Origin: Microtetraspora glauca
Lineage (GTDB): Bacteria > Actinomycetota > Actinomycetes > Streptomycetales > Streptomycetaceae
Direction: 5' to 3'
DNA: 64,000 nt
NCBI GenBank assembly: GCA_000721275.1
Contig: JOFO01000005.1
Location: 124,001 to 188,000 of the forward strand
Every line of letters begins with the position of its first letter. Positions within the stretch are counted from its first letter, which is position 1. The notes beneath the pieces are model-generated. The model had not been told where the DNA came from and made no database searches. It saw nothing but the letters and a program-made list of their open reading frames with translations. The translations under genes were made by a program, and so were the position numbers. Shown piece after piece: positions 1 to 64,000 of this stretch.

Positions 1-1151
1 TCGACGCCGTCCGGGCCCTCGCCCCCGCCCTGCGCGCCCGCGCCGACCAGGCCGAGGAACTGCGCCGCGTCCCCGACGCCTCGATCGCGGAACTGGAGGC
101 CGCCGGCTTCTTCCGGCTGCTGCGCCCCCGCGCCCACGGCGGCCTCGCCGCCGCCCCCGGCGTCTTCCACGCCGCCGTCCACGAGATCGCCAAGGCGTGC
201 GGCTCCACCGGCTGGACCGCCGCCCTCCTCGGCGTCCACCCCTGGTACGCCGCCCAGCTCGACCCGCGCGCCCAGGACGACCTGTGGGCCGCCGGCGCCC
301 CCGCCCTGATCTGCTCCTCGCACGCCCCCACCGGCACCGTCACCCCCGTCGCCGGCGGCCACCGGCTCACCGGCCGCTGGCACTTGGCCGTCGGCGCCGA
401 CCACGCCGACTGGGCCCTCCTCGGCGGCCTCGTCAGCGACACCGACGGCCGCCCGCTCGACCTGCGGACCTTCCTGCTGCCCCGCACCGACTACCGCGTC
501 GACGACGTCTGGGACACCGTCGGCCTGCGCGGCAGCGGCGGCAACGACATCGTCGTCGACGACGCCTTCGTCCCCGCCCACCGCAGCCTCGGCTACGGCC
601 CCGTCACCACCCTCCGCTGCCCCGGCCACGCCGCCAACCCCGAACCCGTCTACCGGATGCCCTACGCCGCCCTCTTCACCACCACCGTCTCCACCGTCAT
701 GGTCGGCATCGCCGAAGGCGCCTACGACCACCACGTCGGCACCGCCCGCAGCGGGCCCGACCTCCCGCACGGCCGGCGCCTCGCCGAGGACCCCTTCGCC
801 CAGGTCCGCGTCGCCCGCGCGGCCGGCGAGATCGACGCCGCCCGGCTCCAGCTCGCCCGCAACACCGCCGAGCTGTACGAGGCCGCCCGCGCCGGCACCG
901 ACCCCTCGACCGCGCTGCGCGCCCGCGCCCGCCGCGACCAGGTCCTCGCCACCGAACGCGCCCTCACCGCCGTCGACCTGCTCCGCGAGAACACCGCCGG
1001 CAGCCCCCTGCGCGGCGACGGCGACGTCCTCGCCCGCGCCTGGCGCGACCTGCACACCGGCCGCGGCCAGGCCGCCAACGACATCGACCGCGCCCTCGCC
1101 CTCTTCGGCCGCGCCGCCGTCGGCCTCGACGTCCACGACCCCATGCTCTGA
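1..1151 (+). CDS. HsaA-like flavin-dependent monooxygenase paralogue (5' end outside window)
   Basis: The frame is open from base 3 to a TGA at 1149-1151, so the N-terminus lies upstream of the window. It aligns along its whole length with the next gene (matching stretches such as KACGSTGW, DVWDTVGLRG and RRDQVLATERA), so it belongs to the acyl-CoA-dehydrogenase-fold oxygenase family of HsaA and the C2 component of p-hydroxyphenylacetate hydroxylase. These enzymes use free reduced flavin to hydroxylate phenols. Two active-site positions differ from the neighbour: SSGCDH is AVGADH here, and the conserved His of GRxHAAND is Gln (codon 1068-1070). The serine and histidine at these places are known to be catalytic in the family. 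It may act on another substrate or be a non-catalytic duplicate. Family is certain; function is open. Confidence 0.85.
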   Translation, partial: DAVRALAPALRARADQAEELRRVPDASIAELEAAGFFRLLRPRAHGGLAAAPGVFHAAVHEIAKACGSTGWTAALLGVHPWYAAQLDPRAQDDLWAAGAPALICSSHAPTGTVTPVAGGHRLTGRWHLAVGADHADWALLGGLVSDTDGRPLDLRTFLLPRTDYRVDDVWDTVGLRGSGGNDIVVDDAFVPAHRSLGYGPVTTLRCPGHAANPEPVYRMPYAALFTTTVSTVMVGIAEGAYDHHVGTARSGPDLPHGRRLAEDPFAQVRVARAAGEIDAARLQLARNTAELYEAARAGTDPSTALRARARRDQVLATERALTAVDLLRENTAGSPLRGDGDVLARAWRDLHTGRGQAANDIDRALALFGRAAVGLDVHDPML

Positions 1152-1257
1152 ACCCCGCGCACCGCCTTCCCGCTCAGTGGGAGCAGCGCGTTCACCCCGG
1201 CGACGGCTCCCCGTACGGTCCTGGCATTCCCCCACCACGACCCGAAAGGGGATGCCC

Positions 1258-2424
1258 ATGGCCGACGACGTCCTGGCAGCGGTCCGCGACCTCGCCCCCG
1301 TGCTGCGCGAACGCGCCGCCGAGGCCGAGGAGCTGCGCCGCGTGCCCGACGCCTCCGTCAAGGAGCTGGAGGACACCGGGTTCTTCCAGCTCCTCCAGCC
1401 GAAGACCTTCGGCGGACGCGCCGCCGACCCGGTCGCCTTCTACACGGCCGTCAAGGAGATCGCCAAGGCGTGCGGCTCGACCGGCTGGGTCGCCTCCGTG
1501 GTCGGCGTCCACCCCTGGCACGTCGCCCTCTTCGACCCCGGCGCCCAGCAGGAGGTGTGGGGCGACGACCCCAAGACCCGCATCGCCTCCTCGTACGCCC
1601 CCACCGGCAAAGCCGCCGCGGTCGACGGCGGCTTCCGCCTCTCCGGCCGCTGGCACTTCTCCTCCGGCTGCGACCACGCCCGCTGGGTGCTCCTCGGCTG
1701 CCTCGTCACCGACGCCGAGGGCAACCCCGTCGACATGCGCACCTTCCTGATCCCGCGCACCGACTACCGGATCGACGACGTCTGGGACACGGTCGGCCTG
1801 CGCGGCACCGGCAGCAACGACATCGTCGTGGACGACGTGTTCGTCCCCGAGCACCGCGCCCTCAGCTTCGGCCCCGTCACCGCCCTCGACGTCCCCGGCC
1901 ACGCGGTCAACCCCGAACCCGTCTACCGGCTGCCGTACGCCGGCGTCTTCACCACCACCATCGCCACCCCGATCGTCGGCATCGCCGAGGGCGCCTACGA
2001 CTCCTACGCCGAGGCCACCCGCAAGCGGTTCCGCGTCTCCTACGGCCAGCAGGTCGCCGAGGACCCCTTCGCCCAGGTCCGCATCGCCCGCGCCGCCAGT
2101 GACATCGACGCCGCCTGGCTCCAGCTCACCCGCAACATCGGCGCCATGCACGCCCTCGCCGAGCGCGGCGAGACGATCCCCATGGAGCTGCGCACCCGCA
2201 CCCGCCGCGACCAGGTCCTCGCCACCGAGCGCGCGGTCGGCGCGATCGACCTCCTCATGGAGAACGCCGGCGGCAACGCCATGCGCACCGGCCCCGGCGC
2301 CGTCCAGCGCGCCTGGCGCGACGCCCACACCGGCCGCGGCCACGCCGCCAACGACCCCGAGCGCGCCCTCGTCATGTACGGGCAGTGCGCCCTCGGCATC
2401 GACATCCAAGACACCATGGCCTGA
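1258..2424 (+). CDS. hsaA: 3-HSA hydroxylase oxygenase subunit HsaA (4-hydroxylase of 9,10-secosteroid)
   Basis: 388 residues, close to the 394 of M. tuberculosis HsaA. The family hydroxylates 3-HSA, the phenolic ring-A product of steroid opening, to the catechol 3,4-DHSA using reduced flavin from HsaB. Visible hallmarks are CGSTGW at 72-77, SSGCDH at 135-140, DPFAQVRIARAASDIDAAW in the C-terminal half, RRDQVLAT, and GRGHAANDPERA with the catalytic-type His near 362. The start at 1258 is preferred over the in-frame ATG at 1252 because the AAAGGGG motif at 1244-1250 is correctly spaced only from 1258. It follows its paralogue by about 106 bases and precedes hsaD, hsaC and hsaB. The assignment rests on residues remembered from the M. 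tuberculosis enzyme and on the gene order. Confidence 0.88.
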   Translation: MADDVLAAVRDLAPVLRERAAEAEELRRVPDASVKELEDTGFFQLLQPKTFGGRAADPVAFYTAVKEIAKACGSTGWVASVVGVHPWHVALFDPGAQQEVWGDDPKTRIASSYAPTGKAAAVDGGFRLSGRWHFSSGCDHARWVLLGCLVTDAEGNPVDMRTFLIPRTDYRIDDVWDTVGLRGTGSNDIVVDDVFVPEHRALSFGPVTALDVPGHAVNPEPVYRLPYAGVFTTTIATPIVGIAEGAYDSYAEATRKRFRVSYGQQVAEDPFAQVRIARAASDIDAAWLQLTRNIGAMHALAERGETIPMELRTRTRRDQVLATERAVGAIDLLMENAGGNAMRTGPGAVQRAWRDAHTGRGHAANDPERALVMYGQCALGIDIQDTMA

Positions 2425-2436
2425 GAGGTGCCGCAG

Positions 2437-3306
2437 ATGACCGAGCTCACCTTCGAGTCGACCTCCCGCACCGCCAAGGCGGCCGGCCTCACCCTGCACT
2501 ACCACGAGGCCGCGCCCGCCGGCCGGCCCGACGCCCCCGTCGTCGTCATGCTGCACGGCGGCGGCCCCGGTGCCTCCGGCTGGAGCAACTTCGGCGGCAA
2601 CCTCCACGTGTTCGCACGGGAGTTCCGCACCCTCCTCGTGGACCAGCCGTGCTACGGCCGCTCCGACAAGCCGGAACTCGACCGGGACTACTTCAGCTAC
2701 AGCGCGCGCGCCGTCGCCGCCCTCCTGGACGAACTCGGCATCGCCCGGGCCCACTTCGTCGGCAACTCGCTCGGCGGCGGCACCGCCGTCCGGATCGCGC
2801 TCGACCACCCGGAGAAGGCCGGCAAGCTCCTCCTCATGGGACCCGGCGGCGTCTCCGTCAACCTCTTCGCGCCGGACCCCACCGAAGGCATCAAACGGCT
2901 CTTCGAGTTCAACGCCGCACCCGAGCCGACGAAGGACCAGCTGCGCGCCTTCCTCTCCGTCATGGCGTACGACCAGTCCGTCGTCACCGACGCCCTCGTC
3001 GAGGAGCGGTGGGCCTCCGCCACCGACCCCGCCACCCGCCTCGGCACCGCCCGCATGGCCGCCTCCTTCGCGAACCCCGCATGGGCCGCGGCCACCCAAC
3101 TCTGGCGCGAGGCCCACCGGATCACCCGGCCGGTGCTCCTGACGTGGGGCCGCGAGGACCGCGTCAACCCCCTCGACGGCGCCCTCGTCGCCCTGAGGAC
3201 GATCCCCGACGCGCGGCTCCACGTCTTCCCGCACTGCGGCCACTGGGCCCAGACCGAACGGGCCGACGAGTTCAACCGCCTCGCCCTCGACTTCTTCACC
3301 CACTGA
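2437..3306 (+). CDS. hsaD: 4,9-DSHA hydrolase HsaD (meta-cleavage product hydrolase)
   Basis: 289-residue alpha/beta hydrolase of the carbon-carbon bond hydrolase (MCP hydrolase) group. HsaD splits the ring-A meta-cleavage product DSHA into HIP (the propionyl-indanedione) and a hydroxyhexadienoate. Visible features are the oxyanion loop HGGGPGASGWSNF near 38-50, the nucleophile elbow GNSLGGG, the acid in GREDRVNP and the catalytic His in HCGHWAQ. PCYGRSDKP is also typical of HsaD and BphD. The ATG at 2437 sits 6 bases after GAGAGG, so it is preferred over the GTG at 2428. It begins just after the hsaA stop, which indicates co-transcription. Confidence 0.9.
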   Translation: MTELTFESTSRTAKAAGLTLHYHEAAPAGRPDAPVVVMLHGGGPGASGWSNFGGNLHVFAREFRTLLVDQPCYGRSDKPELDRDYFSYSARAVAALLDELGIARAHFVGNSLGGGTAVRIALDHPEKAGKLLLMGPGGVSVNLFAPDPTEGIKRLFEFNAAPEPTKDQLRAFLSVMAYDQSVVTDALVEERWASATDPATRLGTARMAASFANPAWAAATQLWREAHRITRPVLLTWGREDRVNPLDGALVALRTIPDARLHVFPHCGHWAQTERADEFNRLALDFFTH

Positions 3307-3385
3307 GCTCCGAGCTCCGGGGCCCGAGCTGCTGAGCCCCGAGCCCCCTCAGCCCCCGAGACCCTTCACCGAAGAGGTGCCCGCC

Positions 3386-4279
3386 ATGGACATTCGCGCA
3401 CTCGGCTACCTGCGCCTGGAGACCACCCGCCTCGACGAGTGGCGCCGCTACACCCTCGACATCCTCGGCATGGCCGAGGCACCCGGCTCCACCGACACCA
3501 CCCTCCTGCTCCGCCTCGACGACCGCGCCCACCGGATCGCGATCCACGCCGGCGACGGCGACCGGCTGCTCGCCGCCGGCTGGGAGGTCGCGAACGTGCG
3601 CGCCCTCGCCGAGGCCGTCGCCGAACTGGAGGCGGCCGGCGTCGCCGTCAAGACCGCCGACGCCGCCGAACTGGCCGAGCGCCGCGTCCAGGGCCTCGTC
3701 CACCTCACCGACCCGTGCGGCAACCCGCTGGAGCTGTACTGGGGCCAGGCGCAGGACCACACCCCGCTCGCCACCCCGTACGGCAACCGCTTCGTCACCG
3801 GCGACCTCGGCCTCGGCCACGTCGTCCTGCCCGCCCCCGACATCGAGGCCGCCCTCGACTTCTACGAGAAGCTCCTCGGCTTCCAGCTCCGCGACTCCAT
3901 GAAGCTGCCCCCGCAGGCCGTCCCCACCGCCGCCGAGCAGCGCGACTTCCACTGGATGCACTTCCTCAGCCCCAACCGCCGCCACCACAGTCTCGGCCTC
4001 TACCCGGGCGCCCTGCCCCCCGGCATCGTCCACTTCATGGTGGAGCTGGAGACCCTGGACGACGTCGGCCTCGGTCTCGACCGCATGCAGGCCGCCGGCA
4101 TCCCCATCGCCTCCAGCCTCGGCCGCCACACCAACGACCGCATGGTCTCCTTCTATGCGCAGGCCCCCGGCGGCTTCCAGGTCGAGTACGGCTGGGACGG
4201 CCTGGTGGTCGACCCCGCCACCTGGGTCGCCAAGGAGATCACCGCCGACAGCGTCTGGGGCCACCAGTGGAACGGCTGA
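3386..4279 (+). CDS. hsaC: 3,4-DHSA iron-dependent extradiol dioxygenase HsaC
   Basis: 297 residues made of two VOC modules, like BphC and HsaC (300 residues in M. tuberculosis). It meta-cleaves the catechol 3,4-DHSA with ferrous iron and O2. The iron ligands are visible: His145 in GLGHVVL, His216 in IVHFMVE and Glu267 in FQVEYGW, almost the numbering of the mycobacterial enzyme. The second-sphere catalytic histidine lies in RRHHSLGL (200-201). The start at 3386 is supported by GAAGAGG at 3371-3377. There is an 80-base gap after hsaD, and the 3' end overlaps the hsaB start by 13 bases. Confidence 0.92.
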   Translation: MDIRALGYLRLETTRLDEWRRYTLDILGMAEAPGSTDTTLLLRLDDRAHRIAIHAGDGDRLLAAGWEVANVRALAEAVAELEAAGVAVKTADAAELAERRVQGLVHLTDPCGNPLELYWGQAQDHTPLATPYGNRFVTGDLGLGHVVLPAPDIEAALDFYEKLLGFQLRDSMKLPPQAVPTAAEQRDFHWMHFLSPNRRHHSLGLYPGALPPGIVHFMVELETLDDVGLGLDRMQAAGIPIASSLGRHTNDRMVSFYAQAPGGFQVEYGWDGLVVDPATWVAKEITADSVWGHQWNG

Positions 4280-4749
4280 TCGACCCGGCGGTCTTCCGGG
4301 ACGTCCTCGGCCGCTTCGCCAGCGGCATCACCGTCGTGGCGGCGCTCGACGGCGGCGAACCCACCGGCTTCGCCTGCCAGTCCTTCGCCTCCCTCTCCCT
4401 CGACCCCCCGCTCGTCATGCTCGCCGTCGGCCGCTCCTCCACCAGCTGGCCGCGGATCGAACGGGCCGGCCGCTTCTGCGTCAACATCCTCGCCGAGGAC
4501 CAGCGGACCACCTGCGCCGCCCTCGGCCGCAGCGGCCCCGACAAGTTCGCCGGCGTCCCCTGGAGCCTCGGCGAGCACGGCACCGTCCGGATCGACGGAG
4601 CCCTCGCCTTCGTCGAGTGCGCGCTGCACGAGGTGTACGAGGCCGGCGACCACCACCTCGTCACCGCCCACGTCACCGCCCTCGACACCGGCGAGGACCG
4701 CCGGCCGCTCCTCTACTACCGCAGCCGCTACGCCGTCGGGGCCTTCTGA
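4267..4749 (+). CDS. hsaB: Flavin reductase HsaB
   Basis: 160-residue flavin reductase-like (FMN-binding split barrel) protein that would supply reduced flavin to HsaA. Recognisable blocks are FRDVLGRFASGITVV, GFACQSFASLSLDPPLV, RFCVNILAEDQ and GPDKFAGVPW; these closely resemble mycobacterial HsaB, which is about 25 residues longer at the C-terminus. The start is GTG inside the last codons of hsaC (13-base overlap), so translation is probably coupled, and the ribosome site is weak. The stop overlaps the next gene's ATG (TGATG). HsaA, D, C and B stand together as a complete ring A/B module. Confidence 0.88.
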   Translation: MERLIDPAVFRDVLGRFASGITVVAALDGGEPTGFACQSFASLSLDPPLVMLAVGRSSTSWPRIERAGRFCVNILAEDQRTTCAALGRSGPDKFAGVPWSLGEHGTVRIDGALAFVECALHEVYEAGDHHLVTAHVTALDTGEDRRPLLYYRSRYAVGAF

Positions 4750-5621
4750 TGCCCATCGACCCCGCCGAGGCCACGGCCGCGCCCCCGGTGCGGACCGAGG
4801 TCCACTGGGACGCCCACGCCGTGCGCCTGTACCACCTGGCGCTCGGCGCGGGCGTCCCCGAGACCGACCCGCGCGAACTCCGGTACGTGTACGAGGGCCA
4901 CCCGGACGGCCTCCAGACCCTGCCCACCTTCGGCGTCGTCGCCGGCGGCGTCGGCTTCCAGGTCTTCGACCACCCCGGCATCGACATCGACCTGGCCGCC
5001 GTCCTCCACGGCGGCCAGGAGATCACCGTCCACCGGCCGCTGCCCGCCGCCGCCCGCGCCACCGCCGTCACCCGCGTCACCGACGTGTACGACAAGGGCC
5101 GCGCCGCCGTCCTCGTCCAGGAGTCCACCCTCCTCGGCGAGGACGGCGCACCCCTCCTCACCCAGCGCAACGAGATCTTCGTCCGCGGCGAGGGCGGCTT
5201 CGGCGGCCACCGCGGCCCCTCCCGCCGCCTGCCCGCCCCGGACCGGGCACCCGACCTGGTCCTGGAACTCCCCACCCTCCGCCAGCAGGCCCTCCTCTAC
5301 CGGCTCACCGGCGACTGGAACCCGCTCCACGCCGACCCGGCGACCGCCCGCCGGGCCGGCTACGACCGGCCCGTCCTGCACGGCCTGTGCACCTTCGGCA
5401 TCGCCGTCAAGGCCGTCACCGACCGGCTGTACGACGGCGACGCCGCCGCCGTCACCGGCTGCCGCACCCGCTTCGCCGGCGTCTTCCTCCCCGGCGAGAC
5501 GCTGCGGCTGCGCGTCTGGCACACGGCCGACGGCCACCTGCTGACCGCCACCTCCGCCGACCGCGACGACGCGCCCGTCCTCACCGACGCCCTCGTCACC
5601 GGACGCCGGCCCACCCCCTAA
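4749..5621 (+). CDS. MaoC-family (hydratase 2) enoyl-CoA hydratase
   Basis: 290 residues with two hot-dog modules, the layout of R-specific 2-enoyl-CoA hydratases of the MaoC/hydratase-2 family, known in sterol side-chain beta-oxidation. The C-terminal module carries the hydratase 2 motif (YRLTGDWNPLHADP near 210, with the catalytic Asp and His in GDWNPLH), followed by PVLHGLCTFG. The N-terminal module (TFGVVAGGVGF) looks like the usual inactive half. It starts on TGATG overlapping hsaB, so it is in the same operon. It probably hydrates an enoyl-CoA from steroid side-chain or C/D-ring breakdown; the exact substrate cannot be read. Confidence 0.8.
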   Translation: MPIDPAEATAAPPVRTEVHWDAHAVRLYHLALGAGVPETDPRELRYVYEGHPDGLQTLPTFGVVAGGVGFQVFDHPGIDIDLAAVLHGGQEITVHRPLPAAARATAVTRVTDVYDKGRAAVLVQESTLLGEDGAPLLTQRNEIFVRGEGGFGGHRGPSRRLPAPDRAPDLVLELPTLRQQALLYRLTGDWNPLHADPATARRAGYDRPVLHGLCTFGIAVKAVTDRLYDGDAAAVTGCRTRFAGVFLPGETLRLRVWHTADGHLLTATSADRDDAPVLTDALVTGRRPTP

Positions 5622-8847
<3,226 letters not shown>

Positions 8848-8851
<4 letters not shown>

Positions 8852-9762
8852 AGCCGCCCGCACCCGAGGTCCGCGCCCTCATCGACCAGGCCGCCGCGCA
8901 GTTCCCGCCGATCGGCACGACGATGACCGACATCGCCGAGATCCGCGCCTTCTTCGCCGCCCGCCCCCGGCCCGCCGCCCCGCCGCTCCCCGTCGCCCGC
9001 GTCACCGACCACGACGCCGACGGCGTGCCCGTCCGCGTCTACGCCCCGGACGACCGGCCCGACGCCCCCGTCATCGTCTTCTGCCACGGCGGCGGCTTCG
9101 TCCTCTGCGACCTCGACAGCCACGACCCGTTCTGCCGGAGCATCGCCGCCGCCACCGGCGCCACCGTCGTCGCGGCCGACTACCGGCGCGCCCCCGAGCA
9201 CCCCTTCCCCGCCGCCCCCGAGGACGCCTACACCGCCCTGCTGTGGGCGGCGCGGACGCACCCGGGCCGCCGGCTCGCCGTCGCCGGGGACAGCGCCGGC
9301 GGCCACCTCGCCACCGTCCTCGCCCTGCTGGCCCGCGACCGCGGCGGCCCGCCGCTCGCCTTCCAGGCCCTCTACTACCCGATGCTCGACCCCGCCCGCA
9401 CCCGCCCCTCGCACCGCGAGAACGCCCAGGGCTGCTTCCTCACCGCCGACCACCTGCGCTGGTACTGGGACGCCTACCTGCCCGACCCGGCCGACCGCAC
9501 CCACCCCCACGCGGCGCCGCTCGGCCACGCCGACCTCACGGGCCTCCCGCCCGCGCACGTCGTCACCGCCGGACTCGACCCGCTGCGCGACGACGGCATC
9601 GCCTACGCCGGAGCGCTCGCCGCCGCCGGCGTCGCCGTGCGGCACGACCACCATCCGGGCATGTTCCACGGCTTCCTGTCCATGGCCGGCGCCCTGCCCG
9701 AGGGCGCCCGGGCCCGCGAGGCCGCGTTCGCCGTGCTCCGCGCCGCGCTCGACGGAGCCTGA
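8848..9762 (+). CDS. HSL-family alpha/beta hydrolase (esterase)
   Basis: 304 residues of the hormone-sensitive lipase (bacterial family IV) type. It shows the oxyanion motif HGGGFV, the nucleophile elbow GDSAGG, the Asp in GLDPLRDDG and the His in PGMFHGF, which complete the catalytic triad. It is the last gene of the + strand operon, joined by a GTGA overlap to the second SDR. A likely role is release of an ester, for example a sterol ester or the ester formed by the monooxygenase encoded convergently at 9838-11478. The natural substrate is not evident. Confidence 0.83.
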
Positions 9763-9782
9763 CCCCGCCCCGTACCCGCGCC

Positions 9783-9821
9783 CGCGCCCCCGCGCCCACC
9801 ACCGGTGGACACGGGGGCGCG
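9783..9821. terminator. Bidirectional hairpin between convergent operons
   Basis: A perfect 10-bp stem (CGCGCCCCCG at 9783-9792 pairing with CGGGGGCGCG at 9812-9821) encloses a second small stem (CCACC/GGTGG at 9796-9808). It lies in the 75-base gap between the + strand steroid operon and the - strand monooxygenase operon, so it can serve both. There is no U tract, as is common in streptomycetes. Confidence 0.6.
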
Positions 9822-9837
9822 CGCCGTCCCCGGGATG

Positions 9838-11478
9838 TCACGGCCCGATCAGGTCGAACCCCTCGTAGCCCGCCTCCGCGACCGAGGCGATGATCTCCCC
9901 GTACACCGCGAAACCGCCGATGAACGGCATGAACACCCGCGGCTTCCCCGGGATGTTGGCCCCCTGGTACCAGGAGTCCGCCACCGGGAACAGGGTGGCC
10001 GCGGCCCGGTCCCGGCACTCCGCGACCCACCGCTCGACCGCCTCCGGCCGCGCCTCGATCGCCCGGAGGCCGTGCGCGTCCAGATGGCGCAGGCAGTCCG
10101 CCAGCCAGTCCACGTGCTGTTCGGCGCAGAGCACCACGTTCGCCATCACGGACGGGCTGCCGGCGCCCGTCAGGCTGAACAGGTTCGGGAAGCCGTCCAC
10201 CCCCAGACCCAGGTACGTGCGCGGGCCCTCCGACCAGTGGTCCTTCAGCAGCCGCCCGCCGCGCCCCCGCACCTCGATCCGGTCGAGCGCGCCGGTCATC
10301 GCGTCGAAGCCGGTCGCGAACACCAGCACGTCCAGCTCCACCAGGGTGCCGTCGGCCAGCCGCACCCCGCCGCTCTCGACCCGCTCGATCGGATTCCGCC
10401 GCAGCCCCACCAGCTCCACGTCGGGCCGGTTGAACGCCGGGTAGTAGCCCGAGTCCGTGACGATCCGCTTGGTGCCGATCGGGTGGTCGGTCGGCACCAG
10501 CAGGTCCGCGACGGCGGGGTCCTCGATCAGCGCCCGCACCTTCTCCTCCCAGAACGCGCGCGCCGCGTCGTTCGCCTTCGGGTCGGTGAGCTGGTCGGGG
10601 AAGGTCTTGGAGTACAGCACCCCGCCCAGCCGCCAGCGCTCCTCGTACGCCGCCCGCCGCTCCTCGTCCGACACCTCGAAGGTCCGCGCCGGGTGCGCCT
10701 GGTGCGGCGAACCGCCGCCGCTGAGCCGGGAGAGCCGCCGCCGCTCGGCGTAGCCCGCCTTCTGCCGGGCCCTCGTCGTCTCGTCGAGCGGCCGGTTGCC
10801 GGCCGGGACGCTGTAGTTGGCGCTGCGCTGGAAGACCGTCAGGCGGGCCGCCCGCTCGGCGAGGACCGGCACCGCCTGGATGCCGGAGGACCCGGTGCCG
10901 ACGACCCCGACCCGCAGCCCGGTGACGTCGACGCCCTCGTGCGGCCACGCCCCCGTGTGGTGGACGGGCCCGGCGAAGTGCGCGAGCCCCGGCAGCTCCG
11001 GCCGGTGCGCGGCGGACAGGCAGCCGACGGCGAAGACGCAGTACCGCGCCGTCACCGTCTCCCCACGGTCGGTGCGCACGGTCCAGGTGAGCGCCGTCTC
11101 GTCCAGCTCGGCCGAGACGACCGAGGTGCCGAAGGAGTAGGAGCGGCGCAGGTCGAAGCGGTCGGCGACGTGGGCGAGGTAGCGCAGGATCTCGGGCTGC
11201 GTGGCGTACCGCTCGCTCCAGTCCCACTCCTGCTGGAGGTCGTCGTCGAAGGAGTACGAGTAGTCCACGGACTCCACGTCGCAGCGGGCGCCGGGGTAGC
11301 GGTTCCAGTACCAGACGCCGCCCACGTCGTCCCCGCGCTCGAAGGCGCGGACGCGGAGGCCGAGGCCGCGCAGCCGGTGCACGGCGTACAGGCCGGTGAC
11401 CCCGGCGCCGACGACGATCACGTCGACGTCGGCCTCGACGCCATCGTCGGCGGCGGGTGCGGTGGTGCTGTCGTTCAC
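9838..11478 (-). CDS. Baeyer-Villiger-type FAD/NADPH monooxygenase
   Basis: 546 residues. The N-terminal FAD motif is VIVVGAGVTGLYAVHRL, followed by GGVWYWNRYPGARCD; the NADPH motif is VGVVGTGSSGIQ, preceded by FAGPVHHTGAWP, which fits the Baeyer-Villiger fingerprint FxGxxxHxxxW(P/D). These enzymes convert ketones to esters or lactones, as in cyclohexanone, steroid and phenylacetone monooxygenases. The GTG start at 11478 follows GAGGAG and overlaps the stop of the upstream CoA ligase (GTGA), giving a two-gene operon. Its placement opposite a steroid cluster suggests a ketosteroid or indanedione substrate; that is inference. Confidence 0.85.
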   Translation of the reverse strand: MNDSTTAPAADDGVEADVDVIVVGAGVTGLYAVHRLRGLGLRVRAFERGDDVGGVWYWNRYPGARCDVESVDYSYSFDDDLQQEWDWSERYATQPEILRYLAHVADRFDLRRSYSFGTSVVSAELDETALTWTVRTDRGETVTARYCVFAVGCLSAAHRPELPGLAHFAGPVHHTGAWPHEGVDVTGLRVGVVGTGSSGIQAVPVLAERAARLTVFQRSANYSVPAGNRPLDETTRARQKAGYAERRRLSRLSGGGSPHQAHPARTFEVSDEERRAAYEERWRLGGVLYSKTFPDQLTDPKANDAARAFWEEKVRALIEDPAVADLLVPTDHPIGTKRIVTDSGYYPAFNRPDVELVGLRRNPIERVESGGVRLADGTLVELDVLVFATGFDAMTGALDRIEVRGRGGRLLKDHWSEGPRTYLGLGVDGFPNLFSLTGAGSPSVMANVVLCAEQHVDWLADCLRHLDAHGLRAIEARPEAVERWVAECRDRAAATLFPVADSWYQGANIPGKPRVFMPFIGGFAVYGEIIASVAEAGYEGFDLIGP

Positions 11479-13037
11479 GTTCCTGCTCCTCGTCCGGTGG
11501 TGGTGGTGCCCGCCAGCCGTCGCAGCGCCCCCTTGTCGACCTTGCCCGCCGCGTTGTGCGGGAGGGAGGGGAGCGGGTGGAAGGCGCGCGGGGTCTTGAA
11601 GTTGGCCAGCCGTTCGCGGGTGTACGCGGTCAGTTCCGCGGCATCGATCCGGGCGCCGGCCGCGGGCACGCAGTACGCCACCCCGACCTCGCCGAGCCGT
11701 CCGTCGGGCGTGCCGACGACCGCCGCGTCCAGGACGGCGGGGTGGCCGCGCAGGACCTGCTCGACCTCGGCCGGATACACGTTGAACCCGCCGACCACGA
11801 ACATGTCCTTCAGCCGGTCGGTGATCCGCAGGAACCCTCGGGCGTCGAGGACGCCGACGTCGCCGGTGTGCAGCCAGCCGTCCGCGTCGACAGCCTCGGC
11901 GGTGGCGGCGGGGTCGTCGAGGTAGCCGCCCATCACGTGGAAGCCGCGCGTCAGGATCTCGCCGGGCTCGCCCGGCGGGGCGTCGATCCGCAGCTCGGTG
12001 CCCTCCAGCGCGCGCCCGGAGGTCCGCGCCAGCGTCTCCGGCGACTCGTCGGGCGGGCAGACGGCGACCACGCCCGTCGACTCGGTCAGCCCGTACGCGG
12101 TGGAGACGGCCCGGGCGCCGAGGCCGGTCCTGATCTCCTCGATGAGGGCGGTCGGGATGTTCGCCGCGCCGGTGACCGCCATCCGCATCGCGCTCAGGTC
12201 GTACGCGGCGCGGCGCGGGTGGCGGAGGAGGGAGGTGAAGACGGTCGGCGCCCCGGTGAGGACGGAGATCCGCTCCTCCCGCATCCGGCCGAGGACGGCC
12301 TCCGCGTCGAAGACCCGCTCGGGGACGATCGCCGCCCCCTGCAGCAGGCACGCGAGGACGCCCGCCTTGTAGCCGAAGGTGTGGAAGAAGGGGTTCACCA
12401 GCAGGTACCGGTCGCCGCGCCGCAGGGTGACGGTGCGGGCCCAGGCGTCGTACACGCGCAGGTTCTGGCCGTGGGTGCTGGGGACGCCCTTGGGCCGGCC
12501 GGTGGTGCCGGAGGTGAAGAGGACGTCCGCGGGGTCGCCGGGGCGGACCGCGGCGGAGCGCGCCCGCCGCGCGGCCTCGGTGATCCGTGCGGCGCCGGCG
12601 AGGAAGGACGGCCAGTCGGCGGTGTGCAGGGACACGGTCCGCTCCAGGAGCGGCAGTTCCTCGCCGGACCCGGCGAGCAGCGCGCGGTAGTCCGTGCCGA
12701 GGAAGTCGTGCTCGGTGAAGAGCAGCCGGGCGCGGGAGCGGCGCAGGATGTCGGCGGCCTCGGCGGCCCGGTAGCGGGTGTTCACCGGGACGAGGACGGC
12801 GCCGGCGGTCACCGCGCCGAGCGCGGCCACCACCCACCGGGCGCTGTTGGGCGCCCACACGGCGACCGCGTCGCCGGGCCGGATCCCCTGGGCGATCACC
12901 GCGCGCGCCGTCTCGCCGACGCGGTCGCGCAGCTCCCGGAAGCTCCACCGGTCTCCTTCGAAGACCAGGGCCTCCTCGTCGCCGTACGTCTCGGCGGCCC
13001 AGTCCGCGAGCCCGGCCAGAGTCTCAGCGCCCCTCAT
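11475..13037 (-). CDS. Acyl-CoA synthetase, FadD3-like (HIP-CoA ligase candidate)
   Basis: 520-residue ANL-superfamily adenylate-forming ligase. Motifs in order: A3 LFTSGTTGRPKGVPSTHG, A5 AYGLTESTG, A7 GWLHTGDVG, A8 RITDRLKDMFVVGGFNVYP, and the catalytic Lys near the C-terminus in NAAGKVDKG. GGFNVYPAEVE and the overall size resemble FadD3, which activates HIP, the C/D-ring propionate released by HsaD, to its CoA thioester. It is co-transcribed with the monooxygenase through a 4-base overlap. The substrate is inferred from context; other medium-chain or aromatic acids are possible. Confidence 0.78.
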   Translation of the reverse strand: MRGAETLAGLADWAAETYGDEEALVFEGDRWSFRELRDRVGETARAVIAQGIRPGDAVAVWAPNSARWVVAALGAVTAGAVLVPVNTRYRAAEAADILRRSRARLLFTEHDFLGTDYRALLAGSGEELPLLERTVSLHTADWPSFLAGAARITEAARRARSAAVRPGDPADVLFTSGTTGRPKGVPSTHGQNLRVYDAWARTVTLRRGDRYLLVNPFFHTFGYKAGVLACLLQGAAIVPERVFDAEAVLGRMREERISVLTGAPTVFTSLLRHPRRAAYDLSAMRMAVTGAANIPTALIEEIRTGLGARAVSTAYGLTESTGVVAVCPPDESPETLARTSGRALEGTELRIDAPPGEPGEILTRGFHVMGGYLDDPAATAEAVDADGWLHTGDVGVLDARGFLRITDRLKDMFVVGGFNVYPAEVEQVLRGHPAVLDAAVVGTPDGRLGEVGVAYCVPAAGARIDAAELTAYTRERLANFKTPRAFHPLPSLPHNAAGKVDKGALRRLAGTTTTGRGAGT

Positions 13038-13147
13038 GATCCGTCACGACCTCCCTGCGTGGCTGCACGACGGAGGGAGCGTGGCAGGCGGGGGCGGCCG
13101 GGCGCAGGAGCGGTTTCCCGCTGACCGGGAAGACCGGCACGGGGCCG

Positions 13148-13238
13148 GGGAACGCGCAGGAGGGCGACCGGGAACGGGCAGGAGGGGCGGTCGGGAACGG
13201 GCAGGAGGGACGCAGGGGAACGCGAAGGAGGGGCGGCC
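13148..13238. repeat. Four imperfect 22-23 bp tandem repeats
   Basis: The unit reads roughly GGGAACGGGCAGGAGGGGCG and recurs from 13148, 13170, 13193 and 13216. The middle two copies are nearly identical and the outer ones differ at a few bases. It fills the space between the CoA ligase start and the argG stop. No reading frame of interest crosses it. The last copy runs into the argG terminator hairpin. Confidence 0.6.
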
Positions 13239-13249
13239 GGGGCCGCCCC
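13230..13249 (-). terminator. Terminator hairpin downstream of argG
   Basis: GGGGCGGCC (13230-13238) and GGCCGCCCC (13241-13249) form a perfect 9-bp inverted repeat with a minimal loop, about 30 bases past the argG stop. It is GC-rich without a T run, as is typical of Streptomyces. Confidence 0.55.
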
Positions 13250-13278
13250 TCCCGGGGTGTCGCGGGTGGTGCCGGGGA

Positions 13279-14764
<1,486 letters not shown>

Positions 14765-14819
14765 CCTGTCGTGGAGGCCCGGACGGTCCGGCCGACTGGC
14801 CCGGTTCCAGGGCTGACGC

Positions 14820-15824
14820 CTACCGCTCCGCGTCCAGGGCGACCCGGGCCAGCAGGGGCACGTGGTCGCTGCCGGTGGACGGGAGCGCGCGGATCGCGGG
14901 CACGCGGGCGCCGCGGGCGAGGACCTGGTCGATCCGGGCCACCGGGAAGGCCGCCGGGTAGCTCAGCGCCAGCCCGCGCTCCGGGGCCGCGAGGCGCGAG
15001 GTCAGCGGGGCGAGGCCGCGGTCGTCGACCGTGCCGTTGAGGTCGCCCGCCAGCACCACCCGGCGCGCGGGCTCCGCCGCCAGGAGCCGTCCGAGGCGGG
15101 CGGCGCTCTCGTCGCGGCGGGCGGACCCGAGACCGCCGGGCCCGAGCCGCACGGACGGCAGGTGCGCGACGTACACCGCCACCTCGCCGTACGGAGTGCG
15201 CACCTCGGCCCGGAGCGCCCGCTGCCACGGCCCGGCGATGCCCGCCGGCCGGATGTCGAGCGCGCGGTCGCCGTCGAGCGGGTGCCGGGACCAGAGGCCG
15301 ACGGTGCCGTGCACGGAGTGGTACGGGTAGCGGGGCGCGAGTTCCCGGCGGTAGACGGCCGACGCCGGGTCGACCAGCTCCTGGAGCGCGATCAGGTCGG
15401 CGCCGGAGTCCGCCAGCGCCCGGGCCGTACCGGCCGGGTCGGCGTTGTCGTCCGCCACGTTGTGCTGGACCACGGTCAGCTCGCGGGGACCCGGCCCGTC
15501 CGCCGGCAGCAGCAGCGGACCGAACGCCACGGTCCACGCGACGACCGGCAGGAGCAGCACGAGCAGCGCCGTCCGGGCGCGCCGCACCGCAGCGCAGAGG
15601 AGGAGCGCCGCGGTGAGGGGGCCGAGCCAGAACAGGAACGTCTCCAGGAGGCTGCCCAGCCGGCCGGGGGTGTTCGGCACGAACCGGTGGAACGCGAGCA
15701 GCGCGGCGGTCGCCCCGCCGAGCGCCGCGAGCACCCGGCCGCGCCGGTGCCCGCCGTCCGGCGCGCGCCGGATCCGCCCCGGCCCGCGCCCGCCCCGTTT
15801 TCCTTCCCGCCCCGCCACGGCCAC
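14820..15824 (-). CDS. Membrane-anchored endonuclease/exonuclease/phosphatase-family protein
   Basis: About 334 residues. The first 40 are basic, three hydrophobic helices follow (VLAALGGATAALLAF, FLFWLGPLTAALLLC, LLVLLLPVVAWTVAF), and then comes an extracytoplasmic EEP domain: QHNVADDN, the metal-binding Glu in LIALQEL, the conserved AGDLNGTVD and the terminal SDHVPLLA. EEP enzymes cut phosphodiester or phosphomonoester bonds in nucleic acids, lipids or phosphoinositides. The GTG at 15824 is chosen for the GAAAGGAC just upstream; GTG 15818 is also possible. The substrate is unknown. Confidence 0.75.
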   Translation of the reverse strand: MAVAGREGKRGGRGPGRIRRAPDGGHRRGRVLAALGGATAALLAFHRFVPNTPGRLGSLLETFLFWLGPLTAALLLCAAVRRARTALLVLLLPVVAWTVAFGPLLLPADGPGPRELTVVQHNVADDNADPAGTARALADSGADLIALQELVDPASAVYRRELAPRYPYHSVHGTVGLWSRHPLDGDRALDIRPAGIAGPWQRALRAEVRTPYGEVAVYVAHLPSVRLGPGGLGSARRDESAARLGRLLAAEPARRVVLAGDLNGTVDDRGLAPLTSRLAAPERGLALSYPAAFPVARIDQVLARGARVPAIRALPSTGSDHVPLLARVALDAER

Positions 15825-15977
15825 CCGTCCTTTCCCCGGCCTTCCGCCGGCATCCCTGATCAGGACGTTTCCGCCGGCCGGGCGGTTGCCGGCCGTTTGA
15901 CGGGGACTTGGAGTGGGCATGTCAGCGCGCGGCCGTCCGTCCCGCGGCCACCCCACGACCCCCTCAGGGAGCCGGAG

Positions 15978-16745
15978 TTGAAGACCTCGCGCCGCGTCAC
16001 GAAGGGAGCCGCCGTCCTCGGCAGCGCCCTCGCCCTCCTCCTCGCCGTCCCGGGCACGGCCCTCGCCGCCCCGCCCGCCGCGCTCCCCGCGAACGCGGAC
16101 GCCCTGGAGCAGACGTACCAGCCCGCGTACGACTACGACACCGACGGCTGCTACCCGACGCCGGCGATCGGCCCCGACGGCACCCTCAACCCCGGCCTGA
16201 GCCCGTCCGGCACCGTCAGCAGCCAGTGCCGGGACTCCGGGGACCTCGCCGCCACCAACGGCTACGCCCGCGCCCGCTGCAACAACGGCTGGTGCGCGGT
16301 CCTCTACGGCCTCTACTTCGAGAAGGACCAGGCCGTCTGGGGCAGCGGCCTCGGCGGCCACCGGCACGACTGGGAGCACGTCGTCGTCTGGATCCAGAAC
16401 GGGCAGGCGCAGTACGTCTCCACCTCGAACCACGGCTCCTTCACCGTCCACGGCCGCAGCGCGATCCGCTGGGACGGCACCCACCCCAAGGTCGTCTACC
16501 ACAAGGACGGCATCGGCACCCACTGCTTCCGGGCCGCCAACGCGAACGACGAGCCGCCCGAGAACCACCGCGGCACCTGGCAGTACCCCGCCCTCGTCGG
16601 CTGGAACGGCTACCCGCCCGGCATCCGCGAGAAGCTGAGCCAGGCGGACTTCGGCAGCGCCCACTTCGGCCTGAAGGACGGCAGCTTCGCCGACCACCTC
16701 GCCAAGGCGAAGCCGGCCGGCATCCCCTTCGACCCGTACGCGTGA
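15978..16745 (+). CDS. Secreted NPP1-family (Nep1-like) protein
   Basis: 255 residues. A signal peptide (KTSRRVTKGAAVLGSALALLLAVPGTALAA) precedes an NPP1/NLP domain with the diagnostic heptapeptide GHRHDWE in GLGGHRHDWEHVVVWI. Two cysteine pairs are visible (CYPTP/SSQCRDSG and ARCNNGWC). NLPs bind plant glycosylinositol phosphoceramides and many are cytolysins; bacterial saprophyte members often have no known role. The start is TTG at 15978 with AGGGAG six bases upstream. It stands alone and its 3' end almost touches the convergent ROK gene. Confidence 0.85.
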   Translation: MKTSRRVTKGAAVLGSALALLLAVPGTALAAPPAALPANADALEQTYQPAYDYDTDGCYPTPAIGPDGTLNPGLSPSGTVSSQCRDSGDLAATNGYARARCNNGWCAVLYGLYFEKDQAVWGSGLGGHRHDWEHVVVWIQNGQAQYVSTSNHGSFTVHGRSAIRWDGTHPKVVYHKDGIGTHCFRAANANDEPPENHRGTWQYPALVGWNGYPPGIREKLSQADFGSAHFGLKDGSFADHLAKAKPAGIPFDPYA

Positions 16746-16757
16746 CGGGCGCGGGCC

Positions 16758-18101
16758 TCAGCCGGAGACCCGGTCCCGCAGCGCCGTCTGCCAGGCGGGC
16801 GCCGGCGTGCTCGGCGCCCGCTCGGGACGGCGCCCGCCCGAGGCGAAGAAGTCGACCAGCGGCAGCAGCCCGGCCCCGACGGTGACCGCCTCCGGCCCGA
16901 GGGTGCCGAGCGTGATCTCCGTGCGTCCGCCGGGGTGGCGGAGCGCGTATGCGCGGGCGTACGCCGCCACCGGGGCGAGGAACCGGCTGCCGAGCTGGAG
17001 CCCGGCCCAGCCCCCGACGAGGATCCGCTCCGGCTGGAAGAGGTTGATGAGGTCGGCCAGACCGGCGCCCAGGTACTCGGCCGTCTCGTCGAGCACGGCG
17101 AGCGCGCCCCGGTCGGGCGCGCGGCCCCCGGCTCCCGGCCGGTCCGGGTCCGCTGGGTCGGCCGGGTCGGCCGGATACGCCGCCGCCAGCATCGCCGTCA
17201 GGGCCGTCTCCTCGTCCGCGCCGGCCGGCGGCTCGCCGCCCGCCTCCCGCCAGCGTTCGAGCAGCGCCTCCGCGCCGGCGTACGCCTCCAGGCAGCCCTG
17301 GGCGCCGCAGCGGCAGCGCCGGCCCCGCACCCGTACCGTCAGATGGCCCCACTCCAGGGCCTGGCCCGGGCCCAGCGGGTCCGTGACCACGCACGCGCCG
17401 ACGCCGGAGCCGAAGAGCACGACCACCGCGCTGCTCGCCCCCCGGCCGGCGCCGAACCACATCTCGGCCTGGCCCAGCGTCTTGGCGCCGTTCTCGATCC
17501 GGTACGGCACCTCCGCCGGCAGGTCGACCTGCTCGCGCAGCAGCCGTTCCAGCGGCACCGCGTCCCAGCCGATCGTCTGCCCGTGCACCACCGCCCCGTG
17601 CTCCGCCGTCCGCTCGACGATGCCGGGGACGCCGATCCCGACGCCGAGCAGGCGCTCCGCGGGCACCCCCGCGGTGCGCAGCACCTCGGCGATGCCGTCC
17701 CGCAGGTGGTCCACGACCACCGCCACCTCGTACCGCGCGGTCCTCGGCCCGGACGGCGCGAGCGGGCGCTCGGTGCGGGCCAGTTCGGTGAGTGCGAGGT
17801 CGAACAGCTCGATCCGCACCCGGGTCTCGCCGACGTCGACGCCGATCACGCAGCCGCTGTCCGGCGCGATCCGCAGCAGGGTGCGCGGGCGCCCGCCCGC
17901 GGAGCCGACGCTTCCGGCCTCCTCGACCAGGCCCTCGGCGACCAGTTCCGCGACCACGTTGCTGATCGACCCCGAGGAGAGCCCGGTCGCGGGACCGAGC
18001 GCGAGCCGGCTCGTCGGCCCGTCGAAGTAGAGCCTCCGCAGCACGGCCGTCCGGTTCTCGCGCCGCAGGTCGCGCACCGTGCGGCCACTCTTCGCGTGCA
18101 C
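16758..18101 (-). CDS. ROK-family transcriptional regulator
   Basis: 447 residues. An N-terminal winged helix (about 15-75, with TSRLALGPATGLSSGSIS and VEEAG) is followed by a ROK sugar-kinase-like domain with IGVDVGETRVRIELFD, GVGIGVPGIV and the zinc motif CRCGAQGCLEAYAG. A Pro/Ala/Asp-rich insertion lies near 310-335. The GTG at 18101 has GGAGGGGG well placed upstream; an in-frame ATG at 18137 would extend the protein by 12 residues. It is divergent from a sugar ABC importer and GH1 glucosidase, so it most likely represses that operon and is released by a sugar or sugar phosphate. Confidence 0.88.
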   Translation of the reverse strand: MHAKSGRTVRDLRRENRTAVLRRLYFDGPTSRLALGPATGLSSGSISNVVAELVAEGLVEEAGSVGSAGGRPRTLLRIAPDSGCVIGVDVGETRVRIELFDLALTELARTERPLAPSGPRTARYEVAVVVDHLRDGIAEVLRTAGVPAERLLGVGIGVPGIVERTAEHGAVVHGQTIGWDAVPLERLLREQVDLPAEVPYRIENGAKTLGQAEMWFGAGRGASSAVVVLFGSGVGACVVTDPLGPGQALEWGHLTVRVRGRRCRCGAQGCLEAYAGAEALLERWREAGGEPPAGADEETALTAMLAAAYPADPADPADPDRPGAGGRAPDRGALAVLDETAEYLGAGLADLINLFQPERILVGGWAGLQLGSRFLAPVAAYARAYALRHPGGRTEITLGTLGPEAVTVGAGLLPLVDFFASGGRRPERAPSTPAPAWQTALRDRVSG

Positions 18102-18153
18102 TGCCGCCCCCTCCGTCGTAGTCGTCCGCCGCAACATACCCCCACGGCAAGGC

Positions 18154-18183
18154 TTGACGCGCCCTTCTCATGGAGTTTAACTC
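18154..18183 (+). promoter_or_regulatory. Promoter and operator of the sugar ABC/GH1 operon
   Basis: TTGACG (18154-18159) and TTAACT (18177-18182) are 17 bases apart and read toward the binding-protein gene. The palindrome GAGTTTAACTC (18173-18183) overlaps the -10, and a further TTAA element lies at 18193-18196. I infer a sigma-HrdB-type promoter blocked by the divergent ROK regulator. Confidence 0.55.
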
Positions 18184-18274
18184 ACACCCTGAATTAAGCC
18201 GGTGGAGCGGTGGGCGGTCCGGGCGCCCCCCTCTCGGTCCTTCCTCCCGCCTTCCCTGAAAGGGACCAGGAGCC

Positions 18275-19585
18275 ATGCGCAGAATCAGAGCCGCCGTCAC
18301 GGGTGCCGTCACCCTCTCCCTCGTCCTCACCGCGACCGCCTGCGGCGGCGGGGGAGCGGACGGCGGCGGCGGGGCCACGAAGACCCTCACCTACTGGGCC
18401 TCCAACCAGGGCTCCAGCCTGGAGGCCGACAAGAAGGTCCTCCAGCCCGAACTGGACGAGTTCGAGCGGCGCACCGGCATCAAGGTCGAACTGGAGGTCA
18501 TCCCGTGGTCCGACCTCCTCAACCGCATCCTCACCGCCGCCACCTCCGGCAAGGGCCCGGACGTCCTCAACATCGGCAACACCTGGAGCGCCTCCCTCCA
18601 GGCCACCGGCGCCCTGCTGCCCTGGGACGCGAAGAACTTCGGCGCCATCGGCGGCAAGGACCGCTTCGTCGCCTCCGCGCTCGGCTCCACCGGAGCCCCC
18701 GGCCAGGACCCGGCCGCCGTCCCGCTCTACTCCATGGCGTACGCCCTCTACTACAACAAGCGGATGTTCAAGGATGCCGGCATAGCGAAGCCGCCGACGA
18801 CCTGGGACGAGGTGATCGCCGCCGGCAAGAAGCTCAGCAAGGACGGCAAGTGGGGCATCGGCGTCGAGGGCGCCAACCTCTCCAACAACATCCACCAGGT
18901 CTTCGTCCTCGGCAAGCAGCACGGCGCCGACTTCTTCACCGCCGACGGCAAGCCCGACTTCACCTCCGACGGCGCCGTGGCCGCCGTCAAGCAGTACGTG
19001 GACCTGATGGCCACCCACAAGATCGTCGCCCCCGGCAACGCCGAGTACGCCCAGAACCAGTCCCTCAGCGACTTCGCCAAGGACAGGACGGGCATGGTCC
19101 TGTGGCAGACGCCCTCCCAGACCTTCGCCTCCCAGGGCATGTCCGAGGAGGAGTGGGGCGTCGTCCCCGCCCCCGTCCCCTCCGGCAAGCCGGGCACCGG
19201 CACCGCCACCAACTCGATGGTCGCCGGCATCAACATGGCCGTCTTCAAGAACACCGACAACCTCGACGGCGCCCTCAAGTTCGTGCAGTTCATGACCAGC
19301 GACGAGGAACAGGTCGCCCTCAACAAGACGTACGGCTCCGTGCCCCCGGTCAAGAGCGCCCAGCAGGACCCCGCCTTCTCCGGCCCCTCCCTCGCCGTCA
19401 TCCGCGACACCCTCGCCACCAGCGCCGCCGCCCTCCCGCAGGTCCCGGAGGAGTCCCAGTTCGAGACCGTCGTCGGCACCGCCGTCAAGAAGCTCTTCGC
19501 CGACGCCGCCGCCGGACGCCCCGTCACCACCGAGTCCGTCCGCGCCGAGCTCGACAAGGCCCAGCAGCAGATGCCGAAGAAGTAG
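18275..19585 (+). CDS. Sugar ABC transporter substrate-binding lipoprotein
   Basis: 436 residues. A lipoprotein signal (LSLVLTATAC, with the lipid-accepting Cys at 23) and a Gly-rich linker precede a cluster B-type extracellular sugar-binding fold: TYWASNQG, RTGIKVELEVIPWSDLLNRI, DVLNIGNTWSASL, YYNKRMFKDAGI and TTWDEVIAA. It would capture an oligosaccharide outside the membrane and deliver it to the two following permeases. No ATPase is encoded in the operon, so a shared MsiK-type ATPase elsewhere is likely, as is known for Streptomyces sugar importers. The companion beta-glucosidase suggests a beta-glucoside. Confidence 0.9.
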   Translation: MRRIRAAVTGAVTLSLVLTATACGGGGADGGGGATKTLTYWASNQGSSLEADKKVLQPELDEFERRTGIKVELEVIPWSDLLNRILTAATSGKGPDVLNIGNTWSASLQATGALLPWDAKNFGAIGGKDRFVASALGSTGAPGQDPAAVPLYSMAYALYYNKRMFKDAGIAKPPTTWDEVIAAGKKLSKDGKWGIGVEGANLSNNIHQVFVLGKQHGADFFTADGKPDFTSDGAVAAVKQYVDLMATHKIVAPGNAEYAQNQSLSDFAKDRTGMVLWQTPSQTFASQGMSEEEWGVVPAPVPSGKPGTGTATNSMVAGINMAVFKNTDNLDGALKFVQFMTSDEEQVALNKTYGSVPPVKSAQQDPAFSGPSLAVIRDTLATSAAALPQVPEESQFETVVGTAVKKLFADAAAGRPVTTESVRAELDKAQQQMPKK

Positions 19586-19596
19586 GCACCGCCCCC

Positions 19597-20592
19597 ATGA
19601 CCCAGACCGCCGTCACCACCCCCGCGCGGGAACCGGCGGTGCGCAAGCCCCCGCCCGGAGGGGCGCGCACCGCCCGCCGCTCCGGGCGCCGCCGCGTCGC
19701 ACTGCCCTACCTGCTGCTCCTGCCCGCCCTGCTCCTCGAACTCCTCGTGCACCTGGTGCCGATGCTCATGGGCCTCGCCATGAGCTTCAAGGAACTCACC
19801 CAGTTCTTCCTCCGCGACTGGACGGCCGCCCCCTGGGCCGGACTCGACAACTTCTCGGTCGCGCTCGACTTCGACGCGGCCGTCGGCAAGTCCCTGCTGG
19901 CGTCCTTCCTGACCACCTGCCGGTTCACCCTGCTCTCCGTGGGCCTCTGCTGGCTCCTCGGCACCGCCGCCGCCGTCCTCCTCCAGGAGAACTTCCGCGG
20001 CCGGGGCTTCCTGCGCACCCTCTTCCTCGTCCCGTACGCCCTGCCGGTCTACGCCGCCGTCATCACCTGGGCGTTCATGTTCCAGCGCGACAACGGCCTC
20101 ATCAACCACGTCCTGCACGACCAGCTCGGCATCGGCGACAGCCCCGCCTTCTGGCTCATCGGCGACAACAGCTTCTGGGCCCTGCTCGCCGTCTCCGTCT
20201 GGAAGGGCTGGCCGTTCGCGTTCCTCACCGTCATGGCCGGACTCCAGAACATCCCCCGCGACCTGTACGAGGCCGCCGCCCTCGACGGCGCCGGCGTCTG
20301 GAAGCAGATCCGCCACATCACCCTGCCGTCGCTGCGCCCGGTCAACCAGGTCCTCGTCCTGGTCCTCTTCCTGTGGACCTTCAACGACTTCAACACGCCG
20401 TTCGTGCTCTTCGGCAAGGCGGCCCCGGAAGCGGCGGACCTCATCTCGCTCCACATCCACCAGGCGTCCTTCCAGACCTGGAACTTCGGCTCCGGATCCG
20501 CCATGTCCGCGCTCCTGCTGCTCTTCCTCCTCCTCGTCACCGGCGTCTACCTCCTGCTCACCACCCGCGGAAGGAAGACCACCGATGGCTGA
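19597..20592 (+). CDS. Sugar ABC transporter permease (MalF/UgpA type)
   Basis: 331 residues. A basic, Pro-rich cytoplasmic N-terminus of about 35 residues is followed by six predicted transmembrane helices starting at ALPYLLLLPALLLELL. The EAA loop (LYEAAALDGAGVWKQIRHITLPSL), which docks on the ATPase, lies near 228-251. It starts 12 bases after the binding-protein stop and overlaps the next permease by 8 bases. Confidence 0.92.
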   Translation: MTQTAVTTPAREPAVRKPPPGGARTARRSGRRRVALPYLLLLPALLLELLVHLVPMLMGLAMSFKELTQFFLRDWTAAPWAGLDNFSVALDFDAAVGKSLLASFLTTCRFTLLSVGLCWLLGTAAAVLLQENFRGRGFLRTLFLVPYALPVYAAVITWAFMFQRDNGLINHVLHDQLGIGDSPAFWLIGDNSFWALLAVSVWKGWPFAFLTVMAGLQNIPRDLYEAAALDGAGVWKQIRHITLPSLRPVNQVLVLVLFLWTFNDFNTPFVLFGKAAPEAADLISLHIHQASFQTWNFGSGSAMSALLLLFLLLVTGVYLLLTTRGRKTTDG

Positions 20593-21463
20593 CACCACGG
20601 CCGCCCGCCGGCCGCGCTCCCCGATGGCCCCGCCGCGCTCCTTCCTCTGGACCCGCCGGATCGTCCTCACCCTCCTCGCCGGCTTCGTCCTGCTGCCGGT
20701 GTACGTGATGGTGTCCAGCTCGCTGAAGCCGCTGGAGGACGTCTCGGGACGGTTCGCGTGGATCCCCTCCGCGTTCACCCTGCGCCCCTACGCGGACATC
20801 TGGGAGACGGTCCCGCTCGCCGACTACTTCGTGAACTCGATCGTCGTCTCCGCCGCCGCCACCGTCCTGTCCGTGGCCGTCGCCGTCCTCGCCGCGTACG
20901 GCGTCAGCCGCTACACCTTCCGCGGCAAACGGGTCTTCACGGTCACCGTCCTGTCGACGCAGATGTTCCCCGGCATCCTCTTCCTGCTGCCGCTCTTCCT
21001 CATCTACGTCAACCTCGGCAACGCCACCGGGATCGCCCTCTTCGGCACCCGCGAGGGCCTCGTCCTCACCTATCTGACCTTCTCGCTGCCCTTCTCCATC
21101 TGGATGCTCACCGGCTACTTCGACGCGATCCCGCGCGAACTGGACGAGGCGGCCAAGGTGGACGGCTGCGGCCCGCTCCGCGCGCTCTTCCGCGTCGTCG
21201 TGCCCGCCGCCCGCCCCGGCATCGTCGCCGTCGCCGTCTACGCCTTCATGACCGCGTGGGGCGAGGTCCTCTTCGCCTCCGTGATGACCGACGACACCAC
21301 CCGCACCCTCGCCGTCGGCCTCCAGGGCTACGCCACCCAGAACGACGTCTACTGGAACCAGGTGATGGCCGCCTCCCTCGTGGTGAGCGTCCCCGTCGTC
21401 GCCGGCTTCCTGCTCCTCCAGCGCTACCTCGTCGCCGGCCTGACCGCGGGCGCGGTCAAGTGA
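20585..21463 (+). CDS. Sugar ABC transporter permease (MalG/UgpE type)
   Basis: 292 residues with six predicted helices, the first being [21 protein letters not shown]. The EAA motif [22 protein letters not shown] near 184-205 is typical of the second CUT1 permease. It pairs with the preceding gene to form the channel. The beta-glucosidase gene follows after about 60 bases. Confidence 0.92.
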
Positions 21464-21522
21464 CGACCCCCGCGCGCCCGGGCGCGCCCCGCCCCCAGCC
21501 CCGTACCGCAGAAAGGCACCCC

Positions 21523-22890
21523 GTGTCCGACCCCACCGCCGCCCCGCTCGACCTGGCGGCCTTCCCGCCGTCCTTCGCCTGGGGCACGGCCACCTCCGCC
21601 TATCAGATCGAGGGCGCCGTCGCCGCGGACGGCCGCACCCCCTCCATCTGGGACACCTTCTGCCGCGTCCCCGGCGCGATCGACAACGGCGACACCGGCG
21701 ACACGGCCTGCGACCACTACCACCGCTGGCCCGAGGACATCGCCCTGATGAAGGAGCTCGGCACCGGCGCCTACCGGATGTCGATCGCCTGGCCCCGGGT
21801 CGTCCCCGGCGGCGACGGACCCGTCAACGCCGCCGGACTTGACTTCTACGACCGGCTCGTCGACGCCCTCCTCGACGCCGGCATCACCCCCAACGTCACC
21901 CTCTACCACTGGGACCTGCCGCAGACCCTCCAGGACCGGGGCGGCTGGACCTCCCGCGCGACCGCCGAACACCTCGCCGCGTACGCCTCCGCCGTCGCCG
22001 GCCGGCTCGGCGACCGCGTCACCCGCTGGGCCACCCTCAACGAACCGCTCTGCTCCGCCTGGATCGGCCACCTGGAGGGCCGGATGGCGCCGGGCCTCAC
22101 CGACCTGACGGCCGCCGTCCGCGCCTCGTACCACCTGCTCCTCGGACACGGTCTCGCGACCGCCGCGATCCGGGCCGCCGCGCCCGGCGCCCGCGTCGGC
22201 CTGGTGACCAACCACTCCACCGTCGAGCCGGCCTCCAGCCGCCCCGAGGACGTCGCCGCCGCCCGCCGCATGGACGGCCACACCAACCGCTGGTGGCTCG
22301 ACCCGGTGTATGGCCGCGGCTTCCCCGCCGACCTGCGCGAGCTCTACGGCGTCGCCCTCCCCGAACGCCCCGGCGACCTGGAGACCATCGCCGCCCCGCT
22401 CGACTGGCACGGCCTCAACTACTACTTCCCGGTGACCGTCGAGGACGACCCCGCCGGCCCCGTCCCGTACGCCCGCGAGGTCCGCCTCCCTGACGTGCCC
22501 CGCACCGGCATGGACTGGCAGATCGGGGCCGACGGCCTGGAGAGCCTGCTGCTGCGGCTCACCGAGGAGTACGGCGTCCGCGAGCTGTACGTCACCGAGA
22601 ACGGCTCCGCCTTCCCCGACACCGCCGGCCCCGGCGGCGCCGTCCACGACCCCGAGCGCACCCGCTACCTGGAGGACCACCTCGCCGCCTGCGCGAGCGC
22701 CCTCCGCAAGGGCGTCCCGCTCGCCGGCTACTACGCCTGGTCGCTCCTCGACAACTTCGAGTGGGCGTACGGCTACGACAAGCGGTTCGGCCTCGTCCAC
22801 GTCGACTACGCCACCCAGCGGCGGACCGTGAAGACCAGCGGCCGGCGCTACGCCGCCCTCATCCGCGCCCACCGGGAGCTGCACGGCTAG
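21523..22890 (+). CDS. GH1 beta-glucosidase
   Basis: 455 residues, full length for family GH1, with no signal peptide and so cytoplasmic. The N-terminal signature [15 protein letters not shown], the acid/base Glu in [10 protein letters not shown], the nucleophile Glu in YVTENGSA and the substrate-binding [18 protein letters not shown] are all present. It would hydrolyse imported cello-oligosaccharides or other beta-glucosides to glucose. The start is GTG at 21523 after GAAAGG. The operon parallels Streptomyces cebEFG-bglC, but its neighbour regulator is ROK rather than the LacI-type CebR. Confidence 0.93.
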
Positions 22891-22905
22891 CCGCCCCCTG
22901 CCACC

Positions 22906-22947
22906 GCCGGAGACCGGTCCGACGCACCTGCCGGACCGGTCTCCGGC
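22906..22947 (+). terminator. Strong terminator after the GH1 gene
   Basis: A perfect 16-bp stem (GCCGGAGACCGGTCCG at 22906-22921, complement at 22932-22947) with a 10-base loop begins 16 bases after the beta-glucosidase stop and closes the sugar operon. Confidence 0.85.
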
Positions 22948-23104
22948 ATGCCCGCGCCCTGCCTGCGAGCCGGTCGATCGATGCTTAATGCAAGCCAAAA
23001 GAAAAGAGGTGTCGCATGCCTTGACCGTCCCCTGGCGGCGCGGGCAAGGTTTCGGCGAGCGCTCGCCCCCAGGCATCCACCCCCTCCCCCCCGAGGAGAT
23101 CCCC

Positions 23105-25291
<2,187 letters not shown>

Positions 25292-25312
25292 CGACCCGCC
25301 GGTCCTCCGTGA

Positions 25313-25354
25313 CCGTCCGGCCCCGGTGCGGCGAGACCGCCCGGGGCCGGACGG
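25313..25354 (+). terminator. Terminator after the discoidin/beta-helix gene
   Basis: A perfect 14-bp stem (CCGTCCGGCCCCGG at 25313-25326, complement at 25341-25354) with a 14-base loop lies 22 bases past the stop codon. Confidence 0.75.
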
Positions 25355-25426
25355 CGATTGCGGGCGGTCCCGGCGCGGCGGACGATGGAAGGAGGACGGG
25401 CCGAGAAGGACCGGAGGAGAGACGTC

Positions 25427-25597
25427 ATGGCCGAAGAGCAGGGCGACCCGCTCGCCGCCTGGACCGAGCGCCTGCTCGCGCTCGGGACCGGCATCTCGCC
25501 GGAGGACGCCGAGGCGTTCGTCCACGACCTCTACACCCACGCCCAGGCCGCGCTCGACGAGGAGCGGGCCGAAGTCGAGTACCAGCGCGAGGAGTAG
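25427..25597 (+). CDS. Small hypothetical protein (56 aa)
   Basis: 56 residues, acidic and helical (PLAAWTERLLALGTGISPEDAEAFVHDLYTHAQAALDEERAE), with no signal or membrane segment. The ATG at 25427 follows GGAGGAGA at 25413-25420 with good spacing, which supports translation. I do not recognise a family. It stands alone, convergent with the HAAS-like membrane gene. Confidence 0.6.
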   Translation: MAEEQGDPLAAWTERLLALGTGISPEDAEAFVHDLYTHAQAALDEERAEVEYQREE

Positions 25598-25635
25598 CCC
25601 GGCGCGGGCGCCGCCCCGCGCCGGACCGTGCGGGG

Positions 25636-26220
25636 TCAGTCCCGGAGGGCCCGCAGCAGGACGGCCGCGCCGGCGGCGGGCACGGCGACCAGGAACACGC
25701 CGAGGAGCAGCACCTCCAGGGGGCCGATCCGGCCCCCCGCGAGCATCAGCCCGCCGAGCAGCAGGAGCGCCGGCACGGCGACCGCCGTGGCCGTGCCGAT
25801 CCGCTTGTGCCGGGCGGTCCACAGCGGCGACATCCAGAGCAGCGCCAGCCCGATCGCGAGGACCAGGGCGCCCAGGGCGGGCTGGGCCAGGACGACCAGG
25901 CCGCCGAGCGCGGGCAGCGCGGCGATCAGCCGGGCGGCCTGCCGGCCGGCCAGCGGCCCGGCGGGCGCGGGAGCGGCGGGAGCGGCCGGTGCCGCCGGGC
26001 GCGGGCCTTCCTCGGCGAGCGCGGAGGCGGCCACCGTGCGCGGCTCGCCCAGCTCGGCGAGGACCGCGCGGATCCCGGCGTCGTCGCGGGCGTCGCTCAC
26101 CTCGATGTGCTCGCGGAGGTCCGCGAGGAGCTCGGCCCGGCGGTCGGCCGGGAGTTCGGCGGTCTCCCGGGCGACGGCGTCGAGGTAGGCGGCGACGAGC
26201 GGGTGGTCGATGGCGTTCAT
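25636..26220 (-). CDS. Membrane protein with HAAS-like N-terminal domain, PadR partner
   Basis: 194 residues. The first 70 are charged and helical (LVAAYLDAVARETAELPADRRAELLADLREHI, AELGEPRTVAASAL), a pattern common to proteins encoded beside PadR regulators (HAAS/DUF1700-like). An Ala/Pro linker follows, then four hydrophobic helices (ARLIAALPALGGLVVL, LGALVLAIGLALLWM, TATAVAVPALLLLGGLML, LEVLLLGVFLVAVPAAGAAVLL). Its ATG overlaps the PadR stop (ATGA), so the two are co-translated. The role is unknown; membrane-stress sensing is possible. Confidence 0.72.
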   Translation of the reverse strand: MNAIDHPLVAAYLDAVARETAELPADRRAELLADLREHIEVSDARDDAGIRAVLAELGEPRTVAASALAEEGPRPAAPAAPAAPAPAGPLAGRQAARLIAALPALGGLVVLAQPALGALVLAIGLALLWMSPLWTARHKRIGTATAVAVPALLLLGGLMLAGGRIGPLEVLLLGVFLVAVPAAGAAVLLRALRD

Positions 26221-26588
26221 GCGGGGTCCCCCTGCGGGTCGTGGAGAAAGTGGTCGACGGCGTCCCGGAAGTGCGGCCACGCGCCGGTGAACTCGGCGAG
26301 CGCGGCCCGGCCGAGGGCGGTCAGCGCGTAGTAGCGGCGCGGCGGCCCGCTCGGGGAGTCGCGCAGCTCGGTGTCGACGTAACCCTCCCGCCGCAGCCGC
26401 GACAGCAGGGGGTAGATCGTGCCCTGACTGGTGGACATGACGCTGACCGCGGACAGCTCGGCGAGCAGTTCGACGCCGTACTTCGGCGCGTCCCTGAGCA
26501 GCGCGAGGACGCAGTACTCCAGCACCCCCTTGCGGAGCTGGCTGGAGACCTTGCCCCCCGCCTCATTGCTTGCGTTACCAGGAACCAT
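26217..26588 (-). CDS. PadR-family transcriptional regulator
   Basis: 123 residues with the PadR winged helix: QLRKGVLEYCVLALL, KYGVELLAELS, STSQGTIYPLLSRLRREGYVD and GPPRRYYALTALGRAALAEF, followed by a short dimerisation helix. The ATG at 26588 lies in an AT-richer patch (26564-26600) that contains TGCAATGCA, a possible autoregulatory site. It is translationally coupled to the membrane protein downstream. The ligand is unknown. Confidence 0.88.
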   Translation of the reverse strand: MVPGNASNEAGGKVSSQLRKGVLEYCVLALLRDAPKYGVELLAELSAVSVMSTSQGTIYPLLSRLRREGYVDTELRDSPSGPPRRYYALTALGRAALAEFTGAWPHFRDAVDHFLHDPQGDPA

Positions 26589-26703
26589 GCAATGCAAGAT
26601 AGCTCCGGAGGGCGCAGCCGACAAGCCGCGGTCCGGCGGGAACCGGCCGCTCCGGCCGATCGTGTTACGGGGGACGGACCCGACCGGGACGAGGGGAGAC
26701 GCG

Positions 26704-27744
26704 GTGGCCGCCACCGAGGCGAGGATCGACAGGGACACCCTGCTGCTGGGAGACGGGGTGCGGGTGCGCTTCATGCGCACGCTCCGGCTGCCCGAGACCG
26801 GCACCCACCGGCTGCCCCCGGGGCTCGGCACCTTCCCGCTCCGCCGCGTCCAGGACCACCTCGACACCGTGCCCGAGGCATGGCGCGCCAAGGGCGGCGT
26901 GATGATGCCGGTCTACCTCCGCGAGGCGATGTGGCTCAGCTTCGCCGGCAGCCCCGAACCCGCGGCCCTCCAGGTCGGCGTCGGCAAGGTCTGCGCGATC
27001 TCCGGCAGGAAGTGGACCGGGAAGCTGTCCCGCCGCCCGCAGAACTACGTCGTCCTGCCCCGCCAGCCGTGGCTCGACGGCATCAACTCCGGCAAGGGCA
27101 CCGTGCGCCAGTTCGTCGCCGTCCCGCACGGCATGGGCGCCACCGTCGAGGGCCAGGTCACCGGCGAGGAGACCGTCGGCGGCCTCCAGCTCCAGGCGTT
27201 CCCGCTCGCCCCGGAGCCCCGCGCCGCCTGGCGCGAGGAACAGCGCCGCCTCGCCGAGGCCCGCGCCCGCTTCGCCGCCCCGGGGATGCCCGCCGCGTAC
27301 GGCGCCGCACCCGCGATGCCGATGGCCGCACCGGCGGGCGCGCCGCCGGCCGGCGCGGCGATGGGCATCGGCGCCGGCGGCACCATGCGCCAGGAGGTGT
27401 ACGAGGACGACCGGCCGGCCCGCGACTGGTCCGGCACCCCCGACGCGCGGGTCTTCGTGCACCTGGTGACCCCGCCCGAGTGGCGCCGCATCACCGGCGA
27501 GGAGCCCCCGCCGTCCCCCGCCGACCGCGCCGCCTACACCCGCGCCGGCCTGCCCTGGTACGACTACTTCGACGCCGACGGCACCGACCTCGCTCCCTCC
27601 GGCACGCTGGCCGACGTCAAGCCCGTGGGGGAGTGGCTGGGCGACGACCTCGACCCCTGGACCCCGCCGGCCCCGCACCAGATCACGCCGCTCGGCCCGC
27701 CGCCGCCCCCGCCCGGCGCCCCGATCGCCGACGGCGACTGGTGA
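26704..27744 (+). CDS. Conserved hypothetical protein (346 aa), integrity of function unknown
   Basis: 346 residues from a GTG at 26704 that follows GAGGGGAGA. No signal peptide or membrane helix. It begins with DTLLLGDGVRVRFMRTLRLPETGTHRLPPGLGTFPLRRV and contains GGVMMPVYLREAMWLSFAG, QNYVVLPRQPWLDGINSGKGTVRQFVAVP and an Ala/Met/Pro-rich low-complexity stretch near 195-225, and ends in a Pro-rich tail. The pattern resembles actinobacterial proteins annotated only as hypothetical. I cannot assign a function. It is divergent from the PadR pair. Confidence 0.7.
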   Translation: MAATEARIDRDTLLLGDGVRVRFMRTLRLPETGTHRLPPGLGTFPLRRVQDHLDTVPEAWRAKGGVMMPVYLREAMWLSFAGSPEPAALQVGVGKVCAISGRKWTGKLSRRPQNYVVLPRQPWLDGINSGKGTVRQFVAVPHGMGATVEGQVTGEETVGGLQLQAFPLAPEPRAAWREEQRRLAEARARFAAPGMPAAYGAAPAMPMAAPAGAPPAGAAMGIGAGGTMRQEVYEDDRPARDWSGTPDARVFVHLVTPPEWRRITGEEPPPSPADRAAYTRAGLPWYDYFDADGTDLAPSGTLADVKPVGEWLGDDLDPWTPPAPHQITPLGPPPPPPGAPIADGDW

Positions 27745-27750
27745 CCCGGA

Positions 27751-27774
27751 CCCGGTAGGAGCCGCCCTACCGGG
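27751..27774 (+). terminator. Short terminator-like hairpin
   Basis: CCCGGTAGG (27751-27759) pairs perfectly with CCTACCGGG (27766-27774) across a 6-base loop, 6 bases after the preceding stop codon. Confidence 0.6.
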
Positions 27775-27819
27775 GACCCCGCCCGCAGGGCCGCGGCCCC
27801 GGCACGGTACGAAGACAGG

Positions 27820-28401
27820 GTGAACGACTCGATCCGCCCGGCCACCATCCGCGTCTTCATCGCCCTGGCGCCGCCCGACGACGCCAAGGACGAACTGGCC
27901 CGGGCCCTGGCCCCCGCCTACGCCGCCCACCCCGGCATGCGCTGGAACCGCATCGAGGACTGGCACATCACCCTCGCCTTCCTCGGCGAACTGCCCGTCA
28001 CCGCCGTCCCCGCCCTGCACGCCCCCCTCGCGGACCTCGCCGCGGCCCGCCGCCCCCTCGGACTCGCCCTCCGGGGCGGCGGCCACTTCGACTCCCGGGT
28101 CCTGTGGAGCGGCGTCGCCGGCGACGTCCCCGGCCTCCACCGCCTCGCCGACGAGGTCCGCACCCTCGTCAAGGAGGCCGGCATCCCCTACGAGGGCCGC
28201 CCGCTGCGCCCGCACCTGACCCTGGCCCGCGCCCGCCGGGGCGACCTCACCTCCGTGCCGGAAACCGCCGCCGTCCTCGACGGCTTCGCCGGCCGCCCCT
28301 GGCCGGCCGCCCGCCTCCACCTCGTCGGCAGCGACGACGCCCGCGGCCCCGCCCCCGTCCGCTACCGGGACATCGCCTCCTGGCCGTTCACCGGCCCCTG
28401 A
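27820..28401 (+). CDS. thpR: RNA 2',3'-cyclic phosphodiesterase (ThpR/2H family)
   Basis: 193 residues with the two HxT motifs of 2H phosphoesterases, WHITLAFLG near 47 and RPHLTLARAR near 128, in the N-terminal and C-terminal halves. RVFIALAPPD at the start is the family opening. It opens 2',3'-cyclic phosphates to 2'-phosphates and has RNA ligase-like activity in vitro. The start is GTG at 27820. The last 14 bases overlap the convergent Lrp gene. Confidence 0.88.
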   Translation: MNDSIRPATIRVFIALAPPDDAKDELARALAPAYAAHPGMRWNRIEDWHITLAFLGELPVTAVPALHAPLADLAAARRPLGLALRGGGHFDSRVLWSGVAGDVPGLHRLADEVRTLVKEAGIPYEGRPLRPHLTLARARRGDLTSVPETAAVLDGFAGRPWPAARLHLVGSDDARGPAPVRYRDIASWPFTGP

Positions 28402-29512
28402 CCCCGGGCGGGGGCTCGTCGTCCGGTGCCGGCGGACGCGGGGCGCGCAGCCGGTCGAGGAGCGCGGACTCGGCCGTCTCCGAACGGGGGTCGGTCCAGC
28501 GGGCCAGAGGCACCGCGCGGAGGTGACGCCCCCGGGGGTCGAGCAGATGGCCGCCCAGCTTCATCGGCCACAGGGTCAGCGCCCGGTCCGTCACCAGCAG
28601 TTCCGGGAACCGCTCGGAGAGCCGCGCCTCGAACGGCGCGATGTCGTCGACCGACCGCAGCCAGGCCGCCAGCAGCAGGTTGTACGGCCCCGACAGGGAC
28701 GCGCACATCCGGATCTCCCGCAGCGCGCTGATCCGCTCCGCCAGCCGGGGCGCCCGGCTCTGCGGGACCGTCGCCCACAGCGACACCGACACCGGCCACC
28801 CGGACAGCGACCGCGCCACCTCGCAGCGGTACACCAGCGCGTGCTCGGCCTCCAGCCGTTCCAGCCGCCGCCGCACCGTCGTGGGACTGAGCCCGGTCCG
28901 CTCCGCCAGCCGGGCCGCGGACTGCCGGGGATCCTCGCTCAGCACCCGCACCAGCTCCAGGTCCCGCCCCTCCAGCGGCCGCCCGCCCGCGGACCGGACC
29001 GGCGCCGGACGGGCGGGCCCCGTGAGCCGCCGCCGCTGCTCCTCGGTCAGCCGGTCCAGCCGCCACCGGCTCCCCTCGGTGTGCAGGGTCGTCGCCACCT
29101 GCGTCCGGGACGCGGCCACCCCGTCCAGCGCACCCAGCCGGAAGCCGACGTACCGGGCGAGCTCGGCCTGGTCGGTGAAGACGGCGGTCACCAGCAGGTC
29201 CCGGCCGCCGCTGACGTGTTCCAGGTTGAAGACGTGCGGATCCTCCGCCACCGCCGCCGCGACCTCGTGCAGCCGGCGGGGCGCGCAGTCCACCTCGATG
29301 TACGCGATCACCGCCGGTGCCTGCGCCCGCACCGTCGGGTGGACGCTGATCCAGGCGTTGCCCGACCGCGACAGCCGCGCCCAGCGGCGGGCCACGGTCG
29401 AGGCGTCGAGACCCAGCGCCTCGCCCACGGTCTGCCAGTCGGCCCGCGGAGCGACCTGAAGGGCCGTCACCAGCAGATAGTCCAGCTCGTCCAGCAACGC
29501 CCACCACCCCAT
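28388..29512 (-). CDS. Two-module Lrp/AsnC-family regulator
   Basis: 374 residues with a duplicated Lrp unit. First HTH near 7-50 (LDELDYLLVTALQVAPRADWQTVGEALGLDASTVARRW) and effector domain about 65-145; second HTH near 185-225 (RDLELVRVLSEDPRQSAARLAERTGLSPTTVRRRLERLE) and effector domain about 230-315. Such double Lrp proteins are common in actinomycetes and sense amino acids. It is divergent from the M20 amidohydrolase and MFS transporter with a 95-base gap that contains the palindrome ATCCGCGGGAT (29581-29591), so it probably controls them. Confidence 0.85.
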   Translation of the reverse strand: MGWWALLDELDYLLVTALQVAPRADWQTVGEALGLDASTVARRWARLSRSGNAWISVHPTVRAQAPAVIAYIEVDCAPRRLHEVAAAVAEDPHVFNLEHVSGGRDLLVTAVFTDQAELARYVGFRLGALDGVAASRTQVATTLHTEGSRWRLDRLTEEQRRRLTGPARPAPVRSAGGRPLEGRDLELVRVLSEDPRQSAARLAERTGLSPTTVRRRLERLEAEHALVYRCEVARSLSGWPVSVSLWATVPQSRAPRLAERISALREIRMCASLSGPYNLLLAAWLRSVDDIAPFEARLSERFPELLVTDRALTLWPMKLGGHLLDPRGRHLRAVPLARWTDPRSETAESALLDRLRAPRPPAPDDEPPPGVRGR

Positions 29513-29607
29513 CCGCGAAACGGCTCATTCGCGCAAACGATCAACCGAAAGCGGCGGATCCCGGCGAGAAGGGGCCGTTCATCCGCGGGATCGGCACTAT
29601 ACCCGCC

Positions 29608-30816
29608 ATGTTCACGCACAGCGACGTCCTCCCGTACGCCGACTCCCTCATCGCCCTGCGCCACGCCCTCCACCGAGAACCCGAACTCGGCCTCGACCTG
29701 CCCCGTACCCGCCGCAAGGTCCTCGACGCCCTCGCCGGACTCCCCCTGGAGATCACCCTCGGTGAGCGCCTCACCTCCGTGACCGCCGTGCTGCGCGGCG
29801 GCAAGCCCGGCCCCGCCGTGCTGCTGCGCGGCGACATGGACGCCCTGCCCGTCCAGGAGGACACCGGCGTCCCGTACGCCTCGGCGGTCCCCGGCCGGAT
29901 GCACGCCTGCGGGCACGACCTCCACACCGCCGGGCTCGTCGGCGCCGCCCGGCTGCTCGCCGCCCGCCGCGACGACCTCCCCGGTGACGTCGTCCTCATG
30001 TTCCAGCCCGGCGAGGAGGGCATGGGCGGCGCCGGCCTGATGATCAAGGAGGGCGTCCTCCACGCGGCGGGCCGCCGCGTCGAGGCGGCCTACGCCCTCC
30101 ACGTCACCTCGACCCTGCTGCCCACCGGGTACGCGGCCGTCCGCCCCGGCCCCATGCTCGCCGCCTCCGACGCGGTCACCGTCACCGTCCGCGGCTCGGG
30201 CGGACACGGCTCCTCGCCGCACGCCGCGAAGGATCCCGTGCCCGCCCTGTGCGCGATGGTCACCGCCCTCCAGACGATGGTCACCCGCACCGTCGACGTC
30301 TTCGACCCGGCCGTCCTCACCGTCGGCTCCCTGCACGCCGGTTCCGCCGGGAACGTCATCCCGGATCAGGCCGTCCTGGAGGCGACCGTCCGCTCCTTCT
30401 CCACCGCCACCCAGGCCGCCGTCCGGGCCGGAGTGGAGCGCGTCGTCCACGGCGTCGCCGCCGCCCACGGCGTCCGGGCCGACCTCGACTACCGGGAGAC
30501 CTACCCGGTCACCGAGAACGACCCGGCCGAGGCCGCGTTCGCGCTCCGCACCGCCCAGGGCCTCCTCGGCACCGACCGCGCCTTCGAGGCCCCGCGCCCG
30601 CTCACCGGCTCCGAGGACTTCTCCCTCGTCCTGCGCCAGGTCCCCGGCGCGTATCTCGGCATCGGCGCCTGCCCGCCCGACCGCGACCCGGCCACCGCCC
30701 CCATGAACCACTCGCCCCAGGCCGTCTTCGACGACCGCGCCGTCCTCGACGCGGCCGTGCTGCTCGCCGAACTCGCCGCCCGCCGCCTCCAGAACGCCGC
30801 AGAGGAGCCCGCATGA
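29608..30816 (+). CDS. M20-family amidohydrolase (IAA-amino acid/hippurate hydrolase type)
   Basis: 402 residues, a M20D-type peptidase. The metal ligands are visible in RGDMDALPV, HACGHDLHT, QPGEEGMGGAGLMI and the late His in MNHSPQAVFDD; the lid domain contains GSGGHGSSPHAAKDPV. It hydrolyses N-acyl or N-aroyl amino acids. The neighbours, an Lrp regulator and a coupled MFS transporter, fit amino acid conjugate uptake or export. The transporter ATG overlaps its stop. Confidence 0.9.
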   Translation: MFTHSDVLPYADSLIALRHALHREPELGLDLPRTRRKVLDALAGLPLEITLGERLTSVTAVLRGGKPGPAVLLRGDMDALPVQEDTGVPYASAVPGRMHACGHDLHTAGLVGAARLLAARRDDLPGDVVLMFQPGEEGMGGAGLMIKEGVLHAAGRRVEAAYALHVTSTLLPTGYAAVRPGPMLAASDAVTVTVRGSGGHGSSPHAAKDPVPALCAMVTALQTMVTRTVDVFDPAVLTVGSLHAGSAGNVIPDQAVLEATVRSFSTATQAAVRAGVERVVHGVAAAHGVRADLDYRETYPVTENDPAEAAFALRTAQGLLGTDRAFEAPRPLTGSEDFSLVLRQVPGAYLGIGACPPDRDPATAPMNHSPQAVFDDRAVLDAAVLLAELAARRLQNAAEEPA

Positions 30817-32273
30817 CCCCCGCCGAACGCCCCGACACCCCCGGAGCCGACTCCGGAGCGGCGGGCACCGGATCCGTCCGCGCCGTCGTCGGGCTCCTCG
30901 TCCTCTTCGAGCTCACCAGCGGCTTCCTCCAGGGCGGCATCGCACCCCTGCTACCAGAGATCGGCCGGGAGCTCGACATCCGCGACGCCGACCTCGCCTG
31001 GGTCGTCTCCGCCCAGCTCCTCGCCGCCGCCGTCGGCGTGCCCGTCCTCGGCCGGCTCGGCGACCTCCACGGCCACCGCAAGGTGCTGCGCTGGTCCCTC
31101 GTCGCCGTCGCCGCCGGCTCGCTCCTCGTCGCACTCGCCCCGAACCTGCCGGTGCTGCTCGCGGGCCGCGTCCTCACCGGCCCGCTCGCCGCCCTGCTGC
31201 CGCTGGAGATCGCCCTCGTCCGCGACCGGCTGCCCCTCGGCCCGGCCCGCGCGGCCATCGCCCGGCTCGTCGGCGCGCTCGCCCTCGGCACCCTCCTCGG
31301 CGGCGTCGTCACCGGCGCCGTCCAGGCCCTCACCGACGACGTCCGCCTCACGCTCCTCGTCCCGGCCGCGCTCGCCGCCGCCTGCGTCCCCGTGTCGTTC
31401 CTCGCCATCCCCGAGACCCGGCGCCTCGCCCGCGGCCGGCTCGACCTGCCCGGCGCGGTCCTGCTCAGCCTCACGATGCTGCTGCTCCTCTCCGGCACCG
31501 CCACCGCCAAGGACCACGGCCTCGGCCTCGCCGCCGGGACCCAGCTCGGCCTCGCCGTGCTGCTCGGCGCCCTCTGGACGCGCGTCGAACTGCGCGCCTC
31601 CCAACCGCTCGTGGACGTCCGCGCGCTCGCCGACCGCCGGGTCGCCCCCTTCTTCCTCTGCGCCTTCGCCTTCGGCGTCGTCTACTTCGGCGGCCAGGCG
31701 CCGGACGCCACCTTCCTCGCGGCGGACCCCGCCGTCACCGGCTACGGCTTCGGGCTCTCCGCCCTGGAGATCTCCCTCGTGGCGCTCCCGGCGGCGGCGA
31801 CCGCCGTCGTCACCGCCTCCCTCACCGCCCGCATCGCCGGCCGGACCGGCTACGTCCCGGCCCTCGCCGTCTCCTTCGCCCTCGTCGCGGCGAGCTTCCT
31901 GACGACGGCCGCCCTGCACTCCGCGGTCTGGCAGCTCGTCGCCGCGAAGATCCTCGCCGGGCTCGGTCTCGGCGTGGCGCTCGGCGCCATGCCCACCGTC
32001 ATCGCGGAGGCAAGCGACCCCTCCCGGACCGGCGTGACCACCGCCCTCTACAACAACGTCAAGACGCTCGGCGGCGCAGTGGCCGGCGGAGCCATGGCCG
32101 CCGTCCTCACCGCCTCGGCCCCGCACCCCGGCGCCACCCCGACCGAGCCGGCGTACGTCACGGTATGGCTCCTCTGCGCGGCGCTGGCCGCCGCGGCGGC
32201 CGCCCTCACCCTCGTCGCCCGGCCCGCGCCGGCGAAAACCGCTCGCGCCGCCGCCCCGCGTCCGGCACCCTGA
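30813..32273 (+). CDS. MFS transporter (DHA2-like, 12-14 helices)
   Basis: 486 residues, strongly hydrophobic, with MFS motif A in GRLGDLHGHRKVLRW after the second helix and PVLGRLGD/AGRVLTGPLAALLPLEIAL blocks typical of drug/H+ antiporters of the DHA2 type. It overlaps the amidohydrolase by 4 bases (ATGA). It probably moves a substrate or product of that enzyme; the compound cannot be read. Confidence 0.88.
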   Translation: MTPAERPDTPGADSGAAGTGSVRAVVGLLVLFELTSGFLQGGIAPLLPEIGRELDIRDADLAWVVSAQLLAAAVGVPVLGRLGDLHGHRKVLRWSLVAVAAGSLLVALAPNLPVLLAGRVLTGPLAALLPLEIALVRDRLPLGPARAAIARLVGALALGTLLGGVVTGAVQALTDDVRLTLLVPAALAAACVPVSFLAIPETRRLARGRLDLPGAVLLSLTMLLLLSGTATAKDHGLGLAAGTQLGLAVLLGALWTRVELRASQPLVDVRALADRRVAPFFLCAFAFGVVYFGGQAPDATFLAADPAVTGYGFGLSALEISLVALPAAATAVVTASLTARIAGRTGYVPALAVSFALVAASFLTTAALHSAVWQLVAAKILAGLGLGVALGAMPTVIAEASDPSRTGVTTALYNNVKTLGGAVAGGAMAAVLTASAPHPGATPTEPAYVTVWLLCAALAAAAAALTLVARPAPAKTARAAAPRPAP

Positions 32274-32277
32274 CCCC

Positions 32278-32598
32278 ATGTCCCGACGCCTCATGTTCGT
32301 CCAGCTCAAGACGGGTCACGACACAGACCGGGGGCCGTCCTGGATCGGCTGGGTGGACTTCTCCAAGACCTGGAGCACCGCGTACTTCCAGGGCCGCACG
32401 CTCCGCCGCGCGGGCGGGCTGTTCGACGCCAACTTCCACGACGTCGACTCCGGCGAGGAGTTCTGGCTCTCCGGTCCCAAGCGGGACCGCACCGACACCC
32501 GTTACGGCCCCGCCGTCACCGAGGTCGCGCCGGACGCCGCCGACGCCTACCGCGCCTTCCTGGACGGCGCCCCCCTGCCCGGCCGTGCCCGCGGCTGA
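32278..32598 (+). CDS. Hypothetical protein (106 aa)
   Basis: 106 residues starting MSRRLMFVQLKTGHDTDRGPSW, rich in aromatic residues (WIGWVDFSKTWSTAYFQGRTL) with no signal or membrane segment. It starts 5 bases after the transporter stop, so it is likely on the same transcript. It resembles small actinobacterial proteins of unknown function; no catalytic motif is evident. Confidence 0.65.
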   Translation: MSRRLMFVQLKTGHDTDRGPSWIGWVDFSKTWSTAYFQGRTLRRAGGLFDANFHDVDSGEEFWLSGPKRDRTDTRYGPAVTEVAPDAADAYRAFLDGAPLPGRARG

Positions 32599-32611
32599 GC
32601 ACGGGGGAGCG

Positions 32612-33283
32612 GTGCCGACCCTCGTCGCGGTCGTCAACCCCAACACCGACACGGCCACCACCGCGATGATGGCCGCCATCGCCCGCCGGACCCTGCGCCC
32701 GGAGGACGGCTACGAGGTGCGCGGCGTCACCGTGGCGGCGGGCCCGGCGATGCTCGTCGACGAGGAGGCCCTGCGCGCCTCCGCCGGGCACGTGCGCGAC
32801 GCGGCCGACCGTCTCCTCGCCGGGCCGGACGGCGCCCGTGTGGCAGCGGTCGTCGTCAGCGCCTTTGGCGACCCTGGCGTCGAGGAGCTGCGCACCCGCC
32901 TGTCCGTCCCGGTCGTCGGCATCGCCGAGGCCGCGATGCGGGAGGCGGGCGCGGACGGCCGGCGCTTCGGCATCGCCACCACCACACCGCGCCTGGCCGC
33001 CGCGATCGACGCCCGCGTCCGCCGCCTCGGCTGGTCCGCCCAGTACACCGGCGTCCGCCTCACCCCCGGAGACCCCAGGCAACTCGCCGCCGCGCCGCAG
33101 GACATGACGGACCGTCTGGCCGAGGCCGTCGAGCTCTGCGTACGGGAGGACGGCGCCGAGGCCGTCGTCATCGGCGGCGGCCCGCTCGGCGAAGCCGCCG
33201 AAGCCCTCCGCGACCGCTTCCCGGTGCCCGTCGTCGGACCGATCCCGGCCGCCGCGCGAGAGGTCCGGCGGCTGCTCGGCTGA
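32612..33283 (+). CDS. Asp/Glu/hydantoin racemase-fold protein lacking both catalytic cysteines
   Basis: 223 residues from a GTG at 32612 after GGGGGAG. VAVVNPNTDTATTAMM is the hydantoin racemase/Asp-Glu racemase opening, followed by VVVSAFGDPGVEELR and AVVIGGGPLGEAAEAL. In active family members each of these two blocks holds a catalytic Cys (as in ACFGDPG and GCAGM); here they are Ala and Gly. No Cys stands at either place, so ordinary two-base racemisation is unlikely. It may bind a ligand or catalyse a different reaction. It is 14 bases downstream of the preceding small gene. Confidence 0.78.
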   Translation: MPTLVAVVNPNTDTATTAMMAAIARRTLRPEDGYEVRGVTVAAGPAMLVDEEALRASAGHVRDAADRLLAGPDGARVAAVVVSAFGDPGVEELRTRLSVPVVGIAEAAMREAGADGRRFGIATTTPRLAAAIDARVRRLGWSAQYTGVRLTPGDPRQLAAAPQDMTDRLAEAVELCVREDGAEAVVIGGGPLGEAAEALRDRFPVPVVGPIPAAAREVRRLLG

Positions 33284-33372
33284 ACCGCCCCGGTGTCCCG
33301 GTTGTCCGCCATAGGGGTGAACAGGCACGCCGTACCCGTAACACCCGTCGGGGGAGCGGGCGTTGCTCCGGC

Positions 33373-33687
33373 ATGCGCATGACGTCGATGCTCGGGGTGG
33401 TCCTGACCGCCGTGTTCCTGGCGGCGGTCGCCCCCGCCCCCGAGCGGCCCGGCCCGTGCGGGGACGAGGCCACCGGCGCGACCCCCCTCCGCACCGGCCC
33501 GCACACCGCCCGCCCGGCCCTGGGCCACCTCCGCGCCGGCGACGGCCTCACGGTCGTCCGCGCGTCCGGCGACTGGTACCGCGTCCGCCTCGACGAGCGC
33601 TCCCGCACCGGGCTGCGCGCCGGCACGGAGGGCTGGACCGAGCGCCGGCACGTCGGACCGCGCCCCTGCCCCCGTCCGCGCGGCTAG
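33373..33687 (+). CDS. Small secreted SH3b-like protein
   Basis: 104 residues. A short signal peptide (MTSMLGVVLTAVFLAAVAPA) precedes a bacterial SH3-like pattern (LGHLRAGDGLTVVRASGDWYRVRLDE, EGWTERRHV) with two Cys. Such domains usually bind cell wall. No catalytic domain is attached. It is convergent with a VOC gene two bases past its stop. Confidence 0.65.
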   Translation: MRMTSMLGVVLTAVFLAAVAPAPERPGPCGDEATGATPLRTGPHTARPALGHLRAGDGLTVVRASGDWYRVRLDERSRTGLRAGTEGWTERRHVGPRPCPRPRG

Positions 33688-33688
33688 C

Positions 33689-34069
33689 TCAGGACGCCGC
33701 CGCGCGGTCCGCGTCGCTGCGGAGCACGCAGAACTCGTTGCCCTCCGGGTCGGCGAGGACGGCCCAGCCCGCGCCGTCGGGTTCGCGCAGGTCGCTGACG
33801 AGGGTAGCGCCGAGCCCGAGGAGGCGGGCGACCTCCTCGTCGCGGGTCGTCGTGGGGCGCAGGCACAGATGGAGGCGGTTCTTGACCGTCTTCGGCTCCG
33901 GGACCTCGTTGAAGTACAGCACCGGGCCCTCCGGCAGCGTGACCTGCGTCTCGCGGGAGCCCGGCCGGTCCTCGGGATGCAGCGGACCGCCGGTCACCTC
34001 GCTCCAGAAGCACGCCAGCCGGTAGGCGTCCGCACAGTCGATCGCGACGTTCTGCACCACGGAATACAT
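33689..34069 (-). CDS. VOC/glyoxalase-like protein
   Basis: 126 residues with a paired beta-alpha-beta-beta-beta pattern: VVQNVAIDCADAYRLACFWSEVTG, NRLHLCLRP and GWAVLADPEGNEFCVL. The single-chain size and the DPEGNEFC ending are typical of actinobacterial VOC proteins annotated as glyoxalase or bleomycin-resistance-like. The substrate is unknown. The ATG is at 34069. Confidence 0.8.
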   Translation of the reverse strand: MYSVVQNVAIDCADAYRLACFWSEVTGGPLHPEDRPGSRETQVTLPEGPVLYFNEVPEPKTVKNRLHLCLRPTTTRDEEVARLLGLGATLVSDLREPDGAGWAVLADPEGNEFCVLRSDADRAAAS

Positions 34070-34110
34070 GCGGCCGATCTTGCCCGAGCTCCGTGCGCCG
34101 GCGCCAGCCG

Positions 34111-34776
34111 TCAGCCCCGCGCGGCGGGTGCGTCCCCGCAGGACGCGCGGGCCGCCGCCAGGGCGGCCTCGCTGTCCTCCAGTGCGCTGCGCGGCTCGTC
34201 GCAGTCGAGGACGCCGGTGCCGTCGACGGACCAGCCGACCGCGGTGCCGGTGGACGGCTCGCCGCCCGGGCAGGTGAGCCGGAAGGCGCCGGTGACCTCG
34301 CGGACGTACGCGTACCACACGAAGGTGCCGGCGCCGTCGACGTCGGTGCCGCTCGCGCCCAGGTCCGGCGCGGGCTGCCCCGGGTCGGCGAAGGCGTCGT
34401 CCTCGCCCGCGCCGCCGACGCGGGCGCCGAGGGAGCGCAGGGTCGCCACCGGGTCGGCCTTCGGGCCGGACTCCGTGTCGACCGCGGTCCGCGGGGTGTG
34501 GACGCGCCGCAGCGGCTCGGTCAGCTTCCCGCCTCCCGCGCCGAGGACCTGCCGGTCCGCGACGCCGGTCAGCACCGCCCGTTCGACGACGTCGGACCAG
34601 GCGTACGCACCTCCGGCGCACGCCGTCGCGCTCGGCGCGGCCGTCGTGGGCCGCCCGGTCGCGGTCGCCCGGCCGTCGCCGCCGGACGTGCAGGCGGCCG
34701 TGCCGGCGAGCAGCGCGACCGTCGCGCACACCGCGAGCCGGCCCCGCGCGGTCCTCATGGTGGTCGTCGTCGTCAT
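34111..34776 (-). CDS. Putative lipoprotein of unknown function
   Basis: 221 residues (203 or 215 if a later ATG is used). A basic N-terminus and hydrophobic stretch end in the lipobox LLAGTAAC, followed by a Thr/Ala/Gly-rich linker. The mature part holds four Cys (ACAGGAYAW, RLTCPGG, LDCDEP, SCGDAP) and VWYAYVREVTGAFRLTCPGG, with no family I recognise. Membrane-anchored, outside face. Confidence 0.65.
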   Translation of the reverse strand: MTTTTTMRTARGRLAVCATVALLAGTAACTSGGDGRATATGRPTTAAPSATACAGGAYAWSDVVERAVLTGVADRQVLGAGGGKLTEPLRRVHTPRTAVDTESGPKADPVATLRSLGARVGGAGEDDAFADPGQPAPDLGASGTDVDGAGTFVWYAYVREVTGAFRLTCPGGEPSTGTAVGWSVDGTGVLDCDEPRSALEDSEAALAAARASCGDAPAARG

Positions 34777-34896
34777 GATGGTGTCTCCCCCGTGTCGCCA
34801 TGGGTCGATGGCGGTCCCGACCCTGCCCGCGACCGGAGCACCCTGACAAGCGAATTGAGCGACTTCTGAGCCGCCCGCCGGGACCGAAGGGCCCCG

Positions 34897-35871
34897 TCAG
34901 GCGCCGCCCGCCGCGTTCAGCTGCTCCTCCAGGTCCGCCAGCGTGCGGTAGCAGGCCAGGACCTGTGCGACGGAGGAGTTCGGCTCGCGCCCCTCGCGGA
35001 TCGCGGCGACGAACTCGCGGTCCTGAAGCTCGATCCCGTCCATGGACACGTCGACGCCGCTCACGTCGATCGGCTCGTCCCGGCCGGTGACCAGGTCGTC
35101 GTAGCGGGCGATGTAGGTGCCGGTGTCGCCGATGTAGCGGAAGAACGTGCCGAGCGGACCGTCGTTGTTGAACGACAGCGACAGGGTGCAGATCGCGCCG
35201 TTCGCCGCGCCCAGCTGGATCGACATGTCCATCGCGATGCCCAGCTCGGGGTGGATCGGCCCCTGGAGCGCGTGCGCATGCACGATCGGAGAGCCGGTCT
35301 GGTACGCGAACAGGTCGACGGTGTGCGCGGCGTGGTGCCACAGCAGGTGGTCGGTCCAGGAGCGCGGCTCGCCGAGCGCGTTGAGGTTCTTCCGGCGGAA
35401 GAAGTACGTCTGCACGTCCATCTGCTGGATCGAGAACGCGCCCGCGTCGATCCGCCGCTTCACCCACTGGTGGCTGGGGTTGAACCGGCGGGTGTGGCCG
35501 GCCATCGCGACCAGCCCGGTGCGCTCCTGCGCCGCCACGCACGCCTCGGCGTCGCCGAGGGAGTCGGCGAGCGGGATCTCGACCTGCACGTGCTTGCCGG
35601 CCTCCAGGCAGGCCAGGGTCTGCTCGGCGTGCAGCGGGGTGGGGGTGGCGAGGACGACGGCGTCGATGTCGTCCATGGCCAGCACGTCGTCCAGGGTGGC
35701 GACGGCCCGTCCGACGCCCTGGTCGGCGGCGAACTTCCGGGCGCGGTCGAGGCTGCCGCTCACGACGGCGGCCACCTCGACGCCCTCGATGCGCCGCAGC
35801 GCGGCGGCGTGCTTGGCGCCGAAGGCGCCGCCGCCGGCCAGGGCGATCCGCAGGGTCCGGTCGTCAGTCAT
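34897..35871 (-). CDS. ligC: CHMS dehydrogenase LigC (Gfo/Idh/MocA family)
   Basis: 324 residues. The N-terminal Rossmann fold starts LRIALAGGGAFGAKHAAALR; GKHVQVEIPLADS replaces the usual EKP of the Gfo/Idh/MocA family, as in LigC. LigC oxidises 4-carboxy-2-hydroxymuconate-6-semialdehyde, the product of protocatechuate 4,5-cleavage, to 2-pyrone-4,6-dicarboxylate with NAD(P)+. It is the last gene of the pob-lig operon, one base after the LigB stop codon. Confidence 0.85.
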   Translation of the reverse strand: MTDDRTLRIALAGGGAFGAKHAAALRRIEGVEVAAVVSGSLDRARKFAADQGVGRAVATLDDVLAMDDIDAVVLATPTPLHAEQTLACLEAGKHVQVEIPLADSLGDAEACVAAQERTGLVAMAGHTRRFNPSHQWVKRRIDAGAFSIQQMDVQTYFFRRKNLNALGEPRSWTDHLLWHHAAHTVDLFAYQTGSPIVHAHALQGPIHPELGIAMDMSIQLGAANGAICTLSLSFNNDGPLGTFFRYIGDTGTYIARYDDLVTGRDEPIDVSGVDVSMDGIELQDREFVAAIREGREPNSSVAQVLACYRTLADLEEQLNAAGGA

Positions 35872-35872
35872 G

Positions 35873-36925
35873 TCACTCCTTCTCGGCGGGCGCGGCGGCC
35901 CGGGGACGGTTTTCCAGGATCAGGTGTCCGACGGCGGTGTTGGACGCCGGCACGTGGTAGAAGCGGTGCTTGACCTCGACCTCTCCCGAGCCGTCGACGT
36001 CGCTCAGGGCGCCGCGGGCGATCAGCCACATGACCAGCTCGATGCCCTCGGAGCCGGCCTCCTCCACGTACTCCAGGTGGGGGACCTCGGCCAGTCCGGC
36101 GGGGTCCTCGACGAGCCGGTCCAGGAAGGCGTTGTCCCACTCCCGGTTGATGAGCCCGGCGCGCGGGCCCTGGAGCTGGTGGCTCATGCCGCCGGTGCCC
36201 CAGATCTGCACCCGGAGCGGCCGGTCGTACGACTCGACGGCGCGGCGGAGGGCCTGGCCGAGGCGGAAGCAGCGGGCGCCGGACGGCACCGGGTACTGCA
36301 CCACGTTGACGTGGAGCGGGATGACCTTGCACGGCCACTTCTCGACGTCGCCGAACATGAGGGACAGCGGGACGGTCAGCCCGTGGTCGACGGCCATCTC
36401 CTGGGCGAGGGTGAGGTCGAAGTCGTCCCGGATCAGGCAGTGCGCGAGGTGCGCGGCCAGGTCCGGGTCGCCTTCGACGGCGGGCACGGGCCGGGGGCCG
36501 TACCCCTCGTCGGCGATCGGGTAGGACGCGCCGGTGCCGAGCACGAACGTCGGGACCAGCGACTGGTCGAAGGCCGTGGCGTGGTCGTTGTAGACCAGCA
36601 GGACCACGTCGGGGACGTTGTCCCGCTGCCATGCCCGGGAGTACGCGTACCCGGCGAACACCGGTTTCCAGTAGGGCTCTTCGGTCTTGCCGTGGTCGAG
36701 GGCCGCGCCGATCGCCGGTACGTGCGAGGTGAACACGGCGCCGGTGACCGTGGCGTGGACCTCCGGGGCCGCCGGCGCGTGGGCGGCCTCGAGGACGGCG
36801 TGGTCGATGCGGTTGCCGTCGACGGACCGGCCGCCGCCGGCCATCATCGCCCGGTACTCCTCCTCGGTCATGCCCGTCATGGAGCCGGCCATCTGCTGGA
36901 ACGAGAAGCCCAGCGTGCGCCCCAC
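35873..36925 (-). CDS. ligB: Protocatechuate 4,5-dioxygenase, LigB (beta) domain with LigA C-terminal tail in frame
   Basis: 350 residues from the first available GTG. The catalytic LigB domain runs from about residue 60: TSHVPAIG and YNDHATAFD carry the iron-binding histidines, GSEGIELVMW the Glu ligand and GGMSHQLQGPRAG the second-shell His. LigB opens the protocatechuate ring between C4 and C5. The first 40 residues (GFSFQQMAGSMTGMTEEEYR) are not LigB but the conserved C-terminus of LigA, whose N-terminal part lies upstream in another frame. So the GTG is probably not the true start and the natural product is a LigA-LigB fusion. All active-site residues are intact. Confidence 0.85.
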   Translation of the reverse strand: MGRTLGFSFQQMAGSMTGMTEEEYRAMMAGGGRSVDGNRIDHAVLEAAHAPAAPEVHATVTGAVFTSHVPAIGAALDHGKTEEPYWKPVFAGYAYSRAWQRDNVPDVVLLVYNDHATAFDQSLVPTFVLGTGASYPIADEGYGPRPVPAVEGDPDLAAHLAHCLIRDDFDLTLAQEMAVDHGLTVPLSLMFGDVEKWPCKVIPLHVNVVQYPVPSGARCFRLGQALRRAVESYDRPLRVQIWGTGGMSHQLQGPRAGLINREWDNAFLDRLVEDPAGLAEVPHLEYVEEAGSEGIELVMWLIARGALSDVDGSGEVEVKHRFYHVPASNTAVGHLILENRPRAAAPAEKE

Positions 36926-37176
36926 TTGGCGAGGAAGTAGATGTTGCCGCCCTCGCGCATCGCCGCGTTGAGGTCACGGTCGAGCAGGGCCCGCTTCTGC
37001 TCCTCGCGCAGCGGCCACGCGTCCAGGTAGGCGCGCTCGTCGGCGAGGTACGCCGCCCGGTTCTCCGCGGTCATCAGCGACATGCAGAACTGGTTGAGGT
37101 GGTACCCCTTCGCCGACTGCTCGGCGTCGAAGATCGTCGTCCCCGGGACCAGTCGGTACGTCTTGTCCAGCGCCAT
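36877..37176 (-). CDS. ligA: LigA (alpha) domain of protocatechuate 4,5-dioxygenase, N-terminal part, frameshifted
   Basis: From the ATG at 37176 the frame encodes MALDKTYRLVPGTTIF, GYHLNQFCMSLM and GGNIYFLAKWG, unmistakable LigA sequence. It then leaves homology and stops after 99 residues. The missing LigA C-terminus continues at once in the LigB frame. A single -1 slip, or one extra G in the GGGG run (plus-strand CCCC at 36920-36923), gives an uninterrupted GGNIYFLAKWGRTLGFSFQ junction and one fused chain of about 433 residues. As read, the alpha domain is truncated. In known enzymes LigA covers the LigB active site. Confidence 0.85.
   Translation of the reverse strand: MALDKTYRLVPGTTIFDAEQSAKGYHLNQFCMSLMTAENRAAYLADERAYLDAWPLREEQKRALLDRDLNAAMREGGNIYFLAKWGARWASRSSRWPAP
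36920..36923 (-). other. Frameshift site in the ligA-ligB fusion (homopolymer)
   Basis: The coding strand reads AAG TGG GGC here. With five Gs instead of four the LigA frame passes straight into the LigB frame. The run is a typical place for a sequencing error, but a slippery -1 shift or a real mutation is possible. No canonical X XXY YYZ heptamer is present. Confidence 0.75.
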
Positions 37177-37199
37177 GCGGCACTCCCATCGTGAAAGGG

Positions 37200-38120
37200 T
37201 CACCCGGCGTCGGGCCAGTACAGGCGCGTCGGGTTGTCGACCAGGAGCTTCCGCCGCAGCTCGGGCGTCGGCGCGATGTGCGGCAGGAAGTCGACGAGCA
37301 GCCCGTCGTCGGGCATGTGGTCGGTCAGGTTGGGGTGCGGCCAGTCGGTGCCCCACAGCACCCGGTCGGGGAACTCCTCGACCACGCGCCTCGCGAAGGG
37401 CACGACGTCGCGGTACGCGTTCCGCTCCCCGTCCAGGGCCGGCGGGCCGCTCACCGTCAGCCGCTCCGGGCACGTCACCTTGCACCAGATGTCGTCGCGG
37501 GCCCGCAGGAAGTCCAGGAACGCCCCGAAGCCGGGCCCGTCCGGGTCCCCGGTGACGTCGGGCCGGCCCATGTGGTCGACGACCAGCGGCACGGGGATCG
37601 CCAGGAAGAAGTCCCGCAGGCCGGCGAGGTCGGCGGCCTCGAAGTAGACGACGGCGTGCCAGCCGTACGGCGCGATCCTCCCGGCGATGTCCAGCAGGTC
37701 CTGCCGGGGGGCCGCGTCGACGAGCCGCCGGACGAAGTTGAACCGCACCCCGCGGACGCCCGCCTCGTGCAGCGCCCGTACCTCGGCGTCGGTGACGTCC
37801 GGCCGCAGCGTCGCCACGCCCCGGGCCCGGCCGCCGGACGCCCGCAGCGCGTCGACCAGGGCGCGGTTGTCGGCGCCGTGGCAGGTCGCCTGCACGATGA
37901 CGTTCCGGGTGAGGCCGAGGTGGTCGCGGAGCGCGAACAGCTGCTCCTTGGAGGCGTCGCACGGCGTGTACTTGCGCTCGGGGGCGTACGGGAACGTGTC
38001 GCCCGGCCCGAAGACGTGGCAGTGCGCGTCGACGGCGCCCTCGGGGAGCCGGAACGCGGGGCGGCTCGGTCCGGCGTACCAGTCCAGCCAGCCGGGGGTC
38101 TTCTCGTGTCCGGTGGCCAT
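37200..38120 (-). CDS. ligI: 2-pyrone-4,6-dicarboxylate hydrolase LigI
   Basis: 306 residues of the amidohydrolase superfamily (cog3618). The metal-site start is VDAHCHVFGPGDTFPY, with VVDHMGRPDV in the middle and the terminal Asp in VLWGTDWPHPN. YTPCDASKEQL and RGVRFNFVRRLV are LigI-like. It hydrolyses the lactone PDC to 4-oxalomesaconate. It sits 23 bases upstream of ligA and 2 bases downstream of ligK in the same operon. Confidence 0.9.
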   Translation of the reverse strand: MATGHEKTPGWLDWYAGPSRPAFRLPEGAVDAHCHVFGPGDTFPYAPERKYTPCDASKEQLFALRDHLGLTRNVIVQATCHGADNRALVDALRASGGRARGVATLRPDVTDAEVRALHEAGVRGVRFNFVRRLVDAAPRQDLLDIAGRIAPYGWHAVVYFEAADLAGLRDFFLAIPVPLVVDHMGRPDVTGDPDGPGFGAFLDFLRARDDIWCKVTCPERLTVSGPPALDGERNAYRDVVPFARRVVEEFPDRVLWGTDWPHPNLTDHMPDDGLLVDFLPHIAPTPELRRKLLVDNPTRLYWPDAG

Positions 38121-38122
38121 GC

Positions 38123-38812
38123 TCAGTCCTCGTACCGCAGGCCGAGCCCGGCCAGCGGGCCGCGCATGCCGTACAGGTCGAGGCCGAGTTCGCCGGCGCG
38201 GAACCGCGCGCGCTTGTCCTCCTCCTTCGCCTCGCGGGCGGCGGACGCGGCGGCCACCTCGGCGGCCCGCTCGCGCGGCACGACGACGACGCCGTCGGCG
38301 TCCGCGACGACCGCGTCACCGGGGCGCACGAGCGCGTTGCCGCAGACCACGGGCACGTTGACGGAGCCGAGCGTGGCCTTGACGGTGCCCTTGGCGTGGA
38401 CCGCGCGGGCGAAGACGGGGAAGTCCATGTCCTCCAGGTCGGCGACGTCCCGGACGCCGCCGTCGATGACGAGGCCGCGGCAGCCGCGGGCCCGGAAGGA
38501 GGTGGCGAGCAGCTCGCCGAAGAAGCCGTCCTCGCTCTCGGTCGTGCAGGCCGCGACGACGACGTCGCCGTCCTGGATCTGCTCGGCGGCGACGTGCAGC
38601 ATCCAGTTGTCGCCGGGCTGGAGCAGCACGGTCACGGCCGTGCCGCACAGCCGCGCCTTCGGGTAGACGGGCCGCAGGTAGGGGCGCATCAGCCCGGTCC
38701 GGCCCATGGCCTCGTGGATCGTGGCGACGCCGAACGCCGACAGCGCGGCGACGGCCTCCGTGTCGGCCCGGTCGATCCTGGTGTGGACGACGCCGATCTC
38801 GGTGTGTTCCAT
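38123..38812 (-). CDS. ligK: 4-carboxy-4-hydroxy-2-oxoadipate aldolase LigK
   Basis: 229 residues of the RraA/HMG-aldolase family. AVTVLLQPGDNWMLHVA, GGVRDVADLEDMDFPVFAR (the Arg and Asp of the RD motif that bind pyruvate and metal) and PGDAVVADADGVVVVPRE are diagnostic. It cleaves CHA to pyruvate and oxaloacetate, the last step of the 4,5-pathway; family members also decarboxylate oxaloacetate. Confidence 0.9.
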   Translation of the reverse strand: MEHTEIGVVHTRIDRADTEAVAALSAFGVATIHEAMGRTGLMRPYLRPVYPKARLCGTAVTVLLQPGDNWMLHVAAEQIQDGDVVVAACTTESEDGFFGELLATSFRARGCRGLVIDGGVRDVADLEDMDFPVFARAVHAKGTVKATLGSVNVPVVCGNALVRPGDAVVADADGVVVVPRERAAEVAAASAAREAKEEDKRARFRAGELGLDLYGMRGPLAGLGLRYED

Positions 38813-38834
38813 GCGAGCTCTCCTGGGTGCGGGG

Positions 38835-39860
38835 TCAGCGGCCGGCCGCGGCGAGGCGGGCGGCGAGGCGGGGGTAGACGCGCAGGGCGTTGCCGGAGTA
38901 GACGGCCGCCCGCTCCTCGTCCGTCAGGTGCGGGGTGGCGTCCACGTACCGCCGGGTGTCGTCGAAGTGGTGGCCGGTGCGCGGGTCGACGTCGCGGACC
39001 GCGCCGATCATCTCGCTGGCGAAGAGCACGGACCGGCTGGGGATCACCCGGGTCAGCAGGTCGACGCCGGGCTGGTGGTAGACGCAGGTGTCGAAGAAGA
39101 CGTTGTCGAGCAGCGCCTCCGGGTCCGGCCGGCCGAGCGCCATCGCCAGGCCGCGGAACCGGCCCCAGTGGTACGGCACGGCGCCGCCGCCGTGCGGGAC
39201 GACGAACCGCAGCGTCGGGAAGTCCGCGAACAGGTCGCCCTGCACCAGCTGCATGAAGGCCGTGGTGTCGGCGTTGAGGTAGTGGGCGCCGGTGGTGTGG
39301 AAGGCCGGGTTGCACGAGGTGCTGACGTGGATCATCGCGGGGATGTCGTACGCCGTCATCGCCTCGTACAGCGGGTACCAGCTGCGGTCGGTCAGCGGCG
39401 GCGCGGTCCAGCGGCCGCCCGACGGGTCGGGGTTGAGGTTGACCGTGACCGCGCCCAGCTCCTCGACGGCGCGGCGCAGTTCGGGCAGGCACGTCGCCGG
39501 GTCGACGCCCGGCGACTGCGGCAGCATCGCGCCCATGGCGAACCGGCCGGGGTAGAGGGTGGTCACCCGGTGGACCAGGTCGTTGCAGATCCGCGCCCAC
39601 TCCGAGGAGACGGCGAAGTCGCCGATGTGGTGGGCCATGAAGCTGGCACGCGGCGAGAAGACGGTGAGGTCGCTGCCGCGCTCGTCCATCAGCCGCAGCT
39701 GGTTGGCGTCGATCGCGGCGCGCAGGTCGTCGTCGGTGATGACCAGCTCGGCCGGGTCGGGAGCCGGGCCGCGGCCCTCGGCCGCCGCGATCTGGCGGTC
39801 GCGCCACCGGCCCAGCTGCGGCGGGGCGGTGGTGAAGTGACCGTGACAGTCGATGATCAT
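38835..39860 (-). CDS. ligJ: 4-oxalomesaconate hydratase LigJ (amidohydrolase superfamily)
   Basis: 341 residues. It opens with the metal-binding MIIDCHGHFTTAP, contains IHVSTSCNPAFH, FVVPHGGGAVPYHWGR and VLFASEMIGAV, and matches LigJ in size. LigJ hydrates 4-oxalomesaconate to 4-carboxy-4-hydroxy-2-oxoadipate. A separate keto-enol isomerase (LigU) used by sphingomonads is not seen in this operon. The neighbours are pobA upstream and ligK downstream. Confidence 0.87.
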   Translation of the reverse strand: MIIDCHGHFTTAPPQLGRWRDRQIAAAEGRGPAPDPAELVITDDDLRAAIDANQLRLMDERGSDLTVFSPRASFMAHHIGDFAVSSEWARICNDLVHRVTTLYPGRFAMGAMLPQSPGVDPATCLPELRRAVEELGAVTVNLNPDPSGGRWTAPPLTDRSWYPLYEAMTAYDIPAMIHVSTSCNPAFHTTGAHYLNADTTAFMQLVQGDLFADFPTLRFVVPHGGGAVPYHWGRFRGLAMALGRPDPEALLDNVFFDTCVYHQPGVDLLTRVIPSRSVLFASEMIGAVRDVDPRTGHHFDDTRRYVDATPHLTDEERAAVYSGNALRVYPRLAARLAAAGR

Positions 39861-39890
39861 GGGAAGCCTCGCAGTCGTCCGGGTCGGTGG

Positions 39891-41099
39891 TCAGTGGCCG
39901 CGGGCCGGCCAGCCGGTGTACTGCTCGGCCAGATAGGCGCGGCCGGCGTGCGTGCCCACCACGTTGTCCAGCTCGCCGAGCTGCCGCCGCAGGTCGAAGG
40001 CCGACGCCCCGGGCGCGGTGTGGAGCAGCCGCGTCATCCAGTACGAGAAGTTCTGCGCCCGCCAGATCCGCTGGAGCGCCCGCGGCTCGTACGCGTCCAG
40101 CGCCGCGTCCCCGGTGCCGCCGAGCGCCTTCAGCAGCACGTCGGCGAGGATCTTCACGTCGTGCAGCGCCAGGTTGAGCCCCCGGGCGCCGGTCGGCGGC
40201 ACCGTGTGCGCGGCGTCACCGGCCAGCAGCAGCGAGCCCCAGCGCATCGGCTCCTGCACGAAGGAGCGGAAGCGCAGCACCGTCTTCTCGGTGATCGGCC
40301 CCTCCGCCAGCCGGAAGCCGTCCTCGCCGGCCACCCGCGCCTGCAGGGTCTCCCAGATCCGGTCGTCCGGCCACGCGTCCGTGGACGCGTCGGGGGCGCA
40401 CTGGAAGTACATGCGCTGCACCGACTCGCTGCGCTGGCTGATCAGCGCGAAACCGTGCTCGGACCGGGCGTACACCAGTTCGGGCGCGCTCCTCGGCGCC
40501 TCGGCGAGGATGCCGAACCAGGCGAAGGGGTACGCGGTGCCGTACCGCACGCGCCGGTCCTCCGGCACCAGGTCGCGGCACATGGACCGCGAGCCGTCCG
40601 CGCCGACCACGTACCGCGCCCTGATCTCGTGCCGGGTCCCGTCGGGCGCCGTGTAGCGGACCCGCGGGGCGCCGGTCGCGCAGTCGAGGACCTCGGTGTC
40701 GCGGACCCCGAAGTGGACGGTGCCGCCGTCGCGTTCGCGGGCGTCGGCCAGGTCGGTGAAGACGGCCGTCTGCGGATAGAGCCAGGTGGACGCGCCGACG
40801 AGCCTCTTGAAGTCGATCCGGTACGGCCGTCCCGCCGACCGCACCTCGATGCCCTCGTGCTCGTCGCCGTCCCGCAGGATCCGGTCCGACACGCCGGTCT
40901 CGACCAGGTCGCGGGCGACGTCGGCCTCCAGGATCCCGGCCCGCTGGGTCGTCTCGATCTCCCGCCGGGTGCGGGTGTCGAGGGCGATCGTCTCGACCCC
41001 GGCCCGGCCGAGCAGGTGCGCCAGCATGAGGCCCGCGGGCCCCGCGCCGACCACCGCGACCGGGATCGGGACGACCGAGTCGACGGGGGCGTCGGCCAT
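39891..41099 (-). CDS. pobA: 4-hydroxybenzoate 3-monooxygenase PobA
   Basis: 402 residues, a single-component group A flavin hydroxylase. FAD motif VAVVGAGPAGLMLAHLL, the second FAD/NADPH motif YVVGADGSRS and the third RWGSLLLAGDAAHTVPPTGARGLNLAL. RAGILEADVARDLVETG, DFKRLVG and TQRAGILE are PobA-like. It converts 4-hydroxybenzoate to protocatechuate with NAD(P)H and O2, feeding the lig genes directly downstream. It is the first gene of the operon, 114 bases after the IclR gene. Confidence 0.92.
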   Translation of the reverse strand: MADAPVDSVVPIPVAVVGAGPAGLMLAHLLGRAGVETIALDTRTRREIETTQRAGILEADVARDLVETGVSDRILRDGDEHEGIEVRSAGRPYRIDFKRLVGASTWLYPQTAVFTDLADARERDGGTVHFGVRDTEVLDCATGAPRVRYTAPDGTRHEIRARYVVGADGSRSMCRDLVPEDRRVRYGTAYPFAWFGILAEAPRSAPELVYARSEHGFALISQRSESVQRMYFQCAPDASTDAWPDDRIWETLQARVAGEDGFRLAEGPITEKTVLRFRSFVQEPMRWGSLLLAGDAAHTVPPTGARGLNLALHDVKILADVLLKALGGTGDAALDAYEPRALQRIWRAQNFSYWMTRLLHTAPGASAFDLRRQLGELDNVVGTHAGRAYLAEQYTGWPARGH

Positions 41100-41125
41100 G
41101 GCATCTCCCGAGTGGCTGTGAGCGG

Positions 41126-41140
41126 TCCGAACAGTTCGGA
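41126..41140. promoter_or_regulatory. Perfect inverted repeat upstream of pobA (IclR operator candidate)
   Basis: TCCGAACAGTTCGGA is a perfect 6-bp dyad around CAG, 27 bases upstream of the pobA start, with an extra half-site CCGAAC at 41146-41151. The position between the IclR regulator and pobA suggests an operator for the aromatic-acid operon. Confidence 0.55.
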
Positions 41141-41185
41141 ACGGCCCGAACGCTGCCAGCCTGCCCAGCCCCCGGTCAGCGGTGT

Positions 41186-41200
41186 TTCCGTCAGACGGAA
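41186..41200. promoter_or_regulatory. Second CAG-centred inverted repeat in the IclR-pobA gap
   Basis: TTCCGTCAGACGGAA is another perfect 6-bp dyad around CAG, 60 bases (about six helical turns) from the first centre and 13 bases past the IclR stop. It may be a second operator or a small terminator for the regulator gene. Confidence 0.45.
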
Positions 41201-41213
41201 GCCGGTCCGGAAC

Positions 41214-41981
41214 TCAGCCCGTCGTCCGGGTACGCCTGCCGAGCTCGTCGGAGATCCCGTACGCGGCCCGCAGCAGCGGCTCCCGCAGCGCCCGCGCCCT
41301 GCTCGCGCCCCGCGCCGTGATCACGATCCCCAGCGCGGCGCTCACCGGGCCCTTCCGCCCGATCCGCACCAGCGCCGCCACCGCCACCGTGCTCTCCGAC
41401 AACTGCCGGTCGCTGACGAAGACCTGCTCGCGCCGGATCCGGTCCAGCTGCGTTCGCAGCGTCCTCGGATCGGTGACCGTGTGCCGGGTCCACGCCCGCT
41501 GCGGCGCGTCCAGCACCTCCTCCTGGATGTCCGCCGGCGCGTGCGCCAGCAGCACCCGCCCCATGCCCGTCGCCCCCACCGGGAACCGGGTCCCGACGCC
41601 CGTCAGCAGCTCCACCGACCGGTGCCCGGAGATCCGCTCCACGAAGACGAGTTCGGTGCCCTCCCGCACCGCCAGCTGCACGTTCTCGTGCGTCGCCTCG
41701 TACAGGTCCTGCATGAACGGCAGCGCCACGTCCCGCAGGATCTGCGTCCGGGGGCAGCCCGCGGCGATCTCCCACAGCCGCAGCCCCACGTGCCACGACC
41801 CGTCCTCGCCGCGCTCCAGCGCGCCCCACGCGGCCAGTTCGTTCACCACCCGGTGCGCGGTGCTCAGGGCCAGGCCGGTGCGCTGGGCGATCTCGGATAG
41901 TGTCTGGGCGGGGTGCTCGCGGTCGAAGGCCGCCAGGACCTCCAGGACCTTTCCCGCCGCCGTGCTCCGGGTCGTGCTCAC
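41214..41981 (-). CDS. IclR-family regulator of the pob-lig operon
   Basis: 255 residues. The winged helix (about 8-65: STAAGKVLEVLAAFDREHPAQTLSEIAQRTGLALSTAHRVVNEL) is followed by an IclR effector domain (NVQLAVREGTELVFVERISGHRSVELLTGVGTRFPVGATGMGRVLLA). The GTG at 41981 fits the usual IclR N-terminus; a longer in-frame start at 42041 has no support. PobR and PcaU regulators of 4-hydroxybenzoate and protocatechuate use are IclR proteins, so 4-hydroxybenzoate or protocatechuate is a likely effector. Confidence 0.85.
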   Translation of the reverse strand: MSTTRSTAAGKVLEVLAAFDREHPAQTLSEIAQRTGLALSTAHRVVNELAAWGALERGEDGSWHVGLRLWEIAAGCPRTQILRDVALPFMQDLYEATHENVQLAVREGTELVFVERISGHRSVELLTGVGTRFPVGATGMGRVLLAHAPADIQEEVLDAPQRAWTRHTVTDPRTLRTQLDRIRREQVFVSDRQLSESTVAVAALVRIGRKGPVSAALGIVITARGASRARALREPLLRAAYGISDELGRRTRTTG

Positions 41982-42103
41982 GCCGCCAGTCTCGCAGACC
42001 GGTACGAGCCCCAGGGCCGGGCGTGCCCACCCTCCTTCCACCCCCCTTCCACCCCCCTTCCGCCTCCCGCAGGCGACGCAGACATCACGACCGAGGAGTC
42101 GAC

Positions 42104-42799
42104 GTGCACCGTGAACTCGTGGGGCTGTCCTCGATGGCGACCCGTCCGATACTCGCCGACCTGTCCGAGCACCTCCGGCGCGCCCACGGCACGCCGGTCC
42201 GCTTCGAGTCCGCCGGCGGCGTCGAGATCGCCCGCCGGGTCCGGGAGGGCGCCCGGGCGGACCTCCTGGTGCTCGCCGAGGGCGCCCTGGCCGCCCTGGA
42301 CCGGGAGGGCCACCTGCTCGCCGGCTCCGCGCGTCCCCTGTGGGTCTCGCAGGTCGTGGCCGCGGTGCCGGCCGGCGCCCCGGCGCCCGCCCTGGACTCG
42401 GTGGCCGGCCTCCGTACCGCCCTGACGTCGGCGCGGAGCGTCGCGTACTCCACCGGCCCCAGCGGCACCGCCCTCCTGGACCTGCTCGACCGCCTCGGCC
42501 TGGCCGGCGCTCTCGCCGGCCGCCTCGTCCAGGCCCCGCCCGGCGTCCCCGCCGGCACCCTCCTGGCCTCAGGCCGTGCCGACCTCGCCTTCCAGCAGCA
42601 CAGCGAACTGATGGACCTTCCGGGCGTCACCGTCCTCGGCCCGCTGCCGGGCGACACGGCGATCACCTCCGTCTTCGCTGCCGCCGTCCTGGCGTCGTCC
42701 GCCGACCCCGCCCCCGCCCTCGCCGCGCTCGACCTCCTCGCCACGGAGGAGGCGACGCGCCGCGCCGCCGCCCGGGGGATGACGCCGGCCGGTCCCTGA
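42104..42799 (+). CDS. ModA-like type 2 solute-binding-fold protein without a signal peptide
   Basis: 231 residues from a GTG at 42104 with GAGGAG at 42093-42098. The fold signs are those of molybdate-type binding proteins: ILADLSEHLRRAHGTPVRFESAGGVEIARRVREGARADLLVLAEG, SVAYSTGPSGTALLDLLDRLGL and GRADLAFQQHSELMDLPGVTVLGPLP. No signal peptide or lipobox and no ABC genes follow, so it is probably cytoplasmic. It may sense or bind a small carboxylate linked to the neighbouring aromatic operon; that is inference from its divergent position. Confidence 0.72.
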   Translation: MHRELVGLSSMATRPILADLSEHLRRAHGTPVRFESAGGVEIARRVREGARADLLVLAEGALAALDREGHLLAGSARPLWVSQVVAAVPAGAPAPALDSVAGLRTALTSARSVAYSTGPSGTALLDLLDRLGLAGALAGRLVQAPPGVPAGTLLASGRADLAFQQHSELMDLPGVTVLGPLPGDTAITSVFAAAVLASSADPAPALAALDLLATEEATRRAAARGMTPAGP

Positions 42800-42822
42800 C
42801 CGGCGGCCCGCGCCGCCGGCGC

Positions 42823-43200
42823 TCACTCCCGGACCAGGCAGAACGGGTGACCCGCCGGGTCGGCGTAGACGCGCCAGCTCCGCTTGCCGTCGCCGTCGTC
42901 GAGCAGGGTCGCGCCCAGCGCGAGGGCCTGCGCGTGGGCGCCGTCCAGGTCCGCCACGCCCAGGTCCAGGTGGAACTGCGCCGGGTGCGCGGGATCCGGC
43001 CAGCGGGGCGGACGGTGGTCGGCGACCCGCTGGAACGCGAGCACCAGGCCGCCGTCGGTGTGCAGCGTCGACCAGTCGTCGTCGAGCGACCAGCGGGGAT
43101 CCGGGCGGTCGATGTCGCCGCCGAGCAGCCCCTCGTAGAACCGGGCGAGTTCCCTGACGTCCGGACAGTCCAGCACCACGCACTGCAGTTTGGCCTTCAC
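42823..43200 (-). CDS. VOC/glyoxalase-like protein
   Basis: 125 residues: LQCVVLDCPDVRELARFYEGLLG, PAQFHLDLGVADLDGAHAQALALGATLL and VYADPAGHPFCLVRE. A typical two-module VOC protein; the DPAGHPFCLV ending is standard in actinobacteria. The start is GTG at 43200. The reaction is unknown. It is distinct from the similar gene at 33689-34069. Confidence 0.82.
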   Translation of the reverse strand: MKAKLQCVVLDCPDVRELARFYEGLLGGDIDRPDPRWSLDDDWSTLHTDGGLVLAFQRVADHRPPRWPDPAHPAQFHLDLGVADLDGAHAQALALGATLLDDGDGKRSWRVYADPAGHPFCLVRE

Positions 43201-43231
43201 GCGGGCAGCCTAGAGGACACGGGCGGCGCGG

Positions 43232-43858
43232 TCAGGCGGAGTCGTCGCGCGGCACACCGGTCTCCGGCCCGACCGCCGGCAGGGAGTCGAGCCAGGCGAG
43301 GAGGCGGTCGCCCTCGCGGGTCATCACCTCCGGGTCGCGCAGGGCGTTGGCCATGAGGGACATGCCCTGGTAGCCGGAGACGAGGGTGAGGGCCAGGCCG
43401 TCCGGGTCGGGCAGGCCGAGCGCCCGGAACTGCCGCGCCGCCCAGTCCAGCAGGCGGCGGATCACCGTGCCGGCCTCGGCGTCGAGGGTTCCGTCGGCGC
43501 GCTTGTCGAGCTCGACGGCGAGCGTGCCGGTCGGGCAGCCGAAGCGGGCGGCGGTGTCGCGCTGGGCGACCCAGCCCTCGACCAGCGCCTTCAGGCGCTC
43601 GCGCGGATCGTCCAACTCGTCCAGGCGGGCGGCGAGTTCGTCCAGGTGCGCGGAGTGCTCGCCGAGCGCGGCCCGGACGAGCTCGTCCTTGGTCTTGAAG
43701 TAGTAGTAGACGTTCCCGACGGGGACGTCGGCCTCGCGGGCGATGTCGGCCAGGGTGGTCCGTTCGACCCCCTGCTCGTGGAGGACCTTGGCCGCCGCGG
43801 CCGTGAGCCGCCGCCGCTTCTGGGTCGCCTGTTCCCGCCGGTTCGGTGAGTTGGTCAC
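43232..43858 (-). CDS. TetR-family regulator
   Basis: 208 residues. N-terminal HTH about 12-58 (RRLTAAAAKVLHEQGVERTTLADIAREADVPVGNVYYYFKTKDELV) with the YYYFKTKDEL recognition-helix end, then a mostly helical ligand domain with GCPTGTLAVEL. It is divergent from an NmrA-like oxidoreductase with 93 bases between, which is the usual arrangement of a TetR repressor and its target. Confidence 0.88.
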   Translation of the reverse strand: MTNSPNRREQATQKRRRLTAAAAKVLHEQGVERTTLADIAREADVPVGNVYYYFKTKDELVRAALGEHSAHLDELAARLDELDDPRERLKALVEGWVAQRDTAARFGCPTGTLAVELDKRADGTLDAEAGTVIRRLLDWAARQFRALGLPDPDGLALTLVSGYQGMSLMANALRDPEVMTREGDRLLAWLDSLPAVGPETGVPRDDSA

Positions 43859-43865
43859 CCGACTG

Positions 43866-43871
43866 ACTATA
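43866..43871 (-). promoter_or_regulatory. -10 element of the TetR gene; probable leaderless transcript
   Basis: On the - strand TATAGT lies 7 bases upstream of the GTG start, which puts transcription initiation at or next to the first codon. Several ACTNAC/CAGTCAG elements (43860-43868, 43909-43920) lie on both sides of the gap and could form the TetR operator. Confidence 0.4.
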
Positions 43872-43951
43872 GACAGCCCGGGGTGGGGGCGTGCTACGGT
43901 CGTGCCCAGTCAGTAAGTCAGCCAACTAACTCACTCACTTCGGGGGTTCTC

Positions 43952-44797
43952 ATGATCACGGTGACCGGCGCGACGGGCAACATCGGCAGGACGCTCGTGG
44001 AGCTGCTGACCGGCGCGGGCGAGGAGGTCCTCGCCGTCTCGCGGCAGCCGCGGCCGGCCGAGCCCGCGGCCGGCGTCCGCTGGATCCAGGCCGACATGGG
44101 CACGCCGGCCGGACTGCGGTCCGCGCTCGACGGGTCCCGCGCCCTCTTCCTCCTCGTCGGCGGCGAGCTCAACAGCCACGGCGAGGACCCGGCCGTCCTC
44201 CTCGACGCCGTGCGGGACTCCGGCGTCGAGCGGATCGTCCTGGTGTCGTCGCAGGTCAGCGTCACCCGGCCGACGGCGCTCTCGCACGCCCGGCTGCGCG
44301 CGTTCGAGGCCGCCGTGCGCGCCACCGGACGGGACGCCACCGTCCTGCGCCCCGGCGGCTTCGCGTCCAACGCGTTCGCCTGGGCCGAGACGGTCCGCAC
44401 CCGGCGTACGGTCCTCGCCCCGTTCGGGGACGTGGCCCTGCCGGTCGTCGACCCGGCGGACATCGCCGCCGTCGCGGCCGTCGCCCTGCGCGAGGACGGA
44501 CACGCGGGCCGTACGTACGAGCTGACCGGCCCCGAGGCCATCAGCCCGCGCCGGCAGGCGGAGGTCCTGGCGGAGGCCCTGGGGGAGGAGGTCGCGTTCG
44601 TGGAGCTGTCCCGGGCCGAGGCACACGCCCACCTCGCCGGGTTCATGCCGGAGGACGTCGTCACCGGCACCCTCGACGTCCTCGGCGTCCCGCTCCCGGA
44701 GGAGCAGAAGGTCAGCCCCGACGTGGAGGCGGTCCTCGGCCGGCCGGCCGCGCCCTTCGGCGCGTGGGTGGCCCGCAACCTCCCCGCCTTCCGGTGA
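43952..44797 (+). CDS. NmrA-like NAD(P)-binding oxidoreductase
   Basis: 281 residues, an atypical SDR with the cofactor motif MITVTGATGNIGRTLVELL at the N-terminus, RIVLVSSQVSVT, AVRATGRDATVLRPGGFASNAFAW and GRTYELTGPEAISPRRQAEVLAEAL. Members reduce quinones or act as redox sensors. The ATG at 43952 is preferred over an earlier in-frame start. It is divergent from a TetR gene that probably represses it. Confidence 0.85.
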   Translation: MITVTGATGNIGRTLVELLTGAGEEVLAVSRQPRPAEPAAGVRWIQADMGTPAGLRSALDGSRALFLLVGGELNSHGEDPAVLLDAVRDSGVERIVLVSSQVSVTRPTALSHARLRAFEAAVRATGRDATVLRPGGFASNAFAWAETVRTRRTVLAPFGDVALPVVDPADIAAVAAVALREDGHAGRTYELTGPEAISPRRQAEVLAEALGEEVAFVELSRAEAHAHLAGFMPEDVVTGTLDVLGVPLPEEQKVSPDVEAVLGRPAAPFGAWVARNLPAFR

Positions 44798-44848
44798 CCC
44801 GGGGCCGCCCCGGTCACTCGGGGCGGCCCGGGGCCACCCGGTCGGCTG

Positions 44849-44877
44849 CCCGGGGCGGGTCGGCCACCCGCCCCGGG
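44849..44877. terminator. Bidirectional hairpin between the NmrA gene and the lanthipeptide operon
   Basis: CCCGGGGCGGGT (44849-44860) pairs perfectly with ACCCGCCCCGGG (44866-44877) across a 5-base loop, ending one base before the ABC permease stop codon. A second GGCCGCCCCG/CGGGGCGGCC dyad lies at 44803-44828. Convergent transcription units meet here. Confidence 0.75.
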
Positions 44878-45741
44878 TCACTCGGGGCGGCCGAAGCGGC
44901 GGGCCGCCCACAGCAGCGCCAGCACGCCCGCGGCCAGCAGCAGACCCGCCTCCAGAACCAGCGGCGGCTGCCGCCCCGCCCATTCGACCGTCGCCGCCGA
45001 CGGCGGGCCGGGGACCCGCAGGTCGACGGAGCGGCGCAGCACGTCCACGCCGTACGCGAGCGGGTTCGCGGCGGCCAGGGCCTGCGCCCACCCCGGCAGC
45101 GACCCCAGCGGGAAGAAGCCGCCGGACAGGAACAGCAGCGGCATCATCACCAGGCCCAGCAGGGTGTGGAACGTCTCCGGACCGCGCAGTCCCACCGCCA
45201 GCGCCAGGGACAGCGCGGTCAGCGTGAACGAGACGAGGAGCATGCCGCCGAACAGCATCACCAGCAGCACCGGGTCGTACGGCAGCCCGACCGCGCCCGC
45301 CAGCGCGAGCAGGACCGCGCCCTGCACCGCCGCCACCAGCGTCCCGCCCGCGCAGCTCCCGAGCAGCAGCGTCGTCCGCCCGACCGGGGCCATCAGCAGC
45401 TCGCGCAGGTACCCGCTCTGACGGTCCGTGATCAGCCGGATGCCGACCATGATGGCCGGCGTCTGCACGGTCATCATCAGCATCCCCGGGTACAGGTACG
45501 TCCGGTAGCCGACGCCCAGCGCGGCCTCCGGGATCAGCGCGGCCAGGCCGCCGCCCAGCAGGAACAGGTACAGCACCGGGTGGAGCAGCATCACCGCGGT
45601 GGGCACGCGCTGCCGGGCCAGCCGCAGCAGGTCCCGGTGGACCAGGGCGTGCACCGCGCGCAGTTCGCGCCGGATCCGGGACGGACGGGACGTGCGCGGC
45701 GGGGCGGCGCCGTCGGGGCGCGTCAGCGGGAGCGTCGTCAT
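44878..45741 (-). CDS. ABC-2 type permease of the lanthipeptide exporter
   Basis: 287 residues with six predicted helices (TAVMLLHPVLYLFLLGGGLAAL, GTLVAAVQGAVLLALAGAVG, VMLFGGMLLVSFTLTALSLALAVG, LLGLVMMPLLFLSGGFFPLGSL and a C-terminal LLLAAGVLALLWAARRFG). SGGFFPLGSLPGWAQALAAANPLAYGVD is the ABC-2/DrrB signature. Its ATG overlaps the ATPase stop by 4 bases. It is the membrane half of the putative exporter, likely for the modified lanthipeptide or for self-protection. Confidence 0.87.
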   Translation of the reverse strand: MTTLPLTRPDGAAPPRTSRPSRIRRELRAVHALVHRDLLRLARQRVPTAVMLLHPVLYLFLLGGGLAALIPEAALGVGYRTYLYPGMLMMTVQTPAIMVGIRLITDRQSGYLRELLMAPVGRTTLLLGSCAGGTLVAAVQGAVLLALAGAVGLPYDPVLLVMLFGGMLLVSFTLTALSLALAVGLRGPETFHTLLGLVMMPLLFLSGGFFPLGSLPGWAQALAAANPLAYGVDVLRRSVDLRVPGPPSAATVEWAGRQPPLVLEAGLLLAAGVLALLWAARRFGRPE

Positions 45742-46787
45742 CGGCCGCCGCCCCCCGTCCCCTCCGGACCGGTCATGCTGCGGCCGGTGTGGTGGAAGAA
45801 GACGTCGTCGAGGGTGGGCGGGGTCGCGGAGGCCGCGTGCACGGCGACGCCGTGGACCTCCAGCGCCGCGCACAGCCGGGGGATCCAGGCGCTGCCGTCC
45901 GGCACCCGCAGCCAGATCCCGTCCGCGTCCGCGTGGACCGTGCACTCCGGCGGGACGAGCAGCCGGACGACCCGGCGGGCCGCCGCGTCGTCGCTCGTCC
46001 GCAGCACCACCCGGTCGTCCCCGATCGCCGCCTTCACCCCGGACGGCGTGCCCTGCGCCACCAGCCGCCCGCCGTCGATGATCGCGAGCCGGTCGCAGTG
46101 CTCCGCCTCCTCCAGGTAGTGCGTCGTGACGAACAGCGTGCTGCCGTTCCGTTCGCGCAGGGCCCGCAGGTGCTCCCAGATCAGGGCCCGCGCGTGCGGG
46201 TCGAGGCCGGTGGTCGGCTCGTCCAGGAACAGCACACCGGGCTCGTGCAGCAGCTGGCGGGCGATCTCCAGGCGCCGCCGCATGCCGCCCGACAGGGTGC
46301 GGACCGGCGAGCGCCGCCGGTCCGCGAGACCGGCCAGGTCCAGCACCTCCGCCGTGCGGCGGCGCACGTCGGCGCGGCGGAGCCCGTACAGGCGGGCGTG
46401 GACGCGGAGGTTCTGCTCGGCCGTCAGATCGGGGTCGAGGGCGCTGTGCTGGAAGAGCAGCCCGACCCGGCGGCGCACGCGCTCGGGCTCGGCGACGACG
46501 TCGGCGCCCGCCACGGAGGCCCGGCCCGACGTGGGACGGGCGAGCGCGCACAGCAGGGCGATGGTGGTGGACTTGCCGGCGCCGTTGGGACCGAGGAAGG
46601 CGAAGGTCTCGCCCCGGCGCACGTCCAGGTCCAGGCCCCGCACCGCGTGGGTGAGGGTGCCGTCCGGTCCGCGGTAGCTCTTGACCAGCCCGCGGGTGCT
46701 GATGGCGTACGCGGCACCGGCCGGCGCGGCGGCGGGCGGGCCGGGAGCGGCGGGGGCGGTCTCGTGGTCTCGGGCGTCGAGCTGCAT
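45738..46787 (-). CDS. ABC transporter ATPase of the lanthipeptide exporter (DrrA-like)
   Basis: 349 residues. After an Ala/Pro-rich start it has Walker A GPNGAGKSTT, the Q-loop, signature LSGGMRRRLEIA, Walker B GVLFLDEPTTGLD and the H-loop VTTHYLEEAEHCDR, then the C-terminal extension of the DrrA/CcmA group. It is coupled to the permease by an ATGA overlap and lies downstream of lanA, separated by a hairpin. The pair corresponds to the transporter genes of the venezuelin locus. Confidence 0.9.
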   Translation of the reverse strand: MQLDARDHETAPAAPGPPAAAPAGAAYAISTRGLVKSYRGPDGTLTHAVRGLDLDVRRGETFAFLGPNGAGKSTTIALLCALARPTSGRASVAGADVVAEPERVRRRVGLLFQHSALDPDLTAEQNLRVHARLYGLRRADVRRRTAEVLDLAGLADRRRSPVRTLSGGMRRRLEIARQLLHEPGVLFLDEPTTGLDPHARALIWEHLRALRERNGSTLFVTTHYLEEAEHCDRLAIIDGGRLVAQGTPSGVKAAIGDDRVVLRTSDDAAARRVVRLLVPPECTVHADADGIWLRVPDGSAWIPRLCAALEVHGVAVHAASATPPTLDDVFFHHTGRSMTGPEGTGGGGR

Positions 46788-46825
46788 GGTCCGGTCCTCG
46801 TCCAGGCGGTCGGGCGGGCGGGGCC

Positions 46826-46869
46826 TCCCCCGGCCCGCGGCTGCCCCGGGACAGCCGCGGACCGGGGGA
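46826..46869 (-). terminator. Hairpin between lanA and the transporter genes (attenuator)
   Basis: An 18-bp stem with a single G-U pair (46826-46843 with 46852-46869, 8-base loop) lies 11 bases after the lanA stop. It probably ends most transcripts after the precursor gene or stabilises its mRNA, so that much more precursor than transporter is made. Confidence 0.7.
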
Positions 46870-46880
46870 GACGGGACGCG

Positions 46881-47036
46881 CTACGCGCAGCTCACACCGA
46901 TACAGACGGTGTTGAGGAGCGTGAGCAGGCCGACGCACTCGCAGGTCGCCGCGAACGGCGCCCCGTCGACGCCGACCGGGTCGGTCTCCGGAAGGGCGTG
47001 CAGGCGGGCGAGCAGTTCGAGGTCCTGGTTCTCCAT
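46881..47036 (-). CDS. Class IV lanthipeptide precursor (venezuelin-like LanA)
   Basis: 51 residues from an ATG at 47036, preceded by AAGGAGATTGCC, an ideal ribosome site. The leader (about 1-28: MENQDLELLARLHALPETDP, then VGVDGAPF) is acidic and helical with the LELLARL-type motif recognised by LanL/LanKC enzymes. The core from about residue 29 holds Thr31, Cys32, Cys34, Thr39, Thr43, Cys45, Ser49 and Cys50: four Cys and four Ser/Thr, so up to four (methyl)lanthionine rings. From memory it is almost identical to S. venezuelae VenA. It sits 44 bases downstream of lanL. It is too short for standard gene calling. Confidence 0.93.
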   Translation of the reverse strand: MENQDLELLARLHALPETDPVGVDGAPFAATCECVGLLTLLNTVCIGVSCA

Positions 47037-47080
47037 GGCAATCTCCTTCTTCCGTGAGGTGGCGGCAGGCTCTCTGCCGC

Positions 47081-49759
47081 TCAGACCGGCTGCTGGACCA
47101 TCCAGTGCCGGGGCTCAGAGGGGTGGCGCACCCGCATGAGGAACGCCAGGATTCCGGCGGATCCGTCGCTCCACCCCGTCGACACGTCCCCGTACTCGTT
47201 GGGGAAGACGACGTGGGCTCCGCGGTGGGACCGTTCGGAGACGATGAGACGGGTCAGCGCCTCGGCGCCCGCCCGGTGGGCCGGGTCGCCGGTCGCGTCG
47301 GCCAGGTCGAGCAGCAGGTCGCCGTTGCCGGCCAGGCCGTGGCACTGCGTGAGCGCGGCCCGCGAGGCCCGCTCCACCACGGCCGGCGCGGACCGGCGGG
47401 CGAGGTCGCCGAACCGGTCGTCGCCGGTCGCCCGCCACAGCCGCACCAGGAACGCGCCGATGCCGCCCGAGCCGTGGCACCAGTACGGCGCCGTGGGCAC
47501 GTCCCCGGCCTGCGCAGGCCACTGCGCCGCGCCGCCCACGTCCACGGCGTGCGCGACCAGGTGCTCGCCGGCCGCCACGGCCAGCGCGCGGTGCGCCGGG
47601 TCGCCGGTGACGGACGCGGCGGCCAGGAGGAAGCAGCCGATGCCGGACGTGCCGTGGGCGAAGCCGAGGTACCGCTTGCCGGCCTCCTCCGCCACCGCCT
47701 CCGCCGGCACCGGCCAGCTCGCCCCGGGACCGTCGCGGTCCGCGGCGTCCGCCAGCCGGCCGGCCGCGTCCGCGACCACGGCGGCCAGGCGCGGGTCGCC
47801 GGTGCGGTGCCACAGGTGGACGGCGGCGAGCCCGCCGCCCGCCGTGCCGTGCGTGATGTCGTGGCTGGGCGTCGGCTCCTGCGGCGCGAGCGCCAGGGCC
47901 AGCGCGTGGTCGGTCAGCTTCCCGTCGCCGAGGACGCGCCCGGCCTCGTACAGCGCCCACGCGGTGCCCCGGGTGCCGAAGTGCAGACCGGGACGGGCGG
48001 ACCGGGCGTCCGTGCGGTCGGCGATCCAGCGCCCCGCCGCGGCCAGCGTGTCCGGCAGGCGCGGATCGCCCGTGAGCGCGAAGTACCGGGCCAGCACCGC
48101 CAGGACACCGGCCGCGCCCTGCTGCACGGTGCACGGATCGGTCTCGCCGGCCCGCGTGGACACCGGCCACAGACGGTGGTCGTCCTCGGGCGTCATGGTG
48201 TCGACGAGGTGCCGCACGATCCCGGACACGACGGCGTCGAGGGAGGGTGGCACTGCTGTCGCCGCGTTGTCGCGCCGCGCCGGGGCGGCGGCGGAGGACG
48301 GGCTGGCCGCGGCCTCCAGGACCGCGCGGGCCCGGGCCGGGTCCCACCGGGCCTCCGGGTCGTCCCGCATCAGCCCGAGGATCACCTCCCGCATGCCGTC
48401 CGGGAGGCGTACGGACCCGGCGCAGGCGGTCAGCCAGTCGGCGAGCCGCTCCTCCGCGGGCCGGTCCGCAGGCTCCTCGTCCAGCAGGTTCGGCACCTTC
48501 CCCGTCAGGACGAAGCACACGGTGGCGCCCAGGCTGTAGGCGTCGGCCGTGGGGGAGACCGGCGCGTCCCGCAGCCGCTCGGGCGCGCTGAACCCGGGCG
48601 TCCCCACCCGCGTCGGCAGCGCCTCGTCCTCCGCCAGGACGGCCAGCTCCAGGTCGATGAGGCGCAGTTCCCCGTCCGGGCGGACCATCACGTTGCCCGG
48701 CGTGAAGTCCCGCAGCACGCACCCGTGGGCGTGGGCCGCCGCCACCAGCTCGACCAGCCGGCCGGCCTGCGCGACCGCGGCGGTCCCGTACCGCTCGGCG
48801 CCCACGTCGCGGAAGTGCTCGGCGACCCAGGTGCGCAGCGGGACGCCCGGCACCTCCTCCTGGGCCAGGAACAGGTGCCCGCCGTGCTCGAACATCGCCA
48901 GCGGCTCCGGCGCCAGGCCGGTGCCCCGCAGCTTCTCCAGCGCCCGCGCCTCGGCGCGCAGCCAGTCGCGGACGTCGAAGCCGGAGGCGTCCGCCTCCAC
49001 GTGCGGCCGGGTCTCCTTGATCACGACGGGCGCGCCGGTGCGGACGTCGCTGCCGCGGTAGACGCCGCCCTTGTTGGTGTGCCGGATCGCCTCCCGTACC
49101 GCGAACCGGCCGCCGAGCACCAGCGGACGGGCCGCCGCCCCGGCCGGGGGAGGCGCGGCGGCCGCCGGCGCGGGGAACGGGCTGACCGCCCACTCCGGCG
49201 GCGTGTACCGGCCGGTGCGCCGGTCCTCCACCGGATTGCCGTCCGGGTCCTCGACGTACCAGACCAGCAGCCCGTCGGGGCCCAGCCGGCGCCGGGCGAC
49301 GAACGCGCCGTACCGGTAGTGCACCAGGCTGCCGGCCGCGTACTGCTGGTCGGACAGGATCCGCGGCCCGGCCAGGCCCCGCGTCGCCCGGTGCAGCTCC
49401 GCGGCGAGGCGGGCCGCGTCGGCGTCCGACCGCGGGTAGACGGTGAGGAACTTCCCGGAGCTCCCCCGGGGCGTGGCGCGGGAGTTGAGCGCGCTCACCT
49501 GCTCAAGGGACCGGGCGAACTTGAACCCCGACGTGTCCCGCAGCAGTACGTCGAGGGACCGTTCCAGGACCGCCGGCGCGGAGCCTGCCGTCGCCGACAC
49601 GTGGAGCTTCCACCCCTGCGTCCGCCGCTCTGCCTGGCGGGGTGCCACCCGGTACCACTGGGCGTCGGAGTCGGTCGTCCAGCGCGCGCCCGTGCCCGTG
49701 GCGTCCAGCGCTCGATGGAGGAGGTCTTCCAGAACGGTGTCGGTGGCCTGGCTCGTCAT
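47081..49759 (-). CDS. lanL: Class IV lanthipeptide synthetase LanL (VenL-like)
   Basis: 892 residues in three parts. 1-200: OspF-like phospho-Ser/Thr lyase domain. About 212-480: Ser/Thr kinase domain with Lys248 (VVIKE), the catalytic loop VLRDFTPGNVMV (Asp351, Asn356) and the metal Asp in LIDLELA (369). About 520-892: LanC-like cyclase with the zinc ligands Cys761 (WCHG), Cys806 and His807 (QCHG). The intact Cys-Cys-His set marks class IV rather than class III. It phosphorylates and eliminates Ser/Thr in the precursor and adds Cys to form rings. The second ATG (49759) is chosen because GAGAGGG is correctly spaced from it and touches the ATG at 49765. Confidence 0.94.
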   Translation of the reverse strand: MTSQATDTVLEDLLHRALDATGTGARWTTDSDAQWYRVAPRQAERRTQGWKLHVSATAGSAPAVLERSLDVLLRDTSGFKFARSLEQVSALNSRATPRGSSGKFLTVYPRSDADAARLAAELHRATRGLAGPRILSDQQYAAGSLVHYRYGAFVARRRLGPDGLLVWYVEDPDGNPVEDRRTGRYTPPEWAVSPFPAPAAAAPPPAGAAARPLVLGGRFAVREAIRHTNKGGVYRGSDVRTGAPVVIKETRPHVEADASGFDVRDWLRAEARALEKLRGTGLAPEPLAMFEHGGHLFLAQEEVPGVPLRTWVAEHFRDVGAERYGTAAVAQAGRLVELVAAAHAHGCVLRDFTPGNVMVRPDGELRLIDLELAVLAEDEALPTRVGTPGFSAPERLRDAPVSPTADAYSLGATVCFVLTGKVPNLLDEEPADRPAEERLADWLTACAGSVRLPDGMREVILGLMRDDPEARWDPARARAVLEAAASPSSAAAPARRDNAATAVPPSLDAVVSGIVRHLVDTMTPEDDHRLWPVSTRAGETDPCTVQQGAAGVLAVLARYFALTGDPRLPDTLAAAGRWIADRTDARSARPGLHFGTRGTAWALYEAGRVLGDGKLTDHALALALAPQEPTPSHDITHGTAGGGLAAVHLWHRTGDPRLAAVVADAAGRLADAADRDGPGASWPVPAEAVAEEAGKRYLGFAHGTSGIGCFLLAAASVTGDPAHRALAVAAGEHLVAHAVDVGGAAQWPAQAGDVPTAPYWCHGSGGIGAFLVRLWRATGDDRFGDLARRSAPAVVERASRAALTQCHGLAGNGDLLLDLADATGDPAHRAGAEALTRLIVSERSHRGAHVVFPNEYGDVSTGWSDGSAGILAFLMRVRHPSEPRHWMVQQPV

Positions 49760-49977
49760 GCCCATCCCTCTCGACTGCGGGAACCGCTGGCCGGAAGGTG
49801 CCCGGAGCACGTGCCGACCCCACACGCCCGCCCCCGGATTCACCGGTTCCGGCGAGCGCGCGCCGGAGTTGTCCCACCGAGAGGCGCGCCCGGCGCGGAA
49901 CGGCGCACAGCGGCTCGCTCGGGGGCGGTCACGGCCTTCGGGGGAGGGCGGGGAGCGGGCGGCGGGCCGTGGGGCGC

Positions 49978-50008
49978 TTGACCTTGACACGGTGACAAGG
50001 TCTTCACT
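49978..50008 (+). promoter_or_regulatory. MerR-type promoter with 19-bp spacer and dyad operator
   Basis: TTGACC (49978-49983) and TTCACT (50003-50008) are separated by 19 bases. A 21-bp near-perfect dyad with arms ACCTTG/CAAGGT (49981-50001) fills the spacer. This is the classical over-long MerR-activated promoter layout. The MerR gene is the second gene of the operon it drives. Confidence 0.65.
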
Positions 50009-50030
50009 GCGGGGCGAGGAGGTGGTTCCG

Positions 50031-50705
50031 ATGACCATGACGGAACAGGACCCCGGCGGCGTACGGCGGGCTCTGCGGGCGCTGGAGGACGCGAACGCGT
50101 CGGTGCGGCTGCGGGCCGCGCTGGAGGCAGGGTCGGCGCCCGACCCGCGGTACGTGGACGCGCTGGTCGAACGGTGCGCGGTGGAGCCCGAGTTCTTCGT
50201 CCGCGACATGCTGACCTGGGCCCTGACCCGGCACCCGGTGGAGCGGACGCTGCCCCGGGTGCTCGGCGAGCTGGGGGCGGAGTCCGCGCGGGCCCGGAGC
50301 CAGGCGCTGCACACGCTCTCCAAGCTGGGGGACCCGCGGGCCTGGCCGGCGATCACCCGCGGGCACCTGACCGACGCCGACGACGAGGTGGCGCGCGCGG
50401 CCTGGCGGACGGCGGTCCTGCTGGTCCCGGACGGCGAGGAGCGGGCCCTGGCCGAGGTGCTGGCCACCCAGCTCGGACGCGGCGGGCGGGAGACGCAGCT
50501 CAGTCTCAGCCGCGCGCTGACCGGCCTCGGCTCCGTCGTCGAGCCGGTGCTGCGTGCCGCCGCACGCCACCCCGACCCCGGCGTCCGCGCGCACGCCCTC
50601 GCCACCGAGCGGCTGCTGCGCGACCCCGGCGCCGGGTTCGGGTACGCGATCGAGGAGGCGAAGCGCGTCGTGGCGCTCGGTGGCGAGGCGCCCGGGGGAG
50701 ACTAG
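50031..50705 (+). CDS. HEAT-repeat protein
   Basis: 224 residues of repeated helical pairs of about 30 residues (VRRALRALEDANASVRLRAALEAG, LPRVLGELGAESARARSQALHTLSKLGDPRAWPAI, DADDEVARAAWRTAVLLVPDGEERALAEVL, VEPVLRAAARHPDPGVRAHALATERLL), the HEAT/ALK pattern. No signal or catalytic motif; probably a protein-binding scaffold. The ATG at 50031 follows GAGGAGG. It ends 3 bases before the MerR gene, which carries the same type of repeats, so the two proteins may interact. Confidence 0.8.
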   Translation: MTMTEQDPGGVRRALRALEDANASVRLRAALEAGSAPDPRYVDALVERCAVEPEFFVRDMLTWALTRHPVERTLPRVLGELGAESARARSQALHTLSKLGDPRAWPAITRGHLTDADDEVARAAWRTAVLLVPDGEERALAEVLATQLGRGGRETQLSLSRALTGLGSVVEPVLRAAARHPDPGVRAHALATERLLRDPGAGFGYAIEEAKRVVALGGEAPGGD

Positions 50706-50708
50706 GGC

Positions 50709-51713
50709 GTGTTGATCGGTGAGGTGGCACGCCGCTCCGGCGTCAGTGCCCGCATGCTCAGGCATTACGAGTCGCTCGGCCTGGTGCGGCCCTCGGGCCG
50801 CACCGGCTCCGGCTACCGGGAGTACCGCGAGGAGGACATCCGGCGGATCTTCCACATCGAGAGCCTCCGCTCGCTGGGGCTGTCGCTGCGGGAGATCGGC
50901 CGGGCGCTTGACGACCCCGGCTTCACGCCGGAGCGGCTCGTGGGCGACCTCATCGAGCAGACCCGGGCCCGGGTGGCCGCCGAGACCGAACTGCTCACCC
51001 GGCTCCGGCGGATCGCCGCCGCCGGCCCCGCCAGCTGGGACGACGCCCTCCAGGTCGTCGCCCTGCTCCAGGCCCTCGGCTCGGCCAGCAAGGACGCCCG
51101 CCAGCGCGCCGCGCTGTCCTCGGGCGACGAGGTCCCCGTACCGGCGGAGGCGCTGGTCGAGGCGGCCCTCGGCGAGACGGAGCCCAATGTCGCCGGCGCC
51201 CTCCGCTGGGCGCTGGCCCGTTCCGGCGACGGCTCCGCCGCCCTCCTGGCCCGTGCGCTCGACTCCCCGTCGGCGGCGGTCCGGGAGCGGGCCGTCCGGG
51301 CCCTCGCCGCGCTCCCCGGCGACGAGGCGTCGGCCCGGCTCCACGACGCCCTCGGCCACCCCGACCCGGTGGTGCGGGGCCAGGCCGCCCTGGCGCTCGG
51401 CGGGCGCGGCGAGCCCGACGCCGCCCCGGAGCTCGTGGAGATGGTCGTGGACGGCCGGAACGACACGGACGCGGCCGACGCCCTCGGCGTCCTCGCCGCC
51501 GACGACGGCGCGGCGGACGCGATCGCGTCCCGGCTCGTCGGCCGGCTCGCCGACGCGGCCACCGGCGCGCCCGCGCGGGGCCGCCTCACCCAGGCGCTCG
51601 CCGACGTCCCCGGCCCTGTCGCGTCCCGTGCCCTCGCCGACCTCACCGGCGACGCCGACCCCGCCGTGGCCCTGACCGCGGCCTATCTGCGCGGTCTCCG
51701 CGACCCCGGCTGA
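50709..51713 (+). CDS. MerR regulator fused to HEAT repeats
   Basis: 334 residues from a GTG. The MerR HTH occupies 1-70 (LIGEVARRSGVSARMLRHYESLGLVRPSGRTGSGYREYREEDI), a coiled coil follows to about 115 (ERLVGDLIEQTRARVAAETELLTRLRRI), and the rest is a row of HEAT-like repeats (PNVAGALRWALARSGDGSAALLARAL, AAVRERAVRALAALPGDEASARLHDAL, PDPVVRGQAALALGGRGEPDAAPELVEM). No effector-binding domain of a known type. It likely activates its own operon from the 19-bp-spacer promoter at 49978. Confidence 0.87.
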   Translation: MLIGEVARRSGVSARMLRHYESLGLVRPSGRTGSGYREYREEDIRRIFHIESLRSLGLSLREIGRALDDPGFTPERLVGDLIEQTRARVAAETELLTRLRRIAAAGPASWDDALQVVALLQALGSASKDARQRAALSSGDEVPVPAEALVEAALGETEPNVAGALRWALARSGDGSAALLARALDSPSAAVRERAVRALAALPGDEASARLHDALGHPDPVVRGQAALALGGRGEPDAAPELVEMVVDGRNDTDAADALGVLAADDGAADAIASRLVGRLADAATGAPARGRLTQALADVPGPVASRALADLTGDADPAVALTAAYLRGLRDPG

Positions 51714-51763
51714 ACGGGTGGGACGTCACCGGCGGTCTGCTTCCTTGCTGAGCGGGCCGCTCG

Positions 51764-52819
51764 TCACCGGAGGTCTCCCTCGTCCTCGGTGACCTCCCAG
51801 GTGAGGTGGCCGGCGGCGGCGAGGGAGCCGAGGAAGCCGGCCGCGTCGAACAGCTCGCCGGCCGAGGCGACCCCGGTCGTGCGGGTCCGGCCCGTGAGGA
51901 TCCGGTGCACGGCCTCCACCGCGAGCGGCGCCGTCACGGCGTAGATGTCCTGGCCGGCGGCGACGGCCCGCCGGGCGGCGCCGCCGGAGCGGACGACGAC
52001 GTCCACGAGGAAGGTCTGGCCGGACCGGCCGCGCTCGTCGACCGCCGTCGGCGCCGGCGTGTCCGCGCCGGTCACGCCGCCGGCCGCCTCCGTCGACATG
52101 TAGGTGCGCACCAGGGGGACCGACAGATGGCTGGGGATGGTCACGACATCGGCCATCGTGAACTCGCCGACGACCGCGCGCGGTCCCATCGGCGCGGGGA
52201 ACGGCCAGGTCAGCACGGGCAGTTCGTCGGTGTGGTACTCCAGGCGCCCGTCCGCGAACCGGACCCGCCGGCCGCCCCGGCGCTCCGCCGAGACCTTGCC
52301 GGCGAGCCGGGTGCCCTCCGTGGGCTCCCAGCCGCTCAGCCCGTACGCGACGTGCGCCTCGTCCGCCGCCGTCCAGTCGCCGGCCGCGGCGGTGGCCAGC
52401 AGGTCGCCGAGACCGCCGTAGAAGGCCATCGCGGGGAGGACCACCGTGCCCGCCTCCCGCGCGGGGCCGGCGAACCGGGCGAAGGTGTCGGCGTTGGCCT
52501 CGATCTCGGCGGCCACGTCGACGTACGGGATCCCGGCCCGCAGCGCCGCCTCGACCAGCGGCCCGGCCGTGGTCGCGAAGGGGCCCGCGCAGTTGACGAC
52601 GGCGTCGGCGCCGGCCAGCGCCCGGTCGAGCGCCGCCGGGTCGTCCACCGCCGCCGGCCGCACGGCGAGACCGGGGTGCTCCTCCGCCAGCCCCTTCAGC
52701 TTCGTCGCGTCCCGTCCGGCGAGGACCGGGACGAAGCCGCGCTCCTGCAGGTGCGCCACCACGAACCGGCCCGTGTGGCCGTACGCGCCGTACACCGTCA
52801 CCGTCTGTCCTGCCGCCAT
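51764..52819 (-). CDS. Saccharopine-dehydrogenase-like NAD(P)-binding protein
   Basis: 351 residues. The Rossmann motif VTVYGAYGHTGRFVVAHL is at the N-terminus, followed by DAVVNCAGPFATTAGPLVEAALRAGIPYVDVAAE, the pattern of the saccharopine dehydrogenase-like/trans-acting enoyl reductase group. The substrate is unknown. It starts at the ATG 52819 and is divergent from a GlxA-type regulator with about 80 bases between, so regulation by that protein is likely. Confidence 0.78.
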   Translation of the reverse strand: MAAGQTVTVYGAYGHTGRFVVAHLQERGFVPVLAGRDATKLKGLAEEHPGLAVRPAAVDDPAALDRALAGADAVVNCAGPFATTAGPLVEAALRAGIPYVDVAAEIEANADTFARFAGPAREAGTVVLPAMAFYGGLGDLLATAAAGDWTAADEAHVAYGLSGWEPTEGTRLAGKVSAERRGGRRVRFADGRLEYHTDELPVLTWPFPAPMGPRAVVGEFTMADVVTIPSHLSVPLVRTYMSTEAAGGVTGADTPAPTAVDERGRSGQTFLVDVVVRSGGAARRAVAAGQDIYAVTAPLAVEAVHRILTGRTRTTGVASAGELFDAAGFLGSLAAAGHLTWEVTEDEGDLR

Positions 52820-52899
52820 GAGGTATCGCTCCCGGTGCTGTGCCGCGTCCCGTCGACTGCGGCCCGTGCGACCATCCTCGAATAGTTGAAGGTGCAACG

Positions 52900-53901
52900 G
52901 TGAGTGTCGGAAACGACATGCCCCGTACACTTCCGGACATGACCTCCGTCGCGCTGGCCGTCACCGACGGCATGCTCCACTTCGAACTGGCCATCGCCCA
53001 CGAGGTGTTCGGCTCCGCCCCCGACGCGGTGACCGTCCCCTGGTACGACCTCGCCGTCTGCGGACCCGGCCCCGTCCCCTTCGGCCCCTTCCGACTGGAG
53101 CCCGACCACGGCCTCGACCGACTCCGGGACGCCGACACCGTCGTCGTCCCAGGCTGGGCCGACGTCGACGTCCCCCCGCCCGCCGCACTCGTCGACGCCG
53201 TCCTCGCCGCCCATGCCGCCGGCGCCCGCGTCGCCTCCCTCTGCACCGGCGCCTTCGTGCTCGCCGCCGCCGGACTGCTCGACGGCCGCCGCGCCACCAC
53301 CCACTGGGCCCACACCGACGCCCTGGCCGCCCGCCATCCCGCGATCCAGGTCGACCCCGACGTCCTCTACGTGGACGACGGCACCGTCCTCACCTCCGCG
53401 GGGAAGGCCGCCGCCCTCGACCTCTGCCTGCACCTGGTGCGCCTCGACCACGGCTCGTCCGTCGCCAACACCGTCGCCCGCCGGCTCGTCGTGCCGCCCC
53501 ACCGGTCCGGCGGCCAGGCCCAGTTCGTCACCGCCCCGGTGCCGGACCACGAGGACCACCCGCTCACCGCCCTGTTCCCCTGGGTCGTCGCGCGCCTGGA
53601 CCGGCCGCTGACCGTCGAGGACCTGGCGCGGCGGGCCGGGATGAGCTCGCGCCACCTGACCCGCCACTTCCGCGCCGCCACCGGCACCACGCCGCTGCAA
53701 TGGCTGCTCGCCCAGCGGATCCGGCGCGCCCAGGAACTCCTGGAGCGCACCGACGACAGCGTCGACGCCATCGCGACGGCCACCGGCATGGGCACCGCGA
53801 CGACCCTGCGCCGGCACTTCAACCGCACCCTGGGCGTCCCGCCGGACAGCTACCGGCGCACCTTCCGCACCCGCACGGCCGCCACGGCGCCGTCGCCCTG
53901 A
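52900..53901 (+). CDS. GlxA-family transcriptional regulator (DJ-1/PfpI plus AraC)
   Basis: 333 residues. The N-terminal DJ-1/PfpI-like domain (about 14-185) includes VALAVTDGMLHFELAIAHEVFG, VVPGWADVD and VASLCTGAFVLAAAGLLDGRRATTHW, with Cys at the nucleophile elbow. The AraC pair of HTHs (about 215-320) includes TVEDLARRAGMSSRHLTRHFRAATGTTPLQWL and VDAIATATGMGTATTLRRHFNRTLGVPP. The GTG at 52900 has GAAGG seven bases upstream; ATGs at 52918 and 52939 are alternatives. A GTTG-N6-CAAC dyad (52885-52898) overlaps this region. Confidence 0.87.
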   Translation: MSVGNDMPRTLPDMTSVALAVTDGMLHFELAIAHEVFGSAPDAVTVPWYDLAVCGPGPVPFGPFRLEPDHGLDRLRDADTVVVPGWADVDVPPPAALVDAVLAAHAAGARVASLCTGAFVLAAAGLLDGRRATTHWAHTDALAARHPAIQVDPDVLYVDDGTVLTSAGKAAALDLCLHLVRLDHGSSVANTVARRLVVPPHRSGGQAQFVTAPVPDHEDHPLTALFPWVVARLDRPLTVEDLARRAGMSSRHLTRHFRAATGTTPLQWLLAQRIRRAQELLERTDDSVDAIATATGMGTATTLRRHFNRTLGVPPDSYRRTFRTRTAATAPSP

Positions 53902-53929
53902 CGACGCCGCGCCGGCCGCGACCGGTCCG

Positions 53930-55984
53930 TCAGTACGTGAGGATCCCCGGGTCCGTCACGCCGTCCGCGCCCGTCTCCACGTGCCCGGCCAGCCGCCGCA
54001 CGTAGTCGGTGTGGGCGGCGGACGTGATGGTGACGTCGTACCACCGCCCGGACGCCGAGAGCGGCACGGAGTGGGTGACGGTCGCGCCCCGGCCGACCGC
54101 CAGCGTCCGGGTGCCGCCCCCGTAGGCGTGGGTGAGGGTCACCGTCGTCGCCGGGCCGGCGTTGGTGAAGGTGAGGTCCAGGGAGCCGGTGGTGCCGTTG
54201 TGGCGGGCCGTGACCTCCGGGACGGCGGTCTTGCCGGGGGAGCGGAAGCGGCGCAGGAAGCCGTTCGGGCCGTGCACGGTGAGGTCGGTGGTGCCCTTGG
54301 AGTACCTGGTGTTCCAGGTGTCCGCGATCGACGTGCCGGCCGCCGCCGTGTACGTCCACGGGGCGTCCGTGCGGTTCGCCGACGTCACGTAGAACTGGGC
54401 GCCGGCGGCCGGGCCGCCGCTGAAGGAGAGCCGGAAGGTGCCGGCCGTGGTGTCGGCGCTGCCGTCCACGTACGGCGCGTACTTCAGCGGACGGGTCGGC
54501 TTGGCGCCGGGCTCCTGGCGCGGCATGGTGCCGACGGCCGGCGCGGTGGCCGGGAAGTCCGGGTGGCGGTCGCGGTCGGGCGGGTAGTAGCCGGCCGTGG
54601 ACGGCAGCGCGACCGGCTGCGGCTGCGCGCGGGTGAAGTCGAACGCCGAGGTCAGGTCGCCGCAGACGGCCCGCCGCCACGGCGAGATCTGCGGCTCGTG
54701 GACGCCGAAGCGGCGCTCGATGAAGCGGATCACCGAGGTGTGGTCGAAGGTCTCGGAGCAGGTGTAGCCGCCGGTCGACCAGGGCGACACGACGATCATG
54801 GGGACGCGCGGCCCGAGCCCGTACGGCCCGGCGACGTAGCCCGTCTTCCCCGGGAAGTGGTCCAGCGCGGTCGGGGTCGTCGACAGGCCCTGCGCCGCCG
54901 AGGCCGGGACGTACGGCGGGACGACGTGGTCGAAGAAGCCGTCGTTCTCGTCGTACGTGATGAACAGCGCCGTACGGGCCCACACGTCCGGGTTCGAGGT
55001 CAGCGCGTCCAGCACCTGGGCGATGTACCAGGCGCCGTAGTTCGACGGCCAGTTGGAGTGCTCGGAGAACGCCTCGGGCGCGGCGATCCAGGAGACCTGC
55101 GGCAGCCGCCCGGCCTGCACGTCGGCGCGGAGCCGGTCGAAGTAGCCCTCCCCGGCCTTTGCGTTCGTGCCCGTACGGGCCTTCTCGTACAGCGGGTCGC
55201 CGGGCCGGGCGTCGCGGTAGGTGTTGAAGTACAGCAGCGAGTTGTCGCCGTAGTTGCCGCGGTACGCGTCGCTGATCCAGCCCCAGTGGCCGGCCGCGTC
55301 CAGCCCGTCGCCGACGTCCTGGTAGACCTTCCAGGAGATCCCGGCCGCCTCCAGGCGCTCGGGGTACGTCTTCCAGCCGTATCCGGCCTCCGCGTTGTTG
55401 AGGACCGGGCCGCCGCCCGTGCCGTCGTTGCCGGTGTGACCCGACCACAGGTAGTAGCGGTTCGGGTCGGTCGAGCCGATGAACGAGCAGTGGTAGGCGT
55501 CGCAGATCGTGAACGCGTCGGCGAGCGCGTAGTGGAAGGGGATGTCGTCCCGGGTCAGGTACGCCATCGTCGCCTTGGTCTTGGCGGGTATCCACTGGTC
55601 GTAGCGGCCGTGGTTGAACGCCTTCTGGCCGCCCGCCCAGTCGTGGTTGAGCCCCTGGAGGAACTCCATGCCGAGCCGCGCGCTCTCCGGCCGGAACGGC
55701 AGCGTCACCTTCGTGCCGTCGGCCTGGTGCCACACGGACTTGCCGCTCGGCAGCGTGACCGGACGCGGGTCGCCGAAGCCGCGGACGCCCTTCATCGCCC
55801 CGAAGTAGTGGTCGAAGGAACGGTTCTCCTGCATGAGGACGACGATGTGCTCGACGTCCTGGAGGGTGCCGGTCGACCCCTGCGCGGGGATCGAGGCGGC
55901 ACGGGCGATGGACTCGGACAGCGCGCTGAAGGCGACGGCGCCGCCGGCGAGCTGAAGGAACCTGCGGCGATCGAGATCGGCCAT
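53930..55984 (-). CDS. Tat-exported phospholipase C (phosphocholine-type, PlcC family)
   Basis: 684 residues. The N-terminus LDRRRFLQLAGGAVAFSAL is a Tat signal. The phosphoesterase domain (about 45-460) contains HIVVLMQENRSFDHYFGAMKGVRGFGDPR, GPRVPMIVVSPWSTGGY and TFDHTSVIRFIERRFGV. Two C-terminal repeats of DUF756 type follow (about 505-590 and 600-680). These enzymes hydrolyse phosphatidylcholine and sphingomyelin outside the cell, often under phosphate limitation. It is a single gene, convergent with the GlxA regulator. Confidence 0.93.
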   Translation of the reverse strand: MADLDRRRFLQLAGGAVAFSALSESIARAASIPAQGSTGTLQDVEHIVVLMQENRSFDHYFGAMKGVRGFGDPRPVTLPSGKSVWHQADGTKVTLPFRPESARLGMEFLQGLNHDWAGGQKAFNHGRYDQWIPAKTKATMAYLTRDDIPFHYALADAFTICDAYHCSFIGSTDPNRYYLWSGHTGNDGTGGGPVLNNAEAGYGWKTYPERLEAAGISWKVYQDVGDGLDAAGHWGWISDAYRGNYGDNSLLYFNTYRDARPGDPLYEKARTGTNAKAGEGYFDRLRADVQAGRLPQVSWIAAPEAFSEHSNWPSNYGAWYIAQVLDALTSNPDVWARTALFITYDENDGFFDHVVPPYVPASAAQGLSTTPTALDHFPGKTGYVAGPYGLGPRVPMIVVSPWSTGGYTCSETFDHTSVIRFIERRFGVHEPQISPWRRAVCGDLTSAFDFTRAQPQPVALPSTAGYYPPDRDRHPDFPATAPAVGTMPRQEPGAKPTRPLKYAPYVDGSADTTAGTFRLSFSGGPAAGAQFYVTSANRTDAPWTYTAAAGTSIADTWNTRYSKGTTDLTVHGPNGFLRRFRSPGKTAVPEVTARHNGTTGSLDLTFTNAGPATTVTLTHAYGGGTRTLAVGRGATVTHSVPLSASGRWYDVTITSAAHTDYVRRLAGHVETGADGVTDPGILTY

Positions 55985-56277
55985 GGGGGAGCAGTCCTCC
56001 GGAAGTCGAGGGGACGGATACGGAGCGGCGGCCGGAGACCGGCGCGGAGCGCCCCAAGAAGAGCGCCCGGGAGCCACTGGCCCACGACCGTCCCGTGACT
56101 TCCCGCTGTACACCCGGCGAAATCCCCCGGGGCGCGGGCCGCTGACGCGACGCCGAGGCCGGGGGCGGGGTGGGAGGGCCGGCCCGGCGTCGCGGGCGTG
56201 GTGACATGTCCGGACAGGTGCGGCTCGTCGTGCCGTGCGCCCTTTCCCTGGGGTGCCGGCTCCGTGAAGCTGTACGC

Positions 56278-57090
56278 ATGGACGACGACGTACGGGAACA
56301 GGACGCGCGGGACGCGTGGGGGCAGGTCGCCGTGGTGACCGGTGCGGCGCAGGGGATCGGCCGTCAGGTCGCGGAGGCGCTGGCGGGAGAGGGGTACGCC
56401 CTCGTCCTCGCCGATCTGCGGGAGCCGGCCGGGACGCTGGAGGCGGTGCGGAAGGCCGGCGCGGAGGCGGTCGCGGTGGTCGGCGACGTGACCTCGGACG
56501 CCTGCGTGGCCGAGCTGACCGCGCGGGTCTCGGGGCGGTTCGGCCGGGTCGACGTCCTCGTCAACAACGCGGGCGTCTCCCTCCTCGCCCCCGCCGAGGA
56601 GACCACCGCCGACCAGTGGCGGCGGGTCCTGGAGGTCAACCTCACCGGCCCCTTCCTGCTGTCGCGGGCACTGGGGCGGCTGATGCTGGAGGCGGGCGGC
56701 GGCTCGATCGTCAACATCGCCTCCATCGCCGGGCTGCACGCCGTGGCGGACCGGGCCGCGTACAACGCGAGCAAGCACGGTCTGATCGGTCTCACGCGGA
56801 CGCTCGCCGCCGAGTGGGGCGGCCGGGGCGTGCGGGTGAACGCGGTCTGCCCCGGGTGGGTCAAGACCGAGATGGACGCCGCCGACCAGGCGTCCGGCGG
56901 CTACACGGACGCCGACATCACCGACCGGGTGCCGATGGCGCGGTTCGCCGCCCCCGGCGACATCGCCCAGGCCGTCGCCTTCCTCGCGGACCCGGCCCGG
57001 TCCGGCTTCGTCAACGGCGTCGCGCTGCCGGTCGACGGCGGCTGGACCGCCGACGCGAGCTGGAACTCCCTCCGGCTGCGCAAGCGCTGA
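56278..57090 (+). CDS. SDR oxidoreductase (3-hydroxybutyrate dehydrogenase-like)
   Basis: 270 residues with VAVVTGAAQGIGRQVAEALA, VNNAGVS, the catalytic Ser in NIASIAG and the YNASK pair (Tyr and Lys), then VRVNAVCPGWVKTEM and VDGGWTAD. It resembles acetoacetyl/3-hydroxybutyrate-type SDRs, without a certain substrate. The 293 bases upstream, shared with the divergent phospholipase gene, show no clear element. It is convergent with the ArsR gene. Confidence 0.83.
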   Translation: MDDDVREQDARDAWGQVAVVTGAAQGIGRQVAEALAGEGYALVLADLREPAGTLEAVRKAGAEAVAVVGDVTSDACVAELTARVSGRFGRVDVLVNNAGVSLLAPAEETTADQWRRVLEVNLTGPFLLSRALGRLMLEAGGGSIVNIASIAGLHAVADRAAYNASKHGLIGLTRTLAAEWGGRGVRVNAVCPGWVKTEMDAADQASGGYTDADITDRVPMARFAAPGDIAQAVAFLADPARSGFVNGVALPVDGGWTADASWNSLRLRKR

Positions 57091-57112
57091 CCCGGTGCCG
57101 GGTGCCGTCTTG

Positions 57113-57502
57113 TCATCGCTCGCGCGGCGCCGGGACGGCACCGGCATGGGAACCGGAACCCGCGCCGGGACCGGCGTCGGCGTGGCGCAGCTCCTCCAGG
57201 AGCTCGCTCTGCCCCACCAGCAGCTCGGTGAGGATGCGGCGGGCCGCCTTCAGCAGGTCCGCCACGTCGCCGCCGGCGAGGGCGTAGCTGACCGTCGACC
57301 CCTCCCGGACGGACACCACGATGCCCGACCGGCGCAGCACCGCGAGCTGCTGGGAGAGGTTGGACGGCTCCACCTCGATGTCCTTCAGCAGTTCCCGTAC
57401 GGGCAGCGGCCCGTTCTGGAGCAGTTCCAGGACGCGGATCCGGACCGGGTGCCCGAGCATGCGGAAGAACTCCGCCTTGGCCTGGTACAGCGGCACCTGC
57501 AC
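57113..57502 (-). CDS. ArsR-family regulator without metal-binding motif
   Basis: 129 residues with an ArsR winged helix (KAEFFRMLGHPVRIRVLELLQNGPLPVRELLKDIEVEPSNLSQQLAVLRRSGIVVSVREGSTVSYALAGGDVADLLKAARRIL). It lacks the ELCVCDL cysteines of arsenic sensors, so it probably senses something else (redox or sulfur compounds are common). The GTG at 57502 is chosen for GAAGGAGT about 8 bases upstream. Confidence 0.83.
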   Translation of the reverse strand: MQVPLYQAKAEFFRMLGHPVRIRVLELLQNGPLPVRELLKDIEVEPSNLSQQLAVLRRSGIVVSVREGSTVSYALAGGDVADLLKAARRILTELLVGQSELLEELRHADAGPGAGSGSHAGAVPAPRER

Positions 57503-57658
57503 GCGACGACACTCCTTCCATGATCCACAGCTGGCGGCCATTGTCCCGCCTCCCGGTCCCGCCCGCCCTCGACTGATCATTTTCGGATGTGCCGAGTTGA
57601 AGATCTCTTCAAGTCGAGGGCGCACGGAGCCGCGAGGAAGAAGCCGGGGGAGGGGAGG

Positions 57659-58033
57659 CTACAGCTCCAGGTCCGCCTCGATGCGCTTGAGCTGGTGCCG
57701 GGCCATGGCCAGGTTCGCCCTGCCCTTGTCCAGGACCATGTACAGGAACAGGCCGTTGCCGCCCCGGCTCTTGATCAGCCGGATCAGGTGGTACTGGCTG
57801 TCCAGCGTGATCAGCATGTCCTCGATGCCGTCGTTGATCCCCAGCATCTCCATCGTGCGGATCTTCGCCCGGACCACGTCGGTGTTGCCTGCCGCCGCGA
57901 CCGTCAGGTCGAGGTCCTTGCTCCCGCCGAGCGTGCCCAGGGCCATGCCGCTCGTGTAATCGACCAGCGCCACCCCCACACTGCCCTCGATCGACGTCAT
58001 CGCCTCTTTCAGAGACGTCTCCACACTCGCCAT
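57659..58033 (-). CDS. Roadblock/LC7-domain protein
   Basis: 124 residues: SLKEAMTSIEGSVGVALVDYTSGMALGTLG, LGINDGIEDMLITLDSQYHLIRLIKSRGGNGLFLYMVLDKGRANLAMARHQLKRIE. This is the roadblock/LC7 (MglB-like) fold. Streptomyces conservons usually pair it with a small GTPase, DUF742 and a histidine kinase; none is present here, so it is an orphan. It may regulate a Ras-like GTPase encoded elsewhere. Confidence 0.82.
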   Translation of the reverse strand: MASVETSLKEAMTSIEGSVGVALVDYTSGMALGTLGGSKDLDLTVAAAGNTDVVRAKIRTMEMLGINDGIEDMLITLDSQYHLIRLIKSRGGNGLFLYMVLDKGRANLAMARHQLKRIEADLEL

Positions 58034-58246
58034 CTGTAGGTGCTCCCTCGGTACTCGACGGCCCGGCACGGCGACGCGTCCGCGCCCGGGCCGGGCGGTG
58101 ATCACGGACGTCCCCCACTAGACACCAAGTGAGCCGCCCGCGGGGGGCTTTCGCCGGAAGACGATGCCGCGGGCATAGGACGGCACGCCGTCGCCGCGCC
58201 CCGCGCGGACCCGGACCCACCCGGGCGGGGAACGGCTCCGCCGTCC

Positions 58247-58252
58247 TATCGT
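58247..58252 (+). promoter_or_regulatory. -10 element of the methyltransferase gene; probable leaderless start
   Basis: TATCGT ends six bases before the ATG at 58259, so initiation would fall at or near the first codon. This supports ATG 58259 over the GTG at 58253. Confidence 0.4.
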
Positions 58253-58258
58253 GTGCCG

Positions 58259-58927
58259 ATGACCTCGCACTCCATCGACCGACCGGCCGACCTCGACGCC
58301 GTACGCGACTCCTACGACCGGGTCGCCGACACCTACGCCCACATGATGCTGACCGAAGGCATGGGCGACATCCGCGTCCACCCCTGGCTGAAGGCGTCCG
58401 TCGACGCGTTCGCGGACACCGTGGGGACGCTCGGGCCCGTCCTCGACGTCGGCTGCGGCCCCGGCACGGTGACCGGCTACCTCGCGGAGCGCGGACTCGA
58501 CGTCTCCGGGGTGGACCTCTCGCCCCGCATGATCGAGAACGCCCGCAGGCTCTACCCCGGGTGCCGCTTCGAGGTCGCCTCCGCCACCGAGCTCGCCCTC
58601 GGCGAGGCCACCCTCGGCGGGGTCCTCGGCTGGTGGTCGCTCTTCAACCTGCCCCGGGACGTGCTCCCCCAGGTCCTCGCCCACTTCGCGCGGGCGCTCA
58701 AGCCCGGCGGCTCGTTCCTCACCGCCACCCACGTCGGCGACGAGGACCTGGTCCGCACCGAGGCGTACGGCGGCGTGCCCGTGCGCTGGACGACGCACAA
58801 GTGGCGGCCCGAGGCGTTCGTGGCGCTGATCGAGGAGGCCGGACTGCGGACCGTGGCCGAGCTCCGGCTCCCCGGCGACCGGTTCTCCGGGCCCGGCGTC
58901 GTCGTCATGGCCCGGAAGCCCGACTGA
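58259..58927 (+). CDS. SAM-dependent class I methyltransferase
   Basis: 222 residues. SAM motif I is VLDVGCGPGTVTGYLAE near 61-77, followed by the acidic motif II VSGVDLSPRMIENAR and GVLGWWSLFNLP. The N-terminal DAVRDSYDRVADTYAHMM is typical of the UbiE/Methyltransf_25 group. Small-molecule substrate unknown. It ends 28 bases before the DNA-damage-type promoter of the next gene, which therefore has its own transcript. Confidence 0.85.
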   Translation: MTSHSIDRPADLDAVRDSYDRVADTYAHMMLTEGMGDIRVHPWLKASVDAFADTVGTLGPVLDVGCGPGTVTGYLAERGLDVSGVDLSPRMIENARRLYPGCRFEVASATELALGEATLGGVLGWWSLFNLPRDVLPQVLAHFARALKPGGSFLTATHVGDEDLVRTEAYGGVPVRWTTHKWRPEAFVALIEEAGLRTVAELRLPGDRFSGPGVVVMARKPD

Positions 58928-58955
58928 GCTTCAGGCCGGCGGCGGCCGAAGGGCG

Positions 58956-58978
58956 TTGTCAGTGGTGCCCGCTAGTTT
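58956..58978 (+). promoter_or_regulatory. RecA-NDp/PafBC-type DNA-damage promoter
   Basis: TTGTCAGTG (58956-58964), eight bases, then TAGTTT (58973-58978) fits the consensus TTGTCRGTG-N8-TANNNT without a mismatch. This consensus is known from mycobacterial LexA-independent DNA-damage promoters activated by PafBC. The -10 lies 38 bases upstream of the ATG at 59017. Confidence 0.8.
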
Positions 58979-59016
58979 CGGAGGCGTTCCAGAGGACGTT
59001 CCGACAGGGGGCTTCG

Positions 59017-61536
59017 ATGACGCACGACCAGACGGGCACCGCGCTGCGGGTGGTACTGACGGATGTCAGCACGGCGGTGGTGGCGGCGTGGCGCGCCGCC
59101 TTCGCCGACGTGCCCGGCATCGAGATCCGGCGGGGCTCGATCCTCGACGCCGACGTCGACGCGTGGGTCACGCCGACGAACGCGGCGGGACGGATGGACG
59201 GCGGCGTCGACGCGGCGATCAAGCGGCACCTCGGCGCCGGGATCCAGCTGCGGGTGCGGCGGGCGATCGAGGACCGGTTCGGCGGGACCATGCCCGTCGG
59301 CAGCGCGGTGTGCGTCCCGTCGGGGGCGACCGTGCCGCGCTTCGTCATCTCGACGCCGACCATGGTCGCCTCCTCGCAGAACGTGAGCGACACGCTCAAC
59401 GTGGCCAAGGCCTGCGCCGCCGCCTTCCAGGCCGTCCACCGGCAGAACCGCAAGGCACCGGGCAGCATCCGCTCCGTCGCGCTCGTCGGGATGGGCGCCC
59501 GCACCGGCCGGGTGCCGGCCCGGGTCTGCGCCAACCTGATGTGGACCGGCTACACGCTCTTCCACGACCACTGGTTCGAGGACGACGACGAGCTGCGCGC
59601 CACCATCACCGCCCAGCTCGCGGGCATCGAGCAGACACCGCACACGACCCGGGTACGGATCACCCCGCCCCAGGGGGCACCGGCCAAAGGAGCACCGGCC
59701 AAAGGAGCGTCGGCCAAAGGGGATCCGGCCAAAGGAGTACCGGACGGGGGAGTTCTGAGCGGCAACGCTTCCTCCGCGGCTGAACCGGGCCCGCAGCCGC
59801 AGCCGATCCAGAATCCGGCGCACCCCGCACCCTCCTCCGACGCCGCAGGTACGACCCCCGGGAGTTCCCCCGCCATGAGCGACGCGACCGCGCCCTCCAC
59901 CTCCTCGCCCGCTCCCCAGCCCGACCCGAACGACCCCCTCGCCCTCGCCGAGCTGTTCACCGGCGGCGGCGAGCCGTGGCTTCCGCTCCTCAAGCCCGTC
60001 ATCGAGGCCCGCCCGGACGCCCCCCAGTTCATCGGGCCGGGCCGCAGCCCGCAGGTCGTCCCGGTCCGCGAGCTCACCTTCCAGGCGCTCAAGCCCCACC
60101 CGCCGCACAAGTGGAAGGTCGTCGTCTTCGGGCAGAACCCCTACCCGCGGCCGGAGAGCGCCACCGGCATCGCCATGTTCGACAACACGTTCAACGACTG
60201 GAAGGACAGCCAGTTCGGACGGGTCGTCAGCATCCGCTGCCTCATCAAGGCGGCGGCGATGTGGAAGTACGGCATCGCCAAGAAGACGCCCATCGCCGAC
60301 GTCCGCGCCCTGCTGAAGGAGCGCGAGACCGTGCAGCCGCCCGAGTGGTTCCAGGCCATGCTCACCCAGGGCGTCCTGCTCCTCAACGCCTCGCTGACCG
60401 CCAGCGCCGACGGTGCGATGGCCACCGACCAGCACACCGGCTTCTGGCGCCCCGTCGCCGAGCGGATCGCCGAGGAGATCCTGCGCGCCAAGCAGGACGC
60501 GGAGGACCCCGAGGACCGGGGCGTCGTCTTCGCCTGGTGGGGCGCGCACGCCCGCAGCCTGAAGCGGGTCGTGCAGCGGCTGGAGAAGAAGTACCCGGGC
60601 GTCGAGGTCCGCCACCTGGACCACGCCAACCCGGCCGCCCAGGGCGACATCTTCTGCGACGGCGACCACCTCGCCACGGTCAACGACGCCCTGCTGTCCC
60701 TCGGCGCCGACCCGGTCGACTGGCTGCCGAGCAAGGGATGGAACCAGCCCCCGGCGGGCGCCGGCACGGGCGCGGCCGGCGGATCCGGCGGGCCGGACGC
60801 CGATGTCGCCGCCCGGATGGGCGCCTTCATCGCCTCCACGATGGAGCTCCACCAGCTGTACCTGGAGCGCCTGACCAGCGTCCGCGACGAGGGCCACGTC
60901 CTGCCGCCGCTGACCGGTGTGTTCGACACCCCGCTGATGCCGTTCGAGGACGCCGTCGGCCCCGTCACCAAGGTGCTGCGGGGCCTCGGCGGCCACATCG
61001 ACCGGTCCCGCGAGTTCGGCAAGCGGCGCGCGGACGAGCAGGCCGGCGCCGGACTCTCCGCCGACGCCATCGCCGCCCTGTACCTCTACACCTGCGAGTC
61101 CGGCTTCTACCGGAACATCAACGCCGTCCTCCGCTCCCCGGACCGCGCCCGGGTGGTCCCGTACCTGCCGTACCTGCGGCTGCTCTTCGACGCGGTGGAG
61201 GCCCTGCCGGCCCGCACCGCACCGCTGTGGCGCGGCGTCGCGCTCGACCTGCGCGGCCAGTACCCGGTCGGCGAGACGGTCACCTGGTGGGGCGTCTCCT
61301 CCTGCACCTCCGAACTCGGCGTCGCCCGCTCCTTCCTCGGCAGCCGGGGCAAGCGGACCCTCTTCGAGGTGACGCCGGCCCGCGCCGTCGGCATCCGCAG
61401 CTTCTCCGCCTTCACCGGCGAGGAGGAGTACATCCTCGCCCCCGGGACCCAGCTGGAGGTCACCGACGTGAAGGCCGAACGCGGCGGCCTGTGCACGGTG
61501 AAGCTCAGGGAGGTGGACACCCGCCTGGTCTCCTGA
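59017..61536 (+). CDS. Macro domain - uracil-DNA glycosylase - ADP-ribosyltransferase fusion
   Basis: 839 residues. 1-210: macro-like domain (ILDADVDAWVTPTNAAGRMDGGVDAAI, Asn55, Gly62-Gly63; FVISTPTM; ALVGMGARTG). 221-245: AxAKG repeats, then a Pro/Ser/Ala linker. About 330-580: family 1 UDG fold (VVVFGQNPYP at 372-377, VLLLNASLTA, FAWWGAHARSLKRV, LDHANPAAQG with His536, VDWLP). In the first motif Asn374 stands where GQDPYH enzymes have the catalytic Asp. About 600-839: R-S-E type ART: Arg739 in LWRGV, Ser761-Ser762 in GVSSCTS, Glu802-Glu804 in GEEEYILAPGT. No signal peptide, so cytoplasmic. The ATG follows AGGGGG. Domain reading is by eye; the fusion is one uninterrupted frame. I do not recognise a described protein of this layout. 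Confidence 0.88.
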   Translation: MTHDQTGTALRVVLTDVSTAVVAAWRAAFADVPGIEIRRGSILDADVDAWVTPTNAAGRMDGGVDAAIKRHLGAGIQLRVRRAIEDRFGGTMPVGSAVCVPSGATVPRFVISTPTMVASSQNVSDTLNVAKACAAAFQAVHRQNRKAPGSIRSVALVGMGARTGRVPARVCANLMWTGYTLFHDHWFEDDDELRATITAQLAGIEQTPHTTRVRITPPQGAPAKGAPAKGASAKGDPAKGVPDGGVLSGNASSAAEPGPQPQPIQNPAHPAPSSDAAGTTPGSSPAMSDATAPSTSSPAPQPDPNDPLALAELFTGGGEPWLPLLKPVIEARPDAPQFIGPGRSPQVVPVRELTFQALKPHPPHKWKVVVFGQNPYPRPESATGIAMFDNTFNDWKDSQFGRVVSIRCLIKAAAMWKYGIAKKTPIADVRALLKERETVQPPEWFQAMLTQGVLLLNASLTASADGAMATDQHTGFWRPVAERIAEEILRAKQDAEDPEDRGVVFAWWGAHARSLKRVVQRLEKKYPGVEVRHLDHANPAAQGDIFCDGDHLATVNDALLSLGADPVDWLPSKGWNQPPAGAGTGAAGGSGGPDADVAARMGAFIASTMELHQLYLERLTSVRDEGHVLPPLTGVFDTPLMPFEDAVGPVTKVLRGLGGHIDRSREFGKRRADEQAGAGLSADAIAALYLYTCESGFYRNINAVLRSPDRARVVPYLPYLRLLFDAVEALPARTAPLWRGVALDLRGQYPVGETVTWWGVSSCTSELGVARSFLGSRGKRTLFEVTPARAVGIRSFSAFTGEEEYILAPGTQLEVTDVKAERGGLCTVKLREVDTRLVS
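59677..59751 (+). repeat. 15-bp tandem repeat coding for an AxAKG linker
   Basis: Four copies of a 15-base unit (GCACCGGCCAAAGGA type at 59677, 59692, 59707, 59722) and a degenerate fifth (59737) encode APAKG APAKG ASAKG DPAKG VPDGG inside the fusion gene. Each unit also carries AAAGG(A/G). The repeat number may vary between strains. Confidence 0.85.
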
Positions 61537-61655
61537 CACCGGCCGGTGTCGCCGGACGTCTGCGCCCCGGCGCCGCACGACCCGCGCCGCACGACCTGCG
61601 CCGGCCGCCCGCCTCCGCCGCCTGCCGTCCGCCGTCCGCCTCCGCCCCGCCCGGT

Positions 61656-63257
61656 TCAGCGCACCCGGGGCGTGTCGGCCAGGGCGGAGCGGGCGGCCGC
61701 CTCGGCGATTGCGCGGTCCTCCGCGACCAGGCCGATGCGGGTCCGCCGGTCGAGGACGTCGTCCGTGTCGAGGGCGCCCTCGTGCCGGACGGCCCAGACC
61801 AGTTCGGCGCCGGTGACCGGGTGACCGGGCACCACGGGCTCGGCGAGCGCCGGGTCCTCGACGCCGAGGGCGTGGACGGCCGGGGCCTCGGAGCCGTACC
61901 GGTGCACGAGGCGGGCCGGCACGTCGAGCCCGGCGAGGACCCGTGGCGCGGCGGCGCCGACCAGCGGCACCGACGCGGTGCGGCACGGACCGGCCTCCAG
62001 GCCCCGGGCGGCCACGGCGGCGTCGACGGCGTCCTGCGCCATCCGGCGGTACGTGGTCAGCTTGCCGCCCACGACGGTGACGACCCCGTCGGGCGAGGTC
62101 AGCACCGCGTGCCGGCGCGAGATGTCGGCGGTCCGGCCCGCCGCGTCCCGGGTGTCGAGCAGGGGCCGCAGCCCGGCGAACGCGCCGACGACGTCGGTGC
62201 GCCGGACGGAGACGTCCAGCGCCGAGCCGAGCACGTCCAGCAGGAAGCCGATGTCCGTCTCGGGGACCTCCGGCACGTCCGGGACGGGGCCGTCGACCGG
62301 CTCGTCGGTGAGGCCCACGTACACCCGGCCGTCGCCCTGGGGGAGGACCAGCACGAAGCGGTTCGTCTCGCCCGGGATCGGGATGTGCAGGCCGGTGGAG
62401 AGCCGGCCCAGCGTCTCGGCGCGCAGCACCAGGTGGGTGCCGCGCGAGGGGCGTAGCCGTACGTCGCCGACGAGGCCGCCCGCCCACACCCCGGCGGCGT
62501 TGACGACGGCGCGCGCCCGGACGCGCAGCGTCTCGCCGGTGGTCTCGTCGCGCAGCAGCGCGCCGTCGCCGTGGAGTTCGAGGGCGCGGGTACGGGTCAG
62601 GACGCGGGCCCCGTGGGCCGCGGCGGTCCGCGCGATCGCGGTCACCAGGCGGGCGTCGTCGGACAGCCGCCCGTCCCAGGAGAGCAGCCCGCCGCGCAGC
62701 CCCGTCGGCCGCAGGGCCGGTGCGAGGTGGCGGGTCTCGACGGCGGACAGGGCGCGCGGCCGGGGCAGGGTGCCGCGCGAGGTGCGCGCCCCGACCCGCA
62801 GCAGGTCGCCCGCGAGCAGCCCGGCCTGCGCGACGGCCGCCTGCGCGCGGCCGACCAGCGGGGTGAGGGGCAGCACGAACGGCTGGGCGCGCACCAGGTG
62901 GGGAGCGGTGCGCTCCATGAGGACGCCCCGCTCCACGGCGCTCTCGTGGGCGACGTCCAGTTGCCCCGAGGCGAGGTAGCGCAGCCCGCCGTGGATGAGT
63001 TTGGAGCTCCAGCGGGAGGTGCCGAACGCGAGGTCGTGGGCGTCGACCGCGACGACGCTCAGCCCCCGGGTGGCCGCGTCGAGCGCGGCCCCGGCGCCGG
63101 TGGCGCCGAGTCCGACGACGAGCACGTCGACCGGGCCGCCGGCGTCCGCCAGCCGGTCGAGTTCCCGCCGGCGGCGCTCGGCGTGCAGCGAGGAACCGGG
63201 CAGTGGGGAGCCGGGCAGCGAGGAGCCGGGCAGGGCGGTGCCGCTCGTGGGGTTCAC
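61656..63257 (-). CDS. glpD: FAD-dependent glycerol-3-phosphate dehydrogenase
   Basis: 533 residues. FAD motif VDVLVVGLGATGAGAALDAATRGLSVV, then FGTSRWSSKLIHGGLRYL, a GlpD signature, followed by ALRPTGLRGGLLSWDG, VVNAAGVWAG, RGTHLVLR, GKLTTYRRMAQDAVD and a C-terminal helical cap. It oxidises sn-glycerol 3-phosphate to DHAP at the membrane. The GTG start overlaps the TetR stop (GTGA). The first 25 residues contain a LPGSS-type repeat coded by three 15-bp units (63190-63234) and are unlike GlpD elsewhere; a later start is possible. Confidence 0.9.
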   Translation of the reverse strand: MNPTSGTALPGSSLPGSPLPGSSLHAERRRRELDRLADAGGPVDVLVVGLGATGAGAALDAATRGLSVVAVDAHDLAFGTSRWSSKLIHGGLRYLASGQLDVAHESAVERGVLMERTAPHLVRAQPFVLPLTPLVGRAQAAVAQAGLLAGDLLRVGARTSRGTLPRPRALSAVETRHLAPALRPTGLRGGLLSWDGRLSDDARLVTAIARTAAAHGARVLTRTRALELHGDGALLRDETTGETLRVRARAVVNAAGVWAGGLVGDVRLRPSRGTHLVLRAETLGRLSTGLHIPIPGETNRFVLVLPQGDGRVYVGLTDEPVDGPVPDVPEVPETDIGFLLDVLGSALDVSVRRTDVVGAFAGLRPLLDTRDAAGRTADISRRHAVLTSPDGVVTVVGGKLTTYRRMAQDAVDAAVAARGLEAGPCRTASVPLVGAAAPRVLAGLDVPARLVHRYGSEAPAVHALGVEDPALAEPVVPGHPVTGAELVWAVRHEGALDTDDVLDRRTRIGLVAEDRAIAEAAARSALADTPRVR

Positions 63258-63853
63258 GGGGTGAGGGTCCTCTCCAGCAGGGTGCGCAGCTCGCCCAGGA
63301 AGGCGGCCTCGCTCAGTTCGGGATCGGTCTCGTCGGTCATGGTGCGCAGCGAGAGCGTGAAGGACTGGACGACCAGCAGCAGGGAACGGGCCTGGAGTTC
63401 CACCCGTCCGGGCCGCACGGACCCGTCCGCGTGCCCCTCCTCCAGGGCGGTGTGGAGGAGCCCGAGCAGGGCGTCCTGGCTGGCGCCGCGCCGGTCGAGG
63501 ACGTACGGCAGCAGCAGTTCCGGGTCCACATCGAGGATCTTGTGGAAGAGCGGGTGCGCCCGGAAGGCGGCGGCGCCCGCGACGAGCCCTTCGACGATGC
63601 GCTCCCGCACCGGCCGGTCGTCGTCGGGCGGGGGCATCGCCCCGGCGGCGACGCCGATCCACTCACGGGTCATCAGATCGCCGACGAGGCTGCGCACGTC
63701 GGGCCAGCGCCGGTACAGGGTCATCCGGGAGACGCCGGCGCGCCGGGCGACGTCGGTGAGGGTGGTGCGGCGCACGCCGACGGCGAGCACGCAGTCGCGT
63801 GCGGCGTCGAGCACGGGATCTGCGTCTGCATGGTTGTGACGAATGGGCGTCAT
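63254..63853 (-). CDS. TetR-family regulator of glpD
   Basis: 199 residues. HTH about 10-55 (AARDCVLAVGVRRTTLTDVARRAGVSRMTLYRRWPDVRSLV), ligand domain beyond. It is translationally coupled to glpD and divergent from an FAD-linked oxidase, so it probably controls both. A -10-like TACACT on the - strand (63861-63866) ends 7 bases from the ATG, which suggests a leaderless message. Confidence 0.88.
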   Translation of the reverse strand: MTPIRHNHADADPVLDAARDCVLAVGVRRTTLTDVARRAGVSRMTLYRRWPDVRSLVGDLMTREWIGVAAGAMPPPDDDRPVRERIVEGLVAGAAAFRAHPLFHKILDVDPELLLPYVLDRRGASQDALLGLLHTALEEGHADGSVRPGRVELQARSLLLVVQSFTLSLRTMTDETDPELSEAAFLGELRTLLERTLTP

Positions 63854-63861
63854 CTGTCACA
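63835..63861. promoter_or_regulatory. TetR operator candidate (TGTGAC-N15-GTCACA)
   Basis: A perfect TGTGAC/GTCACA dyad with a 15-base centre overlaps the TetR start codon and sits between the two divergent genes. This is the expected place for autoregulation. Confidence 0.5.
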
Positions 63862-63927
63862 GTGTAATGCCAGTGCGGGCCGAGCGGCAGCGCCGCCCGT
63901 GAACCAGACCGTGAGGAACCTCTCGAA

Positions 63928-64000
63928 GTGGACATGTTGTGGAGCGGCTGGGGCGACCCGGCCAAGGCGGCCCCCCTGCCCGACGCGGTCACCGGCCTCC
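63928..64000 (+). CDS. N-terminus of FAD-linked oxidase (alkylglycerone-phosphate synthase-like)
   Basis: Only the first 24 codons are in the window: MDMLWSGWGDPAKAAPLPDA and on. This opening is typical of the FAD-binding oxidoreductases annotated as alkyldihydroxyacetone-phosphate synthase-like that neighbour glpD and a TetR gene in streptomycetes. The start is GTG 63928 (GTGAGGA at 63911-63917) or ATG 63934. Function is inferred from context and memory. Confidence 0.6.
   Translation, partial: MDMLWSGWGDPAKAAPLPDAVTGL

What the first reader, a model, noticed from the sequence alone, without database searches (positions are those of the whole stretch)
59017..61536. One protein joins a macro domain, a uracil-DNA-glycosylase fold and an ADP-ribosyltransferase
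A single 839-codon frame holds an ADP-ribose-binding macro domain, a family 1 UDG fold and an R-S-E type ADP-ribosyltransferase. Writer and reader (or eraser) of ADP-ribose are tied to a DNA-base-recognition module. Known DNA ADP-ribosylation systems (DarT/DarG) and macro-domain conflict proteins use separate genes, and I recall none with a UDG between them. A possible reading is damage-site-directed ADP-ribosylation of DNA or of repair proteins, or a self-limiting toxin-antitoxin in one chain.
Basis: partly seen in the sequence, partly recalled or inferred. Interest (0 to 1): 0.92.

Follow-up and report, generated by a model that had tools for sequence, protein, structure and literature searches.

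The report
UDG-fold ADP-ribosyltransferase with macro partner
This Streptomyces protein is a fused copy of what is usually a two-gene pair, an ADP-ribose attaching enzyme carrying a domain shaped like a DNA-repair enzyme that has lost its key residue, plus a macro-domain protein that probably removes or reads the mark; I found no description of the pair in the papers searched.

Summary
In detail: one open frame (59017-61536) encodes a macro domain, a family-1 UDG fold and an R-S-E ADP-ribosyltransferase (ART); sequence profiles and predicted structures agree. The interpretation needs changing. The unit is a two-gene module, macro plus UDG-ART. Of 88 loci, 48 have the genes divergent, 20 in tandem, 19 fused, and 1 (truncated contig) shows no macro. 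In 295 Streptomyces genomes both parts occur in the same 49 and, at the thresholds used, nowhere else. No other neighbour is widely conserved. The window's fusion looks young: a relative 96% identical in UDG-ART has separate genes, and the window keeps UDG-ART's old start site. The UDG domain is not an ordinary glycosylase: the catalytic Asp is Asn in 84 of 84 aligned loci and never Asp in 66 readable relatives. The ART residues are intact and resemble arginine-type ARTs. UDG-ART relatives carry choanoflagellate and red-algal names, and two unnamed proteins join this UDG subtype to WWE. Best reading: a reversible ADP-ribosylation module whose UDG-like domain reads a target without excising it, with macro as eraser or antidote. 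Target, toxicity and any phage link are untested.

The parts
59017..59661 (+). Macro part, residues 1-215. N55 and G62-G63, D65 invariant in 84 loci; matches the first MacroD-type motif Nx(6)GG[VLI].
59662..59922 (+). Low-complexity linker (residues 216-302) with a 15-bp tandem repeat at 59677-59743 (about 4.5 copies, KGAPA-like).
   Evidence: Sequence and Tandem Repeats Finder
59859..59877 (+). Relict internal start of UDG-ART: CGGGAG-N10-ATG (Met287). The same sequence is the likely start of the separate UDG-ART gene in L085 and G630.
   Evidence: Of 19 fused loci the window alone keeps ATG plus this site; L056 keeps GTG plus GGGAG
59923..60741 (+). UDG-fold domain, residues 303-575. N374 (codon 60136-60138) stands at the UNG catalytic Asp; N457 (60385-60387) and H536 (60622-60624) are retained; Ala540 stands at the UNG wedge Leu.
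60880..61533 (+). R-S-E ART domain, residues 622-839: R739 (61231-61233), S761-S762 (61297-61302), E802-E803-E804 (61420-61428), all invariant in 84 loci.

Best explanation
It is a fused copy of a two-component reversible ADP-ribosylation module found patchily in actinomycete genomes. Component 1, UDG-ART, is a writer: an arginine-type (R-S-ExE) ART joined to a UDG-fold domain that no longer has the catalytic aspartate and probably binds a flipped base, nucleotide or nucleic-acid-bound partner without excising it, so aiming or switching on the ART. Component 2, the macro protein, removes or captures the ADP-ribose mark and keeps the writer in check. Shown: the three folds, intact ART residues, loss of the UDG Asp, strict pairing, agreement of the two trees, and several fusions. 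Inferred: ART activity, macro as eraser/antidote, the UDG domain as non-excising reader, and a role in conflict (phage or stress) rather than housekeeping.
For: Pairing: of 295 Streptomyces genomes, the same 49 handles hold macro (E<=1e-40) and UDG-ART (E<=1e-50); the other 246 hold neither at these thresholds; in 48 of the 49 both are on one contig within 2.5 kb. Macro lies near UDG-ART (flank 6 kb) in 79 of 80 genome-contig loci. No other flanking gene is shared widely: the widest other cluster spans 5 loci in 4 genera. Macro and UDG-ART tree distances correlate, r 0.874, maximum of 2000 permutations 0.128, 84 loci. ART: R739, S761/762, E802-E804 invariant in 84 loci; ExE in 12 of the 13 more distant proteins in A6, Q-x-E in P0222; best ART fold matches Tre1 and ART2.2. 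UDG: Asn at the catalytic Asp in 84 of 84 loci; N, S, A, T or C and never D in the 66 of 120 listed relatives where the motif could be read. Parallel: in Brig3 the D127N change abolishes excision but the mutant still holds DNA with the base flipped out (PMC13160076, passages). Patchy presence: 49 of 295 in the genus, 3 of 396 in a phylum sample, all three in the window's genus and one the window itself. Two proteins (P0182, P0183) join WWE to the same UDG subtype.
Against: No activity of any domain is shown. Asn is the normal catalytic-site residue in the MUG/TDG branch (recalled), and H536 and N457 are retained in the bacterial loci, so weak or altered excision is possible. Tree agreement would also arise from any two genes inherited together and is not proof of a shared function. 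Known macrodomains that remove arginine-linked ADP-ribose (MavL type) carry other motifs (PMC10951314, passages), so an arginine-modifying ART and a MacroD-like/Ymx7-like eraser are not an obvious match. The one locus outside Actinomycetota (L015) shows no macro in 6 kb upstream, though its contig ends inside the ART; for eukaryotic members a macro partner was not sought. No PADLOC model matched and defence-island context was not tested, so conflict is a guess.
Confidence: 0.55

Rival explanations
1. Endogenous stress signalling: a PARP-like damage response in which the UDG-like domain binds damaged or uracil-containing DNA and the ART marks DNA-bound proteins, reversed by macro. Not a toxin system.
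For: UDG fold; UDG-ARTs under eukaryotic names; WWE-UDG proteins of unnamed origin, WWE being known from ADP-ribose signalling (recalled); in single-contig genomes the pair lies on a chromosome-sized contig.
Against: Only 49 of 295 Streptomyces genomes have it, with mostly unrelated surroundings from locus to locus, which is unlike a core repair function.
Confidence: 0.2
2. The UDG domain is bait: it mimics host UDG to sense phage UDG inhibitors (Ugi or p56 type), and their binding releases a toxic ART held in check by macro.
For: A UDG fold without the catalytic Asp, beside two other UNGs in the same genome; UDG inhibitors are known, with solved complexes (titles).
Against: The pocket motifs PYPR, ESATG, NPAA and LLLN are among the most conserved parts, as expected for a ligand pocket rather than for bait alone; no Streptomyces phage inhibitor was looked for.
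Confidence: 0.12
3. The UDG domain is an active glycosylase of altered specificity (Asn-based, MUG/TDG-like, or acting on modified phage bases like Brig1/Brig3), and the ART marks the abasic site or bound proteins.
For: N374, N457 and H536 invariant in 84 loci; UDG-superfamily defence glycosylases exist, some near ADP-ribosyl glycohydrolase genes (PMC11078745, PMC13160076, passages).
Against: Some relatives carry Ser, Ala, Cys or Thr at the catalytic position, and Trp, Tyr, Gly, Asn or Ser at the His; the wedge Leu position is Ala. Brig3 needs its catalytic Asp.
Confidence: 0.1
4. Assembly or frame error joined two neighbouring genes in the window only.
For: Relatives L085 and G630 have separate genes, and the linker is repetitive. 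The window strain's reads were not seen.
Against: 19 of 88 loci are fused, counting the window, 11 of those 19 without any in-frame ATG in the linker, and all 120 listed full-length homologues are Macro+ART.
Confidence: 0.03

Closest known systems
DarTG (DarT ART + DarG macro toxin-antitoxin)
   Same: Two adjacent genes, an ART writer and a macro-domain partner; a paired writer/eraser logic.
Family-1 UDG, nearest by sequence Nitratifractor salsuginis UNG (5x3g)
   Same: Fold, GQ-x-PYPRPESA loop, LLLN Asn.
   Different: Catalytic Asp replaced, wedge Leu position is Ala, HPSP-type motif is HxNPAA.
Tre1 (6drh) and vertebrate ART2.2 (1gxy), R-S-E ARTs
   Same: Fold and R-S-ExE residues.
   Different: Those have no UDG domain. 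The 6drh entry is a toxin/immunity pair whose immunity protein is, as I recall, an ARH-type hydrolase, not a macro protein.
Brig1/Brig3 defence glycosylases
   Same: UDG-superfamily proteins used outside repair, some near ADP-ribosyl glycohydrolase genes.
   Different: Those excise modified phage bases and I saw no ART in them; Brig3 needs its Asp, which is missing here.
SCO6735 macro hydrolase of Streptomyces coelicolor
   Same: Macro domain of the same genus that acts on ADP-ribosylated nucleic acid bases (PMC9411070 title in a listing; PMC13036486 passages).
   Different: No UDG-ART partner is known to me; the sequences were not compared here.

Membership tests
PF01129 R-S-E ADP-ribosyltransferases | Profile match above cut-off, ART fold, R / S / ExE residues | tested here: met
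PF01129 R-S-E ADP-ribosyltransferases | NAD+-dependent transfer to arginine | not testable with these tools
   No assay
Family-1 uracil-DNA glycosylase | UNG fold | tested here: met
Family-1 uracil-DNA glycosylase | Catalytic Asp in GQDPY | tested here: not met
   Asn in 84 of 84 loci; never Asp in 66 readable of 120 listed relatives; alignment to 5x3g
Family-1 uracil-DNA glycosylase | Score above curated equivalog cut-off | tested here: not met
   63.8 bits against 162 for the best-matching model, 53 against 185.75 for TIGR00628
Macro domain PF01661 | Profile match above cut-off and macro fold | tested here: met
MacroD-type hydrolase | Motif Nx(6)GG[VLI] | tested here: met
   N55-x6-G62-G63-V64 in the window; position 64 is V in 71 and L in 1 of 84, T in 9, A in 3; motif from PMC10951314
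MacroD-type hydrolase | Motif G[VIA][YF]G | tested here: not met
   Absent from the window's macro part by eye; the loop reads VGMGARTGRV
Arg-specific macrodomain (MavL/DUF4804 type) | WDxx[SA]xPGN[DE] motif | tested here: not met
   Absent from the window's macro part by eye (motif)
DarTG | DarT-family ART | tested here: not met
   The only ART family hit at E<=1 is PF01129; no PADLOC model matched
DarTG | ART gene paired with an adjacent macro gene | tested here: met
DarTG | Toxicity neutralised by macro | not testable with these tools
   No assay

The most novel reading that the evidence does not exclude
An old family, shared by bacteria and eukaryotes, in which a dead UDG acts as a base reader (uracil or a modified base in foreign, stressed or transcribed nucleic acid) and directs reversible arginine or nucleic-acid ADP-ribosylation by a joined ART; actinomycetes pair it strictly with a macro eraser, while some relatives join the same UDG subtype to a WWE reader. 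This would be a base-reading counterpart of PARP signalling and a new class of ADP-ribose conflict module.
Probability: 0.25. Interest if true: 0.92.

Novelty: new variant of a known kind. Interest (0 to 1): 0.76.

Why it matters
ART-macro pairs are known, but here the writer carries a glycosylase fold that seems to have been turned from cutting to reading. If so, it links recognition of particular bases or nucleic acid structures to ADP-ribosylation, in bacteria and perhaps in protists. The strict pairing gives a clean genetic test (UDG-ART with and without macro), and the natural series of divergent, tandem and fused arrangements is a good system for studying how toxin-antitoxin-like partners fuse. 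The source names in the listing are mostly by macro or ART domain, with a few 'uracil-DNA glycosylase', and Pfam gave no UDG hit for this protein, so the glycosylase fold is easily missed.

Tried and rejected
Assembly error: rejected for the family. Phage or plasmid cargo: phage records give only macro-region hits under 36% identity, in 16 records; two viral-contig scans gave no relative; in the plasmid collection three records with most of the protein are replicons of 1.5 to 11.9 Mb and one fused copy lies on a 335-kb plasmid. Conserved neighbours other than macro: none wide; of the window's seven neighbours tested, the SDR gene has homologues (32-42% identity) in 6 loci and the others in 0 to 2, the methyltransferase being beside the pair in the close relative L085 too. 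PADLOC: no hit at E<=1. Full-length AF2 model: macro part poor (pLDDT under 50 at 54-124), so macro was folded alone; of its five models two had mean pLDDT under 50. A pattern for the ART ExE motif was badly written and matched nothing; the alignments were used instead. The motif-A pattern read 66 of 120 listed relatives; the other 54 (fragments, or not fitting the pattern) were not counted. In one search, L026, L063 and L077 were dropped for short macro hits (L077's macro is split between two frames, though it counts as fused), and L015 for lacking macro. L007-L012 were left out of the 88 classified loci for want of a UDG match of 50% identity. Paper searches listed no paper that I saw to describe the macro + UDG + ART combination; only the held open-licence PMC text was searched. 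Papers were seen as abstract and/or passages only: PMC13036486, PMC11833690, PMC10951314, PMC11078745, PMC13160076, PMC11377751; in PMC9503650 the terms sought did not occur; the others named were seen only in search listings. A Planctomycetota genome search was not possible.

Full report

It is a two-gene module. In Nonomuraea (L003) and Embleya (L001) the macro protein is a separate gene read divergently from UDG-ART; in Streptomyces NBC_00841 (L004) the two are in tandem. A scan of the genome-contig collection found 208 encoding stretches, of which the best 80 were kept. Macro was found near UDG-ART in 79 of those 80; the exception, L015 (a Planctomycetota bin), ends inside the ART and has no macro in the 6 kb upstream, which holds some N. 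With 8 more loci (L001-L006, L013, L014; L005 is the window itself, and some may repeat strains of the scan) 88 were classified: 48 divergent, 20 tandem, 19 fused, 1 without macro. Two of the 88 (L063, L077) have partial or frame-split macro hits and one (L026) is cut by a contig end. In the 84 used for trees, the 34 loci outside Streptomyces (setting OV450 aside) are all divergent.

The pair is strict in the genus. A sample of 295 Streptomyces genomes was searched with each part: UDG-ART in 49 (E<=1e-50) and macro in 49 (E<=1e-40), and the 49 handles are the same. In 48 of them both matches lie on one contig within 2.5 kb; in G515 they lie near the ends of two contigs, so adjacency is broken by the assembly. 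In G443 the ART part is on another contig than the UDG part and macro. In G454 about 2.4 kb with an ECF-sigma-like gene (by eye) lies between them. In a phylum-wide sample 3 of 396 genomes, all in the window's genus and one of them the window's own, had UDG-ART at E<=1e-15. No other gene is widely conserved beside the pair: the widest other cluster spans 5 loci in 4 genera. Macro and UDG-ART trees agree (distance r 0.874, maximum of 2000 permutations 0.128), as they would for any two genes that travel together, and the arrangement changes 7 times on the UDG-ART tree against a mean of 32.8 when shuffled. The simplest history is an ancestral divergent pair, a switch to tandem in one Streptomyces clade, then several fusions (or some reversals).

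The window's fusion looks young. L085 (90-92% identical per domain) and G630 (UDG-ART 96%, macro 93%) have separate genes. All 20 tandem loci have an in-frame ATG or GTG for UDG-ART with GGGAG about 10 bases upstream. Among the 19 fused loci the window keeps ATG plus such a site (CGGGAG-N10-ATG, Met287) and L056 keeps GTG plus GGGAG, while 11 have no in-frame ATG in the linker. The window linker holds a 15-bp repeat, and G630 differs there by indels, including one base in an AAAGG(G) run. So the strain may make both the fusion and free UDG-ART; this is inference.

The UDG domain is altered. By the aligned positions, UNG's catalytic Asp corresponds to N374, the Asn of LLLN to N457, the His of HPSP to H536 and the wedge Leu to A540 (the roles of these UNG residues are recalled, apart from the Asp and Leu, which PMC13160076 passages give). 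In 84 actinobacterial loci N374, N457 and H536 are invariant. Among the 120 listed relatives of the UDG search (157 of 2137 passed), motif A was readable in 66: N in 47, S in 14, A in 3, T in 1, C in 1, D in none. The His position was readable in 75: H in 67, W 3, Y 2, G 1, N 1, S 1. Many of these relatives are close ones; the non-Asn cases are in the divergent set. New conserved blocks are PYPR-x-ESATGIA-x-FD and NPAA. The genome has two further UNG genes, one above the family cut-off (260 bits) and one a little below (176 bits). The domain is thus unlikely to be the cell's uracil remover. A non-excising reader is the reading I prefer: in Brig3 the same kind of change (D127N) stops excision and immunity yet leaves DNA bound with the base flipped (PMC13160076, passages). 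Because Asn is also the working residue in MUG/TDG enzymes (recalled), residual or altered activity is not excluded.

The ART is intact. R739, S761, S762 and E802-E804 are invariant in 84 loci; ExE is kept in 12 of the 13 more distant proteins aligned in A6, P0222 having Q-x-E, and the Salpingoeca model P0145 lacks the stretch with the Arg, perhaps a gene-model fault. Its nearest folds (Tre1, HopU1, ART2.2, XopAI, also ExoS and C3-type) are, as I recall, mostly arginine-modifying, C3 being an exception. The macro carries the first MacroD motif but not the second, and lacks the MavL-type arginine-hydrolase motif, so whether it erases this ART's product is open. One published macro of S. coelicolor, SCO6735, acts on thymine- and uracil-linked ADP-ribose (PMC13036486 passages), so a nucleic-acid target is also conceivable.

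Beyond bacteria. The UDG search returned UDG-ART proteins named as Salpingoeca rosetta (P0145, on a 753-kb contig) and Gracilaria domingensis (P0201, on a 183-kb contig), and UDG-domain proteins from a Prymnesium bin, an entry labelled symbB and an MMETSP transcript. Two proteins without an organism name (P0182, P0183) join WWE (E 1.6e-8, 4.4e-9) to this UDG subtype. Contamination was not tested beyond contig length.

Mechanism. Step 1 (inferred): the UDG-like domain binds a base, nucleotide or nucleic-acid-linked partner. Step 2 (residues shown, activity inferred): the ART transfers ADP-ribose to a nearby target, or its activity is released. Step 3 (pairing shown, role inferred): macro removes or binds the mark, which protects the cell. 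The patchy spread, unrelated surroundings and strict pairing resemble toxin-antitoxin or defence modules, but no defence model matched and no phage copy was found.

Novelty. Eight searches of the held paper library listed no description of this combination. Source names are by macro, ART or UDG alone. I file it as a new variant of a known kind (ART-macro pair), with an open possibility of something further off if the UDG-reading step is real.

Noticed in passing
P0182, P0183: Proteins joining a WWE domain to the same UDG subtype, without an organism name; an independent link between this UDG domain and ADP-ribose readers.
   Followed up: partly
window 59662-59922; L085 5760-5960; L099: Repetitive linker that differs by indels, including a one-base difference in an AAAGG(G) run, between the fused window and its unfused near relative G630; fusion may switch easily in this clade.
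   Followed up: partly
window 57113-58105: An ArsR-like regulator and a Roadblock/LC7-like gene (names by eye, no profile run) near the module; both have homologues (73-74% identity) near the UDG-ART of only one other locus, L072.
   Followed up: no
L007 (G012:C1:3005183-3005365): A short ART piece (79% identity, query 460-521 of 539) in a Streptomyces genome with no intact copy found: probably a decayed UDG-ART.
   Followed up: no
L077 5355-5973: Macro match split between two frames upstream of a UDG-ART frame: a possibly broken or misread macro in one fused-type locus.
   Followed up: no
L102 (G454) 1694-3602: An ECF-sigma-like gene and a possible anti-sigma-like protein (by eye) lie between macro and UDG-ART in one genome.
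   Followed up: no
P0203, P0208: A divergent clade with GLAPYPR at the UDG motif A (both Gln and Asp lost), MPPK-type basic N-termini and no annotated ART domain.
   Followed up: no
window 53930-56113 (-): A phospholipase C / acid phosphatase-like frame with a twin-arginine-like signal (named by eye; no profile run) upstream.
   Followed up: no
L015 (Planctomycetota): The only kept genome locus outside Actinomycetota has a protein resembling formylglycine-generating/SUMF1 domains (by eye) just upstream of UDG-ART and no macro in 6 kb upstream.
   Followed up: partly
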